In this document: positions 1 through 64,000 of the stretch, piece after piece
Layout: each line of letters begins with the position of its first letter
Position numbering within the stretch: position 1 is the stretch's first letter
Origin: Bradyrhizobium sp. 200
GTDB lineage: Bacteria > Pseudomonadota > Alphaproteobacteria > Rhizobiales > Xanthobacteraceae
DNA length: 64,000 nt
Assembly (NCBI RefSeq): GCF_023100945.1
Contig: NZ_CP064689.1
Span: 4,818,001-4,882,000 of the forward strand
Direction: 5' to 3'
Position numbers and translations under genes: made by a program
The notes under the pieces: model-generated
Database searches by the model: none
Seen by the model: the letters and a program-made list of their open reading frames with translations, nothing else
What the model was told of the DNA's origin: nothing

Positions 1-1362
1 AAACAGCCCGTCAAGCCCGATCGGGCCGGCAAACTTGAGTGCCGGCCCTGTTGGATTCCGGCTATTCATCTCCAGCTCATAGTGCGGATTCGGACCGGCA
101 AGGGTCAGCGAAAGTGATCGCACATTCAGTGCGTTGCTCAGAAACTTGTATGTCTTTCCCGAGATGGAAGATGCGATCTCGGGCATTGCGCCAATCTCGC
201 TCGGCTTCTCGGTCGATACCTCGTGGATCACGCCTGCGAGCAGGTTTGTGCCGGCGGGGTCCGGTGGCAGCGCCATCTCGGATTTGACCGCGCCGGAAAT
301 ATGATCAGCCATTTTGCCGAACGGACAAAAGTCTCTGGCCGTCGTCACCGCAACAATATCCAGCTCGGGAAAAATCATGATCACCTGGCAGTGGTATCCA
401 ACCGCCATGTAGACCTTCTTGTCAGGCAGCGCCCAAAAGAGATTGGAATATCGCAGCGTCGGTGAGCGCGACGAGTTCATGTTCACCGTCGCGTGGCGCG
501 TCTTCTCAACCCAGCCCGCAGGAACAAGCGGTTTGCCCTCCCATTCGCCTTGGCGCAGGTAGAGATAGCCGATCTTCGCCATGTCGCGAGGCAGCAGTGC
601 CAGTCCGTATCCTCCGGTCGAGATGCCCTGCGGGTCGCGCCGCCAATTCCATGTGCTGATCCCGAGCGGCCCGAAAAGCCTGGCCTTGGCGTAATCCGAC
701 GCGCTCAACCCCGTCAGCCGGGTGAGAATGGCGGAAAGCAAATGCGGATTGCCGCTGTTATAGTTGAAGATATCTCCAGGTGCGTTCGACATCTGACGAT
801 CGAGAATGAATTTGATCCAGTCCGGGCTGCGCTCCATTGCGATCATCGAAACCGGCCGTCCGCTCAACGGCTCCTCCCAGTCTACTCCGGAGGTCATGTC
901 CAGCAGGCTCTGGACCGTTATTGCCTTCTTCCTCTCATCCACGTTCGCAATGCTTCGGTCTGTGAAGAAGTCCAGCATCCGATGGTCCGTGCTATCCAGC
1001 AGCCCGTCCTTGGAGGCGATCGCCATCAAGGTGCCGATAACAGCTTTGGTGGCAGAGTTGGTAATATGGGGAATATCCGCCGCATACGGCGCGTAATAGA
1101 CATCGAGGACAATCCTGCCATGCCGGACGATCAGCAAGCTGTCGAAGCTGCGGGTTGTTCCAAACTCGACCAGCCTGGCAAGCGCCGCCGAGTCCATGCC
1201 CTGCTCCTCCGGCGTGGATGTTGGCCATTGCCTGGTCGGCCAGGCGGATTCTGCCGCCCCTTGAATATGTTCTTGGGCGCATGCGGCAGCACTGCAAAGC
1301 GAAACCACAAGCATGATGGTACCGAGAACAATCCCGGGAGTGGCACGTCTTGGATTTTGCAT
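1..1362 (-). CDS. Serine hydrolase, beta-lactamase/class C-like family (3' end outside window)
   Basis: The frame is open from an ATG at 1362 to the window edge, giving 454 residues without a stop, so the C-terminus is missing. The protein starts with a hydrophobic signal-like segment (residues 10-28, ending near AAACAQ). It carries the SxxK catalytic motif as SATK at residues 103-106 and a second motif as YNSGN at 201-205, in the order expected of penicillin-binding-like serine hydrolases. The third KTG/HxG-type motif is not clear; the equivalent stretch reads GYHCQ. Such proteins are usually periplasmic esterases or peptidases, and many are called beta-lactamase family without proof of drug hydrolysis. 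It lies 22 nt downstream of the cyclase gene on the same strand. The family call is firm; the substrate is unknown. Confidence 0.85.
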   Translation of the reverse strand, partial: MQNPRRATPGIVLGTIMLVVSLCSAAACAQEHIQGAAESAWPTRQWPTSTPEEQGMDSAALARLVEFGTTRSFDSLLIVRHGRIVLDVYYAPYAADIPHITNSATKAVIGTLMAIASKDGLLDSTDHRMLDFFTDRSIANVDERKKAITVQSLLDMTSGVDWEEPLSGRPVSMIAMERSPDWIKFILDRQMSNAPGDIFNYNSGNPHLLSAILTRLTGLSASDYAKARLFGPLGISTWNWRRDPQGISTGGYGLALLPRDMAKIGYLYLRQGEWEGKPLVPAGWVEKTRHATVNMNSSRSPTLRYSNLFWALPDKKVYMAVGYHCQVIMIFPELDIVAVTTARDFCPFGKMADHISGAVKSEMALPPDPAGTNLLAGVIHEVSTEKPSEIGAMPEIASSISGKTYKFLSNALNVRSLSLTLAGPNPHYELEMNSRNPTGPALKFAGPIGLDGLF

Positions 1363-1384
1363 CAGCCCCTCGTGTCGTTGCGAT

Positions 1385-2641
1385 CTAGCTCGCCAAATAC
1401 CGCTCGTACTTCCCGCCTACGACCTCATCCGCGGCAATATCGGGATCGAGCGTGTAGAGATCCTGCGCGCGGCCGATGCCGCGCAGGGCATAGCGGCCGG
1501 TAGACACAAGGTAGTTCCGCCCGGCGGCATCGAGGCCGGCGCGAAACGCCGACGACATCAATAGCTCCCGGTCGACCGAGCGGCACATCGAGGCGATGCG
1601 GCTGACCTCGTTGACGGCCGGCCCCACCACGGTGAAGTCGAGCCGGTCATCGCTGCCGATATTGCCGTAAAAGACCTCGCCGACATGCAGGCCGACATGG
1701 GCCGTCGTCACCGGGCGCGCCTCGGCGGTGCGGCGGGCGGTGAGCGCCTTCATGTTGCGGCGGAAGCGATGTTCGGCGCGCAGCGCGGCGCGTTTCGCCT
1801 TCGCCATGTTCTCATGGGTGAACATCGCCAGCACGCCGTCGCCGATCAGCTTCAGCACCTCGCCGCCGGCGTCATGGATGGCGTCGATCGAGGCCTGCGC
1901 ATAATCATTGAGGAACGGAATAATTTCGCCGGGCTCGATGCTCTCGCTGATCGCGGTCGAGCCGCGCAGGTCGGAGAACCACAGCACCGCATTGATGCGC
2001 TCGGTGACGCCGCGCGCGATCCGGCCGCGCAGCACCTGTTCGGCAGCGTCGCGCCCGAGATAGACCCGGCCGAGCGTCCTGGTGATATCGGCCTGCGCCG
2101 CGCTCTTGATCGCAAGGCCCAGCACCGGCACGAGCTCGCGCAGGGCCGCCAGCCCCTGCGCGCCAAAACCCTCGTCGCGCCGGGTCACCCAATAGGAATA
2201 GACGCAGTCCATCTGCCCCATCGTGCCGGCCTCGCCGAATTGGTGCGCATAGGCGACCAGATGCTTGTGACCTTTCTCGGCGAGATCGCCCATGAATTTG
2301 AAACTGTAGGACGCGTTGACGAGGTCGAGCGGCAGTTCCTCATGGCCGTTTTCGAGCATGTAATAGAAGATCGAACTGCGCCAGGCCACCGCGGCTTCGC
2401 CCTCATTGGTCGAGCCATATTCGAAGACGTCGCTTTCGTTGGTCTCGGCGTCGTTCCAGCGGAAGCCGCGGCCCTCGAAAATCGGGTGCAGCGTATCGAT
2501 GAACACCATACCGCGCGACAGGCCGAGCCCTTCGGCACAGCAGCGTTCGCAGAAACCGCGGATCAGGTCGTTTTCGGGCAGGCCTGTGAGACCCTGGCTG
2601 ACCAGCCAGTTCATCAGGCGCAGACGGGGCGTGAGTTCCAT
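1385..2641 (-). CDS. Class III adenylate/guanylate cyclase
   Basis: The 418-residue protein has an N-terminal sensor-like region (about 1-205) with no transmembrane segment and a C-terminal class III cyclase catalytic domain (about 210-390). The two metal-binding aspartates are visible in WFSDLRGST (D224) and IGDGVLAMF (D268). The later VVGPAVNEVSRI stretch supplies the transition-state Asn and Arg. It would make cAMP or cGMP in the cytoplasm. Bradyrhizobia usually carry many such one-component cyclases. The input sensed by the N-terminal region cannot be read from sequence. It lies outside the arsenic island proper, although the arsR gene follows on the same strand. Confidence 0.88.
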   Translation of the reverse strand: MELTPRLRLMNWLVSQGLTGLPENDLIRGFCERCCAEGLGLSRGMVFIDTLHPIFEGRGFRWNDAETNESDVFEYGSTNEGEAAVAWRSSIFYYMLENGHEELPLDLVNASYSFKFMGDLAEKGHKHLVAYAHQFGEAGTMGQMDCVYSYWVTRRDEGFGAQGLAALRELVPVLGLAIKSAAQADITRTLGRVYLGRDAAEQVLRGRIARGVTERINAVLWFSDLRGSTAISESIEPGEIIPFLNDYAQASIDAIHDAGGEVLKLIGDGVLAMFTHENMAKAKRAALRAEHRFRRNMKALTARRTAEARPVTTAHVGLHVGEVFYGNIGSDDRLDFTVVGPAVNEVSRIASMCRSVDRELLMSSAFRAGLDAAGRNYLVSTGRYALRGIGRAQDLYTLDPDIAADEVVGGKYERYLAS

Positions 2642-2762
2642 GCTGCTATTATGCCGCGCAATCGTACGGGACGAAAGAACGCAGGATGATGCCGCAGGAC
2701 GGATCGGGAGGCGATCGCCACCTATTCGGGCGCGGTCCTCCCTGGCAAGCGACGCATGCCAG

Positions 2763-3245
2763 CTACCTTCGGCCAGACTTAGCCTTCGCGGCGGGAGCGC
2801 GCCTCGCGCGTGCGGCAGCGGCCGTCTTTTTCAGCACGGGCTTTTTTGGCTCGCAATTACATGCATCTGAAGCCGGAGCCAGGAGATTGCACAACTCAGG
2901 ATGCCCGTCGCAGCAGTCGTTGACCAGGAACGATAGCAGGGTCTGCATGCCCTCCACGTCTGAGCGGTAGATGATGGTGCGTCCTTCGCGCGAGCTTCTC
3001 AGCAGACCCGCTCGCACCAGAATTGCCAGATGGCTCGACAACGTATTGTGCGGCGCACCTATGGTATCGGCAATCACTCCCGCGGTGATTCCGACAGGTT
3101 CGTGCTTGACCAAGAGACGGAAGATCGCGAGCCGTGTTGGTTGCGCCAGGGCGGCAAGCGCTGAAATCGCATGTGCTTCGCTGAACTTACCTCCAGATGA
3201 GATGGGGCCGGCATGACTCGCTACAGCCAACATGGTTTTGCGCAT
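2763..3245 (-). CDS. arsR: ArsR-family arsenic-responsive repressor (copy 1)
   Basis: This is a winged-helix metalloregulator of about 160 residues. The HTH core reads GAPHNTLSSHLAILVRAGLL, and a cysteine motif NDCCDGHPELC follows the DNA-binding domain. That C-terminal cysteine cluster is the type used for As(III) sensing in several alphaproteobacterial ArsR proteins. The tail is Lys/Ala/Arg rich. An ATG at 3245 preceded by GGAGGA was chosen; an in-frame TTG at 3308 would add 21 residues without clear conservation. It is divergent from aioBA, and the shared intergenic region carries a perfect inverted repeat and two direct repeats, so it probably controls itself and perhaps the oxidase genes. 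Confidence 0.9.
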   Translation of the reverse strand: MRKTMLAVASHAGPISSGGKFSEAHAISALAALAQPTRLAIFRLLVKHEPVGITAGVIADTIGAPHNTLSSHLAILVRAGLLRSSREGRTIIYRSDVEGMQTLLSFLVNDCCDGHPELCNLLAPASDACNCEPKKPVLKKTAAAARARRAPAAKAKSGRR

Positions 3246-3330
3246 TGCTTCGACCCGTCCTCCGACTCCAAATTTCCTTCCGTCTTTTAACCGACACACA
3301 GGTGACAAGCTAGAATGTTTCTATTATTAA

Positions 3331-3354
3331 ACATGTCGAGACATCTCGACATGT
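3331..3354. promoter_or_regulatory. Perfect inverted repeat between arsR and aioB, candidate operator
   Basis: ACATGTCGAG and CTCGACATGT form 10-bp perfect arms around a 4-bp centre (ACAT). The site lies 86 nt upstream of the arsR ATG and 118 nt upstream of aioB. Its symmetry and position fit a dimeric repressor site such as ArsR, but no binding data are available here. Confidence 0.5.
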
Positions 3355-3397
3355 CGTCCGCTGCTTGAGAGCCGCGATCGCTGAACGAGACGCCCGC

Positions 3398-3451
3398 CCG
3401 GTAGGCGTACCGAGCGCATTCTTTGAGGAAACCTCGCCGGTAGGCGTACCG
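3398..3451 (+). promoter_or_regulatory. Two identical 15-bp direct repeats upstream of aioB
   Basis: CCGGTAGGCGTACCG occurs at 3398-3412 and again at 3437-3451, 39 bp apart start to start. Each copy is itself an imperfect palindrome (CGGTA/TACCG). The second copy ends 20 nt before the aioB start codon. The arrangement looks like paired activator or repressor sites, or a repeated mRNA hairpin in the aioB leader. Confidence 0.5.
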
Positions 3452-3471
3452 GCGTGCCTGGGAGAACGTCC

Positions 3472-3993
3472 ATGAGCCATTGCGATAAGATGGTTGATGC
3501 CGGTCGCCGCCGATTTTTGGGTGGCGCGGGCTTTGCTGCCGCAGGAGCGGCGGTTGCAACAATGGTGCCGGGTCGGGCCAAGGCCGCACCTGGCGCAGCG
3601 CGGGTTGACTATCCTTCCAACCGCCTTGCCAATATCGCCGATCTCAAGCCGAACGAAGCGTTCACCGTCGCTTATCCCGACACAGACGCTCCGGGCGTGT
3701 TGCTTAAACTGGGCAAGCGCGTGCCGGGTGGCGTCGGCGCCGATGGCGATATCGTAGGGTTTTCGACGATCTGCCCGCACAAGGGATTTCCGCTCAACTA
3801 CAACGCCGCGGATAAGACTATGAACTGCCCCGGGCATTACTCGCGTTTTGACTGCGAGTCCGGCGGCCAGCAGGTCTGGGGTCAGGCCACGCAAAACCTT
3901 CCGCAATACGCGCTACGCATCGACGGCAAGGGCGACATCTATGCCGAAGGCGTGGACGAGCTTTTGTTTGGCCGCCTGTCCAACGTGTTGTGA
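3472..3993 (+). CDS. aioB: Arsenite oxidase small subunit, Rieske [2Fe-2S] protein
   Basis: This is the 173-residue Rieske subunit of periplasmic arsenite oxidase. It passes electrons from the molybdenum subunit to a c-type cytochrome or copper protein. A twin-arginine signal (RRRFLGGAGFAAAGAA, residues 12-27) fits export of the folded heterodimer. The Rieske ligands are CPH (C101, H103) and CPGH (C119, H122). The extra cysteine pair that forms a disulfide in betaproteobacterial AioB is absent: Phe106 and Gly121 occupy those places, as known for the alphaproteobacterial NT-26 type. The start at 3472 has a GGGAGA ribosome site. aioA follows after 10 nt, so the two form an operon. Confidence 0.96.
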   Translation: MSHCDKMVDAGRRRFLGGAGFAAAGAAVATMVPGRAKAAPGAARVDYPSNRLANIADLKPNEAFTVAYPDTDAPGVLLKLGKRVPGGVGADGDIVGFSTICPHKGFPLNYNAADKTMNCPGHYSRFDCESGGQQVWGQATQNLPQYALRIDGKGDIYAEGVDELLFGRLSNVL

Positions 3994-4003
3994 GGAGAAG
4001 ATC

Positions 4004-6466
4004 ATGGCTTACAAGCGTCAAATTGACCGTCTCCCGATTGTCCCCAAGGACGCCAAGGAGTTCAACGTCACCTGCCAATTCTGCATCGTCGGCTGCGGGT
4101 ATAAGGCTTACACATGGCCTGCCAACAAGCAGGGCGGCACCGCCCCGGATCAGAACAAGTTCGGCGTCGACCTTAGCAAGCAGCAACCGCCCGAGACAAG
4201 TGCGTGGTACGCGCCCGCGATGTACAACATCGTGCGCCAGAACGGTGATGATGTTCACATCGTCATCAAACCCGACAAGGACTGCGTTGTGAATTCCGGG
4301 CTTGGCTCGGTGCGCGGCGCGCGCATGGCCGAGATGAGCAACTCGCAGCAGCGCAACACCCAACTGCAACGCCTGACCGACCCCATGGTTTGGCGCTACG
4401 GGCAAATGCAGCCGACCGGCTGGGACGACGCGCTGGATCTGGTTGCGCGCGTGACCATCGCCGTTATCAACGACATGGGCGAGGACGGATTATTCGTTTC
4501 AGCCTTCGATCATGGCGGTGCCGGCGGCGGCTATGAGAATACCTGGGGCACAGGCAAGCTCTATTTCGGGGCGATGAAGGTCAAGAACATCCGCATCCAT
4601 AATCGCCCAGCCTATAATTCCGAAGTTCACGCCACGCGTGACATGGGCGTAGGCGAACTCAACAATTGCTATGAGGATGCAGAGCTTGCCGACACAATCG
4701 TCGCGGTTGGCACCAATGCGCTGGAGACCCAGACCAATTATTTCCTGAACCATTGGGTGCCGAATCTTCGCGGCAGTTCGATGGACAAGAAGAAGGCCGA
4801 GTTCGGTTCCGAAGCCATCGCGCGCGGACGCATCATCGTCGTCGATCCGCGACGCACCGTCACCGTCAACGCCTGCGAAGTCGAAGCCGGAAAAGACGGT
4901 GTGATGCATCTCGCCATCAACTCCGGCTCCGATCTCGTGCTGTTTAATGCCTGGCTGACCTACATCGCGAGCAAGGGTTGGATCGACAAAGCGTTCATCG
5001 ACGCCTCGACCAACAATTTCGACAAGGCCCGCGCCGCCAACGCCGTCTCACTCGACGAGGCCGCACGCCTCACCGGGCTGACTGCCGATCAGATCCGGCA
5101 ATCGGCGGAATGGATTGCGCAGCCCAAAATGGGCAACGCACGACGCCGGACCATGTTCGCGTATGAGAAGGGCCTCATCTGGGGCAACGACAATTACCGC
5201 ACCAACGCCGCGCTGGTGAACGTGGCGCTGGCGACTGGCAATATCGGACGTCCGGGCGGCGGCTGCGTGCGCATGGGCGGCCATCAGGAAGGCTATTCTC
5301 GACCATCCGATGCGCATGTCGGGCGTCCGGCAGCTTACGTCGACAAGTTGCTGATCGAAGGCAAAGGCGGCGTGCATCACATCTGGGGATGCGACCACTA
5401 CAAGACCACGCTCAACGCCTTCAATTTCAAGCAAGCCTACAAGAAACGCACCGACATGGTGAAGGACGCGATGATGACGGTGCCGTACGGCGACCGCACA
5501 GCAATGGTGAATGCCATTGTGGGCGCGGTCAAGAAAGGCGGCTTGTTCGCGGTCGATGTAGATATCGTGCCGACCAAGATCGGCGAAGCCTGCCACGTCT
5601 GGCTTCCGGCCGCGACGTCGGGAGAAGCCGATCTCACCTCAATGAATGGCGAGCGGCGCATGCGCCTGACCGAGCGCTACATGGACCCGCCCGGCCAGGC
5701 CATGCCGGATTGCCTGATCGCGGCGCGCATCGCCAACAACATGGAACGCGTGCTTCGCGAGCAAGGCAAGGGGCAATACGCCGATCAGTTCAGGGGCTTC
5801 GACTGGAAGACCGAGGAAGACGCCTTCATGGACGGCTACCACAAGCATGAAAAAGGCGGCGAGTTCGTCACCTATGAACGCCTCCGCGCAATGGGGACCA
5901 ACGGCTTCCAGGAGCCCGCGACCGCCTTCACCGATGGCAAGATCATCGGCACCAAGCGCCTCTTCGCCGACGGCAAGTTCGGCGGCAAGGACGGCAAGGC
6001 GACGTTCATGGAAACCCAGTGGCGCGGATTGCAGGCGCCCGGCAAGGAACAGGAGCGCAAAACATTCCCGTTCCTCGTCAACAACGGCCGCGCCAACATC
6101 GTCTGGCAGAGTGCGTATCTCGATCAGGACAACGAGTTCGTCATGGATCGTATGCCGTACCCGTACATCCAGATGAATCCCGACGACATGGCCGAGCTAA
6201 AGCTCAAGCAGGGCGATCTCGTCGAGGTCTACAACGACAACGGCTCGACGCAGGCGATGGTTTATCCAACGCCAACGGCGAAGCGTAAGCAGACCTTCAT
6301 GCTGTTCGCGTATCCAACCGGGGTGCAGGGTAACGTGGTCTCGGCGGGCGCGAACGAATTCGTCATTCCAAACTACAAGCAGACCTGGGGAAACATTCGG
6401 AAGCTAGCCGATGCGCCGGAAGGCGTGAAGCATCTGACCTTCAAGTCACCTGAGTACACGGCCTGA
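4004..6466 (+). CDS. aioA: Arsenite oxidase large subunit, molybdopterin type
   Basis: This 820-residue protein of the DMSO reductase superfamily oxidises As(III) to As(V) at a bis-molybdopterin guanine dinucleotide centre. The [3Fe-4S] motif is C24-x2-C27-x3-C31 in TCQFCIVGCGY, and a serine in GLGSVRG takes the place of the fourth cluster cysteine, as is usual for AioA. Length is close to characterised AioA (about 825-845). It has no signal of its own and should be co-exported with AioB by the Tat system. The start at 4004 follows a TGAGGAGA ribosome site. No aioC cytochrome or molybdenum-cofactor gene follows; a terminator and a minus-strand gene lie downstream. Confidence 0.97.
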   Translation: MAYKRQIDRLPIVPKDAKEFNVTCQFCIVGCGYKAYTWPANKQGGTAPDQNKFGVDLSKQQPPETSAWYAPAMYNIVRQNGDDVHIVIKPDKDCVVNSGLGSVRGARMAEMSNSQQRNTQLQRLTDPMVWRYGQMQPTGWDDALDLVARVTIAVINDMGEDGLFVSAFDHGGAGGGYENTWGTGKLYFGAMKVKNIRIHNRPAYNSEVHATRDMGVGELNNCYEDAELADTIVAVGTNALETQTNYFLNHWVPNLRGSSMDKKKAEFGSEAIARGRIIVVDPRRTVTVNACEVEAGKDGVMHLAINSGSDLVLFNAWLTYIASKGWIDKAFIDASTNNFDKARAANAVSLDEAARLTGLTADQIRQSAEWIAQPKMGNARRRTMFAYEKGLIWGNDNYRTNAALVNVALATGNIGRPGGGCVRMGGHQEGYSRPSDAHVGRPAAYVDKLLIEGKGGVHHIWGCDHYKTTLNAFNFKQAYKKRTDMVKDAMMTVPYGDRTAMVNAIVGAVKKGGLFAVDVDIVPTKIGEACHVWLPAATSGEADLTSMNGERRMRLTERYMDPPGQAMPDCLIAARIANNMERVLREQGKGQYADQFRGFDWKTEEDAFMDGYHKHEKGGEFVTYERLRAMGTNGFQEPATAFTDGKIIGTKRLFADGKFGGKDGKATFMETQWRGLQAPGKEQERKTFPFLVNNGRANIVWQSAYLDQDNEFVMDRMPYPYIQMNPDDMAELKLKQGDLVEVYNDNGSTQAMVYPTPTAKRKQTFMLFAYPTGVQGNVVSAGANEFVIPNYKQTWGNIRKLADAPEGVKHLTFKSPEYTA

Positions 6467-6490
6467 CATTGAGGCCGCTACCCCAAAATC

Positions 6491-6516
6491 CACCCGGGCG
6501 GTGCGCCGTCCGGGTG
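6491..6516. terminator. Hairpin terminator between aioA and aqpS
   Basis: CACCCGGGCGG and CCGTCCGGGTG form an 11-bp stem (one G-T pair) with a TGCG loop. It starts 24 nt after the aioA stop codon and is followed by a short T-rich stretch. Its symmetry could serve both convergent genes. Confidence 0.7.
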
Positions 6517-6566
6517 TTTCTGCGACCATCGACAATACGCGCGCCCGCCGATGTAGATCGCCACGC

Positions 6567-7265
6567 TCATAATTGAGCCTCCTTACTCATCGGGGCCGCC
6601 TTGCCCTCTGGTCGCAGCAGCCAACTCATCAGCATCAAGGCCGCGATTGCACCGCAAAGCTCCGCGACGATGAAGCCGGGAAGATCCGCCGGACGAATTC
6701 CGGAAAAGGTATTCGTCATCGATCGCGCGATAGCGACGGCTGGATTTGCAAACGACGTCGACGATGTGAACCAGTAGGCCGCCGTGATGTAGAGGCCGAC
6801 AAGCCAGGGAACGGACGGGCGCTCGAACCGAAGCCCTGCGAGAACGGTTGCGACCAGACCGAATGCGGCAACGCCTTCAGCCAGCCATTGGGCGCTACCC
6901 GTGCGGGCTTTCATCGACATATCCAGCAGCGGCAGCGCGAACATCGCATGCGCCGTTAGGGTTCCGACGATGCCACCGGCGATTTGCACCGCCGTGTACA
7001 GCATGGCATCGCGCGGCATCAAATCGCGCTTCAGCGCAAAAATTAAGGTAACGGCAGGATTGAAATGCGCCCCTGATATGGGGCCGAGAATGGTGATCAG
7101 AACCACGAGGATGGCGCCAGTCGGCAGCGTGTTGCCGAGCAGAGCCAGCGCGACATCCTTGGTCAGGCTTTCGGCCATGATGCCGGATCCGACCACGGTT
7201 GCGACTAGCAAAGCGGTTCCAAGCGCCTCCGCTGCTAACCGGCGCGGCAAATCGAACTTTTGCAT
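6567..7265 (-). CDS. aqpS: Aquaglyceroporin-type arsenite channel AqpS
   Basis: This is a 232-residue major intrinsic protein with six predicted membrane helices. Both pore-lining NPA boxes are present, as HFNPAVT in the first half and FANPAVA in the second. In rhizobial ars operons the AqpS channel lets As(OH)3 leave the cell down its gradient, so it can replace an arsenite pump. The ATG at 7265 has an AGAAGG ribosome site; the frame stays open upstream but the extra residues are not aquaporin-like. It is divergent from the arsR-arsC fusion, which would supply its substrate. Confidence 0.92.
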   Translation of the reverse strand: MQKFDLPRRLAAEALGTALLVATVVGSGIMAESLTKDVALALLGNTLPTGAILVVLITILGPISGAHFNPAVTLIFALKRDLMPRDAMLYTAVQIAGGIVGTLTAHAMFALPLLDMSMKARTGSAQWLAEGVAAFGLVATVLAGLRFERPSVPWLVGLYITAAYWFTSSTSFANPAVAIARSMTNTFSGIRPADLPGFIVAELCGAIAALMLMSWLLRPEGKAAPMSKEAQL

Positions 7266-7446
7266 CAGCAGGCCTTCTGCTGGCCGGACATTGCCGCCTT
7301 CGATACGGCCGATGCCGCGCAGCCTCGTCCCGAGCGAGAGACTGTCGATAATACAGACCTGCCCGCCCCGCAAGAAATATGTCTTGATTTCTCGACGCAT
7401 GGAGATAATAATCTTCTTATTGTGAGCCGACATACCGCAGATTCTG

Positions 7447-7505
7447 GGATGAATTCATCCAGCCGCCTGTTAATCTGTCGATATCTATGGACATAATTCT
7501 TAGAT
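7447..7505. promoter_or_regulatory. Divergent aqpS / arsRC control region
   Basis: The region holds a 14-bp perfect palindrome GGATGAATTCATCC at 7447-7460 and an ATAATTCTTAGAT motif at 7493-7505. The second motif resembles sequences upstream of the other arsR genes in this window (11926-11941 and 11969-11979), so it may be an ArsR operator. Confidence 0.45.
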
Positions 7506-7529
7506 TCTCACTTTTCCTCTGGGATTCCA

Positions 7530-8387
7530 ATGAACGAAAGTGTTCGCGAAGCGAGTGCCATAGAAGGTTTTGGATCGCTTGCGCAGGCGACCCGCCTTGC
7601 CGCGGTACGCCATCTCCTCGCCGTCCATCCGCAGAGTCTGCCCGCCGGTGAGATCGCGCGGCTCTGCGAGGTGCCGCACAACACCATGTCATCGCACCTC
7701 AGCATTTTGAGCCGCGCCGGTTTGGTCTCCGTCGAGAAGGACGGCCGCTCGATGAACTATCGGGCAGATGTCGGTGGATTTAGGGGCTTGCTCGAATTTC
7801 TCTCGCGGGACTGCTGTAACGGCCGTCCCGAACTCTGCGGCGATGCTTTCGATCTACCGTCCGAAGCAACGGGGAAGTTCATGACGCCTGCATTCAACGT
7901 GCTCTTTCTGTGCACCCAAAATTCGGCCCGCTCGATCATCGCCGAAGCCCTGCTCGAGAAGATCGGCCGTGGCCGCTTCCGGGCCTACTCCGCCGGTTCG
8001 GAGCCGGCCCGAGAACCCGTTCCCGAAGTCATCGACCGGCTGAAGGCGCTCGGGCATGACGTGTCGCGCCTGCATTCGAAGTCGTGGGATGAGTTCAGAG
8101 GACCGCAAGCTCCCCGTATGGACTTCATCATCGCGCTTTGCGACGCACCGAATGGCCAGTTTTGTCCGGACCTCGGCGCTCAGTTCGTCACTGGCGCCTG
8201 GCCGCTACCCGACCCGGCGCAGTTCACGGGGTCGTCCACTGAGCGCACCACGCTTCTGAACGAACTCTACGCCATGATCCGGCGCCGCATTGAAATCTTT
8301 ACAAGCCTTCCGTTCGACTCGCTGGACCGTATGGCGATCAAGGCGCGGCTGGACGAAATCGGCGATACAACGCGCGTATCCCCTTAA
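7530..8387 (+). CDS. arsC: ArsR-ArsC fusion: arsenic repressor joined to LMW-phosphatase-type arsenate reductase
   Basis: This single 285-residue chain has two domains. Residues 1 to about 110 form an ArsR winged helix ([20 protein letters not shown]) with the sensing motif [11 protein letters not shown]. Residues about 118-285 form an arsenate reductase of the low-molecular-weight tyrosine phosphatase fold, with the CX5R loop CTQNSAR right after the first strand ([12 protein letters not shown]). It would repress the operon until As(III) binds and would also reduce As(V) to As(III), probably with thioredoxin or glutaredoxin. Such fusions are known but uncommon. The gap to the GAPDH gene is 11 nt, so it leads an arsRC-gap-arsJ operon. 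Confidence 0.93.
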
Positions 8388-8398
8388 GGAAATTTCTT

Positions 8399-9442
8399 AT
8401 GAAAGTTGGAATCAATGGCATGGGCCGCATGGGCAGGCTCGCGCTGCGTTCGGCGCTTGGAGGCATACATCGTCCGGAAAGCGATCCTCGCGCCGGGAAC
8501 CGGCTGGAAGTCGTCCATATCAACGAATTGAAGGGCGGCATCGCGGCGACCGCGCACCTGCTCGAATTCGACAGCATTCATGGACGCTGGCATGCCCCGA
8601 TCGCAATCGATTCCGATAATGCCATTGCCATCGGCAAGAACCGGATCGGCTTCAGCGAAAAGGCCAGTCCCGGCGATGTCGCCTGGGGCGATCTCGGCTG
8701 TGACGTCGTGCTGGAGTGCACGGGCAAATTTCTAAAACCGGACCAGCTTCAGGCCTACTTTGACCGGGGCGTTAAACGGGTAATCGTTGCTGCCCCCGTC
8801 AAGGACGAAGCCGCGCTCAATATTGTCGTTGGCGTCAACGATCATCTCTACGATCCCGTCCGGCATCGATTGCTGACGGCGGCATCCTGCACGACCAACT
8901 GCCTGGCTCCCGTCGTCAAGGTCATCCACGAGTCAATCGGGATACGGCATGGACAAATCACGACGATCCATGATCCCACCAATACCAACGTCGTCGTTGA
9001 CGCACCGCACAAGGACCTCCGCCGTGCAAGGTCCGCAATGTTGTCGATGCAACCGACGACGACCGGCAGCGCGACCGCAATTTCGCTGATCTATCCGGAA
9101 CTCAAGGGCAAGCTGAACGGCCACGCCGTGCGCATTCCCGTCCTGAACGCCAGCTTGACCGACTGCGTATTCGAATTGAAGCGCCCGACCACGGTCGATG
9201 AGGTCAACCGGCTCTTTAAATCGGCCTCCGAAAGCGTTCTGGCTGGTATCCTGGGTCTGGAGACCAGACCCCTCGTCTCGGCCGACTACAACAACGATCC
9301 ACGCAGCTCCATCGTCGATGCCTTGAGCACGATGGTGACTGACGAAACTCTGCTGAAAGTCTATGCTTGGTACGACAACGAAGTCGGCTACGCCTGCCGG
9401 ATGGTCGATCTCGCCAACATTGTTCAACGATCGGGCGTGTAA
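8399..9442 (+). CDS. gap: ArsJ-associated glyceraldehyde-3-phosphate dehydrogenase
   Basis: This 347-residue type I GAPDH has the catalytic cysteine motif [11 protein letters not shown] and an N-terminal NAD-binding fold ([16 protein letters not shown]). In ars operons this paralogue uses arsenate in place of phosphate and makes unstable 1-arseno-3-phosphoglycerate, which the adjacent ArsJ exports. The AAGGAAA ribosome site precedes the start at 8399. The placement directly before arsJ, not in a glycolytic cluster, supports the arsenate role. Confidence 0.93.
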
Positions 9443-9445
9443 GCC

Positions 9446-10675
9446 ATGGTCCGAAACTACCTCATAGTAACCGCATCCTATTGGGGCTTCACGCTCGTCG
9501 ACGGCGCGTTGCGTATGCTGGTCCTGTTCCATTTTTTCCGACTGGGTTATACGCCGTTCACTCTTGCGTTCCTGTTTCTGCTTTATGAAGCGGCGGGAAT
9601 CGGCGCCAACCTCGCCGGCGGCTACTTCGCTTCGCGTTTTGGCATTCCCCGCATGCTCGCGATCGGACAGATGCTCCAGATTGCCGGCTTGCTCATGTTG
9701 TCGGCGCTCAATCCGGGTTGGGGAGCAGTGGCATCGGTCGCATGGGTCGTTATCGCCCAGGGCATAGCGGGCGTCGCCAAGGATCTGACCAAGACCGCAT
9801 CGAAGTCGGCGATCAAGGCAACCTCTGCGGAGGGCAGTGGGCAACTTTTCCGGTGGGTCGCCTGGTTCACCGGCTCGAAGAACGCAATGAAGGGAATCGG
9901 GTTCTTTCTCGGCGGTCTTCTGCTCGATCTTGCAGGCTTCGTCCATGCGCTATGGCTGATGGCCGCCCTGCTCGGCATAGTCTTCGTCGCGGGGCTGCTG
10001 CTCCTGCCATCGCAGCTTGGCAAAGCAAAATCGTCGAAAACCATCCGCGAACTGTTCGGCAAGTCGCGCGGCGTGAATCTCCTGGCGGCTGCGCGCATCT
10101 TCATGTTCGGGGCAAGAGACGTCTGGTTCGTCGTTGGCCTGCCCGTCTTTCTCTATGCCTACGGATGGAAGTTCTTGCAGGTGGGCGCTTTCCTGGCCGC
10201 CTGGACCATTGCCTATGGCGGCGTGCAGGCTATCGCGCCCTCGCTCGTAAGCCGTAGCACGGACGGCCTGAGCCGCGAGGTGCCGGCGGCAAGAATCTGG
10301 GCTGCGCTGCTTGCGGCCGTGCCAATCGCCTTGGCCGTGATCATGAACTCAACCGACGTCGGACGTCCTGATATTGTCCTCGTGGTCGGGCTGGCGCTTT
10401 TCGGGCTGCCCTTCGCCGTAAACTCGTCGCTGCATTCGTATCTCATTCTGGCCTACGCCGGATCGGAAAAGGCCGCAGAGGATGTTGGCTTCTACTATGC
10501 CGCCAATGCGGTCGGCCGCCTTCTCGGCATTACGCTATCCGGCGTGCTGTATCAGGTCGCGGGCATCACGGGGTGCCTGATCGGCTCCGCGGTCATGTTG
10601 TTGTTGTGCTCGCTGATCACATTCCTGCTTCCGCAGAACGCAGATTTATCGACGGCAAGACCTGCCTCGGTCTGA
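9446..10675 (+). CDS. arsJ: ArsJ, MFS efflux permease for 1-arseno-3-phosphoglycerate
   Basis: The 409-residue membrane protein has about 12 hydrophobic segments and the ArsJ-type N-terminus (YLIVTASYWGFTLVDGALRM). It begins 3 nt after the GAPDH stop codon, so translation is probably coupled. Known ArsJ proteins work with the neighbouring GAPDH to expel arsenate as an organoarsenical that hydrolyses outside the cell. Together the pair gives As(V) resistance without reduction. Downstream it meets arsH head-on. Confidence 0.92.
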   Translation: MVRNYLIVTASYWGFTLVDGALRMLVLFHFFRLGYTPFTLAFLFLLYEAAGIGANLAGGYFASRFGIPRMLAIGQMLQIAGLLMLSALNPGWGAVASVAWVVIAQGIAGVAKDLTKTASKSAIKATSAEGSGQLFRWVAWFTGSKNAMKGIGFFLGGLLLDLAGFVHALWLMAALLGIVFVAGLLLLPSQLGKAKSSKTIRELFGKSRGVNLLAAARIFMFGARDVWFVVGLPVFLYAYGWKFLQVGAFLAAWTIAYGGVQAIAPSLVSRSTDGLSREVPAARIWAALLAAVPIALAVIMNSTDVGRPDIVLVVGLALFGLPFAVNSSLHSYLILAYAGSEKAAEDVGFYYAANAVGRLLGITLSGVLYQVAGITGCLIGSAVMLLLCSLITFLLPQNADLSTARPASV

Positions 10676-10699
10676 CCCCAAAACAAAATCAACATCCCG

Positions 10700-10729
10700 G
10701 GGTTCTTGCGATTTCACGCCCTAGAACCC
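10700..10729. terminator. Possible hairpin between convergent arsJ and arsH
   Basis: GGGTTCT (10700-10706) and AGAACCC (10723-10729) can pair around a 16-nt loop and overlap the arsH stop codon. There is no U tract, so a terminator role is only tentative. Confidence 0.25.
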
Positions 10730-11481
10730 ATCCGCTGATGCGCCGTCGCAATCGCTGAAAGATCCGACGCGGCATCACGTTCCGGACCGGCGGCCGCCCT
10801 GCGCTCCGAGTAGCGGTCCGTCAGGGTCGCGACGTGGGGCCGGAGCAGGACCGTGAAGCGAACGAGCTCTTCGACGACGTCGACGATCCGTTCGTAGTAG
10901 CTCGATGACTTCATCCGGCCGGTCTCGTCGAACTCCTGGAATGCCTTTGGAACGCTCGACTGGTTGGGAACGGTGAACATCCGCAGCCAGCGCCCCAGCA
11001 GCCGTAGCGTGTTGACGGTGTTGAAGGACTGCGAGCCGCCGCAAACCTGCATGACCGCCAGCGTTCGGCCTTGGGTTGGCCGCATACCACCCATGTTGAG
11101 CGGCAGGTGATCGATCTGCGCCTTCATGACACCTGTGATCTGGCCGTGCCGCTCCGGACTGCACCAGATTTGCCCCTCCGACCACATCGACAGCTCACGC
11201 AGCTCCTGCACCGCCGGGTGATTGTCGCCCTTGAACTGATCCGGCAACGGGAGGTCGGATGGGTCGAAGATGCGCGGTTCAGCCCCAAAGAAGCGGACAA
11301 GCCGAGCGGCTTCCTCGACAACCAGACGCGAATAGGAGTGCTCCCGCAGCGATCCGTAGAGAAGCAGGATGCGTGGCGGATGCCGGGGGCCGGCGGCCAG
11401 GCCGCTCGCCTGGATTTGCGATGCGTGGCGCGTGTTGAGGGCGGGCAGGAAGTCGGGATCGGATAGTGTACGAACTCTCAT
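10714..11481 (-). CDS. arsH: ArsH, NADPH-dependent FMN reductase / organoarsenical oxidase
   Basis: The 255-residue flavodoxin-like protein has the FMN phosphate loop [10 protein letters not shown] and the ArsH signature [20 protein letters not shown]. ArsH family members oxidise trivalent methyl- and aryl-arsenicals to the less toxic pentavalent forms and also reduce quinones or metals. It lies 79 nt downstream of arsR copy 2 on the same strand and is probably co-transcribed with it. The length is typical of the family. Confidence 0.93.
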
Positions 11482-11560
11482 ACGCGTTCAGCCGTTGATG
11501 TGGGGTCAAAGTAACGAGCGCTGTTTCCGGTGGACGGGAACAGAACGGTTGTAGATGCGA

Positions 11561-11923
11561 TCAGACATCGGCCCTCCCCTTCGGCCTTGGCTGGCAACAC
11601 GGCGTGAGGTCTTCTATCAGCGGACCGCAAATTTCCGGCCGCCCGTCGCAACAATCCCGGAGCATGAACAGCACAACGCCCTGCAGGCGGCCCAGCTCGG
11701 CGCGATAGACGATCGAGCGGCTGACCCGCTGCGCCGATACCAGTCCGGCGCGTGACAGCACCGACAAATGCGAGGACATGGTGTTTTGCGGGACCGCGAG
11801 CGCCCTGGCGATGTCGCCAGCCGCAAGCCCGTCCGGCTCATACTTGACCAGCAAGCGAAACACATCGAGACGGGTCGATTGGGCGAGTGCGGCAAGCGCA
11901 ATAATGGTATCCTCTGATTCCAT
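11561..11923 (-). CDS. arsR: ArsR-family repressor (copy 2)
   Basis: This compact 120-residue ArsR has the [22 protein letters not shown] and the As(III)-type motif RDCCDGRPEIC, plus a further cysteine pair near the end (TPCC). It is closely related to copy 1 and to the ArsR half of the fusion. It precedes arsH and is divergent from arsR copy 3, with only 98 nt between them, so the two repressors share a control region. Confidence 0.92.
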   Translation of the reverse strand: MESEDTIIALAALAQSTRLDVFRLLVKYEPDGLAAGDIARALAVPQNTMSSHLSVLSRAGLVSAQRVSRSIVYRAELGRLQGVVLFMLRDCCDGRPEICGPLIEDLTPCCQPRPKGRADV

Positions 11924-11925
11924 GC

Positions 11926-11992
11926 ATCTAGAATTATAGATATATGGACCGCTGTCAACGGTATTTCGATAATTCCAGAAATACGGTTGACA
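11926..11992. promoter_or_regulatory. Shared operator/promoter region of divergent arsR copies 2 and 3
   Basis: Two inverted repeats are visible: ATCTA-GAATTA-TAGAT at 11926-11941 next to the copy 2 start, and GTATTTC-10 nt-GAAATAC at 11961-11984. A promoter for copy 3 can be read as TTGACA (11987-11992), 17 bp, then AATATT (12010-12015), only a few bases before its ATG at 12022. The core ATAATTC(C/T)AGA is common to both repeats. Confidence 0.5.
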
Positions 11993-12021
11993 TCGTCTCC
12001 GAAGCCTGAAATATTGCCCGC

Positions 12022-12339
12022 ATGAAAATCGATGACGCTGCCGCCCATCTCGAAGCTCTGGGCAATCCGACCAGACTCAAGATCTATCGCGCGCTGATCC
12101 GCGCCGGCGGGGCCGGGCTTGCGGTCGGGCGGCTGCAGGAGAAACTGAAGATCGCGCCCTCCACCCTCTCCCACCACATCAAGGCGCTGGTGGTGGTCGG
12201 CTTGGTGACCCAGGTGCGCGATGCAACGACGCTGATCTGCCACGCCAACTACGAAGTGATGCGGGAGCTGGTGGGTTTTCTGGTCGAGGAATGCTGTACG
12301 GAGAGCGCTGAAACCACGGATGCCAAGACCGCGGCATAG
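12022..12339 (+). CDS. arsR: ArsR/SmtB-family repressor (copy 3, divergent type)
   Basis: The 105-residue protein belongs to a different ArsR branch from the other copies: HTH KIAPSTLSHHIKALVVVGLV and a C-terminal VEECC cysteine pair in place of DCCxGxPE(L/I)C. The start has no clear ribosome site and lies about 7 nt after the predicted -10 box, so the message may be nearly leaderless. It heads a plus-strand run with the ArsO-like flavoprotein and two MFS genes and probably controls them. Confidence 0.88.
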   Translation: MKIDDAAAHLEALGNPTRLKIYRALIRAGGAGLAVGRLQEKLKIAPSTLSHHIKALVVVGLVTQVRDATTLICHANYEVMRELVGFLVEECCTESAETTDAKTAA

Positions 12340-12358
12340 AACGCCGCACTTTTCGATG

Positions 12359-12376
12359 TTATTTCGATATTTCTAG
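12359..12376 (+). promoter_or_regulatory. Operator-like motif upstream of the ArsO-like gene
   Basis: TTATTTCGATATTTCTAG repeats the TATTTCGATAATTCCAG pattern found at 11962-11978 before arsR copy 3. It sits in the 55-nt gap between arsR copy 3 and the flavoprotein, suggesting a second site for the same repressor. Confidence 0.45.
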
Positions 12377-12394
12377 TTTCATGGGAGGATAAAC

Positions 12395-13759
12395 ATGAGC
12401 GAAGCCAAGACCGTCGCCATCATCGGAGCCGGACCGGTCGGCCTCGCCGCCGCCGCTCACGTGCTGGAGCGCGGTTTGCAGCCGATCGTGCTGGAAGCGG
12501 GCGACGCGGTCGGCCACGCCATGCGGCAATGGGGCCACGTCCAGTTGTTCTCGCCATGGGAATACAATGTCGACAAGGCCGCAGCGCGCCTGCTGGCGAC
12601 GATCGGCTGGAATTCTCCCGAACCCGACCAGTACCCGACGGGCGCGGAGATGGTGGAGCGCTATCTCGAGCCGCTCGCCAACGTCACCACGCTCAAGCCC
12701 CGCATCCGCACGTCGAGCCGCGTCACCGGTATCAGCCGGGTGGGCTTCGACAAGCTCAAGACCAAGGGCCGCGAAACGGCGCCGTTCGAAATCCGGTATC
12801 AGAACGGGAAAGGCCCCGAGATCGTCAAGGCCGATGCGATCATCGACGCATCCGGAACCTGGCATTCGCCGAATCCTGCGGGCGCGAACGGCCTGCCCGC
12901 CATCGGCGAGACAGAGGCCGCCGACAGGATCGCTTACGGCATGCCAGACGTGTTGGGTAAGGACCGCGCGCGCTATGCCGGCAAGACCGTAGCCGTGCTG
13001 GGCGCCGGGCATTCCGCGATCGGCACGCTGACCGATCTGGCGAAGCTTGCGGCAGAAGTACCCGAAACCCGGCCGGTCTGGCTGTTGCGCGGCAGCGATC
13101 CCGCCAAGGCCTTCGGCGGCGGCGCCAATGACAAGCTGGTCGCCCGCGGCGAACTTGGCGCCGCCTTCGCCGCACTGGTAACGGCAGGCCGGATCAAGGT
13201 CGAAAGCGAATTTCGTGTCTCGCATCTCGTCGCCGACGGCTCTCGCCTCGTTGTCGGTGCCATATCCGGCTGCAGCGCCCGTCGGGCTGTGGTCGACCAA
13301 CTCATCGTCGCGACGGGCTTTCGCCCCGACCTGGATTTCGTGCGCGAACTGCGTACCCGGCTCGACTCCGCCATCGAGTGCCCGGCCGCGCTGGCGCCGC
13401 TGATCGATCCAAACGAGCATAGCTGCGGCACCGTGCGGCCGCACGGCGCCCGCGAACTGGCGCAGGACGAACCCGCCTTCTATTTCGCGGGCATGAAATC
13501 CTACGGCCGCGCGCCGACCTTCCTGATGCTTACGGGATACGAGCAGGTGCGCTCGATTGCCGCCGACATCGCCGGAGACCGCGAGGCCGCGGAGCGGGTC
13601 GAACTGGTCCTGCCGGAGACCGGCGTCTGCAGCCGGTCGCTCGCACCAGATGCCAGCAATTGTTGCGGCGGCCCTGCATTATCGGATGTTGACGCGTGTT
13701 GCGTCGCCGATGAGAAAGCAAAGCAGCAAGGCAAGACGGGATGCGGCTGCGTGTCCTGA
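12395..13759 (+). CDS. arsO: ArsO-like FAD/NAD(P)-dependent monooxygenase with cysteine-rich tail
   Basis: The 454-residue flavoprotein has two Rossmann motifs, GAGPVG at 11-16 (FAD) and GAGHSAIG at 203-210 (NADPH), in the flavin monooxygenase / thioredoxin reductase-like fold. Proteins of this kind in ars clusters are called ArsO; the reaction is not settled. The last 43 residues are unusual: seven cysteines (C412, C423, C424, C435, C436, C450, C452), including two CC pairs and a final CGC, separated by charged linkers. This looks like a soft-metal or As(III) binding tail. The start has a strong GGGAGGA ribosome site. It lies in a run with arsR copy 3 and two MFS exporters, which suggests it modifies or binds an arsenical before export. 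Confidence 0.82.
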   Translation: MSEAKTVAIIGAGPVGLAAAAHVLERGLQPIVLEAGDAVGHAMRQWGHVQLFSPWEYNVDKAAARLLATIGWNSPEPDQYPTGAEMVERYLEPLANVTTLKPRIRTSSRVTGISRVGFDKLKTKGRETAPFEIRYQNGKGPEIVKADAIIDASGTWHSPNPAGANGLPAIGETEAADRIAYGMPDVLGKDRARYAGKTVAVLGAGHSAIGTLTDLAKLAAEVPETRPVWLLRGSDPAKAFGGGANDKLVARGELGAAFAALVTAGRIKVESEFRVSHLVADGSRLVVGAISGCSARRAVVDQLIVATGFRPDLDFVRELRTRLDSAIECPAALAPLIDPNEHSCGTVRPHGARELAQDEPAFYFAGMKSYGRAPTFLMLTGYEQVRSIAADIAGDREAAERVELVLPETGVCSRSLAPDASNCCGGPALSDVDACCVADEKAKQQGKTGCGCVS

Positions 13760-13768
13760 CAAAAGGGA

Positions 13769-14977
13769 GTGAACGGAATTTTTCTGGAGGGACGCTCCGT
13801 TATCGTCGCGATGTGCCTGGGGCAACTTGGCAGCCTGCTTCCGCACGTCGTCGTGCCTTCCATCCTTGCCGCGTTCCTGATTCCGGAGTGGCATCTCAGC
13901 GGCGCGCAGGCAGGCCTGCTGGCGGGCTCGGGCGCCGCCGGTTACATGCTGACCGTGCCAGTGCTGGCAACACTCACCGACCGCATCGACGCGCGCAGAA
14001 TCCTGATTGCAGGCTCCGCGCTCAGCGCACTCGGAACATTGCTATTCGGCTTGTTCGCGACCGGCCTGTGGTCAGGCGCCCTTTTCAACGCGATCGCAGG
14101 CGTGGGCTTTGCCGGCGCTTATATGCCCGGCCTCAAGGCGCTGACGGATCGTCTCGCGCCCGGAGATTCATCCCGTGCCGTCACGCTCTACACGTCGAGC
14201 TTCTCATTCGGGGTCAGCTTGTCATTTCTGGTTTCTCAGCTCGTCGCAGAAGCCTGGGGCTGGCGCAGCGCATTCTTCGTCACAGCCGCCGGGCCGCTCG
14301 TGATGCTGTCCGTCTGCTTTCTGCTTCGACCGGTCGCGCCGAAGCCGGCGTTTGGACGCCTGCTGGATTTCGCGCCGGTGTTCCAGAACCGGAAAGCCAT
14401 GGGCTTCGTCCTCGGCTACGGCGCGCATTGTTTCGAGCTGTATGCCATCAGAACCTGGATCGTGGCATTCTGGACCTTTGTCTCGCTGAGAAATTCAGAC
14501 GCTCCGCTTTTAACTCCGATCGTAGTCAGCGTCGTGTTCTCCCTGCTCGCCATGCCCGCAAGTATTCTCGGCAATGAACTCGCGCTCAAGTTCGGACGCC
14601 ACCGCGCCGTCACAGCGGTGATGTCCTCCTCCGCCGCCGTAGCGCTTCTGATCGGTGCATTCGCCGACAGGTCGCCCTGGTTGCTACTGCCGCTGGTGCT
14701 CGTCTATGCCATCACGGTTCCAGCCGACTCCGGCGCGTTGACCTCGGGCATGTCGATGGCCGCCGATCCCAGCTACCGCGGCGCGACCATGGCGATGCAT
14801 TCCACCGTCGGCTTCAGCCTGTCCGCACTGGGCGCATGGGCGCTGGGCGTCGCGCTGGATGCAGCGGGCGGCCCACAGAGTTCATCGGCCTGGATGGCCG
14901 CATTTTCGGTGCTGGCGGCGGGCATTCTGCTTGGACCGCTGGCGCTCTATTGGTCAAGAAGAGAGGCGCCACAGTGA
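13769..14977 (+). CDS. MFS transporter (first of tandem pair)
   Basis: The 402-residue protein has about 12 membrane helices and an MFS loop (TDRIDARRILIAGSALSALG). It starts at GTG 13769, 10 nt after the flavoprotein stop; an in-frame ATG at 13811 is an alternative start that would shorten the first helix. The last codons overlap the start of the next gene (GTGA). The position in the ars run suggests export of an arsenical made or bound by the ArsO-like protein. Similarity to the arsenic exporter ArsK is possible but cannot be confirmed by eye. Confidence 0.85.
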   Translation: MNGIFLEGRSVIVAMCLGQLGSLLPHVVVPSILAAFLIPEWHLSGAQAGLLAGSGAAGYMLTVPVLATLTDRIDARRILIAGSALSALGTLLFGLFATGLWSGALFNAIAGVGFAGAYMPGLKALTDRLAPGDSSRAVTLYTSSFSFGVSLSFLVSQLVAEAWGWRSAFFVTAAGPLVMLSVCFLLRPVAPKPAFGRLLDFAPVFQNRKAMGFVLGYGAHCFELYAIRTWIVAFWTFVSLRNSDAPLLTPIVVSVVFSLLAMPASILGNELALKFGRHRAVTAVMSSSAAVALLIGAFADRSPWLLLPLVLVYAITVPADSGALTSGMSMAADPSYRGATMAMHSTVGFSLSALGAWALGVALDAAGGPQSSSAWMAAFSVLAAGILLGPLALYWSRREAPQ

Positions 14978-16152
14978 ACCGCAGCCAGCTTTCCATCATT
15001 GTCGCGCTCGGCACAACGCAGACCCTAGCCTGGGCTTCGAGCTACTACATACCTGCGATCCTCGCCGATCCGATCGCGCGCGATCTCGGCGTTTCCTCGA
15101 CCTGGGTGTTTAGCGCTTTCTCTGCCGCGCTGGTGCTGTCGGCCCTGATCGGACCACGCGTCGGGCGTCAGATCGACCTCGTCGGCGGCAGGTCCGTGCT
15201 GTCGATGTCCAATCTGGTGCTGGCGGCGGGCCTCGTGCTGCTGGGCTTCACCACGTCGATATCCCTGCTCGTCGTCGCCTGGCTGCTGCTCGGCGTCGGC
15301 ATGGGCGCGGGCCTTTACGATGCCGCCTTTGCCGCGCTTGGGCGCATCTATGGCGAAGCGGCGCGGCGCTCGATCACCGGCATTACGTTGTTTGCGGGCT
15401 TTGCCTCGACGGTCGGATGGCCGCTGTCGGCCTGGGGGCTGGAGACCATCGGCTGGCGCAACACCTGCTTTGCCTGGGCGGCGGCGCACATTTTGATCGG
15501 CCTGCCCTTGAACTGGTGGATGCTGCCGGCCGTCACGGGGGCGAAGGCCGCCCTTGCCACCGCCGTCAAGCCGCATATCCCGATCGACCGCACCATGATC
15601 GTATTGGCCTTCGTATTCGCCGCGGCCTGGACCGTCACCGGCGCGATGGCCGCGCATCTGCCGCGCCTCATGGAAGCCGCCGGCGCAACGGCCACGCAGG
15701 CGGTGTTCGCCGGCGCGCTGATGGGCCCTGCGCAGGTGGCCGGGCGGATCTTCGAGGCGAGCTTTCTCAGCCGCTACCATCCGCTGGTCTCGACCAAACT
15801 CGCCTGCATCACGCATCCGATTGGCGCGGCGATCCTCGGGCTGGCCGGCGGCGGCGCGGCCAGCGTGTTCGCGATCTTTCACGGCGCCGGCAATGGCATC
15901 CTGACGATTGCGCGCGGCACGCTGCCGCTCGCGATCTTCGGCCCGGAGAATTATGGCTATCGCCTCGGCATCATCGGCGCGCCGGCCCGGATGGCGCAAG
16001 CAGCCGCTCCCCTGCTGTTCGGGCTGCTGATCGAGGCCATGGGCGCCCGGGTTCTGATCGTCTCCTCCGCGCTCAGCATCGCGGCGCTGCTGGCGCTGTT
16101 CCTGCTGCGCAAGATGCCGCCGCGGACGAAACCGCAAACGGAATGCGAATAG
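14974..16152 (+). CDS. MFS transporter (second of tandem pair)
   Basis: The 392-residue protein with about 12 helices begins SQLSIIVALGTTQTLAWASS, a form typical of MFS proteins often annotated next to arsenic or organic-acid genes. It starts at GTG 14974, overlapping the previous stop by four bases, so the two transporters are translationally coupled. The two proteins are not close paralogues: their N-termini and loops differ. They may be two exporters with different substrates or, less likely, a heteromeric pair. Confidence 0.85.
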   Translation: MNRSQLSIIVALGTTQTLAWASSYYIPAILADPIARDLGVSSTWVFSAFSAALVLSALIGPRVGRQIDLVGGRSVLSMSNLVLAAGLVLLGFTTSISLLVVAWLLLGVGMGAGLYDAAFAALGRIYGEAARRSITGITLFAGFASTVGWPLSAWGLETIGWRNTCFAWAAAHILIGLPLNWWMLPAVTGAKAALATAVKPHIPIDRTMIVLAFVFAAAWTVTGAMAAHLPRLMEAAGATATQAVFAGALMGPAQVAGRIFEASFLSRYHPLVSTKLACITHPIGAAILGLAGGGAASVFAIFHGAGNGILTIARGTLPLAIFGPENYGYRLGIIGAPARMAQAAAPLLFGLLIEAMGARVLIVSSALSIAALLALFLLRKMPPRTKPQTECE

Positions 16153-16192
16153 GCTTTCCAAATTGCGATCTCCATGCACTATATGCAAGGTC

Positions 16193-16594
16193 ATGCCGCC
16201 AATCACCCGCATCAATCCGCCTGAACTCGGCTCGCCGCCCGGCTATTCGCAGATCGTCGAAGTGACCGCGGGCCGCATCGTCTTCATCGCCGGCCAGACC
16301 GCGCTCGATCGCGACGGCAATGTGGTCGGCAGGAATGATTTCGCGGCTCAGGCGGAGCAGGTGTTTCGAAACCTCGCCGTTGCGCTACAGGCCAGCAGGT
16401 GCACGCCGGCTGATCTGGTAAAACTCACGGTATTCCTCACCGACATGGATAATCTCGGACCCTACCGCGAAGCCCGAAACCGCTTCTTTGCCTCGGTGAC
16501 GCCGCCGGCGGCACCCGCGGTCACGCTGGTCGAGGTGTCGAAATTGTACGGTCCGGATTTCCTGATCGAGATCGAGGCCGTTGCGGCGGCGTAA
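16193..16594 (+). CDS. RidA-family (YjgF/YER057c/UK114) protein
   Basis: The 133-residue protein has the RidA pattern: IVFIAGQTALDRDGNVV, then QAEQVFRNLAVAL, then LVKLTVFLTDM. RidA members hydrolyse reactive enamine/imine intermediates or serve in catabolic pathways. ATG 16193 is chosen with a CAAGG ribosome site. It follows the second MFS gene by 40 nt on the same strand and may be the last gene of that run, although a role in arsenic handling is not evident. Confidence 0.88.
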   Translation: MPPITRINPPELGSPPGYSQIVEVTAGRIVFIAGQTALDRDGNVVGRNDFAAQAEQVFRNLAVALQASRCTPADLVKLTVFLTDMDNLGPYREARNRFFASVTPPAAPAVTLVEVSKLYGPDFLIEIEAVAAA

Positions 16595-16605
16595 GCTTCA
16601 CGCAT

Positions 16606-17484
16606 TCAAGGCTTCCTGACCTCCGACGTTGCGATCCAGATCCCGGCAAACACCGCAACAAGCCCGAATACGAGATTCGGCGTGATCGGCTCGCCGACCA
16701 ACTGAGTGGCCAGCAGCCCCGCCGCGAGCGGATTGACGGTCATGGTGTTGGCGACCCGCGTCGGCGACGCCCGTTCCAGGGCCAGCACCCACAGGATGAA
16801 CGCCAGCGCACCACCGGCAACGCCGAGATAAATGCCGGCGATCCATTGCGGCGTGCTGAACTGGCTCAATGCCGCGACGCTTCCCGTCAGCGACCCGACC
16901 AGGATCAGCGCCGCAGCGCCCGTTCCCATGCCGACCGTCAGGAAGCCAAGCGCGCTCGATCGCTGGATGAAGGGCCGGGACCAGACATTGTAGAACGCCA
17001 TGCACAACACGGCCGCGGTCTTGATCAGCTCGCCGCGCCAGGCTCCCGGCGGCGCAGCCGACAATCCCGTTGCGAGCGCGGCCGCGACGCCGAATACCGC
17101 GACGCAGACCCCGATCGATTTCCGCCTCGTCAGCGGCTCGATGCCGAGTAGCGCACCGACCATCATCGTGTGCAGCGGCAGCGTCGCCAGCGCCAGGCTG
17201 GCGCGCGCCGCGGTCGTGTAGGACATCGCGATATTGTAGAGGACGAAGAACACGCCGAAGAAGCAAAAGCCCAGCGCGGCAACGGCCGGCCAGTCCCGCT
17301 GTTGCGGCCATCGCGCCTTCAGGAGAAGCGTCGCCGGCAGCACGCAGCAAAAGCCGATTCCCCAGCGCAGGATCGCAAGCGTAATCGGATCGGTGTTGCC
17401 GGCAAGATAGCGCGTGATCGCGGCCGCGGTGCCGCCGAGGCAACTGGAGACCAGCGCGATCGTGACTCCAACCCATTCGCCCAC
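16606..17484 (-). CDS. EamA/DMT-superfamily transporter
   Basis: This 292-residue membrane protein has ten predicted helices arranged as two EamA repeats (about 5-140 and 150-288). It is a metabolite exporter type of drug/metabolite transporter with unknown substrate. It converges on ridA (11 nt between stops) and is divergent from the XRE regulator, which probably controls it. Confidence 0.88.
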   Translation of the reverse strand: MGEWVGVTIALVSSCLGGTAAAITRYLAGNTDPITLAILRWGIGFCCVLPATLLLKARWPQQRDWPAVAALGFCFFGVFFVLYNIAMSYTTAARASLALATLPLHTMMVGALLGIEPLTRRKSIGVCVAVFGVAAALATGLSAAPPGAWRGELIKTAAVLCMAFYNVWSRPFIQRSSALGFLTVGMGTGAAALILVGSLTGSVAALSQFSTPQWIAGIYLGVAGGALAFILWVLALERASPTRVANTMTVNPLAAGLLATQLVGEPITPNLVFGLVAVFAGIWIATSEVRKP

Positions 17485-17578
17485 GCCGCCTCTCCGTATT
17501 TTGTCAACATGTCTTGTTCAATCCGGTTGTGGCATCTTGCCGGTCGGCAAAGCCTCGGCAACTACCTGGCAGGTACTC

Positions 17579-18397
17579 ATGGTGCATCGGCATGATTTCG
17601 CAGCAAGCCTCCGGTTGTGGCGGCGCAAAAGGGGCCTGTCGCAGCTTGAACTTGCCGGTCGAACCAACATCTCCCAGCGGCATCTAAGTTTTCTCGAACT
17701 CGGCCGCGCATCGCCAAGCCGGGACATGGTGATACGGCTCGCCACTGCACTCGACGTGCCGCTGCGCCAGCATAATTCGATGCTGATGGCGGCCGGCTTC
17801 GCGCCGGTGTGGCGGCAGACCAACCTCGCGGCCCCCGAATTCGCTCAAATTCGCACGGCGCTCGATTTCATGCTGGCCCAGCAAGAACCGTTTCCTGCCG
17901 TAGCAGTCGATCGGCACTGGAATTTGCTGCAGAGCAATTCCGGCGCCGTCCGTCTGGTCGAATTCCTGGTCGGACCATTGGCACCAGATACCGCGATCAA
18001 TCTGGCCGACGCCTTGGTCGCTCCGGACGTGCTGCGGCCGTACCTTGTAAACTGGGTCGAGGTGGTCGGTTACTTCATCCGCAGTGTGGAAGCCGACGCT
18101 GCCGCCGACGGATCGGCGGAGACCGCGGCCCTTCTGCAGCGATTGCTGGCTTATGAAGGCGTCGCGGCGGCAGTCAATGCGCCGCCGGCCGAACCTGGGA
18201 TCACACCGGTGCTGCCAATGCATTTTCGCAAAGGCACGACCGACCTGCGACTGTTCACGACCATCGCGACGCTCGGCATCCCGCAGGACATTACGCTGCA
18301 GGAGCTTCGCATCGAGAGCTTCTTTCCAATGGATGAGGTGACCGCCCGCGTGCTGCGAGGATGGATCGAGCAAGGTACGGCTGAGGCGCTTGGTTGA
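17579..18397 (+). CDS. XRE-family regulator with MmyB-like ligand-binding domain
   Basis: The 272-residue protein has an N-terminal helix-turn-helix (about 5-65: LRLWRRKRGLSQLELAGRT) followed by a C-terminal MmyB/PAS-like domain (about 100-265) thought to bind a small hydrophobic ligand. The ATG at 17579 starts exactly at the conserved HTH; the frame is open further upstream but into non-conserved residues. It is divergent from the DMT transporter with 94 nt between, a common regulator-target layout. Confidence 0.87.
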   Translation: MVHRHDFAASLRLWRRKRGLSQLELAGRTNISQRHLSFLELGRASPSRDMVIRLATALDVPLRQHNSMLMAAGFAPVWRQTNLAAPEFAQIRTALDFMLAQQEPFPAVAVDRHWNLLQSNSGAVRLVEFLVGPLAPDTAINLADALVAPDVLRPYLVNWVEVVGYFIRSVEADAAADGSAETAALLQRLLAYEGVAAAVNAPPAEPGITPVLPMHFRKGTTDLRLFTTIATLGIPQDITLQELRIESFFPMDEVTARVLRGWIEQGTAEALG

Positions 18398-18620
18398 ACA
18401 TGTGATCGCAACAGACCTGGGCGAGAGCAAAAAACGCTTGTCGCGAATCTTTTTGCTGGATGGCGGCAACTGTCAGCAGCGTGGTCATCGCAAGCAGGCA
18501 TAACGATGCATCTTGCGCGTGAGGCCACGACGGGAATAATCTCAACGCGGGGAAATCGCAGCCTCCCCGTGAAATGGCGATCCCATTCAAGCGCTGCTCG
18601 CTTTGGTTTGGAGCGAGCAC

Positions 18621-19352
18621 ATGGATGGATCGACTCTCGAACTGCCGCTGTTTCTTCTAGCGACCTTTGCCGGCGCGCTGGTCGCCGGCCTCTCCGGCTT
18701 CGCCTTCGGCCTCGTCGCATCCGCGATCTGGCTCTACATCCTCACCCCGCTGCAAACGGCGACACTGATCATCGCATTCGGGCTGATCGTGCAGGGCTAT
18801 TCGGTCTGGAAGCTGCGCGGCGCGCTGGACTGGCGGCGGCTCTGGCCGTTCGTGGCCGGCGCAGCGCTCGGCGTCCCCGTCGGCGTCGGCATCCTGACCT
18901 GGGCGAATCCCGCCCATGTGCGCATGGGCATCGGCGCCTTCCTGCTGCTCTACAGCCTTTACGCGCTGCTGCGGCCGGCTATCCCTGCGGTGAAAGCCGG
19001 CGGCGCCGCGGCGGACGCCGGCATAGGCTTCCTCAACGGCGTGCTCGGCGGCATCACCGGCCTTGCGGGAATCCTCGTCACCATCTGGTGCGGGCTGCGC
19101 GGCTGGCCAAAGGATGTGCAGCGCGCGGTGTTTCAGCCGGTGGCGGTTGCGATCTTCCTGATGAGCGCGCTGTGGCTCGGCGCCAAGGGCGCGATCACCG
19201 CCGACACGGTCGAACTGTTCCTGATCGGATTGCCGGCGTTGCTCGCCGGCACCTGGCTTGGGCTGAAACTGTACGGCCGCCTCGACGAAGCTTCGTTCCG
19301 GAAAATCGTGCTGCTACTGCTTCTGCTCTCAGGCATCGCCCTGACGATCTAA
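18621..19352 (+). CDS. TSUP family (TauE/SafE) membrane permease
   Basis: The 243-residue protein has about eight helices and two internally similar halves (FAGALVAGLSGFAFGL and LNGVLGGITGLAGIL), the mark of TSUP anion permeases, which move sulfite, sulfoacetate or related sulfur compounds. The start at 18621 has a TTTGGAG ribosome site. It ends 4 nt inside the convergent dmeF stop region. The substrate is unknown. Confidence 0.85.
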   Translation: MDGSTLELPLFLLATFAGALVAGLSGFAFGLVASAIWLYILTPLQTATLIIAFGLIVQGYSVWKLRGALDWRRLWPFVAGAALGVPVGVGILTWANPAHVRMGIGAFLLLYSLYALLRPAIPAVKAGGAAADAGIGFLNGVLGGITGLAGILVTIWCGLRGWPKDVQRAVFQPVAVAIFLMSALWLGAKGAITADTVELFLIGLPALLAGTWLGLKLYGRLDEASFRKIVLLLLLLSGIALTI

Positions 19353-20290
19353 GCGTGCGCGTGCGGGCAGGTCTCGACCTCGATCGTGACGTGGCTAAGA
19401 CCGCGCAGACCGTCGAACCGGCGCTTGTAGGTTGCCGGCGGCAGCGGGTGGTCGGAGACCATGGAAATCACCGCGGCGCGATGGCCCGGACCGACCTGCC
19501 AGAGGTGCAGATCGGTGACGCGGTCGCCGTTGGTCTCGAGCCGGTCGCGGATGACCATTTCGAGATTCTTGTCCGCATTGACGTCGAGCAACACGGCTCC
19601 GGAAGCGCGCAGCAACCCGTAGGCCCAACTCGCTATCACGAGGCTGCCGATGATCCCCACCACCGGATCGGCCCACACCCATTGCGCATACATCGCCACC
19701 AGCAACGCCGCGATGGCAAGGATGGAAGTTGCGGCATCGGCCATCACGTGGACATAGGCGGCCCGCAGATTATTGTCGTGATGATGGTGTCTATGGGCGT
19801 GATCCCCGTGGTCATGACCATGATGATGGTCGTGATCATCGCGCAGCAGCCAAGCGCTGGCGAGATTGACGACGAGGCCGAGGGCTGCGACCGTGATCGC
19901 CTCGCCGTAGGCAATCGGTACCGGATGGAGCAGCCGGACCGCGCTTTCATAGGCGATCTGAACGGCGATGATGCTCAGGATGATCGCGCTGGAAAAAGCG
20001 GCGAGATCGCCGAACTTGCCGGTGCCGAACGTGAAATGCGAGTTGCTGGCCTGCCGGCGCGCAAACAGATAGGCCAGCGCCGCAATCCCGAGCGCGGCGG
20101 CGTGGGTCGCCATGTGCCAGCCATCGGCCAGCAGCGCCATCGATCCGGAAAGCCATCCGACGACGATCTCGCCGACCATCATGGCCGCGGTCAGCCCGAC
20201 CACGAACCAGGTCCGGCGCTCGTGACGGTCATGGCGGGAACCCAGGAACACGTGATCGTGGGTCCACTGATCAATTGAGTGTGAGTGCAT
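19349..20290 (-). CDS. dmeF: DmeF, cation diffusion facilitator for Co(II)/Ni(II)
   Basis: The 313-residue CDF exporter starts with the DmeF hallmark HSIDQWTHDHVFLG. The zinc/cobalt-site helices are visible as DGWHMATHA and HVMADAATS. A long His/Asp loop (DHDHHHGHDHGDHAHRHHHH) lies between helices 4 and 5 as in other DmeF proteins. It pumps divalent cobalt and nickel out of the cytoplasm in exchange for protons. The DmeR repressor gene usually found upstream in rhizobia is not present; a G-rich hairpin element (20417-20445) is found there. Confidence 0.9.
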   Translation of the reverse strand: MHSHSIDQWTHDHVFLGSRHDRHERRTWFVVGLTAAMMVGEIVVGWLSGSMALLADGWHMATHAAALGIAALAYLFARRQASNSHFTFGTGKFGDLAAFSSAIILSIIAVQIAYESAVRLLHPVPIAYGEAITVAALGLVVNLASAWLLRDDHDHHHGHDHGDHAHRHHHHDNNLRAAYVHVMADAATSILAIAALLVAMYAQWVWADPVVGIIGSLVIASWAYGLLRASGAVLLDVNADKNLEMVIRDRLETNGDRVTDLHLWQVGPGHRAAVISMVSDHPLPPATYKRRFDGLRGLSHVTIEVETCPHAHA

Positions 20291-20416
20291 GGCTATCCTC
20301 GGAGATATCGCCCGAATCCTGCGCCCAAATATCGGATTCGCGCCCGCAACTTCCAGGTGGCCGCGGCGCTAACGGCACGGTTATTTGACAGCCTACCACG
20401 GTCTGGCTGTGATGCG

Positions 20417-20445
20417 GCCATGGGGGCTTGCGATCCCCCCACGGC
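20417..20445. promoter_or_regulatory. G-rich hairpin element upstream of dmeF
   Basis: GCCATGGGGG and CCCCCACGGC flank CTTGCGATC and can pair with one mismatch. Nearly the same sequence occurs at 22467-22496 before chrB. Read on the dmeF strand it lies about 130 nt upstream of the start codon. Similar sequence before two metal-efflux operons suggests a regulator site or RNA structure, but a dispersed repeat is also possible. Confidence 0.4.
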
Positions 20446-20585
20446 ACGGCAGTGACGTTCGCAGCCGCCGGTGCCGCCCGGCTCGACCTGCACCTGACCG
20501 GACGCGCAAACATCGCCTCAAACCATTCCATAATTTCAATAAATTGCCTTGGACATCCCTAGCTTGCCGCTAAGAAGTTTTTGGC

Positions 20586-20894
20586 ATGAGGATGAGCCAA
20601 CCGGAAACCTTTGCCGGTAAATCGAGACCCTCGGAAATTGGGGCTATGGAAGAAGTTACCCGCCTACGTGAATTGGAAGCCGAGTGCCGTCAGCGCGCGC
20701 TCAGCGAATCCGACAAGAAATGGTACTGGCTTGCGCAGGCCGCCAAGTACCAGGTCCAGGCCAATCAGAAAATCGCCTTCCGCTCTGAAGATGCCAACAC
20801 CGCCGACTTTCCGGAAGTCAAACTGGCGCAATGGTCGCACGGCCGCGATGAGCGGCGGTGGATCGGCCCCTTTTCCGTGAAGAACGAACGATAG
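20586..20894 (+). CDS. Small conserved hypothetical protein
   Basis: This is a 102-residue soluble, charged protein with a central region RLRELEAECRQRALSESDKK followed by WYWLAQAAKYQVQANQKI. Short proteins of this pattern are common in Bradyrhizobium without assigned function. A second ATG 6 nt downstream (20592) could be used. It stands alone between dmeF and the convergent MFS gene. Confidence 0.6.
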   Translation: MRMSQPETFAGKSRPSEIGAMEEVTRLRELEAECRQRALSESDKKWYWLAQAAKYQVQANQKIAFRSEDANTADFPEVKLAQWSHGRDERRWIGPFSVKNER

Positions 20895-20964
20895 CGCGCA
20901 GGACGAGCGGAGCAGCCTCGCGCAGGATTTCCTGCGGGTGGAACGCTGTAGCAGCCGTGCCGGT

Positions 20965-22206
20965 CTAACGCCCCTGCTCCTCCGGTGGCTTGATGTGGCG
21001 GAACGAGAACAAGAGCGCGAGATCATAGGCGATCTTGAGCGTGCCGCAGACCACCAGCGGTAGCCCCGTAAACGACGTCATCAAGAGCGCGCCCGAGATC
21101 GCCGGGCTGATCGCGGATGCAAGGCTGCGCGGCACGGCCGTGACGCTGGCAGCCGCCGGCCGCTCGGCCGGCGTCACCACGGCCATGACGTAGGAAGTGC
21201 GGGTCGGCACATCCATCTGCGACAGCGCCGAGCGCAACAGCAGCAATCCAAGTGCCAGATAGAGGTTCGGCGAGAACGCCGCCAGGATCAGGAAGATGCT
21301 GGAGGGAATATGCGTGAACACCATGGTGTTGACGAGCCCGATGCGCTTCGCAATCCAGGCCGCGACCGGATAGGAAAAGGCGCTCAGCGTGCTCGACCAG
21401 AAGAAAAACAATCCGGCGGCGGACAACGAAAGATCGAAGCGCTCGAACAGCCAGAGCACCAGCAAAGACTGCGCGACGAACCCGCCAGCAAAGGCATCGA
21501 CGCTGAACAGCGCCGCGAGCTTGTAGACGGTGCCGCGTGAAGGCCCGAGCGGTGTTTGCGGCGCCCTCTCCTCAGCCCGGGCATGCGGCACGTAGCGATA
21601 GAGCACCGCGCAGGCGATGCCGAGCGCGGCATAGGCATAGAACATCAGGCGGAACGCAGTGAGTTGTGTAGAGCCGCCCGTGACGAGGATATCGGGCAGC
21701 GCGGCCGCGAGCGAACCGGCCGCGGTGCAGAGCGCGCCGATCAGGCTGTAGCGCGCGAACACCTGGGTGCGGCGCTCATTCGTGGTGCTGTGCGCCAGCA
21801 CCGCATGCTCGAGCGGCACCAGCACACCGAGATCGCCACCCGACGGATTGATGGTGCCGATGAAGGCGACCAGTGCGATCAGCACGAAATGTTCGACGCC
21901 GGGAAAGGCGATGCCGGTCGCCGCCATCAGGCAGGCGCCTGCGATCAGCAGCGGCCGCAGATCATGGCGCGGCGCGATCCAGCCTGTAATGAGCGTGAGC
22001 AGCGCCGTTCCCAATAGCGACGCCGTCGCGATGATGCCGACAGCGACCGCGTCGTAACCGAGCGCGGTCATGTAGGCCGGCAGAACGATGACGGCAAATC
22101 CGTCGCCGAAGCCGCGCAGGCCGCGGGCGAGGTAGAGCAATCTGATCAGCGCGTTGGCGGTGGAGGGATTTGGTTCAGTCGCGATATCGTTCACGCTTGC
22201 GTCCAT
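20965..22206 (-). CDS. MFS transporter
   Basis: The 413-residue protein has about 12 hydrophobic segments, with RLLYLARGLRGFGDGF in the first helix and a central cytoplasmic loop rich in Arg and Glu. The ATG at 22206 (MDASVNDIAT) is chosen because the frame upstream runs through a palindromic repeat. It sits between dmeF and chrBA; the substrate is unknown. Confidence 0.83.
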   Translation of the reverse strand: MDASVNDIATEPNPSTANALIRLLYLARGLRGFGDGFAVIVLPAYMTALGYDAVAVGIIATASLLGTALLTLITGWIAPRHDLRPLLIAGACLMAATGIAFPGVEHFVLIALVAFIGTINPSGGDLGVLVPLEHAVLAHSTTNERRTQVFARYSLIGALCTAAGSLAAALPDILVTGGSTQLTAFRLMFYAYAALGIACAVLYRYVPHARAEERAPQTPLGPSRGTVYKLAALFSVDAFAGGFVAQSLLVLWLFERFDLSLSAAGLFFFWSSTLSAFSYPVAAWIAKRIGLVNTMVFTHIPSSIFLILAAFSPNLYLALGLLLLRSALSQMDVPTRTSYVMAVVTPAERPAAASVTAVPRSLASAISPAISGALLMTSFTGLPLVVCGTLKIAYDLALLFSFRHIKPPEEQGR

Positions 22207-22330
22207 TGCGCCATCCTCGACACGATCGGGAGTGCGCAGAGCTTGGACGGCGGACCGTCTGACGGGGAGCCTGCTTCGTCCCCGATGTGGGCAAGCTAGG
22301 ACCGAAACCAGCGGTTCGCAAGCGCCCTTG

Positions 22331-22416
22331 CGTAGGATGGGTAGAGCGCAGCGAAACCCATCACTTCGTTCATCGGCACCGATCGATGGGTTTCGCTGCG
22401 CTCTACCCATCCTACG
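22331..22416. repeat. REP-like palindrome, perfect 32-bp arms
   Basis: The 32-bp arms at 22331-22362 and 22385-22416 are exact reverse complements with a 22-bp loop. The motif (GTAGGATGGGTAGAGCGCAG) is a dispersed intergenic palindrome type in Bradyrhizobium. It forms a very strong hairpin between the MFS gene and chrB. Confidence 0.85.
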
Positions 22417-22466
22417 GAACTGCCCGAGAACCGGTTGACAGGAGAAGCCGCGAGCGGTTAATTCGG

Positions 22467-22496
22467 CCCATGGGGGTTTTTGCGATCTCCCCACGA
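22467..22496. promoter_or_regulatory. G-rich hairpin element upstream of chrB
   Basis: CCATGGGGG and CTCCCCACG flank TTTTTGCGAT. The element matches the one before dmeF (20417-20445) in order and sequence, with two small differences, and lies about 50 nt before the chrB start codon. Confidence 0.4.
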
Positions 22497-22546
22497 GGCG
22501 ACATGCCCAAGTATCGCGTCCCGTTTCTTTTGACGAGGGCGCAGCC

Positions 22547-23365
22547 ATGTCATCCTACACCACGATATCATCAGACAAGCTTTCCAAATTGATCGGCACG
22601 GCGAACACGCCGGCCCTGATCGACGTCCGTACCGACGAGGATTTCGCCGCCGATCAGCGGCTGATTCCCGGCGCCGTCAGGCGCAACCACGAGCAAGCCG
22701 CCGACTGGGGTGAGGAATTTTCCGGCCGTTCGGCCATTGTCGTCTGCCTGCGCGGCCAGAAACTGGCGCAGGGCACCGCCGCCTGGCTGCGGCATCTCGA
22801 CGTCGCGGCCGAGGCGCTGGAAGGCGGTTTTGAAGGCTGGAAGGCGGCCAAGCTGCCGCTGGTGCCGGCGGAAAAACTGCCCCCTCGCGACGCCAAGGGC
22901 CGCACCATCTGGGTCACCCGCGCGCGACCGAAGATCGACCGCATCGCCTGCCCCTGGCTGATCCGCAGGTTCGTCGATCCGAACGCGGTATTTCTTTTCG
23001 TCGCGCCGCCGGAAGTGCTGGCGGTCGGAGAGCGCTTCAATGCCGCGCCGTTCGATGTCGAGAACGTGTTCTGGAGCCACCGCGGCGAGCTCTGCACCTT
23101 CGACGTCATGATCGAGGAGTTCGGCCTGGCAACGCCGCCTTTGCTGCGGCTGGCGGCGATGGTGCGCGGCGCCGATACCGGGCGGCTCGATCTCTCACCG
23201 GAAGCGCCCGGGTTGCTCGCCGCCTCGCTTGGCCTGTCGCGCATGTTCGATGACGATCTCGAACAGCTCGAGGCCGGCATGACGCTGTACGACGCGTTCT
23301 ACCGCTGGTGCCGCGACGCATCAGGCGAGACGCACAACTGGCCGACCAACAAGGCGAAATCGTGA
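22547..23365 (+). CDS. chrB: ChrB-type chromate resistance protein with N-terminal rhodanese domain
   Basis: The 272-residue protein has a rhodanese domain (about 8-110) with candidate active cysteine C67 in VVCLRGQK, followed by a ChrB C-terminal domain (about 120-262: WVTRARPKIDRIACPWLIRRF). ChrB proteins act as chromate-sensing regulators or accessory resistance proteins next to ChrA. The stop codon overlaps the chrA ATG (TGATG), so the two are coupled. Confidence 0.92.
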   Translation: MSSYTTISSDKLSKLIGTANTPALIDVRTDEDFAADQRLIPGAVRRNHEQAADWGEEFSGRSAIVVCLRGQKLAQGTAAWLRHLDVAAEALEGGFEGWKAAKLPLVPAEKLPPRDAKGRTIWVTRARPKIDRIACPWLIRRFVDPNAVFLFVAPPEVLAVGERFNAAPFDVENVFWSHRGELCTFDVMIEEFGLATPPLLRLAAMVRGADTGRLDLSPEAPGLLAASLGLSRMFDDDLEQLEAGMTLYDAFYRWCRDASGETHNWPTNKAKS

Positions 23366-24765
23366 TGCATGCCGCGATGGACAAGACGACCGAGGCCGGC
23401 GCAAGCTTGGACCTCGGTCACGGCATCAGCTTCGGTGAAGCGTTTTGGGTCTGGCTGCGGGTCGCCGTACTGAGTTTTGGCGGCCCGGCCGGGCAGATCG
23501 CGGTCATGCACCGCATCCTGATCGAGGAAAAGAACTGGATTTCCGAAAGCCGGTTTTTGCATGCGCTGAACTACTGCATGCTGCTGCCGGGCCCGGAGGC
23601 GCAACAGCTTGCGACCTATATCGGCTGGCTCTTGCACCGGACCGCCGGCGGCATCATGGCCGGCGGTCTGTTCATCCTGCCTGGCGTCATCGCCATCATG
23701 GCCTTGAGCTACGTCTATGCGGCCTACGGCAATGTCGGCTTCGTCGAGGCGGTGTTCTTCGGGCTGAAGGCTGCCGTGCTCGCGATCGTGGTACATGCCG
23801 TGGTCCGCGTCGGCAAGCGCGCGCTGCGCAACCGGGCGATGATCGCTCTTGCCGCGATCGCCTTTGTCGCAATCTTCTTTTTCAACGTCCCCTTCCCGAT
23901 CATCATCATCGCGGCCGGCGTGATCGGCTATATCGGCGCGCGCAGCGGGCGGCCGGAATTTGCTGCCGTCGAGCATGGCGGCGGCAACAAGGCGGCCGCC
24001 GTCGACAGCCTGCTCGGCGAAGACTTGCCCGAGCACGTGCGCCCGAGCGTAGCGCGTGCGTTGAAGGTGAGTTCGGTGTGGCTGATGCTATGGGTGGTGC
24101 CGGTGGCCGCACTCCTGATCGGGCTCGGGCAAGCCAACGTGTTCAGCCAGATCGCGCTGTTCTTTTCCAAGATGGCGATGGTGACGTTCGGCGGCGCCTA
24201 TGCGGTGCTGGCCTATGTCGCCCAGCAGGCGGTCGAGCATTATCGATGGCTGGAGCCGCGCGAAATGCTCGACGGCCTCGGCATGGCCGAGACCACGCCG
24301 GGCCCGTTGATCATGGTGCTGCAGTTCGTCGGCTTCATGGCCGCCTACCGCGATCCCGGCACGCTGTCACCGATGCTGGCCGCCACGCTCGGCGGCTTGC
24401 TGGCGACCTGGGTCACCTTCATCCCCTGCTTCCTCTGGATCTTCCTCGGTGCGCCCTATGTCGAGACGCTGCGCGGCAACAAGGGGCTCGCAGGCGCGCT
24501 GACGGCGATCACCGCCGCGGTGGTCGGCGTGATCCTCAATCTGTCGATCTGGTTCGGATTGCACACGCTGTTCCGCCAGACCACACCGGTCCGCTCGTTC
24601 GGCCTGTCGTTCGACATGCCGGTGTGGGGAAGCCTCGATATCGCGGCCTTCGTGCTGGCGGCGGCCGCGGCGACGGCGGTCTTCCGCCTCAACGTCGGGA
24701 TGCTGTGGGTGCTGGCGGGGTCGTGTGCAGCCGGCGTGACGCTGCGATTTGCAGGGGCTCTCTAA
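23365..24765 (+). CDS. chrA: ChrA, chromate efflux transporter
   Basis: The 466-residue membrane protein is of the long-chain CHR family with two homologous halves: SFGGPAGQIAVMHR and LLPGPEAQQLATYIG in the first, TFGGAYAVLAYVAQQ and TTPGPLIMVLQFVG in the second. It exports chromate driven by the membrane potential. The ATG at 23365 overlaps the chrB stop; a second ATG at 23377 is possible. Confidence 0.94.
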   Translation: MHAAMDKTTEAGASLDLGHGISFGEAFWVWLRVAVLSFGGPAGQIAVMHRILIEEKNWISESRFLHALNYCMLLPGPEAQQLATYIGWLLHRTAGGIMAGGLFILPGVIAIMALSYVYAAYGNVGFVEAVFFGLKAAVLAIVVHAVVRVGKRALRNRAMIALAAIAFVAIFFFNVPFPIIIIAAGVIGYIGARSGRPEFAAVEHGGGNKAAAVDSLLGEDLPEHVRPSVARALKVSSVWLMLWVVPVAALLIGLGQANVFSQIALFFSKMAMVTFGGAYAVLAYVAQQAVEHYRWLEPREMLDGLGMAETTPGPLIMVLQFVGFMAAYRDPGTLSPMLAATLGGLLATWVTFIPCFLWIFLGAPYVETLRGNKGLAGALTAITAAVVGVILNLSIWFGLHTLFRQTTPVRSFGLSFDMPVWGSLDIAAFVLAAAAATAVFRLNVGMLWVLAGSCAAGVTLRFAGAL

Positions 24766-24775
24766 GCGAAGAATT

Positions 24776-24858
24776 CGTAGGGTGGGCAAAGGCGCGTAAG
24801 CGACGTGCCCACCATTTTTTCCCGAATGGTGGGCACGCTGCGCTTTGCCCACCCTACG
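24776..24858. repeat. REP-like palindrome after chrA
   Basis: CGTAGGGTGGGCAAAG at the left and CTTTGCCCACCCTACG at the right, with inner GTGCCCACCATT/AATGGTGGGCAC arms, form an 83-bp imperfect palindrome. It lies between the chrA stop and the convergent CDF gene and could act as a terminator. A degenerate copy is at 41902-41939. Confidence 0.8.
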
Positions 24859-24861
24859 GCA

Positions 24862-25809
24862 TTACACCCGCTCGGCCGGCGCCAGCTTGCAGACTTCGGC
24901 GGCGGCTTCGATCTGCAGCGTGGCGTGGTGGATGTTGAAACGGTGCGAAAGTTCTTCGCAGACCCTGTGCAGGAAGGCGTCGTCGCTGTCGCCGGGCCGC
25001 ACCAGATGCGCGGTCAGCGCGGTCTCGTTGGTGCTCATCGCCCAGATGTGCAGATCGTGCACTTCAGCGACGCCTTCCAGTCCGGCGAGATAGTCCCTCA
25101 CTTTCGCAAGCTCGATACCACGCGGCACGCCGTCGAGCGCGAGGTTGACGCTGTCGCGCGCCAGCCCCCATCCGCTCCAGAATACCACGGCCGCAATGAC
25201 GAGGCTGATCGCGGGATCGAGCCACAGCCATCCCGTCAGCATGATGATGCCGGCGGCAACCACCACGCCGAGCGAAACGCCTGCGTCCGCCGCCATATGC
25301 AGATAGGCGCCGCGAATATTGAGGTCGCCATGGCGACCGCGCATGAACAACAGCGCGGTGCCGCCGTTGATGACGACGCCGAGTGCTGCGACCAGAATGA
25401 CCGTCCAGCCCGCTACCGGCGCCGGCTCGGCCAGGCGATTGACCGCCTCGACGACGATACCACCGACCGCGACCAGCAGCAGGCCCGCATTGAACAGGGC
25501 CGCCAGGATCGAGGCACGGCGATATCCGTAGGTATGCCGCTGCGTCGGCTTTCTCTGCGAAAGCCACGCCGCGCCCCATGCCAGCAATAGCGCGACCACG
25601 TCGGAGAGATTGTGAACTGCGTCGGAGATCAGCGCCAGCGAATTGGCGGCGTAACCGAAGATCAGCTCCGCAATGACGAACGCGGTGTTGAGTGTGGCAC
25701 CAATGGCAAACGCCCAGCCGAAACTCTCCGGCGCGTGGCTGTGGCCGGCGTGATCATGTGAATGACCATGCGCGTTGGAATGATCGTGATGGTGGTGATC
25801 GTGCGCCAT
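24862..25809 (-). CDS. CzcD/ZitB-type cation diffusion facilitator
   Basis: The 315-residue CDF protein starts with a His-rich segment (HDHHHHDH...HGHSHDH) and has six helices with the metal-site motifs DAVHNLSDVVAL and HMAADAGVSL. It probably exports Zn(II), Cd(II) or Co(II). It differs from dmeF in having its histidine cluster at the N-terminus and not in an internal loop. It forms part of the metal-resistance run with dmeF and chrBA. Confidence 0.9.
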   Translation of the reverse strand: MAHDHHHHDHSNAHGHSHDHAGHSHAPESFGWAFAIGATLNTAFVIAELIFGYAANSLALISDAVHNLSDVVALLLAWGAAWLSQRKPTQRHTYGYRRASILAALFNAGLLLVAVGGIVVEAVNRLAEPAPVAGWTVILVAALGVVINGGTALLFMRGRHGDLNIRGAYLHMAADAGVSLGVVVAAGIIMLTGWLWLDPAISLVIAAVVFWSGWGLARDSVNLALDGVPRGIELAKVRDYLAGLEGVAEVHDLHIWAMSTNETALTAHLVRPGDSDDAFLHRVCEELSHRFNIHHATLQIEAAAEVCKLAPAERV

Positions 25810-25875
25810 TCTAACAACCGTCGCCGCCGTGGATTTCGACGGCGACTTATATAGCGCGCGGATTATCGAATACTA

Positions 25876-27876
25876 TTACAGCGACACTGCGATCAGTTCC
25901 TCCAGCAGCGGACCGCCGCCGACCGGAAACACGATGAACTGCTTGCCGCCAGCCATATAGGTCATCGGCGCGCCGACCGCGTTGGCTGGCACAGCAATCT
26001 CCGCCAGCATCTCGCCTGAGGTCTTGTCATAGACCCACAGATGCGGATCGAAATTGTTGAGATCGGCGATCCGGCGCGTTCCCCCGGCAGGCAGTCGCGG
26101 TGCGCCGAAATAGCCCGACTGCACGACGATCATGACCGTTTTCGTGACCAGCGCCCAACTGCGGGTCGGAAATCCCAGCCGCTCACGGATGCCGAGCTGC
26201 TGAATGGTCGGAATAAGCTCGCCACGTCCGACCGGAATCCGCCAGCGGTGGTCTCCGCTGTTCATGTCGATGGCGAGCAGGCTGCCGAATGGCGGCTTGA
26301 GCAGCGGCAAGCCGCGCGGTCCGGACAGATAGCGGAATTCACCGATGAAGTCATACGGCGACTCACCCGGCCAACGCCTGCGAACGGTGACGACAAACGG
26401 CAGGCGATAGGTGCCGACATAGAGCATGCCGGTTTCCGGATCGATCGCAGCACCGGCCCAGTTGCCGCCGCCGGCGACGCCCGGCACCTGGATGGTGCCC
26501 CGTTCCGACGGCGGGGTGAACAGCGGACCGTGATCGTATTTCGCGACGATGTCCTTTGCCTCCTTGTGGAGTTCTGGCGTGAAAGCGATCAAGTCCTCGT
26601 CGCGCACGCCCTGAATGTCGATCGGGGCCGGTCTTGTCGGAAATGGCTGCGTCTTCGCTGCGCTTTCGCCGGGCACGCTCGAAGCCGGCACCGGCTGTTC
26701 CTCGATCGGCCACACCGGCTTTCCAGTGACGCGATCGAACACATAGACGAACGCCTGCTTGGTCACCTGCGCCACCGCCTTGACCGGCTTTCCGCCGACT
26801 GTGATGTCGATCAGGGTCGGCGCTGCAGGGGTGTCGTAATCCCACAATCCGTGATGCACGAGTTGGTAGTGCCAAACCTTTCTGCCGGTGGCCGCATCGA
26901 GACAAACGAGGCTGTCGCCATAGAGCCCGTCGCCGGGACGGTGACCGCCATAGTAATCGTTGGTCGGCGTGCTCACCGGCAGGTAGACGTAGCCGAGATC
27001 CTCGTCCGCGCTCATCGGCGCCCAGACATTGGCGTTGCCGGCCTCCCGCCACGATTCCCGTTGCCAGGTCCCGACGCCCGGCTCCTCGCCCTGCGGCACC
27101 GTGTGGAAGGTCCAGAGCAGCCGGCCGGTCACCACGTCGAAGCCGCGCACGTCGCCCGGAGGCGACGGGCTTTTCCGCCACCAATCCATGACGGACGAAC
27201 CGACCACAATGACGCCGCGCACGATCACGGGCGGCGAACTCATGGTGTAATAGTCGCGATCGACCGGACGGCGCAGCCCCTGCGCGAGGTCGATCCGGCC
27301 GTCATTGCCGAAGCCCGGCACCGGCCTCCCGGTCTTCGCATCGAGCACGATCATCTGCGCGAAGGCCGTGAGCATGATGATGCGTTCGTCATCTCCGTTG
27401 CGCCAATAGGCGACGCCGCGGTGCAGCCAGCCGTCATTGGCGGGAATGCCAAGCCCGTTTTCGTAAACCTTGGGATCAAACACCCATTTGGTTTCGCCGG
27501 TCGCGGCATCGATCGCCGCGACCTGCGACAGCGTGGTCGAGGTGTAGAGCACGCCGCCGACCATCAGCGGCGTCGATTCATTGGCGCGGGTCGGGCCGAT
27601 TTTCGGATTCGCCTCCTTGATCGCCATGTCAGGCGATTTCCACCGCCAGGCGACGCGGAGATTCTTTGCGTTATCGCGGTCGATCTGTGTCAGCGGCGAA
27701 TAGCGCGACGCGGCGTAGGTGCCCGCGTAAGCAGGCCATTCGCCCTGCGAGAGGGCCTTGGTGGATTCAGGAAGTGCGCCTGGGATGGATTGGGCATTGA
27801 CCTTTGTCGGCACACTCGCAAGCGCGATGGCGATGCCGATTGTCGCTCCGGTTGCCAGCCATTTTGCTCTGACCAT
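25876..27876 (-). CDS. PQQ-dependent dehydrogenase (quinoprotein)
   Basis: This 666-residue secreted protein has a signal peptide (about 1-29, ending VNAQ) followed by an eight-bladed beta-propeller with repeated tryptophan-docking segments (for example AIDAATGETKWVF and VVTGRLLWTF). It lacks the five N-terminal helices of membrane glucose dehydrogenase and lacks a cytochrome c domain, so electrons must pass to a separate acceptor. Substrates may be sugars or alcohols; the sequence does not decide. ATG 27876 has a GGAGG ribosome site 7 nt upstream; a second ATG at 27888 lies just before it. Confidence 0.88.
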   Translation of the reverse strand: MVRAKWLATGATIGIAIALASVPTKVNAQSIPGALPESTKALSQGEWPAYAGTYAASRYSPLTQIDRDNAKNLRVAWRWKSPDMAIKEANPKIGPTRANESTPLMVGGVLYTSTTLSQVAAIDAATGETKWVFDPKVYENGLGIPANDGWLHRGVAYWRNGDDERIIMLTAFAQMIVLDAKTGRPVPGFGNDGRIDLAQGLRRPVDRDYYTMSSPPVIVRGVIVVGSSVMDWWRKSPSPPGDVRGFDVVTGRLLWTFHTVPQGEEPGVGTWQRESWREAGNANVWAPMSADEDLGYVYLPVSTPTNDYYGGHRPGDGLYGDSLVCLDAATGRKVWHYQLVHHGLWDYDTPAAPTLIDITVGGKPVKAVAQVTKQAFVYVFDRVTGKPVWPIEEQPVPASSVPGESAAKTQPFPTRPAPIDIQGVRDEDLIAFTPELHKEAKDIVAKYDHGPLFTPPSERGTIQVPGVAGGGNWAGAAIDPETGMLYVGTYRLPFVVTVRRRWPGESPYDFIGEFRYLSGPRGLPLLKPPFGSLLAIDMNSGDHRWRIPVGRGELIPTIQQLGIRERLGFPTRSWALVTKTVMIVVQSGYFGAPRLPAGGTRRIADLNNFDPHLWVYDKTSGEMLAEIAVPANAVGAPMTYMAGGKQFIVFPVGGGPLLEELIAVSL

Positions 27877-27965
27877 CGATGCCTCCATCCCTGCGCCGGC
27901 GCAGGACGTTGTCGATCGTTGCGCTGCCCTTCGAGGAAAAGTATTGATCAAATAGTGTCTAATGT

Positions 27966-27977
27966 CTAGTGTACTAG
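27966..27977. promoter_or_regulatory. Palindrome CTAGTGTACTAG before the GntR gene
   Basis: CTAGT and ACTAG form perfect 5-bp arms around GT, ending 3 nt before the GntR start codon and within a region of further near-repeats (GTGTCTAATGTCTAGTG). YtrA-type GntR regulators usually bind sites over their own promoters, so this is a candidate autoregulatory operator. Confidence 0.45.
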
Positions 27978-27980
27978 TTA

Positions 27981-28373
27981 ATGCATACAGACTTACTCAC
28001 AACCCTTCGGCTCGAAAGCTCGGGCGTTCCCATCTACGTCCAGCTTCGGGAACAGATTTTGCGGCAGCTTGGCGCCGGGGTGCTGGCGGCCGGCGATCAA
28101 ATGCCGACCATGCGCGAAGTCGCGGTCGCATTGAAGATCGACCTCAATACGGTGCGGCACGCCTATGACGAACTGGAGCGGATGGGCGCCATCACGCTGG
28201 TTCGTGGGCGCGGCAGCTTCGTCGCCAAGCCCCCTCCCGCCATGGGCGCGCGGGTCCGACAGGTTCAGGTCGACGGTTTGGCGAAACAGGTTCTCGCCAC
28301 GGCGGCCTCGATGGGCATCGACCCCGTCGCCGTAGCTGACCGAATAACGGCCCTCGCGAAGCAGAAGGAATAG
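27981..28373 (+). CDS. GntR-family regulator, YtrA subfamily
   Basis: The 130-residue protein has a GntR winged helix (about 15-85: PTMREVAVALKIDLNTVRHAYDELERMG) and only a short C-terminal extension, the pattern of the YtrA subfamily, which lacks a large effector domain. The start at 27981 lies just after an operator-like palindrome. The stop is 5 nt before the stomatin-like gene, so they form an operon and the regulator probably controls it. Confidence 0.88.
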   Translation: MHTDLLTTLRLESSGVPIYVQLREQILRQLGAGVLAAGDQMPTMREVAVALKIDLNTVRHAYDELERMGAITLVRGRGSFVAKPPPAMGARVRQVQVDGLAKQVLATAASMGIDPVAVADRITALAKQKE

Positions 28374-28378
28374 TCGTC

Positions 28379-29278
28379 ATGAGCAACTATTTTAACGCAA
28401 ATGGTGCCAACCGACCCGCGATCGTATTGGCTGTCCTGGTCTCGGCAGCCGCGGCCTTATTCATAGGGCTCGCCTATGATAGCGGCACCCGCAGCGGCTA
28501 CTGGATTGCGGGCGGCCTGGCAATCCTCGCGTTCCTGATCCCTCAATCCCTCATGGTGGCGGATCAGTGGGAGCGCGCGGTCGTGCTTCGGCTTGGCAAG
28601 CTTACGGCCATTCGCGGCCCGGGAATGTTTGCCATTGTGCCGTTCATCGACAATGTTGCCTCCTGGCTCGACCAGCGCATTCAGACCACGGAAATCAACG
28701 CCGAAAAGGCGTTGAGCAAGGACACGGTGCCGGTGAACATCGACGCGGTGGTGTTCTGGCAGATCCATGATCCCGAGCGCGCCGCGCTTGAAATCACCAA
28801 CTACCGCCAGGCGATCACGCAGGTTGCACAAACTTCGCTTCGCGAGATCGTTGGCTCGTCCTTGCTGTCGACGCTGCTGTCCGAACGCAAACAGGGCGAC
28901 CAGCAATTGCGCGAGGACATCGGACGCAAGACGGCCGAATGGGGGGTGTCAGTGCTCTCGGTCGAGATCCGCGACATCGGCGTGCCCCCCGCATTGCAGG
29001 ACGCGATGAGCCGCCAGGCTCAGGCGGAGCGCGAGAAACTGGCCCGCGTACTGCTCGGCCAGGCCGAACAGGAGATCGCGCAAAAATTCGTGGAGGCGGC
29101 GGATATCTATGCCCGCAGCCCGGCAGCCCTGCAGCTTCGCGCCATGAACATCATCTACGAAACCACCAAGGAGCGCGGCGCCACGATTCTGATACCGACG
29201 GCCATGGTCGACAGCATGAACCCTGCGACGGCAGTCGGCCTCGTTGCCGCTGCGGGCCATGCAGGGAATAGGGCCTGA
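28379..29278 (+). CDS. Stomatin-like SPFH/band 7 membrane protein (slipin)
   Basis: The 299-residue protein has two N-terminal hydrophobic segments (about 14-32 and 40-58), then an SPFH domain (about 60-220: QWERAVVLRLGKLTAIRGPG, TVPVNIDAVVFWQI) and a coiled C-terminal part (QAQAEREKLARVLLGQAEQE). Slipins scaffold membrane microdomains and may affect membrane proteases; no partner NfeD gene is present. Pairing with a YtrA-type regulator suggests stress-induced expression. Confidence 0.9.
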   Translation: MSNYFNANGANRPAIVLAVLVSAAAALFIGLAYDSGTRSGYWIAGGLAILAFLIPQSLMVADQWERAVVLRLGKLTAIRGPGMFAIVPFIDNVASWLDQRIQTTEINAEKALSKDTVPVNIDAVVFWQIHDPERAALEITNYRQAITQVAQTSLREIVGSSLLSTLLSERKQGDQQLREDIGRKTAEWGVSVLSVEIRDIGVPPALQDAMSRQAQAEREKLARVLLGQAEQEIAQKFVEAADIYARSPAALQLRAMNIIYETTKERGATILIPTAMVDSMNPATAVGLVAAAGHAGNRA

Positions 29279-29282
29279 CGCC

Positions 29283-31538
29283 CTACTCCACGCCCTTCAG
29301 GAACTTGTTCGACTTCGGCAGGCCGTGCGCGAGGCGGCCGGCGTCGGCGCGGTTGCCGCGCCAGTCGGACAACTCCTTGGCGCTCATGCTCTGCTCGCGA
29401 CCGGCGGAATCCTTCCAGGTCAGCCCCGCCTTGAACTCGAACACGGCGACGTCGGAGAGCTTGGCGCTGGAATATTTCTGCAAGCGCACGCCGCGGCCGC
29501 GCGCCATCTCCGGCACCTGGTCGAGCGGGAACAGCACCATCTTGTGGTTGGTGCCGATCGCGGCGACGGTATCGCCCTGCACGGTCGCGATCGCGCAGGC
29601 CTCGTTCGGCATGGTGACGTTGAGCACCTGCTTGCCCTTGCGGGTGTTGCCGACGCAATCCTCTTCCTTGACGACAAAACCCTGGCCCTCGCTGCTCGCG
29701 ATCAGGAACCTGCGTTCGCCCTTGTTGACGAACAGCGAGACGATCGCGGCGTCCTGCTCCATGTCGATGAACATGCGGATCGGTTCGCCATGGCCGCGGC
29801 CGCCCGGCAGCTTTGCGACATCGAGCGAGTAGAACTTGCCGTTGGTGGCAAACAGCAGCAGCTTTGACGTGGTCTCGGCGAAGAACGCATGGTCGAGCTT
29901 GTCGTCGGTCTTGAACGCAAGCCCCGAGATATCCTCGACATGGCCCTTGAGCGTACGCACCCAGCCCTTTTCGGAGATCACCACCGTGCACGGCTCGCGC
30001 TCGACAAAGGCCTCCTCGATCGCGGCAAGGTCGTGCTCGGGCGCGTCGGCGAATTGCGTGCGGCGCTTGCCGAGCGGCGTCTTCGGCCCAAAAATGTCGC
30101 GGACCTTCCGGACCTGCTCGCCGACCTTGGACCACTGTTCGGCTTCGGAGCCGAGCAGTGACTTGATGCCCTTCAATTCGCCCCGAAGGTTCTTGTCCTC
30201 GGTACGGATTTCGAATTCCTCGAGCTTGCGCAGGGAGCGCAGGCGCATGTTGAGGATGGCGTCGGCCTGGACTTCCGTCAGCTTGAACGCCTTGATCAGC
30301 GCCGGCTTCGGTTCGTCCTCGGTGCGGATGATCTTGATCACCTTGTCGATGTTCAGATAGGCGATCAGGTAACCGCCGAGCACTTCGAGCCGGTTCTCGA
30401 TCTGGGTCTTGCGGTAGTTGGAACGGCGGACCAGCACGTCGCGCAGATGATCGAGCCATTCGCGCAGGCATTCCGCAAGCCCCACCACCTTGGGGATCTT
30501 GCCCTTCACCAGCACGTTGAGGTTCAGCGAAATCTTGCTTTCCAGCTCGGTAAGCCGGAACAGCGATTCCATCATCAGCGCGGGATCGACGGCACGGGAT
30601 TTCGGCTCGATGATGAGGCGAACGTCCTCGGCCGACTCATCGCGGACGTCGCCGACCAGCGGCAGCTTCTTCTCGTTGAGAAGTTCGGCGATCTTCTCGA
30701 CCAGCCGGGATTTTTGCACCAGCCATGGGATTTCGGTGATGACGATGACCCAGGTGCCGCGCGCGCCTTCCTCCTGGGTCCACTTGGCGCGGGTGCGGAA
30801 CGAGCCGCGCCCGGTCATGTAGGCTTCGGCGATGCTTTCCTTTGAGTCGACGATAATGCCGCCGGTCGGGAAATCCGGGCCCTTGACCCATTTCAGCAGC
30901 GACTTCGACTTGGCGTCGGGCTTGTCGATCAGGTGCAGCGCGGCGTCACACAGCTCGGCAGCGTTGTGCGGCGGGATCGAGGTCGCCATGCCGACCGCAA
31001 TCCCCTGCGCGCCGTTGGCGAGCAGGTTCGGGAAACCGCCGGGCAGAACCACCGGCTCCTTGCTCTGGCCGTCGTAATTGGGGCGGAACTCGACGCCGTC
31101 CTCGTCGATGCCGTCGAGGAGCAGCCGCGCGACCTCGGTCATGCGCGCTTCGGTGTAACGGTAGGCGGCCGGATTATCGCCGTCGATATTGCCAAAATTG
31201 CCCTGGCCGTCGACCAGCGGGTAGCGCGAGGAGAAATCCTGCGCCAGACGCACCATGGCGTCGTAGATCGCCTGGTCGCCATGGGGATGGAACGAGCCCA
31301 TCACGTCGCCGACGATTTTGGCCGACTTCTTGAACGGCGTGCCGGGGTCGAGGCGCAACAGGCGCATGCCATAGAGGATGCGCCTGTGCACCGGCTTCAG
31401 CCCGTCGCGGGCGTCCGGCAGGGCGCGGTGCATGATGGTCGAGAGCGCATAGGCGAGATAGCGCTCTTCCAGCGCATCGCGCAGCATCACCTCGTGGATT
31501 TCGGCCGGTTCTTCCGGCGGTAGCTGTCGTTTTCCCAT
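29283..31538 (-). CDS. parC: DNA topoisomerase IV subunit A
   Basis: The 751-residue protein has the GyrA/ParC breakage-reunion domain with the quinolone-region [20 protein letters not shown] (81-100) and the catalytic tyrosine in RYTEARM (Y128), followed by a beta-pinwheel C-terminal domain of ParC type (about 500-750). It decatenates daughter chromosomes with ParE, which is not in this window. It sits downstream of recO in the housekeeping block. Confidence 0.96.
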
Positions 31539-31597
31539 GGGGAGGCGTTAAACTTTTCGGCTGAATCGGGCAAGACGCGAATGGGGCAGCGTTTTCT

Positions 31598-31719
31598 GAC
31601 GTCGTCCCTGCGAACGCTGGAACCCATAACCACAGGAGTTTGTGGCAAAAAGTGGCTCGGGCCACAGCGCAAATGATGAGCCGCGGCGTATGGGTCCGTG
31701 CGTACGCAGGGACGACGTC
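31598..31719. repeat. Palindromic repeat between parC and recO
   Basis: GACGTCGTCCCTGCG (31598-31612) is exactly matched in reverse by CGCAGGGACGACGTC (31705-31719), with further partial pairing inside (AACCCAT/ATGGGT). It belongs to a common dispersed palindrome type and fills the intergenic space. Confidence 0.75.
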
Positions 31720-31732
31720 CCAGGATGGCGCG

Positions 31733-32485
31733 TCAACCCGCCGAACTGATTCGCGCCCGATTCCTCGTCACCGCGTTGATGAACCCGTCCCTGGCGTCGG
31801 AATGGCCCTGCCCGCGCGGCTCCAGAACGTGGCGAAGCAAAAATAGCCCGGTCAGGCGAAAGCCGTCCTGCAGGTCCTGGTCCGACCAGCCGTTTGCCCC
31901 GCTCTCGCCTTCGCGCAGGAAGGCCGGCAGCCGTAGCAGCCGGTCGCGGTAGGGTTCGCCCGCCCGCCGCGACACCGCGCCGCCGGATTTTGGCGAGACG
32001 TAGATCAAATCGGCGGTCTCGCCGGTGGCGGCGCAGTTTTCCAGGTCGAGGCCGAAGCCGAGTTCGGCCAACATTGCAAGCTCGAACCGGATGATATGGG
32101 CGGCCGCGCCGCCGGCATCGTCAAAGTCATCAAGCGTGCGGTCGAGCATCTCGTAGATGTCCTCGTGCGGATCGCGCTCCGGCAGCAGCCGCGCCAGCGA
32201 GGCCAGATGGGTGACGCCATACACCGCATGCGAGGACGCCAGCAGCGTCGCGGCGCGCAGCCGGGTGCCCTCAATGGCGTAGGTGCCGAGATGCTCGTCG
32301 AGCCGCGCCCGCCACACCGCCGTGACGCTGTTGCCGGGCTGCAGCAGCGGCCGCATCCGCGAGGAGGCCCCGCCGCGCACCAGGCCGAGATGCCGGCCAT
32401 GCTCCCGCGTCAGCAATTCGACGATGGCGGAAGATTCGCCATGCCGCCGCACGCCCAGCACGATGCCTTCGTCGGTCCATTCCAT
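31733..32485 (-). CDS. recO: DNA repair protein RecO
   Basis: The 250-residue protein has an N-terminal OB fold ([25 protein letters not shown]) and a helical C-terminal domain with the [11 protein letters not shown] segment. It mediates RecA loading in the RecFOR pathway. It lies between the small membrane protein and parC, as in related genomes. Confidence 0.94.
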
Positions 32486-32533
32486 GGGCGGAGTTTACAG
32501 GATTTCTTGGTTACGCGCAGCGGTCCCCGGATC

Positions 32534-32573
32534 GTCATTCCGGGGCGCATCGAAGATGCGAACCCGGAATGAC
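32534..32573. repeat. Short palindrome upstream of recO
   Basis: GTCATTCCGGG (32534-32544) pairs with CCCGGAATGAC (32563-32573), with an inner GCATC/GATGC hairpin. This is a frequent intergenic motif in bradyrhizobia. Confidence 0.7.
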
Positions 32574-32583
32574 GGAAAAACGC

Positions 32584-32964
32584 TCACGCGTTGAACCACC
32601 CCACGGCATCGCCGGTGAAGGAGAAGTACAGCCCCGCCGCCGTCAGCGCGCAGGAAATCACCTCGATGCCGCTGTCGAACTCGACGCCCTTAACGCCGAT
32701 CACCTGCACCAGGGAAATCACCGAGAGCACCAGGGCTGCCGCCAGCACCCAACGTGGCCAGCTCTTGCGGCGCTGGGCCGCAAGCCAGACGAAATAGACC
32801 AGCAGCAGGATCAAGCCAGCCGCCATCACGGTCGCCACATCGATCATCTGCGCGGTCATGTCGGCCTTCGGCGTACGATCCTGAAACGCCACCGACACCG
32901 CATCCAGCGTCAGCGACATATACAGCAGAGCCTCAAACCATAGTACGTTCCTTGGTACGCTCAT
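32584..32964 (-). CDS. Small four-helix membrane protein of unknown function
   Basis: The 126-residue protein has four hydrophobic segments (about 8-26, 40-62, 72-90 and 102-120). No catalytic or binding motif is apparent. It sits between era and recO with repeats on both sides. It has no recognised name; expression with era is possible but the repeat at 33006-33088 separates them. Confidence 0.65.
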   Translation of the reverse strand: MSVPRNVLWFEALLYMSLTLDAVSVAFQDRTPKADMTAQMIDVATVMAAGLILLLVYFVWLAAQRRKSWPRWVLAAALVLSVISLVQVIGVKGVEFDSGIEVISCALTAAGLYFSFTGDAVGWFNA

Positions 32965-33005
32965 CGGACTCGTTCTTTGTTATGACCGGACCATGTTCTA
33001 GCCCC

Positions 33006-33088
33006 GTCATTGCGAGCAGCAAAGCGACGAAGCAATCCATTCTTTTTTGCTTGGGGGAGATGGATTGCTTCGCTTCGCTCGCAATGAC
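33006..33088. repeat. Palindromic repeat between era and the small membrane gene
   Basis: GTCATTGCGAGC... on the left is matched by ...GCTCGCAATGAC on the right, with AGCAATCCAT/ATGGATTGCT inside, around a T-rich loop. A dispersed hairpin type; it could also stop transcription from era. Confidence 0.8.
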
Positions 33089-33097
33089 GTTCCTCGA

Positions 33098-34027
33098 TCA
33101 TTCCTTGGGAAATTCCAGCCCCATTTCCCGGTAGCGGTCGGGATCGTCGCCCCAGTTCTCGCGCACTTTGACGAACAGGAACAGGTGGACGGGGTGGCCT
33201 ACGATCTCGGCGATTTCTTTCCGCGAATCCGCGCCGATCGACTTGATGGTGGCGCCGCCCTTGCCGAGCACGATCTTGCGCTGGCTCTCTCGCTCGACAA
33301 AGATCGTCTGCTCGATGCGCACCGACTTATCGGCGCGCTCGGTCCAGCTATCGGTTTCGACCGTCGATTGATACGGCAGCTCCTGATGGAGCTGGCGGTA
33401 GATCTTTTCCCGGGTGATTTCCGCCGCCAGATGCCGCAGCGGCGCATCCGACATCTGGTCTTCGGGATAGTGAAACGGCCCTGGCGGAACGCTCTTTGCC
33501 AGCGTCTTGCGCAGATCGCCGACGCCGTCGCCTGCCAGTGCCGAGATCATGAAGGTATGTTCGAACTTCAGGCGCCCGTTGGCGGCCTGCGCCAGCGCCA
33601 GCAGTTTTTCGCGCGGAATCAGGTCGATCTTGTTCAGCACCAGGATTTTCGGGTGCGCAACCGACGCCAGCTTGTTCAGGATCGCGTCGGCCTCGTCGTC
33701 GATTCCGGCCTTGGCATCGAGCAGCACGCAGACGAGATCGGCATCATGGGCCCCGCTCCAGGCGGTGGACACCATGGCGCGGTCGAGCCTTCGTTTGGGC
33801 GAGAAGATGCCGGGCGTATCGACCAGGATCAGTTGCGCGTTGTCCTCGATCACGATGCCGCGGATCAGCGCCCGCGTCGTCTGCACCTTGCGCGAGACGA
33901 TGGTGACCTTGGAGCCGACCAGCGCGTTGACCAGCGTGGACTTGCCGACATTGGGGGCACCGATCAGCGCGACAAAGCCGCAGCGGGTTTCGGCGGGCGC
34001 GGCAGCCGGTGAGGATTCAACTGTCAT
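33098..34027 (-). CDS. era: GTPase Era
   Basis: The 309-residue GTPase has the P loop GAPNVGKST, the DTPG switch and the NKID specificity motif, and a C-terminal KH RNA-binding domain (KIVLGKGGATIKSIGADSR). It binds 16S rRNA and helps assemble the 30S subunit. Its start overlaps the rnc stop by 11 nt, so rnc and era are coupled. Confidence 0.97.
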   Translation of the reverse strand: MTVESSPAAAPAETRCGFVALIGAPNVGKSTLVNALVGSKVTIVSRKVQTTRALIRGIVIEDNAQLILVDTPGIFSPKRRLDRAMVSTAWSGAHDADLVCVLLDAKAGIDDEADAILNKLASVAHPKILVLNKIDLIPREKLLALAQAANGRLKFEHTFMISALAGDGVGDLRKTLAKSVPPGPFHYPEDQMSDAPLRHLAAEITREKIYRQLHQELPYQSTVETDSWTERADKSVRIEQTIFVERESQRKIVLGKGGATIKSIGADSRKEIAEIVGHPVHLFLFVKVRENWGDDPDRYREMGLEFPKE

Positions 34028-34835
34028 TGCTGCCGCCGCCGACGCCTTCGCGTTCGATCATCACGGAGGCGGCGACCTTCTCGGCGGCGCGCTTGGAGCC
34101 GCCGACGCCTTCGGCCGGCGCCAGTCCCGGCAGGTCGACAGCGACGCGGAACTGCGGGTCGTGATGCGGCCCGGTGCGTTCGATCTCGCGGTAGACCGGC
34201 GTCGGCAATCCCTTGCTCTGCGCCCATTCCTGCAGCACCGTCTTGGGATCGCGCAGCGGCCGGCGCGGCTTGCGCATCCGCTCCAGCCAGTTGCGCTCGA
34301 CGAATTGCGACGCCGCCGCATAGCCGCCGTCGAGATAGATCGCCCCGATCACCGCCTCGCAGATGTCGCCGAGCACGGACTTGCGCAGGCGCGCGCCCGC
34401 CCCCGCCCCCACCGCGCCGAGCTTGATGTCGTCGAGCAGCCCGAGCGATTTGGCGACGTCGGCGCAGCTTTCCTTGCGCACGAGATCGGCCAGGCGTTTT
34501 GACAGTTCGCCCTCGTCGGCGCGCGGATAGGCGCGATACAGCATGTCGGAGATGATCAGCCCGAGCACATGGTCGCCGAGGAATTCCAGCCGCTGATAGC
34601 TGTCGGCGCGATGGCGGGTCGCAGGCTTCAAGGCCGAGACATGGGTAAAGGCGGTCGCCAGCAGCCCCGGATCGGAGAACTTGTAGCCGATGCGGCCCTC
34701 GATCGCCGCGGCCGCCGCCTTGGCGCCGGCCTTGCCGCGCTTCTTCTTCGGCGCGGCCTTGCCGCCGGCATCCACCTGCTGGCCCGGCTCGTCCGAGGTC
34801 GTTGATTCAGGAATGATCGCTGTTTCGTCGTTCAT
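34017..34835 (-). CDS. rnc: Ribonuclease III
   Basis: The 272-residue enzyme has the RNase III signature RLEFLGDHVLGL with catalytic E84 and D88, and a second acidic pair in DICEAVIGAIYLDGG. A double-stranded-RNA-binding domain follows (about 195-265). The first 45 residues are an Ala/Lys-rich extension that is longer than in E. coli. The start overlaps the lepB stop by 4 nt, and the end overlaps era by 11. Confidence 0.96.
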   Translation of the reverse strand: MNDETAIIPESTTSDEPGQQVDAGGKAAPKKKRGKAGAKAAAAAIEGRIGYKFSDPGLLATAFTHVSALKPATRHRADSYQRLEFLGDHVLGLIISDMLYRAYPRADEGELSKRLADLVRKESCADVAKSLGLLDDIKLGAVGAGAGARLRKSVLGDICEAVIGAIYLDGGYAAASQFVERNWLERMRKPRRPLRDPKTVLQEWAQSKGLPTPVYREIERTGPHHDPQFRVAVDLPGLAPAEGVGGSKRAAEKVAASVMIEREGVGGGSNDS

Positions 34836-35590
34836 CGCACGATTGTGAAAAGGCGATTCCAGCGCACCGCGGTCGGCCAGCGCCAGAACATCCAGGCATG
34901 TTCGCCCTCGGCAATGGAGAAGAAGATCATCTGCGCCCGGCCGACAATGTTCTCGAACGGCACATAGCCCACCGCCGACAGCACCCGACTGTCCGTCGAG
35001 TTGTCGCGGTTGTCGCCCATCATGAAGAAGTGGCCGGCGGGCACGGTGTAGACGTTGGTATTGTCGTAGAAGCCGTTGTCGACACAATCGAGCGATTCAT
35101 AGCTGACGCCGTTCGGCAGCGTTTCCTTCCAGCGCTTGACGCGCGCGGTGGCGTCCGAGCCGCAGGGGTCCTCGCCGATGAAATCGGACAAGCGCTCGCG
35201 CTTGACCGGCTTGTCGTTGATGTAGAGCAGGCCTTCCCGCATCTGGATGCGGTCGCCCGGCAGGCCGATCACGCGCTTGATGTAATCGGTGGAGTCATCC
35301 TTCGGCAGGCGGAACACCACGATGTCGCCCCGGTTCGGCTCCGAGCCGAAGATGCGGCCCGAGAACAGCGGCGGCGACAATGGAATGGAGTAGTGGCTGT
35401 AGCCGTAGGAATATTTCGAAACGAACAGGTAATCGCCGACCAGCAGCGTTGCCTTCATCGATCCCGAGGGAATGTTGAACGGCTGGAACAGGAAGGTTCG
35501 GATCACAAGCGCGATCAGGAGAGCGTGGATGACGACGCGGATGGTTTCACCCAAGCCGCTTTCAGATTTTGTGCTGGATGTCACGCTCAT
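34832..35590 (-). CDS. lepB: Signal peptidase I
   Basis: The 252-residue membrane peptidase has one N-terminal helix (about 16-36), the catalytic serine in PSGSMKATL (S44) and the catalytic lysine in YIKRVIGLPGD (K105), and the MGDNRDNSTDSR box. It removes Sec and Tat signal peptides on the outer face of the inner membrane. The ATG at 35590 gives the usual N-terminus. It is coupled to rnc. Confidence 0.96.
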   Translation of the reverse strand: MSVTSSTKSESGLGETIRVVIHALLIALVIRTFLFQPFNIPSGSMKATLLVGDYLFVSKYSYGYSHYSIPLSPPLFSGRIFGSEPNRGDIVVFRLPKDDSTDYIKRVIGLPGDRIQMREGLLYINDKPVKRERLSDFIGEDPCGSDATARVKRWKETLPNGVSYESLDCVDNGFYDNTNVYTVPAGHFFMMGDNRDNSTDSRVLSAVGYVPFENIVGRAQMIFFSIAEGEHAWMFWRWPTAVRWNRLFTIVR

Positions 35591-35869
35591 CGCTTTCCCA
35601 ATTCCCGCAGGCCTTTGCCCGCACGGTGGCAGAACGTTTTCCGCACGCGAATCGCCTGGTACGTTCGCGTCAGGAAAATGGTCTCGATACTGATATTGAA
35701 GGCAAATTCCGGCGCTAACCTGAATCGGCCCTGGCTCGAACATGTTGCGGCGTTTTAGACGGTTGTTCGTGGGCGCGCAATCAAGCGCCTCGTAAAAACT
35801 TTATAATCCATTGATAAATCAATGATTTTTAGTTTTGTCCCGCTTCCCCGGCGCAAACGCCTGCGCGGT

Positions 35870-36289
35870 TCAAGCTTTGCCGGGAACGACCGCCGAAATT
35901 ATGACGAAGGCCTGCGCCAGCGGCCAGTCGTCGGTGATCGACAGATCGATCCGGGCCTCCAACCCCTCCGGCGTCAGCGCCTCGAGGCGGGCCAGCGCGC
36001 CGCCGGTGAGTTTCATGGTCGGACGGCCGCCCGGGAGGTTCACCACCCCCATGTCCCGCCACCAGACGCCGCGCCGGATCCCGGTGCCGAGCGCCTTGGA
36101 ACAGGCCTCCTTGGCGGCGAATCGCTTGGCGTAGGTTGCGACCACCATCTTTTCGCTGTTGGCGCGCCGCGCCGCCCTGGCGCGCTCGGCTTCGGTGAAG
36201 ATGCGGTCGAGAAAGCGGTCGCCATGGCGCTCGATCACCTTGGCCACCCTCGTGATGTCGATCAGGTCGGAGCCGATGCCGATGATCAT
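35870..36289 (-). CDS. acpS: Holo-[acyl-carrier-protein] synthase
   Basis: The 139-residue enzyme begins [15 protein letters not shown] with the metal-binding aspartate and has the [16 protein letters not shown] motif with the second acidic ligand. It transfers 4'-phosphopantetheine from CoA to ACP. The start overlaps the pdxJ stop by 4 nt (ATGA), a conserved pairing. Confidence 0.95.
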
Positions 36290-37050
36290 GTCCGGACCGG
36301 GATTTTCTGGCGGCCGCGGTCCATCGCGGCCAGCATCTGCCGCACGGTCTCGCCGAGGCCGACGAACAGCGCCTCCCCCATCATGAAATAGCCGATGTTG
36401 AGTTCGGCGATCTCGGGTAGCGCGGAAATCGTCTCCGCGGTCTGGTAGTCGAGGCCGTGGCCGGCATGGACCTCCAGCCCTGCGGCGCGCGCCAATGCAG
36501 CGCCTGTGACGATACGCTGCCATTCCGCCTCGGCCTTTGCGTTGTGGCCATCGACCACCGCGTCGCACCAGCCACCGGTGTGGATCTCGATCACGGGCGC
36601 TTGCAACCTTGCCGCCATCTCGATCTGGGCGGGATCGGCGGCGATGAACAGCGACACCCGGATGCCGGCATCGTTGAGACGCGCGATGAACGGCGCCAGC
36701 GCGTTGTGCTGGCCGACCACGTCGAGCCCGCCCTCGGTGGTGAGTTCTTCGCGGCGCTCCGGCACCAAGCACACGGCGTGGGGTTTGGTGGTGAGCGAGA
36801 TCCGCAGCATGTCCTCGGTCGCCGCCATCTCGAAATTCAGCGGCTTCGATATTTCGGCCTTCAGCCGGGCCATGTCGCTGTCGCGGATATGGCGTCGGTC
36901 CTCCCGCAGATGCGCGGTGATGCCGTCCGCGCCGGCCTCGATCGCGGCCAGCGCCGCGCGCACCGGATCCGGCCGTGCACCGCCCCGCGCGTTACGCAAG
37001 GTGGCGACGTGGTCGACATTGACGCCGAGGCGGAGCGGAGGAACAGGCAT
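36286..37050 (-). CDS. pdxJ: Pyridoxine 5'-phosphate synthase
   Basis: The 254-residue TIM barrel has the start [19 protein letters not shown] and the [14 protein letters not shown] and EIHTG segments of PdxJ. It condenses 1-deoxyxylulose 5-phosphate with 3-amino-2-oxopropyl phosphate to make pyridoxine phosphate. It is coupled to acpS downstream. Confidence 0.96.
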
Positions 37051-37138
37051 GACGGTCTCACAGACTGAATTGCGGCAACAGGGATAGCACGGATGTCATG
37101 CGCGGGCGTGACCCGCGCGGCCTCAGTGACGATACCGC

Positions 37139-39430
37139 CTATCCATTGACCCGCTCAACCTTGGCGACGACAGCTTTGGCACGCAATTGTGCGATAATTG
37201 CACTGAGATGCTTGAGGTCATAGACCTCGAGATCGATGGTCAGCTCGGTGAAGTCAGGCGAGCGGCGCGACATGCTGATATTGTCGATATTGCCGTCATG
37301 CTCGGCAATAACGGTGGCGACCTGGGCAAGGCTGCCGGGCTCGTTGACGTTATGGACCAGGATCCGCGCCGGGAAACGCTGCGGCATGGTCTCATCGATA
37401 TCCCAGCGCACGTCGAGCCAGCGCTCCGGCTCCTCCTCGAAGTCCTTCAGCGCCGGCGACTGGATCGGGTAGATCGTGATCCCCTCGCCCGGCGTGACGA
37501 TGCCGACGATGCGGTCGCCCGGCACGGCACCGCCGTTCGGCGCGAACTTCACCGGCAGATCGGAGTTGATGCCGCGCACCGGGATCACGGACGCGCTGCG
37601 CGCCGGATGCGGCGGCTCCGACTTCAGCTTCAATTTTACCGCGAGGCTCTTCTTGGCCCCGTAGCGCACCATCCGCTCTTCCTTGTAGTCCGGATACATG
37701 GCGCGGGCGACGTCGGAGGCCTTCAGCTCGCCGCGTCCGACCGAGGCCATCACGTCCTCGATCGAGGCGCGCGCCAGCCGGGGAAGCGCGCCCTTCAGCT
37801 TGTCGTCGGCATATTCGATCTTGGCGCGGGCAAACAGGCGGTCGACGATGCGCCGGCCAAGGCCCGCATATTGATCGCGCACCGCGGTCCGCGTCGCGCG
37901 CCGGATCGCGGCGCGGGCCTTGCCGGTGACCGCAAGCGATTCCCAGGCCGAGGGCGGCGCCGACTGGGCCTGCGAGGTCAGGACCTCGACCTCGTCGCCG
38001 TTCTGCAGCTCCGACGACAAGGGCGCGAACTTGCCGTTGATCTTGCAGCCGACCGCCGAGTTGCCGACATCGGTATGCACGGCATAGGCGAAATCGATCA
38101 CATTGGCCTGGCGCGGCAGCGCGATCAGCTTGCCCTTCGGCGTGAAGCAGAACACCTGGTCGTGGAACAGCTCCAGCTTGGTGTGCTCCAGAAACTCTTC
38201 CGGATTGGCGCTTTCGGACAGGATGCCGACGGTGTGGCGCAGCCAGGCAAAGGCGTTGGACTCGTGCTCGAGCCGCTCGGTCGGCGAGCCCATGCCTTCC
38301 TTGTAGAACGCGTGCGCGGCGATGCCGAATTCCGCGATCTGGTTCATTTCCTCGGTGCGGATCTGCAGCTCGACGCGCTGGTTGCCGGGACCGATGACGG
38401 TGGTGTGGAGCGAACGGTAATCGTTCTGCTTCGGCGTCGAGATGTAGTCCTTGAAGCGGCCGGGCACCACCGGCCAGGTGGTGTGCACGACGCCGAGCGC
38501 GCGGTAGCAGGCTTCGACATCCGGCATCACGACGCGGAATCCGTAGATATCGGAAAGCTGCTCGAAGCCGACCGATTTGCGCTCCATCTTGGTCCAGATC
38601 GAAAACGGCTGCTTGCGGCGGCCGTAGACGCGCGCGGCAATGCCGTGCTTCTGCATCTTCTTGGAGAGCTGGCTTTCGATCTCGCCGATCAGATTGCGGT
38701 TGCGGTCGGCGAGCGCATCGAGCCGCTGCATCACCACGGCATAGGCTTCCGGATCGAGCGTATGGAACGAGAGATCCTCGAGCTCTTCCCGCATCTCCTG
38801 CATGCCCATGCGGCCGGCGAGCGGCGCATAGATGTCGAGCGTCTCCTCGGCAATGCGGCGGCGCGAGGCATGCGGCACGAATTCCAGCGTGCGCATATTG
38901 TGCAGCCGATCGGCGAGCTTGATCAGCAGCACGCGAACGTCGTCGGCGATCGCGAGCAATAGCTTGCGCAGGTTCTCGGCCTGCTTGGCCTCGCGCGAGA
39001 CCAGCTCCAAGCGTTTCAGCTTGGTGAGCCCCTCGACCAGCACGCCGATCTCGTGGCCGAACATATTGTCGATCTCGGCGCGCGTCGCCTCGGTATCCTC
39101 GATGGTGTCGTGCAGCAGGGCAGCCACGATGGTGGCGTCGTCCAGCTTGAGATTGGTCAGGATCGCCGCGACTTCGAGCGGATGCGAGAAATAGGGATCG
39201 CCGGACGCGCGCGTTTGCGTGCCATGCGCCTTCATGGCGTAGACATAGGCGCGGTTGAGCAGGTCTTCGTTAGTGTCCGGATTGTACGTGCGGACGCGTT
39301 CGACCAGATCGTATTGCCGCATCATGCGCGAACGCGATTTCGGCTTCTCCGTCACAGGCGAGGTCGGCGCGACGGCGACCTGTCCGGTCGCGGCCTGCAT
39401 TTGCCGGGAGTTGCGGCGCCAATACGCCAT
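37139..39430 (-). CDS. rsh: RelA/SpoT bifunctional (p)ppGpp synthetase/hydrolase
   Basis: The 763-residue protein has an HD hydrolase domain (HDTIEDTE region), a synthetase domain (RRKQPFSIWTKMERK... YISTPKQNDYRSLHTTV), a TGS domain and a C-terminal ACT domain (LVHNVNEPGSLAQVATVI). It makes and degrades (p)ppGpp in the stringent response; alphaproteobacteria usually have this single long Rsh. ATG 39430 is used; internal ATGs at 39325 and 39322 lack a ribosome site. Confidence 0.96.
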   Translation of the reverse strand: MAYWRRNSRQMQAATGQVAVAPTSPVTEKPKSRSRMMRQYDLVERVRTYNPDTNEDLLNRAYVYAMKAHGTQTRASGDPYFSHPLEVAAILTNLKLDDATIVAALLHDTIEDTEATRAEIDNMFGHEIGVLVEGLTKLKRLELVSREAKQAENLRKLLLAIADDVRVLLIKLADRLHNMRTLEFVPHASRRRIAEETLDIYAPLAGRMGMQEMREELEDLSFHTLDPEAYAVVMQRLDALADRNRNLIGEIESQLSKKMQKHGIAARVYGRRKQPFSIWTKMERKSVGFEQLSDIYGFRVVMPDVEACYRALGVVHTTWPVVPGRFKDYISTPKQNDYRSLHTTVIGPGNQRVELQIRTEEMNQIAEFGIAAHAFYKEGMGSPTERLEHESNAFAWLRHTVGILSESANPEEFLEHTKLELFHDQVFCFTPKGKLIALPRQANVIDFAYAVHTDVGNSAVGCKINGKFAPLSSELQNGDEVEVLTSQAQSAPPSAWESLAVTGKARAAIRRATRTAVRDQYAGLGRRIVDRLFARAKIEYADDKLKGALPRLARASIEDVMASVGRGELKASDVARAMYPDYKEERMVRYGAKKSLAVKLKLKSEPPHPARSASVIPVRGINSDLPVKFAPNGGAVPGDRIVGIVTPGEGITIYPIQSPALKDFEEEPERWLDVRWDIDETMPQRFPARILVHNVNEPGSLAQVATVIAEHDGNIDNISMSRRSPDFTELTIDLEVYDLKHLSAIIAQLRAKAVVAKVERVNG

Positions 39431-39654
39431 CTAATCACTGCCTTCCTTCACCAGACCCGGACGGGTCCCGCCGTTGACTATCTAATGCGTTTTCGAACGG
39501 CGATGCACGCCGCTCGGGCCGCGAAACGGTTCAATTTCGCTTGGGCCAGCGGCCGTCCAACGCCCAACCCGGTGGCCCGCCAGCCAGGCTGGTCAGCCGA
39601 TTTCGGCCGCGCCGGCCAAGGACGCATTGTAACCGCAAAAATGTCAACAAAAGC

Positions 39655-39682
39655 AAAGGCCCGAACTGATGTCCGGGCCTTT
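39655..39682 (-). terminator. Intrinsic terminator after rpoZ
   Basis: On the minus strand GGCCCGGAC and GTTCGGGCC form a stem followed by TTTGCTTTTG. It starts about 40 nt after the rpoZ stop codon and separates it from rsh. Confidence 0.75.
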
Positions 39683-39721
39683 GGCAGATCGGGGAGTTTG
39701 GGACGGTCCGGATGTTCCGGA

Positions 39722-40114
39722 TTATTCGTCCTCTTCGGGCTGCTCTTCCGGCGGCGCCAGGCCTTCCAGGCCCTTGAGGAGCTCTTCCTCGGTCATGCGC
39801 TCGACCGCAACCTCGGTATCGTCGGCATCGACGCTGGCGCCGGCCGAGCCGATCAGCGGCACGGTATCGGGCTCTGGCTCGTCGACCTCGACGAACTTCT
39901 GCAGGGAATGAACCAGTTCCTCGCGCAGATCTTCCGGGGAAATAGTGGAATCGGCGATTTCCCGCAGCGAAACGACCGGGTTCTTGTCGTTGTCGCGATC
40001 AACCGTGAGTTGCGAGCCGGACGAGATCATACGGGCGCGATGCGCCGCCAGCAGTACCAGGTCGAACCGGTTGTCGACCTTGTCGATGCAATCTTCCACG
40101 GTGACGCGCGCCAT
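39722..40114 (-). CDS. rpoZ: RNA polymerase omega subunit
   Basis: The 130-residue protein starts [28 protein letters not shown], the conserved omega core that supports folding of the beta-prime subunit. The C-terminal 50 residues are acidic and variable, as in other alphaproteobacteria. It lies upstream of rsh, the usual order. Confidence 0.96.
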
Positions 40115-40469
40115 AGACTGTCGCTCCGTTATTTGGGGCCAAATATGTCGGTTATGGGGGCTAGTTATAGCGGTGGGGGCCGTTTCGCAAGACTAAATTT
40201 GTGATTTGCCTTCCTAATGGGCTCTGGTAACCCCAGCTTCGGGGCCAGAATGGCCGGAGCGTCCAGACGCGGCGAGGTTGCCGTACAGGACAAGTAAATC
40301 TCTTCATTGCACTGTCAAAAGTATAGGTTTTTCGCCCTCGCCTCACCATAATTGCAGTGGTGACTGTCGTGGGGCACGATTCACCGAACTTTAGGCAACC
40401 GAACTGGAAAGTGCGCGCGGTCGAACGCCGCTGCGCTAGAAAAGCTAACAACAACGTGAGAACCATTTG
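40115..40469. other. Gene-free region between rpoZ and the NYN gene
   Basis: These 355 nt between divergent genes must hold both promoters. No open frame with family resemblance and no strong palindrome was found. Confidence 0.5.
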
Positions 40470-41099
40470 ATGTCACCCGCTTCCAACAAGATTGCGCTCT
40501 TCATCGATGGAGCCAACCTCTACGCAACGGCCAAGACGCTCGGCTTCGACATCGATTACAAGCGCCTTCTCAAGGAATTCCAGAGCCGAGGGACGCTATT
40601 GCGCGCGTTCTACTACACGGCGATCATCGAGGATCAGGAATACTCCTCGATCCGTCCGCTGATCGATTGGCTCGACTACAACGGCTACACTGTCGTTACC
40701 AAGGCGACCAAGGAATTCATCGATGCGTCCGGACGCCGCAAGGTCAAGGGCAACATGGACATCGAACTCGCCGTCGATGCCATGGAACTCGCCGAGCATG
40801 TCGACCAGATCGTGCTGTTCTCGGGCGACGGCGATTTCCGTTCGCTGGTTGAAGCGGTGCAGCGTCGCGGCGTTCGCGTCACGGTCGTTTCGACCATTTC
40901 GAGCCAGCCACCGATGATCGCCGACGAACTGCGCCGCCAGGCCGACGTCTTCACCGATCTCGTCGAGCTGCAATCGAAACTGGGCCGTGATCCGTCCGAA
41001 CGCCCTGCCCCGCGCGAACCGCGTCATCACTCCCCGCAATTCCTGCAGCGTGCGACCACCGTGGCGCCGCGCGGTGGTGACGACGATTTCGACGATTGA
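40470..41099 (+). CDS. NYN-domain (LabA/DUF88) protein, putative nuclease
   Basis: The 209-residue protein has a PIN-like NYN domain with conserved acidic motifs FIDGANLY, KGNMDIELAVDAM and LFSGDGDF, the expected metal-binding residues of a ribonuclease. The C-terminus is basic and ends in an acidic tail (GGDDDFDD). ATG 40470 is chosen; a TTG immediately upstream is also in frame. Family members act in RNA turnover. It is followed by a strong terminator and so stands alone. Confidence 0.9.
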   Translation: MSPASNKIALFIDGANLYATAKTLGFDIDYKRLLKEFQSRGTLLRAFYYTAIIEDQEYSSIRPLIDWLDYNGYTVVTKATKEFIDASGRRKVKGNMDIELAVDAMELAEHVDQIVLFSGDGDFRSLVEAVQRRGVRVTVVSTISSQPPMIADELRRQADVFTDLVELQSKLGRDPSERPAPREPRHHSPQFLQRATTVAPRGGDDDFDD

Positions 41100-41121
41100 G
41101 AATGCGCCAGTACGCTGCTAG

Positions 41122-41162
41122 AGCCTCGGTTCTGATTGAAACAGAACCGGGGCTTTTTGTTT
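41122..41162 (+). terminator. Intrinsic terminator after the NYN gene
   Basis: AGCCTCGGTTCTG and CAGAACCGGGGCT form a 13-bp stem with one G-T pair and an ATTGAAA loop, followed by TTTTTGTTTT. Confidence 0.9.
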
Positions 41163-41164
41163 TG

Positions 41165-41243
41165 GCGCGCGTTTTTGACGTGAACCGGTATCGATCCCGG
41201 AGCAGGTCCGGGGCTGGCTTTCGCTCGAAAACGCTTTGGAAAC
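41165..41243. repeat. Dispersed repeat (copy 1) before the uracil-DNA glycosylase gene
   Basis: Read on the minus strand it gives AGCGTTTTCGAGCGAA followed later by ACCGGTTCACGTCAA, closely like the sequence at 57134-57180 after porin 1. This pair of motifs recurs in Bradyrhizobium intergenic regions. Confidence 0.6.
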
Positions 41244-41897
41244 ATGGCTAGTCTCCCCGCCCCTGCTTCTTTCGAACCCGGCCGCAATTGCCCGCTTTGT
41301 CCGAGGCTCGCCGAATTTCGCGCGCAAGCGCGCGCAAGAGAGCCGGATTGGCACAATGCGCCGGTTGCTTCGTTCGGCGACACCAACGCGCAACTGTTGA
41401 TTGTCGGGCTCGCGCCGGGCCTGCAGGGCGCCAACCGGACCGGCCGTCCGTTCACCGGCGACTACGCCGGCGACCTCCTGTATGCGACCTTGCTCGAATA
41501 CGGCTTTGCCAAAGGCGTCTATCAGGCACGTCCCGACGACGGGCTGAAGCTGGTCGACTGCCGGATCAGCAACGCGGTCCGCTGCGTGCCGCCGCAGAAC
41601 AAGCCGTTGCCTGCCGAGATCAACACCTGCCGGCAATTCCTGGTCGCGACCATTGCGACCATGCCGAGGCTGCGCGCGATCGTGGCGCTCGGGCGGGTCG
41701 CCCATGACTCCACATTGAAAGCGCTCGGCCTGCGCAACGGCGCCGCCCCCTTTGCGCACGGCGCCATGCATAACGCGGGCGCCATCAGGCTTTACGACAG
41801 CTATCACTGCTCGCGCTACAACACCAACACGCGGGTGCTGACGCCGGAAATGTTTCGCAACGTGTTTGCGGCCGTGCGTAAGGAGCTTGATTCGTAG
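41244..41897 (+). CDS. Type 5 uracil-DNA glycosylase (UDGb)
   Basis: The 217-residue protein has the UDGb motif A GLAPGLQGANRTGRPFTGDY, in which the usual catalytic polar residue is replaced, and the motif HCSRYNTNTR near the C-terminus. Cysteines in CPLCPRL, NAVRC and NTC are placed to bind a 4Fe-4S cluster. It removes uracil and related deaminated bases from DNA. Confidence 0.9.
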   Translation: MASLPAPASFEPGRNCPLCPRLAEFRAQARAREPDWHNAPVASFGDTNAQLLIVGLAPGLQGANRTGRPFTGDYAGDLLYATLLEYGFAKGVYQARPDDGLKLVDCRISNAVRCVPPQNKPLPAEINTCRQFLVATIATMPRLRAIVALGRVAHDSTLKALGLRNGAAPFAHGAMHNAGAIRLYDSYHCSRYNTNTRVLTPEMFRNVFAAVRKELDS

Positions 41898-41901
41898 GAT
41901 T

Positions 41902-41939
41902 CGTAGGCAAAGCGCAGCGTGCCCACCGTTCCGCCCTAC
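41902..41939. repeat. Degenerate half of the chrA-type palindrome
   Basis: CGTAGGCAAAGCGCAGCGTG followed by CCCACCGTT and CCCTAC matches one arm of the repeat at 24776-24858 with a deletion. It lies between the convergent UDG and peroxiredoxin genes. Confidence 0.5.
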
Positions 41940-41948
41940 AGGACACGC

Positions 41949-42524
41949 TTACACCGGATTCTCTCTCAGCCACGCCAGCACGTCGGCGGCGTTCCGGTCG
42001 GGCGGAAACACCGGATAGAACACGTGGGCGATGCGGCCGTCGTCGATGATCAGCGCCAGCCGTTTGATCAGCGTCAATCCGGCGACCGCCATGGTCGGCA
42101 GCTTCAGGGCGCGGACGAGCTTTAGCCTCTCATCCGAGAGCACCGGGAACGGCAGATGCAGCCGTGACGCCATCTCGGTCTGGTAGACGTTGTCCTGCGT
42201 CGACAGGCCGAACACATGTCTGGCGCCGGCGGCTTTCAGCTCCGCAAACAGATCGCGGAACGAGCAGGCTTGCGGCGTGCAGCCGCGCGCCCCGGGGATC
42301 ATGTCCCAGTCGTCGACCAGGCTGATCTTGCCGGGCTCGCCGGTGCGCGGATAGGCGAACACCACCGTGCGGCCGGGAAGCGCCGACAGCGTCACCGAGT
42401 TGTCGTCGGTGGCGAGCAGCGTGACCGGCGGGATCATCATGCCGGCCAGATGCGCCGCCCCGCCGTCGTCCGCCGGCGCCGGGATCTTGCTCCAGTCGAC
42501 TTCGAGCAGGTTGGGTTGGGCCAT
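41949..42524 (-). CDS. Peroxiredoxin (AhpC/TSA, PrxQ-like)
   Basis: The 191-residue thioredoxin-fold protein has the motif GARGCTPQACSFRD with C82 as likely peroxidatic and C87 as resolving cysteine, a spacing seen in PrxQ/Bcp-like enzymes. YPRTGEPG precedes it. It reduces peroxides in the cytoplasm using thioredoxin. A palindromic repeat separates it from smpB upstream. Confidence 0.87.
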   Translation of the reverse strand: MAQPNLLEVDWSKIPAPADDGGAAHLAGMMIPPVTLLATDDNSVTLSALPGRTVVFAYPRTGEPGKISLVDDWDMIPGARGCTPQACSFRDLFAELKAAGARHVFGLSTQDNVYQTEMASRLHLPFPVLSDERLKLVRALKLPTMAVAGLTLIKRLALIIDDGRIAHVFYPVFPPDRNAADVLAWLRENPV

Positions 42525-42541
42525 CGTTTCTTCCTCCAGAT

Positions 42542-42625
42542 GGCGAATAGCGAATGGCGATTAGCGAATCGAGTGGACGGATCGCCGAGGATTTCCCATT
42601 CGCTATTCGCTACTCCCTATTCGCC
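42542..42625. repeat. Imperfect palindrome built of CGAATAGCGAAT units
   Basis: GGCGAATAGCGAAT occurs at the left and its reverse complement (ATTCGCTATTCGC) at the right, with related units between. A related fragment lies at 49021-49035 before the glycine-rich protein gene. Confidence 0.65.
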
Positions 42626-42629
42626 CACT

Positions 42630-43103
42630 TTATCCCCGCGCCCGCATCAGGCGACCTTTTTCCCGACCCCAGTCGCGTTTCTTTTCACTCTCGCGCTTGT
42701 CGTGCAGCTTCTTGCCCTTGGCGATCGCCAGCAACAGCTTGGCGCGGCCGCGCTCGTTGAAATAGAGTTTTAGCGGAATCAGCGTCATGCCCTCGCGATC
42801 GACCGCGCCCATCAGCTTGTTGATCTGCTTTCGGTGCAGCAGCAATTTGCGCGGCCGCTTTGGCTCGTGGTTGAAGCGGTTGGCCTGCAGATATTCCGGA
42901 ATATTGGCGTTGATCAGCCAGATCTCGCCGTCCTTGGAATCCGCATAGGATTCCGCAATGGTTGTCTTGCCGTTGCGGATCGACTTCACTTCGGTGCCGG
43001 TCAGCGAGATGCCGGCCTCGATAGTGTCCTCGATCGCGTAATTGAACCGGGCCTTTCGGTTTTCGGCGACAACCTTGATCGGGCGCTCGTTCTTCTCGGC
43101 CAC
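42630..43103 (-). CDS. smpB: SsrA-binding protein SmpB
   Basis: The 157-residue protein has the SmpB core [19 protein letters not shown] and [10 protein letters not shown], and the basic tail ([20 protein letters not shown]) that mimics the mRNA and anticodon stem in trans-translation. No ssrA gene was seen in the window. It is 1 nt from mscL and downstream of it. Confidence 0.96.
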
Positions 43104-43104
43104 G

Positions 43105-43515
43105 TTAGCCCTTCTTGAGGAGATCGCGGATCTCGGTCAGCAGTTCTTCTTGCTTGGTCAGCTTCGGCGCGGGCGCGGCTTCGTCCTTGCGCTTCAACTG
43201 GTTCATGGCGCGAATGACCATGAACAGCACGAACGCGATGATGAGGAAGTTCAGCGTCAGCGTCAGGAAATTGCCCCAAGCCAGTACGGCGCCCTGCTTT
43301 TTGGCGTCGACCAGATTGGTCGCCGTCACCGACTTCGACAAGCCCGTGAAATAATTGGAGAAGTCGAGACCGCCGGTGATCGCGCCGATGATCGGCATGA
43401 TCACGTCGCCGACCAGCGAAGTCACGATGGCGCCGAAGGCCGCGCCGATGATGACGCCGACCGCGAGGTCGACGACATTACCCTTCATCGCGAATTCGCG
43501 GAATTCCTTCAGCAT
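43105..43515 (-). CDS. mscL: Large-conductance mechanosensitive channel
   Basis: The 136-residue channel subunit has the N-terminal helix [20 protein letters not shown] and the two transmembrane helices of the MscL pentamer, with the pore helix [15 protein letters not shown]. It releases solutes under osmotic downshock. Confidence 0.96.
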
Positions 43516-43560
43516 GTTGGCATCCCCTCTTCGTTCTTCAGGCGAAGCGAGCCGCCGCCG

Positions 43561-44451
43561 TTAGTTAATGAGGCCGGCATGCACCATGGCGCTGCGCACG
43601 GCGACCCGCGTCGGCTCGGACACCGGCACCATCGGCAGCCGCAGCTTCTCCTCGATCTTGCCGAGCAGCGACAGCGCGTATTTCACCGGCGCCGGGTTGC
43701 TTTCGATGAAGAGGTTGTTGTGCAGCGGCATCAGCTTGTCATGCAGCTTGAGCGCGGTGGCGTGATCGCCCTTCTGCCATGCCGCGTGGAATTCCGAGCA
43801 CAGCCGCGGCGCGACATTTGACGTGACCGAAATGCAGCCATGGCCGCCATGCGCCATGTAGCCGAGGATGGTGGCGTCCTCGCCCGACAATTGGTTGAAG
43901 TCCTCGCCCATCGCCGCGCGCTGCTGCGACACCCGCACCATGCTGGCGGTCGCATCCTTCACGCCGGCGATGTTCTTCAGTTCGAACAGCCGCGTCATGG
44001 TATCGACCGACATGTCGATCACGGAACGGCCGGGAATGTTGTAGATGATGATCGGAATCCCGATGGCGTCGTTGATCGCCTTGAAGTGCTGGTACATGCC
44101 TTCCTGGGTCGGCTTGTTGTAGTACGGCGTCACCACCAGCACCGCATTCGCTCCCGCCTTCTCCGCATGCTCGGCAAGTTCGACCGCTTCCCTGGTCGAG
44201 TTGGAGCCGGCGCCCGCAATCACCGGCACCTTGCCCTTGGCCTCGTCGATGCACCATTCGACGACGCGCTTGTGCTCGTCATGGCTCAAGGTGGGGCTTT
44301 CGCCGGTGGTGCCGACCGGCACCAGGCCGTGGGTGCCTTCGGCGATCTGCCAGCTCACCAGGCCGCGGAAGGCCGCCTCGTCGAGTGAGCCGTTCTTGAA
44401 TGGCGTGACCAAGGCGGTGAACGACCCCCGGAATTTTGTCTTGGCTGCCAT
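43561..44451 (-). CDS. dapA: 4-hydroxy-tetrahydrodipicolinate synthase
   Basis: The 296-residue TIM barrel has the Schiff-base lysine in GVKDAT (K165), the proton-relay tyrosine in IIYNIPGR (Y137), and [10 protein letters not shown] at the pyruvate site. It condenses pyruvate with aspartate semialdehyde in the lysine/diaminopimelate pathway. The divergent neighbour is the lytic transglycosylase gene. Confidence 0.96.
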
Positions 44452-44740
44452 GGACTTCCTCCAAACGCTTAAGAAACGGCACGACCGAAACTGGATTTCA
44501 ATTCATATCGGGTCTGGCGATCAGGCGAAAGGGCTGTGCCGTATGGCGCTAGCGCTTTGTTTCAACGCTCTTTCTTGGCGCGGACCGGGCCGCCCGCCTC
44601 TGAGAGGCCATAGCCGCGATTTTGCCGCGGTGATGGCGCAAACAGGACCGGCCGCGACGTTTTAGCATTTTGTCCACATATTCAATCAAATAGACGTAAG
44701 GCTCGAGCGATTGAATGATTCGACGCCGCAGAGGACCGCC

Positions 44741-46978
44741 GTGATCCCTTCCGTCCGCGCCGCCGCCTTGCGATCGACCGCACTGGCTACGAGTCTGGCG
44801 CTGGCCGTCGGACTGGCGGTCTTCCCTTGGGATGCCTGGGCCAAGCCGAAAGTTCCCCTGCCGAAGCCGCGCCCGATCGCCCGCACAGCCGTTCCCAAAT
44901 CCCCTGCACATACCAGCGCGCCCGCCGCTGCCCATGCTGCGGCTGCCCCTGCGGCACCGGCCGCGCCCGCTCCGCCGCCGCCGGTTCTCGCGCCCGCGAC
45001 CCGCCAGCATGCCGCCCTGCCGCCTGCGCGCAAGCAGGTGGCGCCGGCAGCGGTAGCCGCGACGTCCTCGACGTCGCAGGCCGACAAGGACGCACTGGAA
45101 AACGTCATCGAGCTGGTGCGCAAGCAGAAGCCCGGGGATGCAAACCAGGCGCAGGCCGCGATATCGGATCCGGTCGCCCGCAAGCTTGCGGAATGGCTGA
45201 TCCTGCGCAGCGACAACAATAATGCTTCCGTCGAGCGCTACCGCGCGTTTGTCTCGGCCAATCCGAGCTGGCCGTCGCAAACCTTCCTGCGCCGGCGCAT
45301 CGAGGCCGCCCTGTGGGACGACCGCCGCGACGACGCGACCGTCTGGTCGTGGTTCGAACATGAATCGCCGATTTCGGCCAAGGGCAAGTTCGCGCTGGCG
45401 AAGGCCATGATCGCGCGCGGCGATCGCAGCAATGCCGAACGGCTGGTCCGCGAGGCCTGGCGTCACGACGGCATGTCGGAAGACACCGAGACCGCGGCGC
45501 TCGACATGTTCGGCGCCTTGCTGACCGCGGGCGACCACAAGGCGCGGATGGATTCGCTGCTTTACGGCACGGAGCAGGAAGCCGGCGGCATGCGCGCCGC
45601 CAAGCGGCTCGGTTCAGGTCATGTCGCGCTGGCCAAGGCGCGGATCGCGGCCAATAAGAAATCCTCCAACCTCAAGACGCTGCTCGATGCAGTGCCACAG
45701 GAGCTGCACAGCGATCCCGGCTATATGTTCGCCAGGATCCAGTGGCTGCGCCGGGAAGAGAAATTCCACGAGGCCGCACGGCTCATGCTGGCCGTGCCGA
45801 AAGATCCGAACCGCCTGCACAATCTCAACGAATGGTGGATCGAGCGGCGCCTCTTGGCGCGCAAGATGCTGGACGTCGGCGAGCATCGCACCGCCTATCT
45901 GATTGCCCGGGACGCGGCGCTTCCCTCCCGCGACATCTACAAGACCGAGCAGGAATTCACGGCGGGCTGGATTGCACTGCGGTTCCTCAAGGATCCGGCA
46001 GTCGCCGCCCAGCACTTTGCGCGCATCGGCGTCGGCAGCGCCAATCCGACCGCGCTGGCGCGCGCCGGCTATTGGCAGGGCCGCGCGGCGGAAGCCGCGG
46101 GCCGCACGCAGGAAGCCCGCGCGGCTTACGGCCGCGCCGCCGAGCAATCGACCAGCTATTACGGCCAGTTGGCGCGCGCCAAGCTCGGCCTGCCGCAGCT
46201 CGCATTGAACGGCGTCCCGAGTGGCCGCGGCCGCGGGGTCGAACGGCTGGAGATCGTGCGCGCCGTGCAGCTACTCTATGAGCTCGACGAACGCGAGCTT
46301 GCGATCCCGATTTTTGCCGACATGGGCGAGAATGGCGATCCCGAAGCGCTGATCGGCCTCGGCGAACTCACCTCGCGCCACAGCGACGCCCGCGGCATGC
46401 TGCTGCTCGGCAAGGCCGCGCTCAACCGCGGACTGCCGTTCGACCATTACGCCTATCCCGTCACCGGTATCCCGTCGTTCAAGCAGATCGGCCCCGAGGT
46501 CGAGCCGAGCGTGGTCTATTCGATCGCGCGGCAGGAGAGCGCTTTCAATCCTGCCGTGGTCTCGCCGGCCCAGGCCTACGGGCTGATGCAGGTGACGCCG
46601 GACGCCGGGCGCTACGTCTGCAAGCGGGCCGGCGTCAGCTTCGACCTCAACCGGATGAAGACCGACTCGGTCTATAATGCGATGCTTGGCGCCGCCGAAC
46701 TTGGCGGGCTGCTCGAGGACTATCGCGGCTCCTACATCCTGACCTTCGCCGGCTACAATGCCGGCCGCGGCAGCGTCAAGAAATGGATCGAGCGCTACGG
46801 CGACCCGCGCGATCCCAAGGTCGACGCGGTCGATTGGGTCGAACAGATCCCGTTCTCGGAGACGCGCAACTACGTGCAGCGGATCATGGAGAACCTGCAG
46901 GTCTACCGCGCGCGCTTCGGCGGCGGGGCCAGGCTCCAGATCGAAGCCGACCTGCACCGCGGCGCCAGCGTCGAATAA
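44741..46978 (+). CDS. slt: Soluble lytic murein transglycosylase
   Basis: The 745-residue periplasmic enzyme has a signal sequence (about 1-35), an Ala/Pro-rich linker (about 40-110), a long superhelical region of TPR-like helices, and a C-terminal SLT domain with the catalytic glutamate in IARQESAFNP and the AYGLMQVTP motif. It cleaves peptidoglycan to 1,6-anhydro sugars. The GTG at 44741 with GAGGA is preferred; an in-frame TTG at 44711 would add 10 residues. Confidence 0.92.
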   Translation: MIPSVRAAALRSTALATSLALAVGLAVFPWDAWAKPKVPLPKPRPIARTAVPKSPAHTSAPAAAHAAAAPAAPAAPAPPPPVLAPATRQHAALPPARKQVAPAAVAATSSTSQADKDALENVIELVRKQKPGDANQAQAAISDPVARKLAEWLILRSDNNNASVERYRAFVSANPSWPSQTFLRRRIEAALWDDRRDDATVWSWFEHESPISAKGKFALAKAMIARGDRSNAERLVREAWRHDGMSEDTETAALDMFGALLTAGDHKARMDSLLYGTEQEAGGMRAAKRLGSGHVALAKARIAANKKSSNLKTLLDAVPQELHSDPGYMFARIQWLRREEKFHEAARLMLAVPKDPNRLHNLNEWWIERRLLARKMLDVGEHRTAYLIARDAALPSRDIYKTEQEFTAGWIALRFLKDPAVAAQHFARIGVGSANPTALARAGYWQGRAAEAAGRTQEARAAYGRAAEQSTSYYGQLARAKLGLPQLALNGVPSGRGRGVERLEIVRAVQLLYELDERELAIPIFADMGENGDPEALIGLGELTSRHSDARGMLLLGKAALNRGLPFDHYAYPVTGIPSFKQIGPEVEPSVVYSIARQESAFNPAVVSPAQAYGLMQVTPDAGRYVCKRAGVSFDLNRMKTDSVYNAMLGAAELGGLLEDYRGSYILTFAGYNAGRGSVKKWIERYGDPRDPKVDAVDWVEQIPFSETRNYVQRIMENLQVYRARFGGGARLQIEADLHRGASVE

Positions 46979-47112
46979 CGGCATTAATAGACTTTGCCTC
47001 AAGCATTCTGCGACTTCGCGGTGGCAACAGCGCGGCCAACGATCGCGTGACCCGACTCAGAACAAGCGTGGCTGTTGGATGCCATGTATCGGCGATTGCG
47101 GTATTTTATTGC

Positions 47113-48141
47113 CTACTCGAATGCAAATATCCGCTTCCAGTCCTTCTTCATGTCGACCACGGTCCACTTGTTCACCGCCGCGGCGTCCAGCGCTGCGTCG
47201 AGCTTGCCGAAATGCGAGTGTCGGTCATAGGCATATTCGCGCTCTGCATCGGTATGATGGACGATCAGGCCGAACCGCGCGCCACTGGCGCCGAGCGTCG
47301 CCCATTGCAGCATTTCGAGATCGCCGTCGGAATTGCCGAAGGCCGCAATCGGACGGCGGCCGATGTGCTCGTTGATGCCGATCGGCTTTCCCGTCTTGTC
47401 GTCGATGAAGTTGATTTCGGGCAGCCGGAAAAGCGTTGGCGCGCCGTCTTTCATCTCAAATCGAGTCTTGATCGACGATCCGATGACCTGCTCCGGCGGT
47501 ATTCCGTAGATTCGCTCGGTCCAGGGCCGCATGAACTCGATGCCGCCGCCTGACGCGATGAAGGTCTTGAAGCCATTGGCCCGGAGGTAGGCGAGCAATT
47601 CCAGCATCGGCTGGTAGACCAGCTCGGTATAGGGCCGCTTGAAGCGGTGATCTCGCGCGGTCGCGAGCCAGTCGGTGACGATTTTCTCGAATTCTGCCGT
47701 TGTCATGCCGGCATGTGTCACCGCGATGATTTCGACCAATCCCTTTTCCCCAGACGCAGCCAGCGCCTTCAGGTCGCCGTCCAGCACTGCTGCGAAAGGC
47801 TGCTTGGTCTTCCAGTCCGGATGCATCGGCGCCATAGCCTTGACCCGGTCAAGGGCGAAGGCCAGTTGGATATACATCGGTTGCTCGACCCAAAGCGTGC
47901 CGTCATTGTCGAAGGTCGCAATGCGCTGATCGACCGGTACGTAGTAAGGTCCGCCTTGCGTTGTGACGCGCGCGACAAAATCGAGGATTGAAGCCTTGGT
48001 GCCGCCGTCGTTCCAGGACGGCAGCGGATCGCGTTGTGCCTGTGCCACGGCCGAGGTGGAGCGGAGCAAGGCAGAGAGAAAGGGCAGCATCGCTAGCGAC
48101 GAGAGTAGGACGCGGCGGTCAAATCGCACGATCGGTTTCAT
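47113..48141 (-). CDS. Secreted HAD-family phosphatase-like protein
   Basis: The 342-residue protein has an N-terminal signal (RRVLLSSLAMLPFLSALL, ending AVAQ) and a HAD core with the nucleophile motif FDNDGTLWVEQP. The later GNSDGDLEM supplies the second acidic motif. Periplasmic HAD enzymes of this type are found near sulfatases in related genomes. The substrate is unknown; phosphatase activity is inferred from the fold only. Confidence 0.82.
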   Translation of the reverse strand: MKPIVRFDRRVLLSSLAMLPFLSALLRSTSAVAQAQRDPLPSWNDGGTKASILDFVARVTTQGGPYYVPVDQRIATFDNDGTLWVEQPMYIQLAFALDRVKAMAPMHPDWKTKQPFAAVLDGDLKALAASGEKGLVEIIAVTHAGMTTAEFEKIVTDWLATARDHRFKRPYTELVYQPMLELLAYLRANGFKTFIASGGGIEFMRPWTERIYGIPPEQVIGSSIKTRFEMKDGAPTLFRLPEINFIDDKTGKPIGINEHIGRRPIAAFGNSDGDLEMLQWATLGASGARFGLIVHHTDAEREYAYDRHSHFGKLDAALDAAAVNKWTVVDMKKDWKRIFAFE

Positions 48142-48216
48142 GGTCGACCTCGTCAGGGTTCGTAACCCAGCCAGTTTTCAATACTCGGCGCAAAGGGCTA
48201 TGCATGGCTCACAGTC

Positions 48217-49005
48217 TCAGTAGCAGGGCGGGTAAGGATAGTAGCCGCAGGTAGCGCCATAATAGGGATAGGTGCTGGCTGCCGCCGCACCCAGCGCAGC
48301 CCCGCCCACCGCGGCGGCACCGACCGCTGCAGCGCCGTAGCCTCCGCGATACCAGGCACCGCGCGCGACGTAGGGACGACGCCATGCACCGGCCGCGCCG
48401 ACACCCCCTACCCGTGCGTAGCCGCCGTGGAAGCCCGCAGCGTGGAAGCCGCCCATGCCGCCAGCATGGAAGCCGCCACCGTGGAAGCCGCCGAAACCGA
48501 AGCGGTCGATGAAGACTGCCGCCGGCCCGTCGCCGCCGGCCAGATCGCCTTCGAGCACATCCACGTCAAAGGTCAGCCGGTCGCCCTCGAGCTTTGCCGT
48601 CTTCAGCACCACGACGGCATCGCGGATTCTCGACCCGTCCGTGCTGAACACCGAGACGGTGGCGTTCGGCGGATCCTTGGTAAAGCTCTCATCGCTGGCA
48701 TTGCTTGGCGACCATTCCTCCAGCAGGTTGGCCGTGAGCGAATGCCCTGCCGCCCGCACCGGGCGGTCCGCGAAAACGATCGAGTTGGGCGCCACGCCGG
48801 AGAGTGTCAGCTTCCCGCCCTGCAGGCTGGCGCTGCGGGCGTTCATGACGATCAAGGACGGCACAATCTCCGGCTTGGCCTGGCCGATCGTCTTCTGCAG
48901 CGGCTCGTGCTGCGGCGTCGAAGGTGTGGTCTGGGCCAGCGCCGGTGCCGTCCCGCAGAGCAGGAGGGCGATAATCATGCAACCAGTTCGGCTCTTGATG
49001 GTCAT
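48217..49005 (-). CDS. Secreted glycine/histidine-rich protein of unknown function
   Basis: The 262-residue protein has a signal peptide (ending ALAQ), a central region of about 130 residues without recognised family, and a Gly/Ala/His/Tyr-rich C-terminal third (repeats like FHGGGFHAGGMGG and GYGAAAVGAAAVGGAAL). It ends YPYYGATCGYYPYPPCY. The low-complexity end suggests an envelope or surface role. It lies between the HAD protein and the sulfatases on the same strand. Confidence 0.7.
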   Translation of the reverse strand: MTIKSRTGCMIIALLLCGTAPALAQTTPSTPQHEPLQKTIGQAKPEIVPSLIVMNARSASLQGGKLTLSGVAPNSIVFADRPVRAAGHSLTANLLEEWSPSNASDESFTKDPPNATVSVFSTDGSRIRDAVVVLKTAKLEGDRLTFDVDVLEGDLAGGDGPAAVFIDRFGFGGFHGGGFHAGGMGGFHAAGFHGGYARVGGVGAAGAWRRPYVARGAWYRGGYGAAAVGAAAVGGAALGAAAASTYPYYGATCGYYPYPPCY

Positions 49006-49080
49006 GATGGACTCCTTTGAATTTCGCTATTCGCTTCCAATTAGAAACCCGCTGAATTCAATTGCTGGACGGTGGATTCC

Positions 49081-50655
49081 TTAGCTTTTCCATCGCCTGT
49101 TCGACGGAGAATGAACCCGGTCTCTGTCTTGGTGGAAATTGCTGGAAACTCGTGAGGTGTTGCCCACGATCGCCTGCACGGGCACGAGCACAAAGGCGTG
49201 CTCGACGAACCACCTGACATAGTCGCCGGCTTCATGCTGGGCCCGCTCGAACGGGTCGGATCGGAGGTTGAACAGCGACGGCAAGCGAAGCTGGATCATC
49301 GGCTGCGCCCAGACATCGAACCCATGGGCCTTCTGTTCCATGAATACCGCCTTCCATTGGTCGTAACGAAGACCGGCGAGATTGCCGTCGTCAGTCCAGT
49401 AGAAGAATTCGCGGCGCTTGTTGGCGCCCTTGCGGGCGAGAAGGTCGCGCTGGTCATAGCCGTCGAGGTGGACCTTGAAGTTCTTTCCGGAGGCATCGTA
49501 ACCCACCAGCAGCTTTGTCTTGATGTCGGGCTCGCCCGCTGCCGCGACCAGCGTCGTCGCCCAGTCCTCCGCCGAAAAGACATCGTTGATTTCGGTTCGC
49601 GCCGGCACCAGTCCGGGCCAACGCACCATCGCCGGGACCCGATAGCCGCCTTCCCAGTTGGTGTTCTTCTCGCCCTTGAATGGCGTGGTGCCGCCATCGG
49701 GCCAGGAGAATGTTTCCGCACCGTTATCGGTCGTGTAGATCACGATCGTGTTGTTGGCGATGCCGAGGTCGTCGAGCTGTTTCAGCAATTGTCCGACTTG
49801 CCCGTCATGCTCCACCATGCCGTCGGGATAGATGCCAAGACCGGTTTTTCCCTGCGACTCAGCCTTGAGGCGAGTCCAGATGTGCATGCGGCTCGAATTG
49901 AACCACACAAAGAATGGCTTCTTGTCGCGATTGGCACGGTCGATGAAGTTCATCGAGGCGGTGAGAAATTCCTCGTCGACGGTCTCCATGCGCTTCTTGG
50001 TGAGCGGTCCGGTATCCTCGCACTTTTGCTTGCCCCATGGGCCGAAGCGCGGATCGTCACCCGGCGTGTCGACGGTGGTCGCTGTGCATTTCATGACGCC
50101 ACGCGGACCAAACTGCGCCCTGAATGCCGGATTTTTCGGATAGTCCGGATGTTCCGGCTCATCCTCGGCATTCAAGTGATAGAGGTTGCCGAAGAACTCG
50201 TCGAAACCGTGCACCGTGGGCAAAAATTCGTTGCGATCCCCGAGATGATTCTTGCCGAATTGCCCTGTCGCATAGCCTTGCGGCTTGAGCAGGTCGGCAA
50301 TGGTCGGGTCCTTTCCAGACAGGCCTTCCTTCGCTCCCGGCAGGCCCACCTTCAAGAGTCCCGTCCGCAATGGACTCTGGCCGGTGATGAACGCCGCGCG
50401 GCCTGCGGTGCAGGATTGCTGTCCATAATAGTCGGTGAAGATCGCGCCTTCGTTCGCAATGCGGTCGATGTTGGGCGTGCGGTAGCCCATCATCCCGCGA
50501 TTGTAGGCGCTGATGTTCCAGTAGCCGATGTCATCGCCCATGATGACGAGGATGTTGGGCTTCTGTTGTTGTTGCGCGCACAACGGCGAGACCAGCGCCG
50601 TCGCGGCAGCGAGCGATGTGAGAAGACCGACGCAAGCGTTCCTGATGATGCTCAT
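49081..50655 (-). CDS. Secreted sulfatase 1, with a frameshift near its C-terminus
   Basis: The 524-residue protein has a signal peptide (about 1-27), the sulfatase start PNILVIMGDDIGYWN, and the formylglycine motif SCTAGRAAF with C82 as the residue to be converted. The final 25 codons do not fit the family: in the other frame, from about 49160 down to a stop at 49058, the sequence reads HLTSFQQFPPRQRPGSFSVE and then EQAMEKL, as expected of the normal end. A single-base deletion near 49161-49165 therefore seems to have shifted the frame. The catalytic domain is intact. Start 50655 has GGGAGG upstream. It follows sulfatase 2 in the FGE operon. Confidence 0.87.
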   Translation of the reverse strand: MSIIRNACVGLLTSLAAATALVSPLCAQQQQKPNILVIMGDDIGYWNISAYNRGMMGYRTPNIDRIANEGAIFTDYYGQQSCTAGRAAFITGQSPLRTGLLKVGLPGAKEGLSGKDPTIADLLKPQGYATGQFGKNHLGDRNEFLPTVHGFDEFFGNLYHLNAEDEPEHPDYPKNPAFRAQFGPRGVMKCTATTVDTPGDDPRFGPWGKQKCEDTGPLTKKRMETVDEEFLTASMNFIDRANRDKKPFFVWFNSSRMHIWTRLKAESQGKTGLGIYPDGMVEHDGQVGQLLKQLDDLGIANNTIVIYTTDNGAETFSWPDGGTTPFKGEKNTNWEGGYRVPAMVRWPGLVPARTEINDVFSAEDWATTLVAAAGEPDIKTKLLVGYDASGKNFKVHLDGYDQRDLLARKGANKRREFFYWTDDGNLAGLRYDQWKAVFMEQKAHGFDVWAQPMIQLRLPSLFNLRSDPFERAQHEAGDYVRWFVEHAFVLVPVQAIVGNTSRVSSNFHQDRDRVHSPSNRRWKS

Positions 50656-50758
50656 GATGAGTAACCTCCCGATTCGCTCAGCGCATTCATCGCTCACCTG
50701 TCGTAGGCGGACGTCCGTGGGGGCGCCCGCCTGGTCACATCATGCTCGTCTCATGCGG

Positions 50759-52540
50759 CTAGTCGCTCCCGTGTCTCCTGTTCTTGACCTGCTCCAGGAT
50801 GCCAGAGAGGTTGTAGGTCTCAGGGGCCTGCAGCGGCGGGAACTTCTCGTATGTCAGCAGGTGTTCCAGCCACAACCGCTGGCCGATTGGCAGCATGTTC
50901 CAGTCGTACTGGAAGGCGGTCGCCGGCGCGCCGAGCGCACCGCCCATGCTCATGGCCGACTTTTGGTCGATGCCGACTGACTGCTCGAAGGGATCACGCT
51001 TGATGTTCTGGACCAAGGTGAAGTGGAAGGGGACCAGCGGCATGATCCACCCGGCCGGTCCGGGCTGCGACATGGTGTAGTACATCTTCCAGTTCTTGTA
51101 GCGCACCGCCGATGGCGTCGAGCCCGAGAAATAGAAGAAGTAGTCCCGCGCCGACTTCGTTGACTTGCCTTCGAGATAGTCGCGCTGGTCGACGCCGTCG
51201 AGCGTGGTCTTGACGATGCCGGGGTACCGCCCCGCCTCGATCTGCTGCTTCAGCTCGTCGCCCTTCGGCCCGCCGGCGACGTCCACCAACGTGGGGACCC
51301 AGTCGAGCGCGGCGAACAACTGGTTATGCACCGTGCCGGGCTTGATGACGCCCGGCCATTTGATCACCATCGGCGCGCGGTAGCCGCCTTCCCAGGCCTC
51401 ACCCTTCTGGCCCTTGAACGGGGTCACGCCGCCGTCCGGGAAGGAGATCGCCTCGGCACCATTGTCGGTGGTGAACACAACGATCGTATTGTTGGCCTGA
51501 CCCATGTCGTCCAGTTTCTTGAGGACGAGACCGATGTTGTCGTCCATCTGCTTCATGCCGGCTTCGTTGGTGCCCCAGTCCTTGCCGCCGCGCTCGCCCA
51601 GCATGGCTTCGTACTTCGGCGGCAGGACGGTGACGACGTGCATGCGCGCCGGGTTGTACCAGACGAAGAACGGCTTGTTGGTTTTCTTCGGGTCGTTGCG
51701 GTCGAGGAAGTCGATGACCTTCTCGGAGATCTCTTCGTCCACCGTCCTCGAGCGTTCCAGCGTCAGTGGCCCCTCGTCAGCGCACATCTGGTTCTTGCTC
51801 GTGCCGTCCGAGGACTTGCACGACAGGACATTGCGCGGGGGCGTGAGACACAACGTGGTCTTGGGATCGACGGCACCAGGCACCTCCGGCACGCCGGGAA
51901 TCGGCGTGTTCCTGCAAGGCGGTGCAACAGTCTGCTGGAGCGGCGTCTTGTTGATGTCGGGGAAACTCACACCCTGCATTGCATCAAGGTGATAAAGATA
52001 GCCCCAGTATTCCTGGAAGCCGTGCGCGGTCGGCAGGGAATCGGTGTGGTCGCCGAGATGGTTCTTGCCGAATTCACCCGTGTTGTAGCCGAGATCAATC
52101 AGGAACTTGGCGATCGTCGGCGTGCCGGGCCGCAGGTAGGACGGGCTTCCAGGAAGCTGTGGCGGGATCATGCCGGTACGCAGCGGATACATGCCGGTGA
52201 AGAAGGCGTTGCGGCCGGAGGTGCAGCTCTGCATGGCCACATAGTCAGTGAACATCGCGCCTTCCTGCCCGATACGATCGATATTCGGCGTTTCGCCGAC
52301 CATCAGGCCGCGATGGTAGATGCTCGGCTGCATCCAGCCGATGTCATCGCCCATGATGAAAATGATATTGGGTTTCTGGGTCGGCTGCTGAGCTGCTGCC
52401 GGTGTGCTGGCCGGGCCGGCCAGCGGCATCATCATCGTCGCGCTCAGCAGGAAAGCGCCTGAACGCTTAAGCAAGCCACGTGTCTTGCGTGGCGGCGTTG
52501 CAATAAATGGCGGCTTGGCAGCGAATATGGTACTCAACAT
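50759..52540 (-). CDS. Secreted sulfatase 2
   Basis: The 593-residue protein has a long signal peptide (about 1-50), PNIIFIMGDDIGWMQPS, and the formylglycine site QSCTSGRNAFF with C106. The third position of the usual C-x-(P/A)-x-R box is serine here, a variant still close to the site recognised by FGE. Calcium-ligand segments FTTDNGAEAISFPDGG are present. It lies between FGE and sulfatase 1; their shared strand and spacing indicate an operon. Substrates cannot be told, but arylsulfatase-like function is likely. Confidence 0.88.
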   Translation of the reverse strand: MLSTIFAAKPPFIATPPRKTRGLLKRSGAFLLSATMMMPLAGPASTPAAAQQPTQKPNIIFIMGDDIGWMQPSIYHRGLMVGETPNIDRIGQEGAMFTDYVAMQSCTSGRNAFFTGMYPLRTGMIPPQLPGSPSYLRPGTPTIAKFLIDLGYNTGEFGKNHLGDHTDSLPTAHGFQEYWGYLYHLDAMQGVSFPDINKTPLQQTVAPPCRNTPIPGVPEVPGAVDPKTTLCLTPPRNVLSCKSSDGTSKNQMCADEGPLTLERSRTVDEEISEKVIDFLDRNDPKKTNKPFFVWYNPARMHVVTVLPPKYEAMLGERGGKDWGTNEAGMKQMDDNIGLVLKKLDDMGQANNTIVVFTTDNGAEAISFPDGGVTPFKGQKGEAWEGGYRAPMVIKWPGVIKPGTVHNQLFAALDWVPTLVDVAGGPKGDELKQQIEAGRYPGIVKTTLDGVDQRDYLEGKSTKSARDYFFYFSGSTPSAVRYKNWKMYYTMSQPGPAGWIMPLVPFHFTLVQNIKRDPFEQSVGIDQKSAMSMGGALGAPATAFQYDWNMLPIGQRLWLEHLLTYEKFPPLQAPETYNLSGILEQVKNRRHGSD

Positions 52541-52557
52541 AGCTTCGCTCTCCCTTT

Positions 52558-53556
52558 TTATGATGCGTCGGTGGCTCCTCGCCTGATGCACCGAAAGCCA
52601 AGATGACTGGTGGAAGTATCGACCGGCTCCGCATGGCGCGCAGCCGGCCGGTAGCGCCGGCAGTAGTTCGGCGCGCACAAATGCGAGCCGCCTTTGATGA
52701 CCTTCTGTGGAATCTTGACGTTGGTCGTTCGAGGGTCGTAGCTGCCATCCTCGCGGCCGCCGCGCGGGTTCTTCGGAATGCAGCAAGCCTTCGCCGCATC
52801 CGCCTGATGCTTTGGCGAATACCAGTCGGCCGTCCATTCCCAGACATTGCCGATCATGTCGTAAAGTCCGTAGCCGTTCGGCGGGAATGCACTGACCGGC
52901 GAGGTACGTTCGAAGCCGTCGGCATTGGCGTTCTGGTGCGGAAAACCACCCTGCCAGGTATTGGCCATATGACGGCCGGCCGGCGTGAACTCATCGCCCC
53001 ACGCAAATTCGGCGTCCGCGAGCCCGCCGCGCGCCGCAAATTCCCACTCCGCTTCGGTTGGCAAATCCTTGCCGGCCCACTGCGCGTAAGCGGCTGCATC
53101 GCTGAAGGCCACATGCACGACCGGATGATCGTCCAGCCCACGGATGCTGCTTCCGGGTCCGTAGGGATGCCGCCAATTCGCGCCCTTGGCGAAGGTCCAC
53201 CACTGGCTGAAGTCCCGGAGACTGACCGGATATGCGGGCGGAGAGAACATCAGGGAGCCCGCGTAGATCATATGCGGGAGGATTCCCGGATAGTCCTTGG
53301 GGTCAGGTGTGATTTCAGCGACGGTGACGTGTTTGGTAGCTCTTACGAATTCCCTGAACTGACCGTTCGTCACGGGATGGCGGTCCATCCAGAAGCCGTT
53401 CACGGTGACGCGGTGCGCCGGAGCTTCTTCGGGATAATGCCTATCCGAGCCCATACGGAACGTGCCACCGGGTATCCAGATCATCCCGCCAGGCTGCGAG
53501 GAATAGTCATCAACCGTGTCGGCCTTAGCAGTGGAGGCAGAGAAGAGCGCCGTCAT
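52558..53556 (-). CDS. Formylglycine-generating enzyme (sulfatase-modifying factor)
   Basis: The 332-residue SUMF1-family protein has MIWIPGGTFRMGSD at the start of the domain, LPTEAEWEFAARGG, and the copper-binding redox cysteines in HLCAPNYCRRYRPAAR (C294 and C299). It oxidises the active-site cysteine of sulfatases to formylglycine. A short signal-like N-terminus (TALFSASTAKAD) is less hydrophobic than usual. It is 17 nt upstream of sulfatase 2, so the enzyme and its two substrates are made together. A run of seven cytosines (plus strand) lies just before its start. Confidence 0.92.
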   Translation of the reverse strand: MTALFSASTAKADTVDDYSSQPGGMIWIPGGTFRMGSDRHYPEEAPAHRVTVNGFWMDRHPVTNGQFREFVRATKHVTVAEITPDPKDYPGILPHMIYAGSLMFSPPAYPVSLRDFSQWWTFAKGANWRHPYGPGSSIRGLDDHPVVHVAFSDAAAYAQWAGKDLPTEAEWEFAARGGLADAEFAWGDEFTPAGRHMANTWQGGFPHQNANADGFERTSPVSAFPPNGYGLYDMIGNVWEWTADWYSPKHQADAAKACCIPKNPRGGREDGSYDPRTTNVKIPQKVIKGGSHLCAPNYCRRYRPAARHAEPVDTSTSHLGFRCIRRGATDAS

Positions 53557-53653
53557 GTTATATGCACCCCCCCGGTGATCATCGCGGGATGGTGGTCAAG
53601 GACCACTCCTGCGAGCATGAGCGTGATTTCACCCGCAGGGGAAATCGGCGATC

Positions 53654-53690
53654 TTGATCTAAATCAATCGGCGACCTTGATCTAAATCAA
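53654..53690. promoter_or_regulatory. Two tandem FNR/FixK-like boxes
   Basis: TTGATCTAAATCAA occurs at 53654-53667 and again at 53677-53690, within two 23-bp tandem units that differ by one base. It matches the TTGAT-N4-ATCAA consensus of FNR/FixK regulators. The boxes lie about 100 nt before the FGE start (minus) and 150 nt before the channel gene (plus), so either or both could be controlled by oxygen. Confidence 0.7.
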
Positions 53691-53839
53691 TGAGTCCGAT
53701 TGCGACCATTCCTTTCAAACGCGCAGACGTAGTTGGACCATTCAAGTTTGTAGCGGGCTGTGGCCAAACAACCACAGGCTTCAGATGTCGATTCTGATCT
53801 ACTTGGCTTGGTACTGGCGCGCTTTTTTGGAGGTTTGAG

Positions 53840-54892
53840 ATGAAAATCGCTTCCTCGAATATTTGCCGGATGGCGTTTGCCGCTGCAGCGACTTTGGCGC
53901 TTCAATCTGAAGCAGCCCACGCGGACGAGAACGGCGTGTCCCTTTGGCTTCCCGGGTTTTTCGGCAGCCTGGCTGCCGCGCCGGCGGTTCCGGGATGGTC
54001 GCTCGGCACGGTGGCCTATCACACCAGCGTCTCAGCTTCCGGCAACGTTGCGGCAGCACGCCAAATCTCGATAGGCCAGGTCCCGGCGACGGCAAACGTC
54101 AATCTTAACGCCAATCTGAATGCCAGTGGCGATCTGTTGTTCATTGCGCCGACCTATACCTTCGCGACGCCCGTGCTCGGCGGCCAGCTTGCCGTCGGCG
54201 TAATTGGCGCTGTCGGCCACGTTGACACCAGCATCTCCGGTACGCTGACCGCACAGGTCGGTCCCATTGTCGCGACACGCAGTGGCCTTCTGTCGGATTC
54301 GCTGACCGGCGTCGGTGATCTCTATCCGTTGGTGACGCTGAAATGGAATCAGGGCGTGCACAATTACATGGTCTATGGGTTCGGCGACATCCCGGTCGGA
54401 GCCTATGATTCCAGACGCCTATCCAACATAGGTATCGGGCATGGCGGCATCGATTTTGGCGCCGGCTATACCTACCTCAACCCGGCGACAGGAATCGAAT
54501 TTTCCGGCGTCGGCGGCTTCACCTACAATTTCAAGAATACCGCCACGAATTATCAAAATGGCATCGACTTCCATTTCGACTGGGGTGCGTCGCACTTTCT
54601 GTCCAAGCAGCTCTTTGTCGGCATGGTGGGATATGCCTACCAGCAGATCACGGACGATTTTGGCGCAGCACCGTTCCTCGGCGGATTCAAATCGCGCGTT
54701 TTCGGCTTTGGCCCCCAACTCGGCTATTTGTTCCCGATTGGAGACAAGCAGGGGTATCTGAACTTCAAGGGTTACAGGGAATTCGCCTCAGAAAACCGGC
54801 CGGAGGGCTGGAACGTCTGGTTGACCTTCGCCATCTCGAATGCCGCGCCGACATCAACAGTTACGCCAACAAGACATTCGATTACGAAATAG
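53840..54892 (+). CDS. Outer-membrane channel of the phenol-degradation meta / SphA family
   Basis: The 350-residue protein has a signal peptide (about 1-28, ending HADEN), then a beta-barrel pattern with GVSLWLPGFFGSLAAAPAVPGW and repeated alternating strands ending in VWLTFAI, as in MetA-pathway phenol degradation proteins. Such barrels may import hydrophobic aromatic compounds. The GGAGG ribosome site is followed by the ATG at 53840. It is divergent from the sulfatase operon and shares its FNR-like boxes. Confidence 0.83.
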   Translation: MKIASSNICRMAFAAAATLALQSEAAHADENGVSLWLPGFFGSLAAAPAVPGWSLGTVAYHTSVSASGNVAAARQISIGQVPATANVNLNANLNASGDLLFIAPTYTFATPVLGGQLAVGVIGAVGHVDTSISGTLTAQVGPIVATRSGLLSDSLTGVGDLYPLVTLKWNQGVHNYMVYGFGDIPVGAYDSRRLSNIGIGHGGIDFGAGYTYLNPATGIEFSGVGGFTYNFKNTATNYQNGIDFHFDWGASHFLSKQLFVGMVGYAYQQITDDFGAAPFLGGFKSRVFGFGPQLGYLFPIGDKQGYLNFKGYREFASENRPEGWNVWLTFAISNAAPTSTVTPTRHSITK

Positions 54893-54930
54893 CGGTCATT
54901 CGCAGCAGGCTTCGTCCCACCAGGACCGTC

Positions 54931-55200
54931 TCAGTAAGCGCGGCGATAACGCCGGCCGTTTGGTCTCGGCGCCGCCATGGCTCCAGCGTAATATGGGTTG
55001 GGATCGCACTGAGCTGCGCGGCCGGAAGCCGACGCCGCGCATTGGGCCATCGTATAGTAGGTGCAATCATAATAGGTGCCGCCTCCCCAGGGGACGACGC
55101 GCATACAGACGGGAAAAGCCGGATCATATGTCTGGGCTCGGGCTTGCCCTGCTGCCAGAGCGATACCCGCCGTCAGAATCGCGAAAGCCAAAGTGCGCAT
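54931..55200 (-). CDS. DUF3551 small secreted protein (copy A)
   Basis: The 89-residue protein has a signal peptide (ending QARAQTYD) and conserved cysteines in FPVCMRV, YYDCTYY, AQCAAS and AQCDPNPYY. The family is common in Bradyrhizobium and unstudied. It is about 90 percent identical by eye to the first half of the gene at 61776-62243, which shows a recent duplication. ATG 55200 begins the hydrophobic signal. Confidence 0.83.
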   Translation of the reverse strand: MRTLAFAILTAGIALAAGQARAQTYDPAFPVCMRVVPWGGGTYYDCTYYTMAQCAASASGRAAQCDPNPYYAGAMAAPRPNGRRYRRAY

Positions 55201-55578
55201 TGGAACTTCCTCAAAGTCGGCACATGACAAGACCAGTGCAGATAGACAGATAGGCAATATGGATCGAAGTCAATTCACGTTCACAAATGATGCGTACAAT
55301 GAGCTTTCTTTGATCTAGGACCAGACAACTGCCTTCTGGCCAGAGAATAGGCCGACGGCAGCGACCAGCCAGGGCGTCGGTTGCAAGAAAACTTTGGGAC
55401 CAATTTGAGGTCTGGCTCTGATGTCAGAATCTGCTATTTAATGAACGCTAATCAGCTCGCAGAAAAAATGGTCCGATGGCGCGGCCAAGCGGGTTTCAAG
55501 GGACAAGGAAGCCAACCTTAGGGCGTTTCGCCCGGCGGATCGGGAACCTTCCCTGCAGAGCAAACCTGGGGGTTTAAC
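55201..55578. other. Gene-free region upstream of porin 1
   Basis: No gene is seen in these 378 nt. The last 90 nt (55489-55578) form a leader conserved with that of porin 2 (59772-59860). It includes GGGACAAGG, CCAACCTTAGGG, a short hairpin (GGGCG-TTT-CGCCC) and GGAACCTTCCCT. Confidence 0.6.
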
Positions 55579-57132
55579 ATGAAGATTGCTAAGAGCCTTA
55601 TTCTCAGCTCAGCGGCGGGCCTGATCGCCGTGAGTGGAGCACAGGCTGCCGATCTTCCCGTCAAGGCCAAAGCGGTCGAGTACGTGAGGATCTGCTCCCT
55701 TTATGGCGCCGGGTTCTACTATATCCCCGGTACCGACACCTGCATCAAGCTGGGTGGTTATCTGCGCGCTGAAACCGCTTTCAACAGCACGCATTACAGC
55801 GGTGCGTATTCCGGATCGTTAGGCGCTCACAACCGCCTGTCGAACTATTACTCCATGCGCTCGCGTCAAAATTTGACCGTCGATACACGCACTGCGACCG
55901 AATACGGCGTGGTCCGCACGTTCTTTGATGCGAACTTCACCTGGACCACGGGGTCGTACTCCGGAAACGCCACCGCCAATGGTGGCACCTTCTACTCTGC
56001 CGCTGCCCAGGCCGGTGGCAATGGTGGCGTTGGCAACCCCTCTGACGGTGGTATCGCCGGCGGCTCGGTTGGCGTCAACTATGCGTTCATCCAGTTCGCA
56101 GGGTTCACGATGGGCAGGTCGATTTCCGCGTTCGACGCTCCGTGGGTCAACTATCCGGGTAACAACTTCGACGGCCTGGTCGGCGGTAGCGGCTCAACCA
56201 ATGGCGTCAACCAGTTCACCTACACTGCTCAGTTCGGCAACGGCGTGTCGGGCAGCTTGTCGGCTCAGGACCCGGTCGCATTCGTGCAGGCTGGCGTGCT
56301 GAACCTGACGAACGCTACGGCGGCAGGCATGCTGGGCGGTACGAACGGTATTAACAACATCGCCGGCACGCGCGCTCCAGATCTGATCGCAGTGCTCAAG
56401 GTCGATCAGGCCTGGGGTCTGCTCCAGTTGTCGGCCGTGGCGCATAACAACCACGCTGCTTACTACGGTGGAACGGAAATCACCGGTCATCCCGACGACA
56501 AGTGGGGCTTTGCTGTTCAAGGCGCGTTGTCGATCAAGAACATCCCGACCGGCGCTGGCGACGTGATCAACTTGCAGGGCGTCTACACGGATGGTGCAAC
56601 CCGCTACAACCTGCAGAGCCTGGCCGCAGTGAGCTACTCGATGTTCGGCGGCTCCAACCTGCCTGGCGCTTACCAGAGCATCGCCTTTGCCAACGCTCCG
56701 GATGCTGTGTACACGGGCACCTCGGTCGCAAACGGCACCGGGCTTGAGAACGTAACGACCTGGGGCTTCCGCGGCGGTTACACCCACAACTGGGATCCCT
56801 ACTGGAACACGGCCATCTACGGTGCTTACGCTGCCATCCAGTACGGCAACAATGGCAAGGCTGTTATCTGCGCGAACGCGGTTGCGCTGCTGGCCCTGGT
56901 TGGTACCTGCAACCCCGACTTCAACATCGCTCAAGCGGGTATCATCACGCGCTGGACCCCTGTGAAGAACCTGACGTTCTCGGGTGACTTCACCTGGACC
57001 CGGATCGATCAAAAGTACTCGGGGACGGTCGTTGCTCCGACCCTCGCATCGGTCGCGAAGCCGGCCGCCGTGTACGAGCTGAAGGACCAGGACAGCCTCA
57101 ACTTCCTGCTCCGCGCTCAGCGCAACTTCTAG
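55579..57132 (+). CDS. Outer-membrane porin 1 (alphaproteobacterial porin family)
   Basis: The 517-residue porin has a signal peptide (ending SGAQAADLPVKA), the family N-terminus VEYVRICSLYGAGFYYIPGT with a cysteine pair (C38 and the cysteine of DTCIKLGGYLR), and ends QDSLNFLLRAQRNF with the terminal aromatic typical of barrel proteins. It forms a general diffusion trimer. It is a close paralogue of porin 2, transcribed toward it. Confidence 0.94.
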   Translation: MKIAKSLILSSAAGLIAVSGAQAADLPVKAKAVEYVRICSLYGAGFYYIPGTDTCIKLGGYLRAETAFNSTHYSGAYSGSLGAHNRLSNYYSMRSRQNLTVDTRTATEYGVVRTFFDANFTWTTGSYSGNATANGGTFYSAAAQAGGNGGVGNPSDGGIAGGSVGVNYAFIQFAGFTMGRSISAFDAPWVNYPGNNFDGLVGGSGSTNGVNQFTYTAQFGNGVSGSLSAQDPVAFVQAGVLNLTNATAAGMLGGTNGINNIAGTRAPDLIAVLKVDQAWGLLQLSAVAHNNHAAYYGGTEITGHPDDKWGFAVQGALSIKNIPTGAGDVINLQGVYTDGATRYNLQSLAAVSYSMFGGSNLPGAYQSIAFANAPDAVYTGTSVANGTGLENVTTWGFRGGYTHNWDPYWNTAIYGAYAAIQYGNNGKAVICANAVALLALVGTCNPDFNIAQAGIITRWTPVKNLTFSGDFTWTRIDQKYSGTVVAPTLASVAKPAAVYELKDQDSLNFLLRAQRNF

Positions 57133-57133
57133 A

Positions 57134-57235
57134 GCGTTTTCGAGCGAAGTGGAAACCGGTTCGCGTCAAGAAAACGCGTCAAATCAAGAATCTGGAGCCC
57201 CGTTTCGATTTCATCGAAACGGAAAAGGCTCTAGT
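57134..57235. repeat. Dispersed repeat (copy 2) after porin 1
   Basis: AGCGTTTTCGAGCGAAG, then ACCGGTTCGCGTCAAGAAAA, matches the repeat at 41165-41243 in the other orientation. It includes the hairpin CCCGTTTCGAT/ATCGAAACGG and lies directly after the porin stop. Confidence 0.65.
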
Positions 57236-57252
57236 CCAAATCACCAACCAGG

Positions 57253-57283
57253 CCTCGGCAGGCAACTGCCGAGGTTTTCTTTT
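57253..57283 (+). terminator. Intrinsic terminator downstream of porin 1
   Basis: CCTCGGCAG and CTGCCGAGG form a perfect 9-bp stem with a GCAA loop, followed by TTTTCTTTT. Confidence 0.9.
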
Positions 57284-57415
57284 GGACCAAGTCCGTGCAC
57301 GCTGGGGCGTGCGAGGAAAGACATTCCCGAGAAGCACCTGAAGCGATCGATAATTGACCTTTTCTCAATTCAATACCAAGTTCGGTTCGCAGCAAGAAGG
57401 CGCCAGGAGGTTTTA

Positions 57416-57685
57416 ATGCGCACCAAACTCACTTGGGCGATATTGACTTGGGCGATGTTGGCCAGCGGAGCGTTCCTCGCCGTCGCACCGTCACACGCTC
57501 AGACCTACGATCCAAACTTTCCTGTCTGCTTGCAGGTCTATGTCCCAAGAGGCGGCTACATCGATTGCAGCTTCACCTCACTCCCTCAGTGTCAGGCAAC
57601 GGCGTCTGGCCGCGCAGCTCAATGCTATGCCAACCCATATTTCGCGTATGCGCAGAAGTCTCGGCGGCACCGGCGGAATTACTAG
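57416..57685 (+). CDS. DUF3551 small secreted protein (copy B)
   Basis: The 89-residue protein has a signal peptide (ending APSHAQTYD) and the family cysteines in FPVCLQVY, YIDCSF, PQCQAT and AQCYANPYF. It is more distant from the other copies. The AGGAGG ribosome site precedes ATG 57416. Confidence 0.82.
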   Translation: MRTKLTWAILTWAMLASGAFLAVAPSHAQTYDPNFPVCLQVYVPRGGYIDCSFTSLPQCQATASGRAAQCYANPYFAYAQKSRRHRRNY

Positions 57686-58167
57686 GCGCTAGATGCAAGG
57701 CAGGTCAGCCGCTCGCTCACCTGATGGACGCTGGAGACCTCGCAGAGATAGTTCCGCTTGAAGGAGGACCAGCAGCGGCTGGTCAATCGAGAGCCGGAAC
57801 TTTTACCGGCTGCGATTTGGGGGTAATGCACTTGACGCCAAAGGCCGCGGGAGACTCTGGTCCGAACTCCAGGCCCGGCCGTGCAATGATGTATGGACGG
57901 CGTATTTTCCGCGATTGACGGCCGTTCGTGCGATGGCCTCGTTTCTTCAGGGAGCGAGGTTATGCTGGTCGAAGAGCAGCTTCGTGAGCGGCTGAAGGCC
58001 AAACCCGAGGAGGCTTGCCGCCGCGATTTTGGCCAAGGACAAGATCGGTATCCTTCAGCAAGCGCCCTTCTCTCATAAGCTGACCCTACTTGTATGGCGT
58101 ACTGCCCGTTCGGGAGGCCAATCGCACGTCTCCACGATTTTGAGCGATCTGGGGCCGCGCCGATAAA
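57686..58167. other. Gene-free region between copy B and the porin 2 terminator
   Basis: Open frames on both strands are short or of unusual composition (Arg/Ser-rich), with no family resemblance. It may hold remnants of older genes; nothing was identified. Confidence 0.4.
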
Positions 58168-58171
58168 GGAA

Positions 58172-58199
58172 AACCCCCGGCGGTTTCCCGCCGGGGGTT
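58172..58199 (-). terminator. Intrinsic terminator after porin 2
   Basis: AACCCCCGGCGG and CCGCCGGGGGTT form a 12-bp perfect stem around a 4-nt loop; on the minus strand it is followed by TTCC. It starts 25 nt after the porin stop. Confidence 0.9.
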
Positions 58200-58223
58200 C
58201 TGTTAGCACATGATCAGGCGCGC

Positions 58224-59771
58224 TTAGAAGTTGCGCTGAGCACGGAGCAGCAAGCTCACCGTATCCTGGTCCTTCAGCTCATAGGTAGCTGCCGGCTTCG
58301 CTACAGCATTGAAGGGTCCTGCAGCAACAATTCCGGCCATCTTCTGGTCGAGGTGGGTCCAGGTGACGTCCGCGGAGAACGTCAGGTTCTTCACCGGGGT
58401 CCAGCGGGTGATGAAACCGAGCTGGGCGATGTTGAAGTCCGGGTTGCAGCTAGTGATACCCGCGGTGGCCGCACCCAATCCGAAGATAGCGTTGCAGATG
58501 AGGGCAGTTCCGGCGGCCTTGTAGTTCACCTGAGCGTACGCACCGTAGAGCGCTGAGTTCCAGTAGGGATCCCAGTTGTGGTTGAAGGCACCGCGCATAC
58601 CCCAGGTCTGAACCGTGTCAATACCGGTTCCGGCTGCGAACACACCATCAGCCGCGGCAGCTACGCCAACGCTCTGGTAGGCGACATTGCTGCCGCCGAA
58701 CATCGCGAAGTTCTGCCCAACCAAGCTCTGCAGATTGTAGCGGGTCGCACCATCGGTGTAGACCGCCTGCAGGTTGATCGTATCGCCGGCGCCCGTCGGG
58801 ATGTTCTTGATCTGCAAGGCGCCTTGCACCGCCCAACCCCACTTGTCGTCGGGATGTCCGGTGAGTTCGGTGCCGCCGTAGTAGGCCGCGTGGTTGTTAT
58901 GCGCGACAGCCGACAACTGGAACAGACCCCAAGCCTGATCGATCTTGATCCGACCGATGATGTCGGGAGCCCGCGTACCGCCGAAATCGTTGGCGCCCCA
59001 GGAGCCAGAGCCGAAGCTACCACCGGCGATCAGGCCAGCACTCGCGTTAAACAGATTGCTCTGATTGTAGGCGGTCGGATCTACGAGCGACAAGGTGCCC
59101 GAAACGCCGTTGCCGAACTGAGCGTCGTAGGTGAGCTGGTTGACAGCGGTGACCGTGCCGCTACCGCCGACCAGGCCGTCGAAGTTGTTGCCCGGATAGT
59201 TGGTCCAGGGAGCATCGAACGGGGAAATCGTCTTACCCATCGTGAACCCAGCGAACTGGATGAACGCATGGTAGACGCCGACCGAGCCGCCAGCGATACC
59301 GCCGTCAGAGGGGTTGCCAACGCCACCATTGCCACCGGCTTGGGCAGCGGCAGAGTAGAAGGTGCCACCATTGCCGGTGGTGTTTCCAGTGTACGAACCC
59401 GTGGTCCAGGAGAACGTAATATCGAAGAACGTGCGAACCACACCGTATTCGGTCGCAGTGCGCGTATCGATGGTCAAATCTTGACGCGAGCGAGCGGTGT
59501 AATAGTTCGACAGGCGATTCTGGGCGCCCAGCGTTCCCGAGTATGCACCGTTGTACACCGAGGCGTTGAACGCGGTTTCAACGCGCAGATAACCACCCAG
59601 CTTGATGCAGGTGTCGGTGCCGGGGATGTAATAGAAACCCGCACCATACAGGGAGCAGATCCTCACGTACTCGACCGCTTTGGCCTTGACGGGAAGATCG
59701 GCCGCCTGAGCTCCACTCACGGCGATCAAACCCGCCGCTGAGCCGAGAATAAGGCTCTTAACCATCTTCAT
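58224..59771 (-). CDS. Outer-membrane porin 2 (paralogue of porin 1)
   Basis: The 515-residue porin shares the N-terminus with porin 1 almost without change (signal peptide, VEYVRICSLYGAGFYYIPGT, cysteine pair) and ends KDQDTVSLLLRAQRNF. The greatest differences are in likely surface loops, for example around residues 205-235 and 350-400. The two genes converge, with the DUF3551 copy B between them, and share the leader sequence. This fits duplication followed by loop divergence. Confidence 0.94.
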   Translation of the reverse strand: MKMVKSLILGSAAGLIAVSGAQAADLPVKAKAVEYVRICSLYGAGFYYIPGTDTCIKLGGYLRVETAFNASVYNGAYSGTLGAQNRLSNYYTARSRQDLTIDTRTATEYGVVRTFFDITFSWTTGSYTGNTTGNGGTFYSAAAQAGGNGGVGNPSDGGIAGGSVGVYHAFIQFAGFTMGKTISPFDAPWTNYPGNNFDGLVGGSGTVTAVNQLTYDAQFGNGVSGTLSLVDPTAYNQSNLFNASAGLIAGGSFGSGSWGANDFGGTRAPDIIGRIKIDQAWGLFQLSAVAHNNHAAYYGGTELTGHPDDKWGWAVQGALQIKNIPTGAGDTINLQAVYTDGATRYNLQSLVGQNFAMFGGSNVAYQSVGVAAAADGVFAAGTGIDTVQTWGMRGAFNHNWDPYWNSALYGAYAQVNYKAAGTALICNAIFGLGAATAGITSCNPDFNIAQLGFITRWTPVKNLTFSADVTWTHLDQKMAGIVAAGPFNAVAKPAATYELKDQDTVSLLLRAQRNF

Positions 59772-60670
59772 GTTAAACCTCCAAGTTGCTCTGTAGGGAA
59801 GGTTCCGGATCCGCTGGGTTGATCACCCTAAGGTTGGTTCCCTTGTCCCCTGAAACCCGCTTAGTCGCTTCGCGCCTTCGGACACTCCCGCATGAACGCG
59901 AGGGACTTAAGCGAACCACCTAAAACGGGACGACCTCGGGATGCCCCCCTCCGTCGCTCGATCACAATTACCGAGGACTTCTGCACACGCAACAAAGGAA
60001 CCGCTTCGGACGGCCCGGCCTCGCCCCTTTTCCAAAGGGTGTTGCACAAATAACACGCGTTTGTGATTGAAGTTTTTCTGCAAGACATTGTTTCTATTCG
60101 ATATTTTCGAATAGTTCCAATTGACTCCCCGTTGCTGCTGTGGGCGCCGCAGCAAACGGGTTCGTCCCCTCCCAGCGCACCTCTCTCGCATCGAATCGAA
60201 GACGAGGTCGCCGAATCCGCAGCAGGCGATTACGCCCCATTATAGAGTCAGTGGACGGGCTCATCGCATGCGGGCGCAGGCCGCGAGCGGGCCCCTCGCC
60301 GTTCGACGGACGCCCAATCAGGGCAAAAACAGGCAAAAGATGATGAAAGCCCGATACTTCTCGGGATCAAAACGCATTCATAGAGTGCGGCAAAACCCGG
60401 CGCTTGCCTACCGCGACCTGGAACCGCGATTCGCGTGCAACGGAATCGGCCCGCCGGCGACATCGAATCAATTTCACGCGATTTCGATGCAGCGCCTGAG
60501 GCAAACACACGGCGAAAGCTCCCCGCAGAGGTCAGGTCTCGCGTCACGCCCGCGGGATATCGGCCGTTCGCGAGAAATGCGCGGGAAGCGCCGGCGCCTC
60601 TAAATGGCCTCGGCGTAATCTGAATCTGCCGCTTGCGGCTGGCCCTCGCGTCAGGCATATCCGCGCTGAT
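59772..60670. other. Long gene-free region upstream of porin 2
   Basis: About 900 nt hold the porin 2 leader (59772-59860) and otherwise no gene that could be recognised; open frames are short or of biased composition. A perfect inverted repeat CTATTCGA-TATTT-TCGAATAG is at 60094-60114 in an AT-rich stretch. Confidence 0.5.
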
Positions 60671-60761
60671 GGAGCTGTGGCCGAGTGGCTGAAGGCGGCG
60701 GTTTGCTAAACCGTTATAGGGTTGTAAAGCCCTATCGAGGGTTCGAATCCCTCCGGCTCCG
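60671..60761 (+). tRNA. tRNA-Ser (anticodon GCT)
   Basis: The acceptor arm GGAGCTG pairs with CGGCTCC. The anticodon loop reads TTTGCTAAA, giving GCT, which reads AGC/AGU serine codons. The long variable arm (about TATAGGGTTGTAAAGCCCTA) is typical of tRNA-Ser. GGTTCGAATCC forms the T arm. The CCA end is encoded at 60762-60764. Confidence 0.97.
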
Positions 60762-60762
60762 C

Positions 60763-60822
60763 CACCCTTCGCCCTGCGGGCTTCGGGTGGCAGGCCACCC
60801 GGAGACTGAAGGGCGAAGGGTG
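60763..60822. repeat. Palindrome directly after tRNA-Ser
   Basis: CACCCTTCGCCCT (60763-60775) pairs exactly with AGGGCGAAGGGTG (60810-60822), with an inner GGGTGG/CCACCC hairpin. It overlaps the CCA end of the tRNA and may help 3' end formation. Confidence 0.7.
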
Positions 60823-60863
60823 TCTCCCGAAGCTCCGAAGGAGCGTAGGGAGACCGTTGCCGC

Positions 60864-61148
60864 GTGTGGTACGTCTACTTCCTCGAACTGAGCAATGGCG
60901 ACATCTACGTCGGCTCGACGGACGATCTGCGACGTAGAGTAGCGTCCCATCAGCAAGGACACGTCATCTCGACAAGCAAGTATTTGCCCTTGATTCTTCG
61001 CTGATATGTGGCGGTGAGCGACGAAGCAACGGCTCGCAGCCTCGAACGGTATTTCAAGTCAGGATCTGGAAAGGCTTTTGCAAAGAAGCGCTTTCTGGCG
61101 GCTTCTTCACAACAGCCGATGCGGGTGGGATCGAGGATAGATCCTTAA
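60864..61148 (+). pseudogene. GIY-YIG nuclease-like gene, interrupted by a stop codon
   Basis: The frame from GTG 60864 reads VWYVYFLELSNGDIYVGSTD, the GIY-YIG fold with its YV...YVGSTDDLRRR motif. A TGA at 61002-61004 interrupts it, and the same frame continues with YVAVSDEATARSLERYFKSG to a TAA at 61146-61148, giving the usual length of about 94 codons. One base change is enough to explain it. The C-terminal part is still well conserved, so the loss is recent. It follows the tRNA, a common position for this family in Bradyrhizobium. Confidence 0.8.
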
Positions 61149-61365
61149 CCATCATGCCAGATCAATCAGGTTGCTTGGCGGAGATGGATCTCCACAGCGC
61201 GGCAGGCCGAACATGACGTGTCGATCCCGACCAGCGCAAGCAGTTGGATGCAGCGCATTCAAGGATAATATGCCAAGCTCAAGCAGCTTGTGGTTTCGCC
61301 TCGGGCGCATAAATCGCGGATAGCCCGCGCCGTTACTCAAAACGCACTTTCGAGGAGAAAATCTG

Positions 61366-61632
61366 ATGCGCATTCTGGCTTTGGCGATTTTGACGATTGC
61401 GACGGTGTCGGCAACGTCGGCTCGCGCCCAGACGTATAATCCTAGGTATCCGATCTGCCTCAAGATCATCCAGAACTTCGGCGGCGAACGATACGAATGC
61501 GCCTATACCTCGCTAGCGCAGTGCGCCGAGACAGCATCGGGCCTTGCCGCCCAGTGTCTCATCAATCCGTTTTATGCGGGCGAAACAGCATCGCCGGAAG
61601 GACGCGAGAGGAGATATCGCCGCGTCTACTAG
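61366..61632 (+). CDS. DUF3551 small secreted protein (copy C)
   Basis: The 88-residue protein has a signal peptide (ending SARAQTYN) and cysteines in YPICLKI, YECAYT, AQCAET and AQCLINPFY. It is convergent with copy D. Upstream there is a GAGGAGA ribosome site. Confidence 0.83.
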   Translation: MRILALAILTIATVSATSARAQTYNPRYPICLKIIQNFGGERYECAYTSLAQCAETASGLAAQCLINPFYAGETASPEGRERRYRRVY

Positions 61633-61775
61633 GCATAATCCAGCATGGGTCTCACTGGTCGCCGCCGGCTCCACTCTCTGGCTCTTGCGCGAGTTCACTC
61701 ATCCAAGAGCTTCTCGATAACTTGCGCTGCGATCTCATCACACCACCAGTTGCTGCGATATTGCTTCATCGCCGC

Positions 61776-62243
61776 TCAGTATCGGGGCCGATAGTCACCG
61801 CGCCGCTGGAGGGCGAACGCGTACTGGGGATTGATCCCGCAATAGGCGTCGGTACCGCTCGCGGTGGCCATGCACTGGGCGTAGCTGGAGAACTGGCAAT
61901 TGCCGGGATAGCCCCACACGCGCCCCTGCAAGCAGTAGCTATCCGCTACGTTCTCACCAGGCGCGGGCGATCTTGATCTGACTTGGCGATAACGCCGGCC
62001 GTTTGGTCCCGGCGACGCCATAGCTCCAGCGTAATATGGGTTGGGATCGCACTGCGCTGCGCGGCCGGAAGCCGACGCCGCGCATTGGGCCATCGTATAG
62101 TAGCTGCAATCATAATAAGCGCCGCCTCTCCAGGGGACGACGTGCATGCAAACGGGAAAAGCCGGGTCATATGTCTGAGCTCGGGCTTGCCCTGCTGCGA
62201 GGGCTACACCCGCCGTCAGAATCGCGAAAGCCAAAGTGCGCAT
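61776..62243 (-). CDS. DUF3551 protein with a duplicated domain (copy D)
   Basis: The 155-residue protein has the signal peptide and first domain nearly identical to copy A for 87 residues. A linker (RSRSPAPGENV) joins it to a second, shorter DUF3551-like unit with cysteines in SYCLQG, GNCQFSSYAQC and AYCGINPQY. Most family members have one unit. The copy A stop region is replaced here by the linker, which suggests an internal fusion after duplication. Confidence 0.83.
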   Translation of the reverse strand: MRTLAFAILTAGVALAAGQARAQTYDPAFPVCMHVVPWRGGAYYDCSYYTMAQCAASASGRAAQCDPNPYYAGAMASPGPNGRRYRQVRSRSPAPGENVADSYCLQGRVWGYPGNCQFSSYAQCMATASGTDAYCGINPQYAFALQRRGDYRPRY

Positions 62244-62593
62244 CGGAATTTCCTCGCAGTCGGTACAACAATCGTGCACTTGGACAGTGGGCAATATTGA
62301 TCAAAGTATCAATTCACATTCTGAGGCTCACATTCTGAGGCGCGCTTGCTTCAGCCTGCTTGATTGTCAGTAGCACCACCGCAATCGCTGGCGCGCCACC
62401 TCCTCAGGTGCGGACTTCCACATTGCCGCCGCTGCCATTGCGGTCGCATGACTCCGTCTTCTCTGCCGCAGAAGCCTCGATGATATCTTTGGCACATCAC
62501 CATACACTCCATCTTTTCTCTCCTAGATACTCCATCTTTTCTCTCCTAGATAAAGTGTTGCATCGACCGACCACCATCCCATAGATGACAGTT
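62244..62593. other. Gene-free region between copy D and the caspase-like gene
   Basis: No gene is seen. It contains the 23-bp tandem duplication at 62506-62551 and, near 62298, TTGATCAAAGTATCAA, a weak palindrome. Confidence 0.5.
62506..62551. repeat. Exact 23-bp tandem duplication
   Basis: Two identical 23-bp units lie side by side (62506-62528 and 62529-62551), each beginning ACTCCATCTTTTC. They are 43 nt downstream of the caspase-like stop. Confidence 0.85.
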
Positions 62594-64000
62594 TCAATCG
62601 GGGCACTTTCCGGACACGATGGCCTCCGCCGAGTAGCAACCCCACTGACGTTCGTGGCCGGTAAGCGGCCGGCCTGTAGACGACAGCCCCGCACGGGACG
62701 GCGTTTGATAACGCCTGACAATAGCTTGCCTTGCTTCCGGAACTTGCCTTGCTTGCGGCCTGTCGCGGCTGGCCACCGGCTTGTTGGCGCGGCGCTTCTC
62801 GCATTCATTGTCGTCGTTGAGGAACGTGCCCGCCGCACATGTGATCCTGGTGCAGCGTTCGCCCTCGGCCTTGAAGCCGTGCTCGCAGACCAGCGGGCAC
62901 ACCCGTGACGACTTCAGCTTGATCGTATCGAGCGCATCGACGCTGGCGACCTTGGTGTCGAGCCTGGTCCCGGCGTGGCGGTTGAACAGCGTCAGCGACC
63001 GCTGCGAGGCGTTATTCCAGTTGCCATCGGCGTTGCCGGTCAGGCAGCCGACGCGGCGCAGTTCGGCCTGCACCGATTTGGTGACGTCGGCCTGCGGCGG
63101 CCCCGCGGCGAGGGCAGCAACGTTCACGGCGTTGTCAGCGGCAGCGGGCGCCGGAGTGGACGCCTTGTCGGCGGCGGCGCTTTCGGCGGCGACGCGCTTC
63201 TGCTCGGCCGCGGCCGCCTGCTCCTGCGCCACCTGCTTGGCCTTCTCGGCCGCAAGGCGCGCCTGCTCGGCAGCCCTGGCTTCGGCCTCGGCCTTGGCCT
63301 GCTGCGACTTCCGGGCGCCCTCGGCGGCGAGCCGCGCCCGCTCCTGTTCGGCCAACCGCGCTTTTTCGGTCGCCGCGACGCGCGCCTCCTCGGCGGCGAT
63401 CTTGTCGAGCTGCAGCTTGGCAAGGCTGGCGTAGAAACCATCGGGATATTGCCCGAGGAAGGCGTTGAGCGCGCTTCGGTTGCCGATCTGCAGCGCCAGC
63501 TCGTAATCGCGGCGGGCTTCGGCCTGCGCGCTGGGCGCGGGCGTCGCAGCAGCAGCCGGCGCCGGACGGGGCGCCGGCACCAGCGGCACGTCTTCGCCGC
63601 CGAGCGAACCATAGACAAACGGTTCCTGGCGGTTGCCGGTGGTCTTGAGCACCTCATCGCGCACGAAGCCGAAGGCGCGGCGCACGTCGAGACCAGGCTT
63701 GGTCAGATGATGCGACAGCGCCGTCGTGAACGGGCTGTTCTTGCCGTCGTCGCCGTCGGCGGCCGTGGAACCGGCCTTGGCCGAATAGGCGATCAGGACG
63801 TTCGGGCTGGTCGGCTCGACCTTGGCGAGACCCTGCCCGATCGCGCGCGAAGCGATGGTGCGCTTCATGGTCCGGGCGAACGGATTGTCGCGGCAGGCGT
63901 CGAGAATCACCAGCCGCAGCTTTCTGGCCGGCTCGATCGCGATCAGGATGCGGTCGAGCGAGAGGCCTTCGTCATAGATGTCGGTGTCGCGTTCCAGCCG
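62594..64000 (-). CDS. Caspase-family (peptidase C14-like) protein, 5' end outside window
   Basis: The frame is open from the window edge; 468 residues are visible. The visible part begins within a caspase-like domain (EGLSLDRILIAIEPARKLRLVILDACRDNPF), with the likely catalytic cysteine in DACRDN. Then come the SPFTTALSHHL and VRRAFGFVRDEV segments, a long Ala/Glu/Lys-rich coiled-coil (about 165-290 of the visible part: AEEARVAATEKARLAEQERA), a peptidoglycan-binding-like or related helical stretch (VQAELRRVGCLTGNADGNW), and a cysteine-containing C-terminus. Proteins of this layout occur in rhizobia and are poorly understood; a role in signalling or proteolysis is inferred. Confidence 0.82.
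   Translation of the reverse strand, partial: RLERDTDIYDEGLSLDRILIAIEPARKLRLVILDACRDNPFARTMKRTIASRAIGQGLAKVEPTSPNVLIAYSAKAGSTAADGDDGKNSPFTTALSHHLTKPGLDVRRAFGFVRDEVLKTTGNRQEPFVYGSLGGEDVPLVPAPRPAPAAAATPAPSAQAEARRDYELALQIGNRSALNAFLGQYPDGFYASLAKLQLDKIAAEEARVAATEKARLAEQERARLAAEGARKSQQAKAEAEARAAEQARLAAEKAKQVAQEQAAAAEQKRVAAESAAADKASTPAPAAADNAVNVAALAAGPPQADVTKSVQAELRRVGCLTGNADGNWNNASQRSLTLFNRHAGTRLDTKVASVDALDTIKLKSSRVCPLVCEHGFKAEGERCTRITCAAGTFLNDDNECEKRRANKPVASRDRPQARQVPEARQAIVRRYQTPSRAGLSSTGRPLTGHERQWGCYSAEAIVSGKCPD

What the first reader, a model, noticed from the sequence alone, without database searches (positions are those of the whole stretch)
12395..13759. ArsO-like flavoprotein with a seven-cysteine tail
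The last 43 residues hold C412, C423-C424, C435-C436, C450 and C452, in linkers rich in charged residues. Such a tail is not part of the flavin monooxygenase fold and looks like a soft-metal trap or a chaperone that hands As(III) to the active site or to the next-gene MFS exporter. The sequence shows the tail; its role is inference.
Basis: partly seen in the sequence, partly recalled or inferred. Interest (0 to 1): 0.75.

Follow-up and report, generated by a model that had tools for sequence, protein, structure and literature searches.

The report
Cysteine-tailed arsenic-oxidising flavoprotein (ArsV type)
A soil bacterium's arsenic-resistance cluster encodes an enzyme that probably oxidises toxic trivalent arsenic and carries a flexible cysteine-rich tail; the tail is a long-kept trait of a known, widespread enzyme family and probably grips arsenic and feeds it to the enzyme.

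Summary
The tail is real: 12395-13759 (+) encodes 454 aa with 7 of 10 cysteines in residues 412-452. Its linkers are not unusually charged (21% against 23% in the body). It is no local oddity: the core, lone C412 plus pair C423-C424, is in 120 of 120 listed close relatives and in 116, 114 and 112 of 116 aligned members spanning seven labelled phyla. The distal pair and GCGC end vary. One body cysteine, C344, was found in every set examined. It is not ArsO (55 bits, cut-off 425). Its operon (arsR, flavoprotein, two MFS genes) best fits ArsV-ArsW, cited as a methylarsenite- and antimonite-oxidising flavin monooxygenase plus exporter; those papers and the ArsV sequence were not held, so this is inference. 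Best reading: a mercuric-reductase-like thiol arm presenting trivalent arsenic to the flavin site. Handover to the exporter is not the general role: 35 of 38 members without a following MFS gene keep the core. Against an obligatory role, 49 gammaproteobacterial rows have 0-3 tail cysteines. No structure could be predicted. New member of a known kind.

The parts
12022..12339 (+). ArsR/SmtB-family regulator, gene just before the flavoprotein; one Cys in LICHANYE and a CC near its C-terminus
   Evidence: NF033788 61.9 bits over cut-off 55; sequence
12383..12389 (+). GGGAGGA, ribosome-binding-like site before the flavoprotein
   Evidence: sequence read directly
12395..13759 (+). FAD/NAD(P)-binding flavoprotein of the ArsV type, 454 aa
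   Evidence: Pfam Pyr_redox_3 61.3 bits over cut-off 30; ArsO model 55.1 of 425 needed; family alignments; the name ArsV is inference
13424..13426 (+). codon of C344 in DPNEHSCGTVRPHG, the cysteine found in every set examined
   Evidence: 116 of 116 rows; HSCG in 120 of 120; HSCG or HTCG in 120 of 120 of the L165-centred search
13610..13666 (+). core of the tail, LPETGVC ... CC (residues 406-424): lone C412 plus vicinal pair C423-C424
   Evidence: C412 116, C423 114, C424 112 of 116 rows
13697..13756 (+). distal tail: pair C435-C436 and GCGC (C450, C452), a variable extension
   Evidence: aligned Cys in 71, 69, 59 and 55 of 116 rows; GCGC in 44 of 116; among rows with a named phylum a GCGC-type end only in Pseudomonadota, 30 of 39
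13769..14977 (+). MFS transporter directly downstream, ArsW-like by position
   Evidence: PF07690 101.4 bits; the name ArsW is inference
14965..16152 (+). second MFS transporter, ArsK-like but under the ArsK cut-off; overlaps the end of the first
   Evidence: NF033733 214.4 bits, cut-off 400
10714..11481 (-). ArsH, part of the same ars island
   Evidence: TIGR02690 376.4 bits over cut-off 292.25
9446..10675 (+). ArsJ, part of the same ars island
   Evidence: NF033734 517.4 bits over cut-off 400

Best explanation
The gene encodes an ArsV-type, FAD-containing, NAD(P)H-dependent enzyme that oxidises trivalent arsenicals or antimonite (methylarsenite to methylarsenate, antimonite to antimonate); the neighbouring MFS protein then exports an oxidised product. 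The C-terminal tail is a flexible thiol arm: vicinal cysteine pairs, helped by the lone C412, catch trivalent metalloid (two or three thiolates per metalloid) from glutathione or protein thiols and swing it into the enzyme's own or its dimer partner's active site, possibly via C344, where the flavin-bound oxygen attacks the metalloid. The distal pair and GCGC add binding capacity in this lineage. Shown here: anatomy, conservation, ars context. Taken from citations: ArsV and ArsW activities. Inferred: identity with ArsV, metalloid binding by the tail, transfer to C344, the dimer.
For: Core C412 and C423-C424 kept in 116, 114 and 112 of 116 members, in 120 of 120 listed close relatives, and in 17 of 17 other members found with a tail-free query (two of the 17 are also among the 116), down to 44% identity. 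On a tree of the body alone the core changes twice, the GCGC-type end 13 times, the number of CC pairs 35 times. C344 in every set examined. Tail cysteines are vicinal far beyond chance; tail Cys number is odd in 99 of 116 (one lone plus pairs). Vicinal cysteines are the stated methylarsenite site of MAs(III)-responsive ArsRs and the predicted one of what I read, from a cut passage, as ArsI (PMC6514093, passages); three cysteines in a short stretch bind As(III) in AfArsR (PMC11212059, abstract passage and other passages). In MerA a pair of cysteines in a flexible C-terminal region delivers Hg(II) to the opposing monomer's active site (PMC4500099, passages). ars context: 66 of 80 named loci against 0 of 20 controls; 18 of 21 annotated plasmid stretches, chosen by me from the lists, hold an arsenic-named gene and 2 more only an ArsR/SmtB gene. 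ArsV/ArsW roles: a title and review statements.
Against: No binding or activity data; no structure (every structure prediction try failed). A gammaproteobacterial branch (49 of 120 listed hits of the L165-centred search; names such as Aliiglaciecola, Marinobacter, Alcanivorax, Cobetia, which I read as marine) lacks LPxTG[VI]C, has 0-3 tail Cys, and only 6 of the 49 keep C...CC, so the tail is not indispensable for the fold and perhaps not for catalysis. Of the other 71 listed hits 8 lack C...CC: 3 look truncated, 5 have spaced cysteines. Three of 116 rows lack a CC (L092, L114, L115), and so does plasmid member L195. Twelve full-length named members without a detected ars-specific or ArsR gene keep the core. 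The FMO-like Pfam model is below its cut-off (18.6 of 22).
Confidence: 0.5

Rival explanations
1. The tail is a tethered metallothionein-like sink: it only buffers trivalent arsenic (or other soft metals) in the cytosol, without handing it to the active site.
For: Low-complexity, Cys-rich tail with a labile number of pairs, 35 changes on the tree; tails of up to 11 Cys.
Against: The core stays with the enzyme while the extra pairs come and go; a one-to-one tether is a poor sink compared with a free peptide (inference); the tail was not found on another protein in the own genome or in the frames of 60 aa or more in the 94 family loci and 20 controls.
Confidence: 0.2
2. Thiol redox relay: electrons pass NADPH-FAD-C344-tail dithiol, so the enzyme is a single-cysteine flavin disulfide (or arsenic) reductase with a C-terminal resolving pair, not a monooxygenase.
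For: C344 is in every set examined; the profile's best solved relatives include thioredoxin and bacillithiol disulfide reductases besides a flavin-dependent monooxygenase.
Against: No CxxC or CxxxxC in the body (positions); ArsV is published as an oxidising flavin monooxygenase (title seen); in the reduced-tail branch 19 of 49 rows have at most one tail Cys.
Confidence: 0.1
3. The tail docks on and loads the next-gene MFS exporter.
For: An MFS gene follows directly in 52 of 94 loci, and these have more tail Cys (median 7 against 4).
Against: 35 of 38 full-length members without a following MFS gene keep the core; on phylogenetically independent pairs no link with Cys number or GCGC is seen (12 pairs, median p 1; too few to be strong); the product to be exported would be pentavalent, which does not bind thiols well (general chemistry, recalled).
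Confidence: 0.08
4. The tail binds another metal (Zn, Cu, Cd, Hg) or is a stress-sensing redox switch of the enzyme.
For: Cys pairs bind many soft metals; mer genes lie near the gene in 2 of the 21 annotated plasmid stretches.
Against: Both of those stretches also hold ars genes, and 18 of the 21 hold arsenic-named genes; His, common in Zn or Cu sites, is 0.5% of the family's tails.
Confidence: 0.1

Closest known systems
ArsV (Paracoccus sp. SY per a review table; Zhang 2022, Chen 2021; citations and review statements seen, papers not held)
   Same: Flavoprotein described in its title as widely present in soil bacteria, oxidising organoarsenicals and antimonite, partnered by the exporter ArsW; here the gene is followed by an MFS gene in an ars island
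   Different: Sequence could not be compared; whether the published ArsV has the tail was not seen
ArsO (Streptomyces FR-008; NCBIfam NF040505)
   Same: Same FAD/NAD(P) superfamily, ars clusters
   Different: 55 of 425 bits; the ArsO annotated on an FR-008 plasmid is 356 aa with one Cys and no Cys tail, and lies in the same cluster as a member of the present family, two genes away
Mercuric reductase MerA
   Same: [quoted passage not shown] FAD enzyme (recalled)
   Different: MerA has an active-site CXXXXC and reduces Hg(II); this protein has no such motif
AfArsR metalloid site
   Same: Three cysteines in a short, disordered stretch of one chain binding As(III) (PMC11212059, passages)
   Different: Regulator, not an enzyme
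ArsH (TIGR02690)
   Same: Reported methylarsenite-oxidising flavoprotein of ars clusters; PMC9137774 (passages) contrasts with that and finds a reductase
   Different: Different Pfam family (FMN_red); present separately at 10714-11481

Membership tests
ArsO | score over the curated NCBIfam cut-off NF040505 (425 bits) | tested here: not met
   55.1 bits
ArsO | being the same gene as annotated ArsO where both could occur | tested here: not met
   annotated ArsO and a family member are separate genes of one Streptomyces sp. FR-008 plasmid cluster
ArsV | sequence orthology with Paracoccus sp. SY ArsV | not testable with these tools
   papers not held; no ArsV-named model among the hits
ArsV | FAD/NAD(P)H-binding flavoprotein | tested here: met
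   Pyr_redox_3 over cut-off; GAGPVG and GAGHSA glycine-rich motifs in the window protein, E34 and R232 invariant in 116 rows; the meaning of these motifs is recalled
ArsV | in ars clusters, with an MFS exporter partner | tested here: met
   window genes; MFS next in 52 of 94 loci
ArsV | NADPH-dependent oxidation of methylarsenite or antimonite | not testable with these tools
   needs the purified protein
FMO-like monooxygenase, PF00743 | score over Pfam gathering cut-off (22 bits) | tested here: not met
   18.6 bits
MerA (works-like comparison) | CXXXXC redox-active motif | tested here: not met
   Cys positions
MerA (works-like comparison) | C-terminal Cys pair | tested here: met
   C424 in 112 and C423 in 114 of 116 rows
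MerA (works-like comparison) | tail of one monomer reaches the active site of the other | not tested
   no structure prediction was accepted
ArsK (14965-16152) | NF033733 cut-off 400 bits | tested here: not met
   214.4 bits

The most novel reading that the evidence does not exclude
A flavin monooxygenase that catches its own soft-metalloid substrate with a swinging multi-thiol arm (lone C412 plus vicinal pairs) and passes it to an active-site C344: a MerA-type delivery arm evolved in an oxidising enzyme, with a fixed core and freely added extra pairs, and shrunken in a gammaproteobacterial branch whose five inspected loci show no ars genes nearby.
Probability: 0.4. Interest if true: 0.6.

Novelty: new member of a known kind. 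Interest (0 to 1): 0.42.

Why it matters
If the arm works as proposed it explains how an oxidase reaches trivalent arsenic that is tied up by cellular thiols, and the tail would be a ready-made arsenic- and antimony-binding peptide.

Tried and rejected

Led nowhere: structure prediction (queue full; not accepted), hence no fold search; viral contigs with a reduced-tail protein (nothing); the link between MFS neighbour and tail Cys number (too few independent pairs); papers describing the tail (none seen in the listings and passages I looked at; both primary ArsV papers not held).

Corrected on the way: the 86-row count lost rows to a too narrow motif and was replaced by the 116 rows; the first MFS-neighbour count was replaced; the Fisher test left out L188, a reduced-tail locus that does have an ArsR nearby, and was redone; the 52 hits without LPxTG[VI]C are 49 rows of one branch plus 3 that look truncated.

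Full report
WHAT IS THERE. The frame 12395-13759 (+) is real: ATG start, GGGAGGA just before it, 454 aa. Cysteines are at 293, 329, 344, 412, 423, 424, 435, 436, 450 and 452, so 7 of 10 lie in the last 43 residues, which chance does not give (4e-6 by random placement). It is a flexible-looking, low-complexity, cysteine-rich extension beyond the matched domains (Pfam and NCBIfam stretches end at residue 323).

WHICH FAMILY. The protein is not ArsO: 55.1 bits against a cut-off of 425. On Streptomyces sp. FR-008 plasmid pSSFR1 an annotated ArsO and a member of the present family are two different genes of one cluster, two genes apart; PMC6514093 (passages) cites FR-008 as the strain whose arsO was described. 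That annotated ArsO has 356 aa, one Cys and no Cys tail. The family is sharply bounded: with a tail-free query, 18 of 398 genomes of the phylum (own genome included) had a match at E 1e-20 or better, and all 18 were at 1e-108 or better; in the own genome the next match was 27.7 bits over 42 model positions. The order arsR, flavoprotein, MFS, ArsK-like MFS fits ArsV and ArsW. [quoted passage not shown] the primary papers were not held. An arsV gene in Achromobacter is reported among those induced under antimonite (PMC11719878, one section read). Assignment to ArsV is thus a strong inference, not a test.

HOW CONSERVED THE TAIL IS. All 120 listed close relatives (of 8000 scored) have the core TG[VI]C...CC; 115 have all seven cysteines in pattern, two have lost one Cys and three end early. 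In an alignment of the window plus 115 of 120 candidate loci (five dropped as fragments: L026, L027, L062, L076, L077) the counts are C344 116, C412 116, C423 114, C424 112, C435 71, C436 69, C450 59, C452 55 of 116. Tail Cys number is odd in 99 of 116: one lone plus pairs. Labelled phyla with the core: Pseudomonadota 39 of 39, Actinomycetota 17 of 18, Chloroflexota 8 of 8, Bacillota 7 of 7, one of one each of Verrucomicrobiota, Bacteroidota and Acidobacteriota; 41 rows have no NCBI phylum label, and 39 of those keep the core. A GCGC-type end is in 30 of 39 labelled Pseudomonadota, in none of the other labelled phyla, and in 15 of the 41 unlabelled rows. On the body-only tree the core changes 2 times, the GCGC-type end 13 times, the number of pairs 35 times. 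The 17 members other than the window's own found with the tail-free query all keep C344 and C...CC (two of them are also in the 116). Exceptions: L092 (Streptomyces) has two tail Cys; staphylococcal L114 and L115 and Priestia L195 have spaced cysteines instead of CC.

A RESULT AGAINST A UNIVERSAL TAIL. Searching from the divergent L165 (44% identity over the body) gave 120 listed hits. Forty-nine of them (P0241-P0289; Aliiglaciecola, Marinobacter, Alcanivorax, Cobetia and others, which I read as marine gammaproteobacteria) lack LPxTG[VI]C: 2 have no tail Cys (both short, perhaps cut), 17 one, 21 two, 9 three, and only 6 keep C...CC. Of the other 71 hits 63 keep C...CC, 5 have spaced cysteines and 3 look truncated. 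HSCG or HTCG (C344) is in 120 of 120. I looked at six loci with reduced tails. Five (L170, which is the same place as L165, and L182-L185) show no ars-specific or ArsR marker in 17-20 kb; the sixth, L188 (tail ending ACCS), does have an ArsR and a permease weakly like ArsP nearby. Two full-tail members of the same bacterial family, L186 and L187, lie beside ArsN. L170 is a MarR, flavoprotein, MFS trio. Against 64 of 76 core-tail named loci with an ars or ArsR marker this is 1 of 6 (Fisher 0.001; relatedness not corrected). But 12 full-length named members without a marker keep the core (some lie on short contigs, and L042 and L058 have an ArsK-like MFS neighbour), so context and tail are not strictly tied.

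CONTEXT. Of 80 named loci (up to 10 kb each side, some cut short by contig ends) 54 hold an ars-specific gene at 40% identity or more, 62 an ArsR at 35% or more, 66 either; 0 and 0 of 20 control stretches of 20 kb do. The controls come from eight genomes of the window's class only; one weak 30% ArsB match lies under the threshold. Of 21 distinct annotated plasmid stretches that I chose from the lists, 18 hold an arsenic-named gene, 2 (L114, L118) only an ArsR/SmtB gene, 1 (Roseomonas, L111) neither (L146 has no annotation there and L190 repeats L119). 124 of 72,556 plasmid records hold a member at E 1e-40. An MFS gene follows directly in 52 of 94 loci, not in 39, and 3 have no room; the core is kept in 52 of 52 and in 35 of 38 (one of the 39 is a fragment).

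HOW IT MOST LIKELY WORKS. Trivalent arsenicals and antimonite are thiol-bound in cells (general knowledge). Vicinal cysteines are the methylarsenite sites named for MAs(III)-responsive ArsRs; three cysteines in a short disordered stretch make the As(III) site of AfArsR; in MerA a flexible C-terminal pair carries Hg(II) to the opposing monomer's active site. The core here, one Cys plus one vicinal pair on a flexible arm, together with the body's C344, fits a capture-and-deliver arm feeding a flavin oxygenation site. The oxidised product would be exported by the MFS neighbour where there is one. Shown: anatomy, conservation, context. Inferred: binding, transfer, the place of C344 near the flavin, the dimer. 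The labile distal pairs look like added capacity.

VERDICT. A sound observation of a family-wide feature of a known kind of enzyme, wrongly named ArsO, with one wrong detail (charge). The tail's mechanism is open and testable; I saw no description of it in the listings and passages of my library searches, but the two primary papers were not readable, so novelty of the tail itself is not claimed.

Noticed in passing
window 3454-6466 (+): Arsenite oxidase genes: small subunit 3454-3993 (195.8 bits, cut-off 95.65) and large subunit from about 3998 (1297 bits, cut-off 359) stand in the same island, so the cell has a second, dedicated As(III) oxidase.
   Followed up: partly
window 7530-8387 (+): ArsR fused to a low-molecular-weight-phosphatase-type arsenate reductase; an ArsR-ArsC2 fusion is mentioned in PMC6514093.
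   Followed up: no
L170, L182-L185: Gammaproteobacterial branch with shrunken tails and no detected ars genes around, though C344 is kept.
   Followed up: partly
L117 8345-8554, L195 6353-6559, L114 4583-4804, L115 2-208: Small protein of 68-73 aa (MTINHAG-like) next to the flavoprotein in Bacillota; not Cys-rich. No Pfam match for the four; two of the four tried against NCBIfam, no match.
   Followed up: partly
L114 (Staphylococcus sp. 693-2 plasmid SAP008A): A 10-kb mobilizable plasmid from poultry litter carries, by its annotation, an ArsR and this flavoprotein as its only metal-related genes; poultry litter suggests organoarsenical feed additives (my inference).
   Followed up: no
L092: A Streptomyces member has its tail replaced by about 70 residues without Cys, ending in GC.
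   Followed up: no
L189 (MT835669.1): An 'UNVERIFIED: Bacteriophage sp.' record from human faeces holds a member whose tail resembles actinobacterial ones; it may be mislabelled bacterial DNA.
   Followed up: no
window 2763-3308 (-), 11561-11923 (-), 12022-12339 (+): At least three stand-alone ArsR genes in the island; the first two have a DCCDG(H/R)PE(L/I)C motif, the third only a CC near its end, so they may sense different arsenicals.
   Followed up: no
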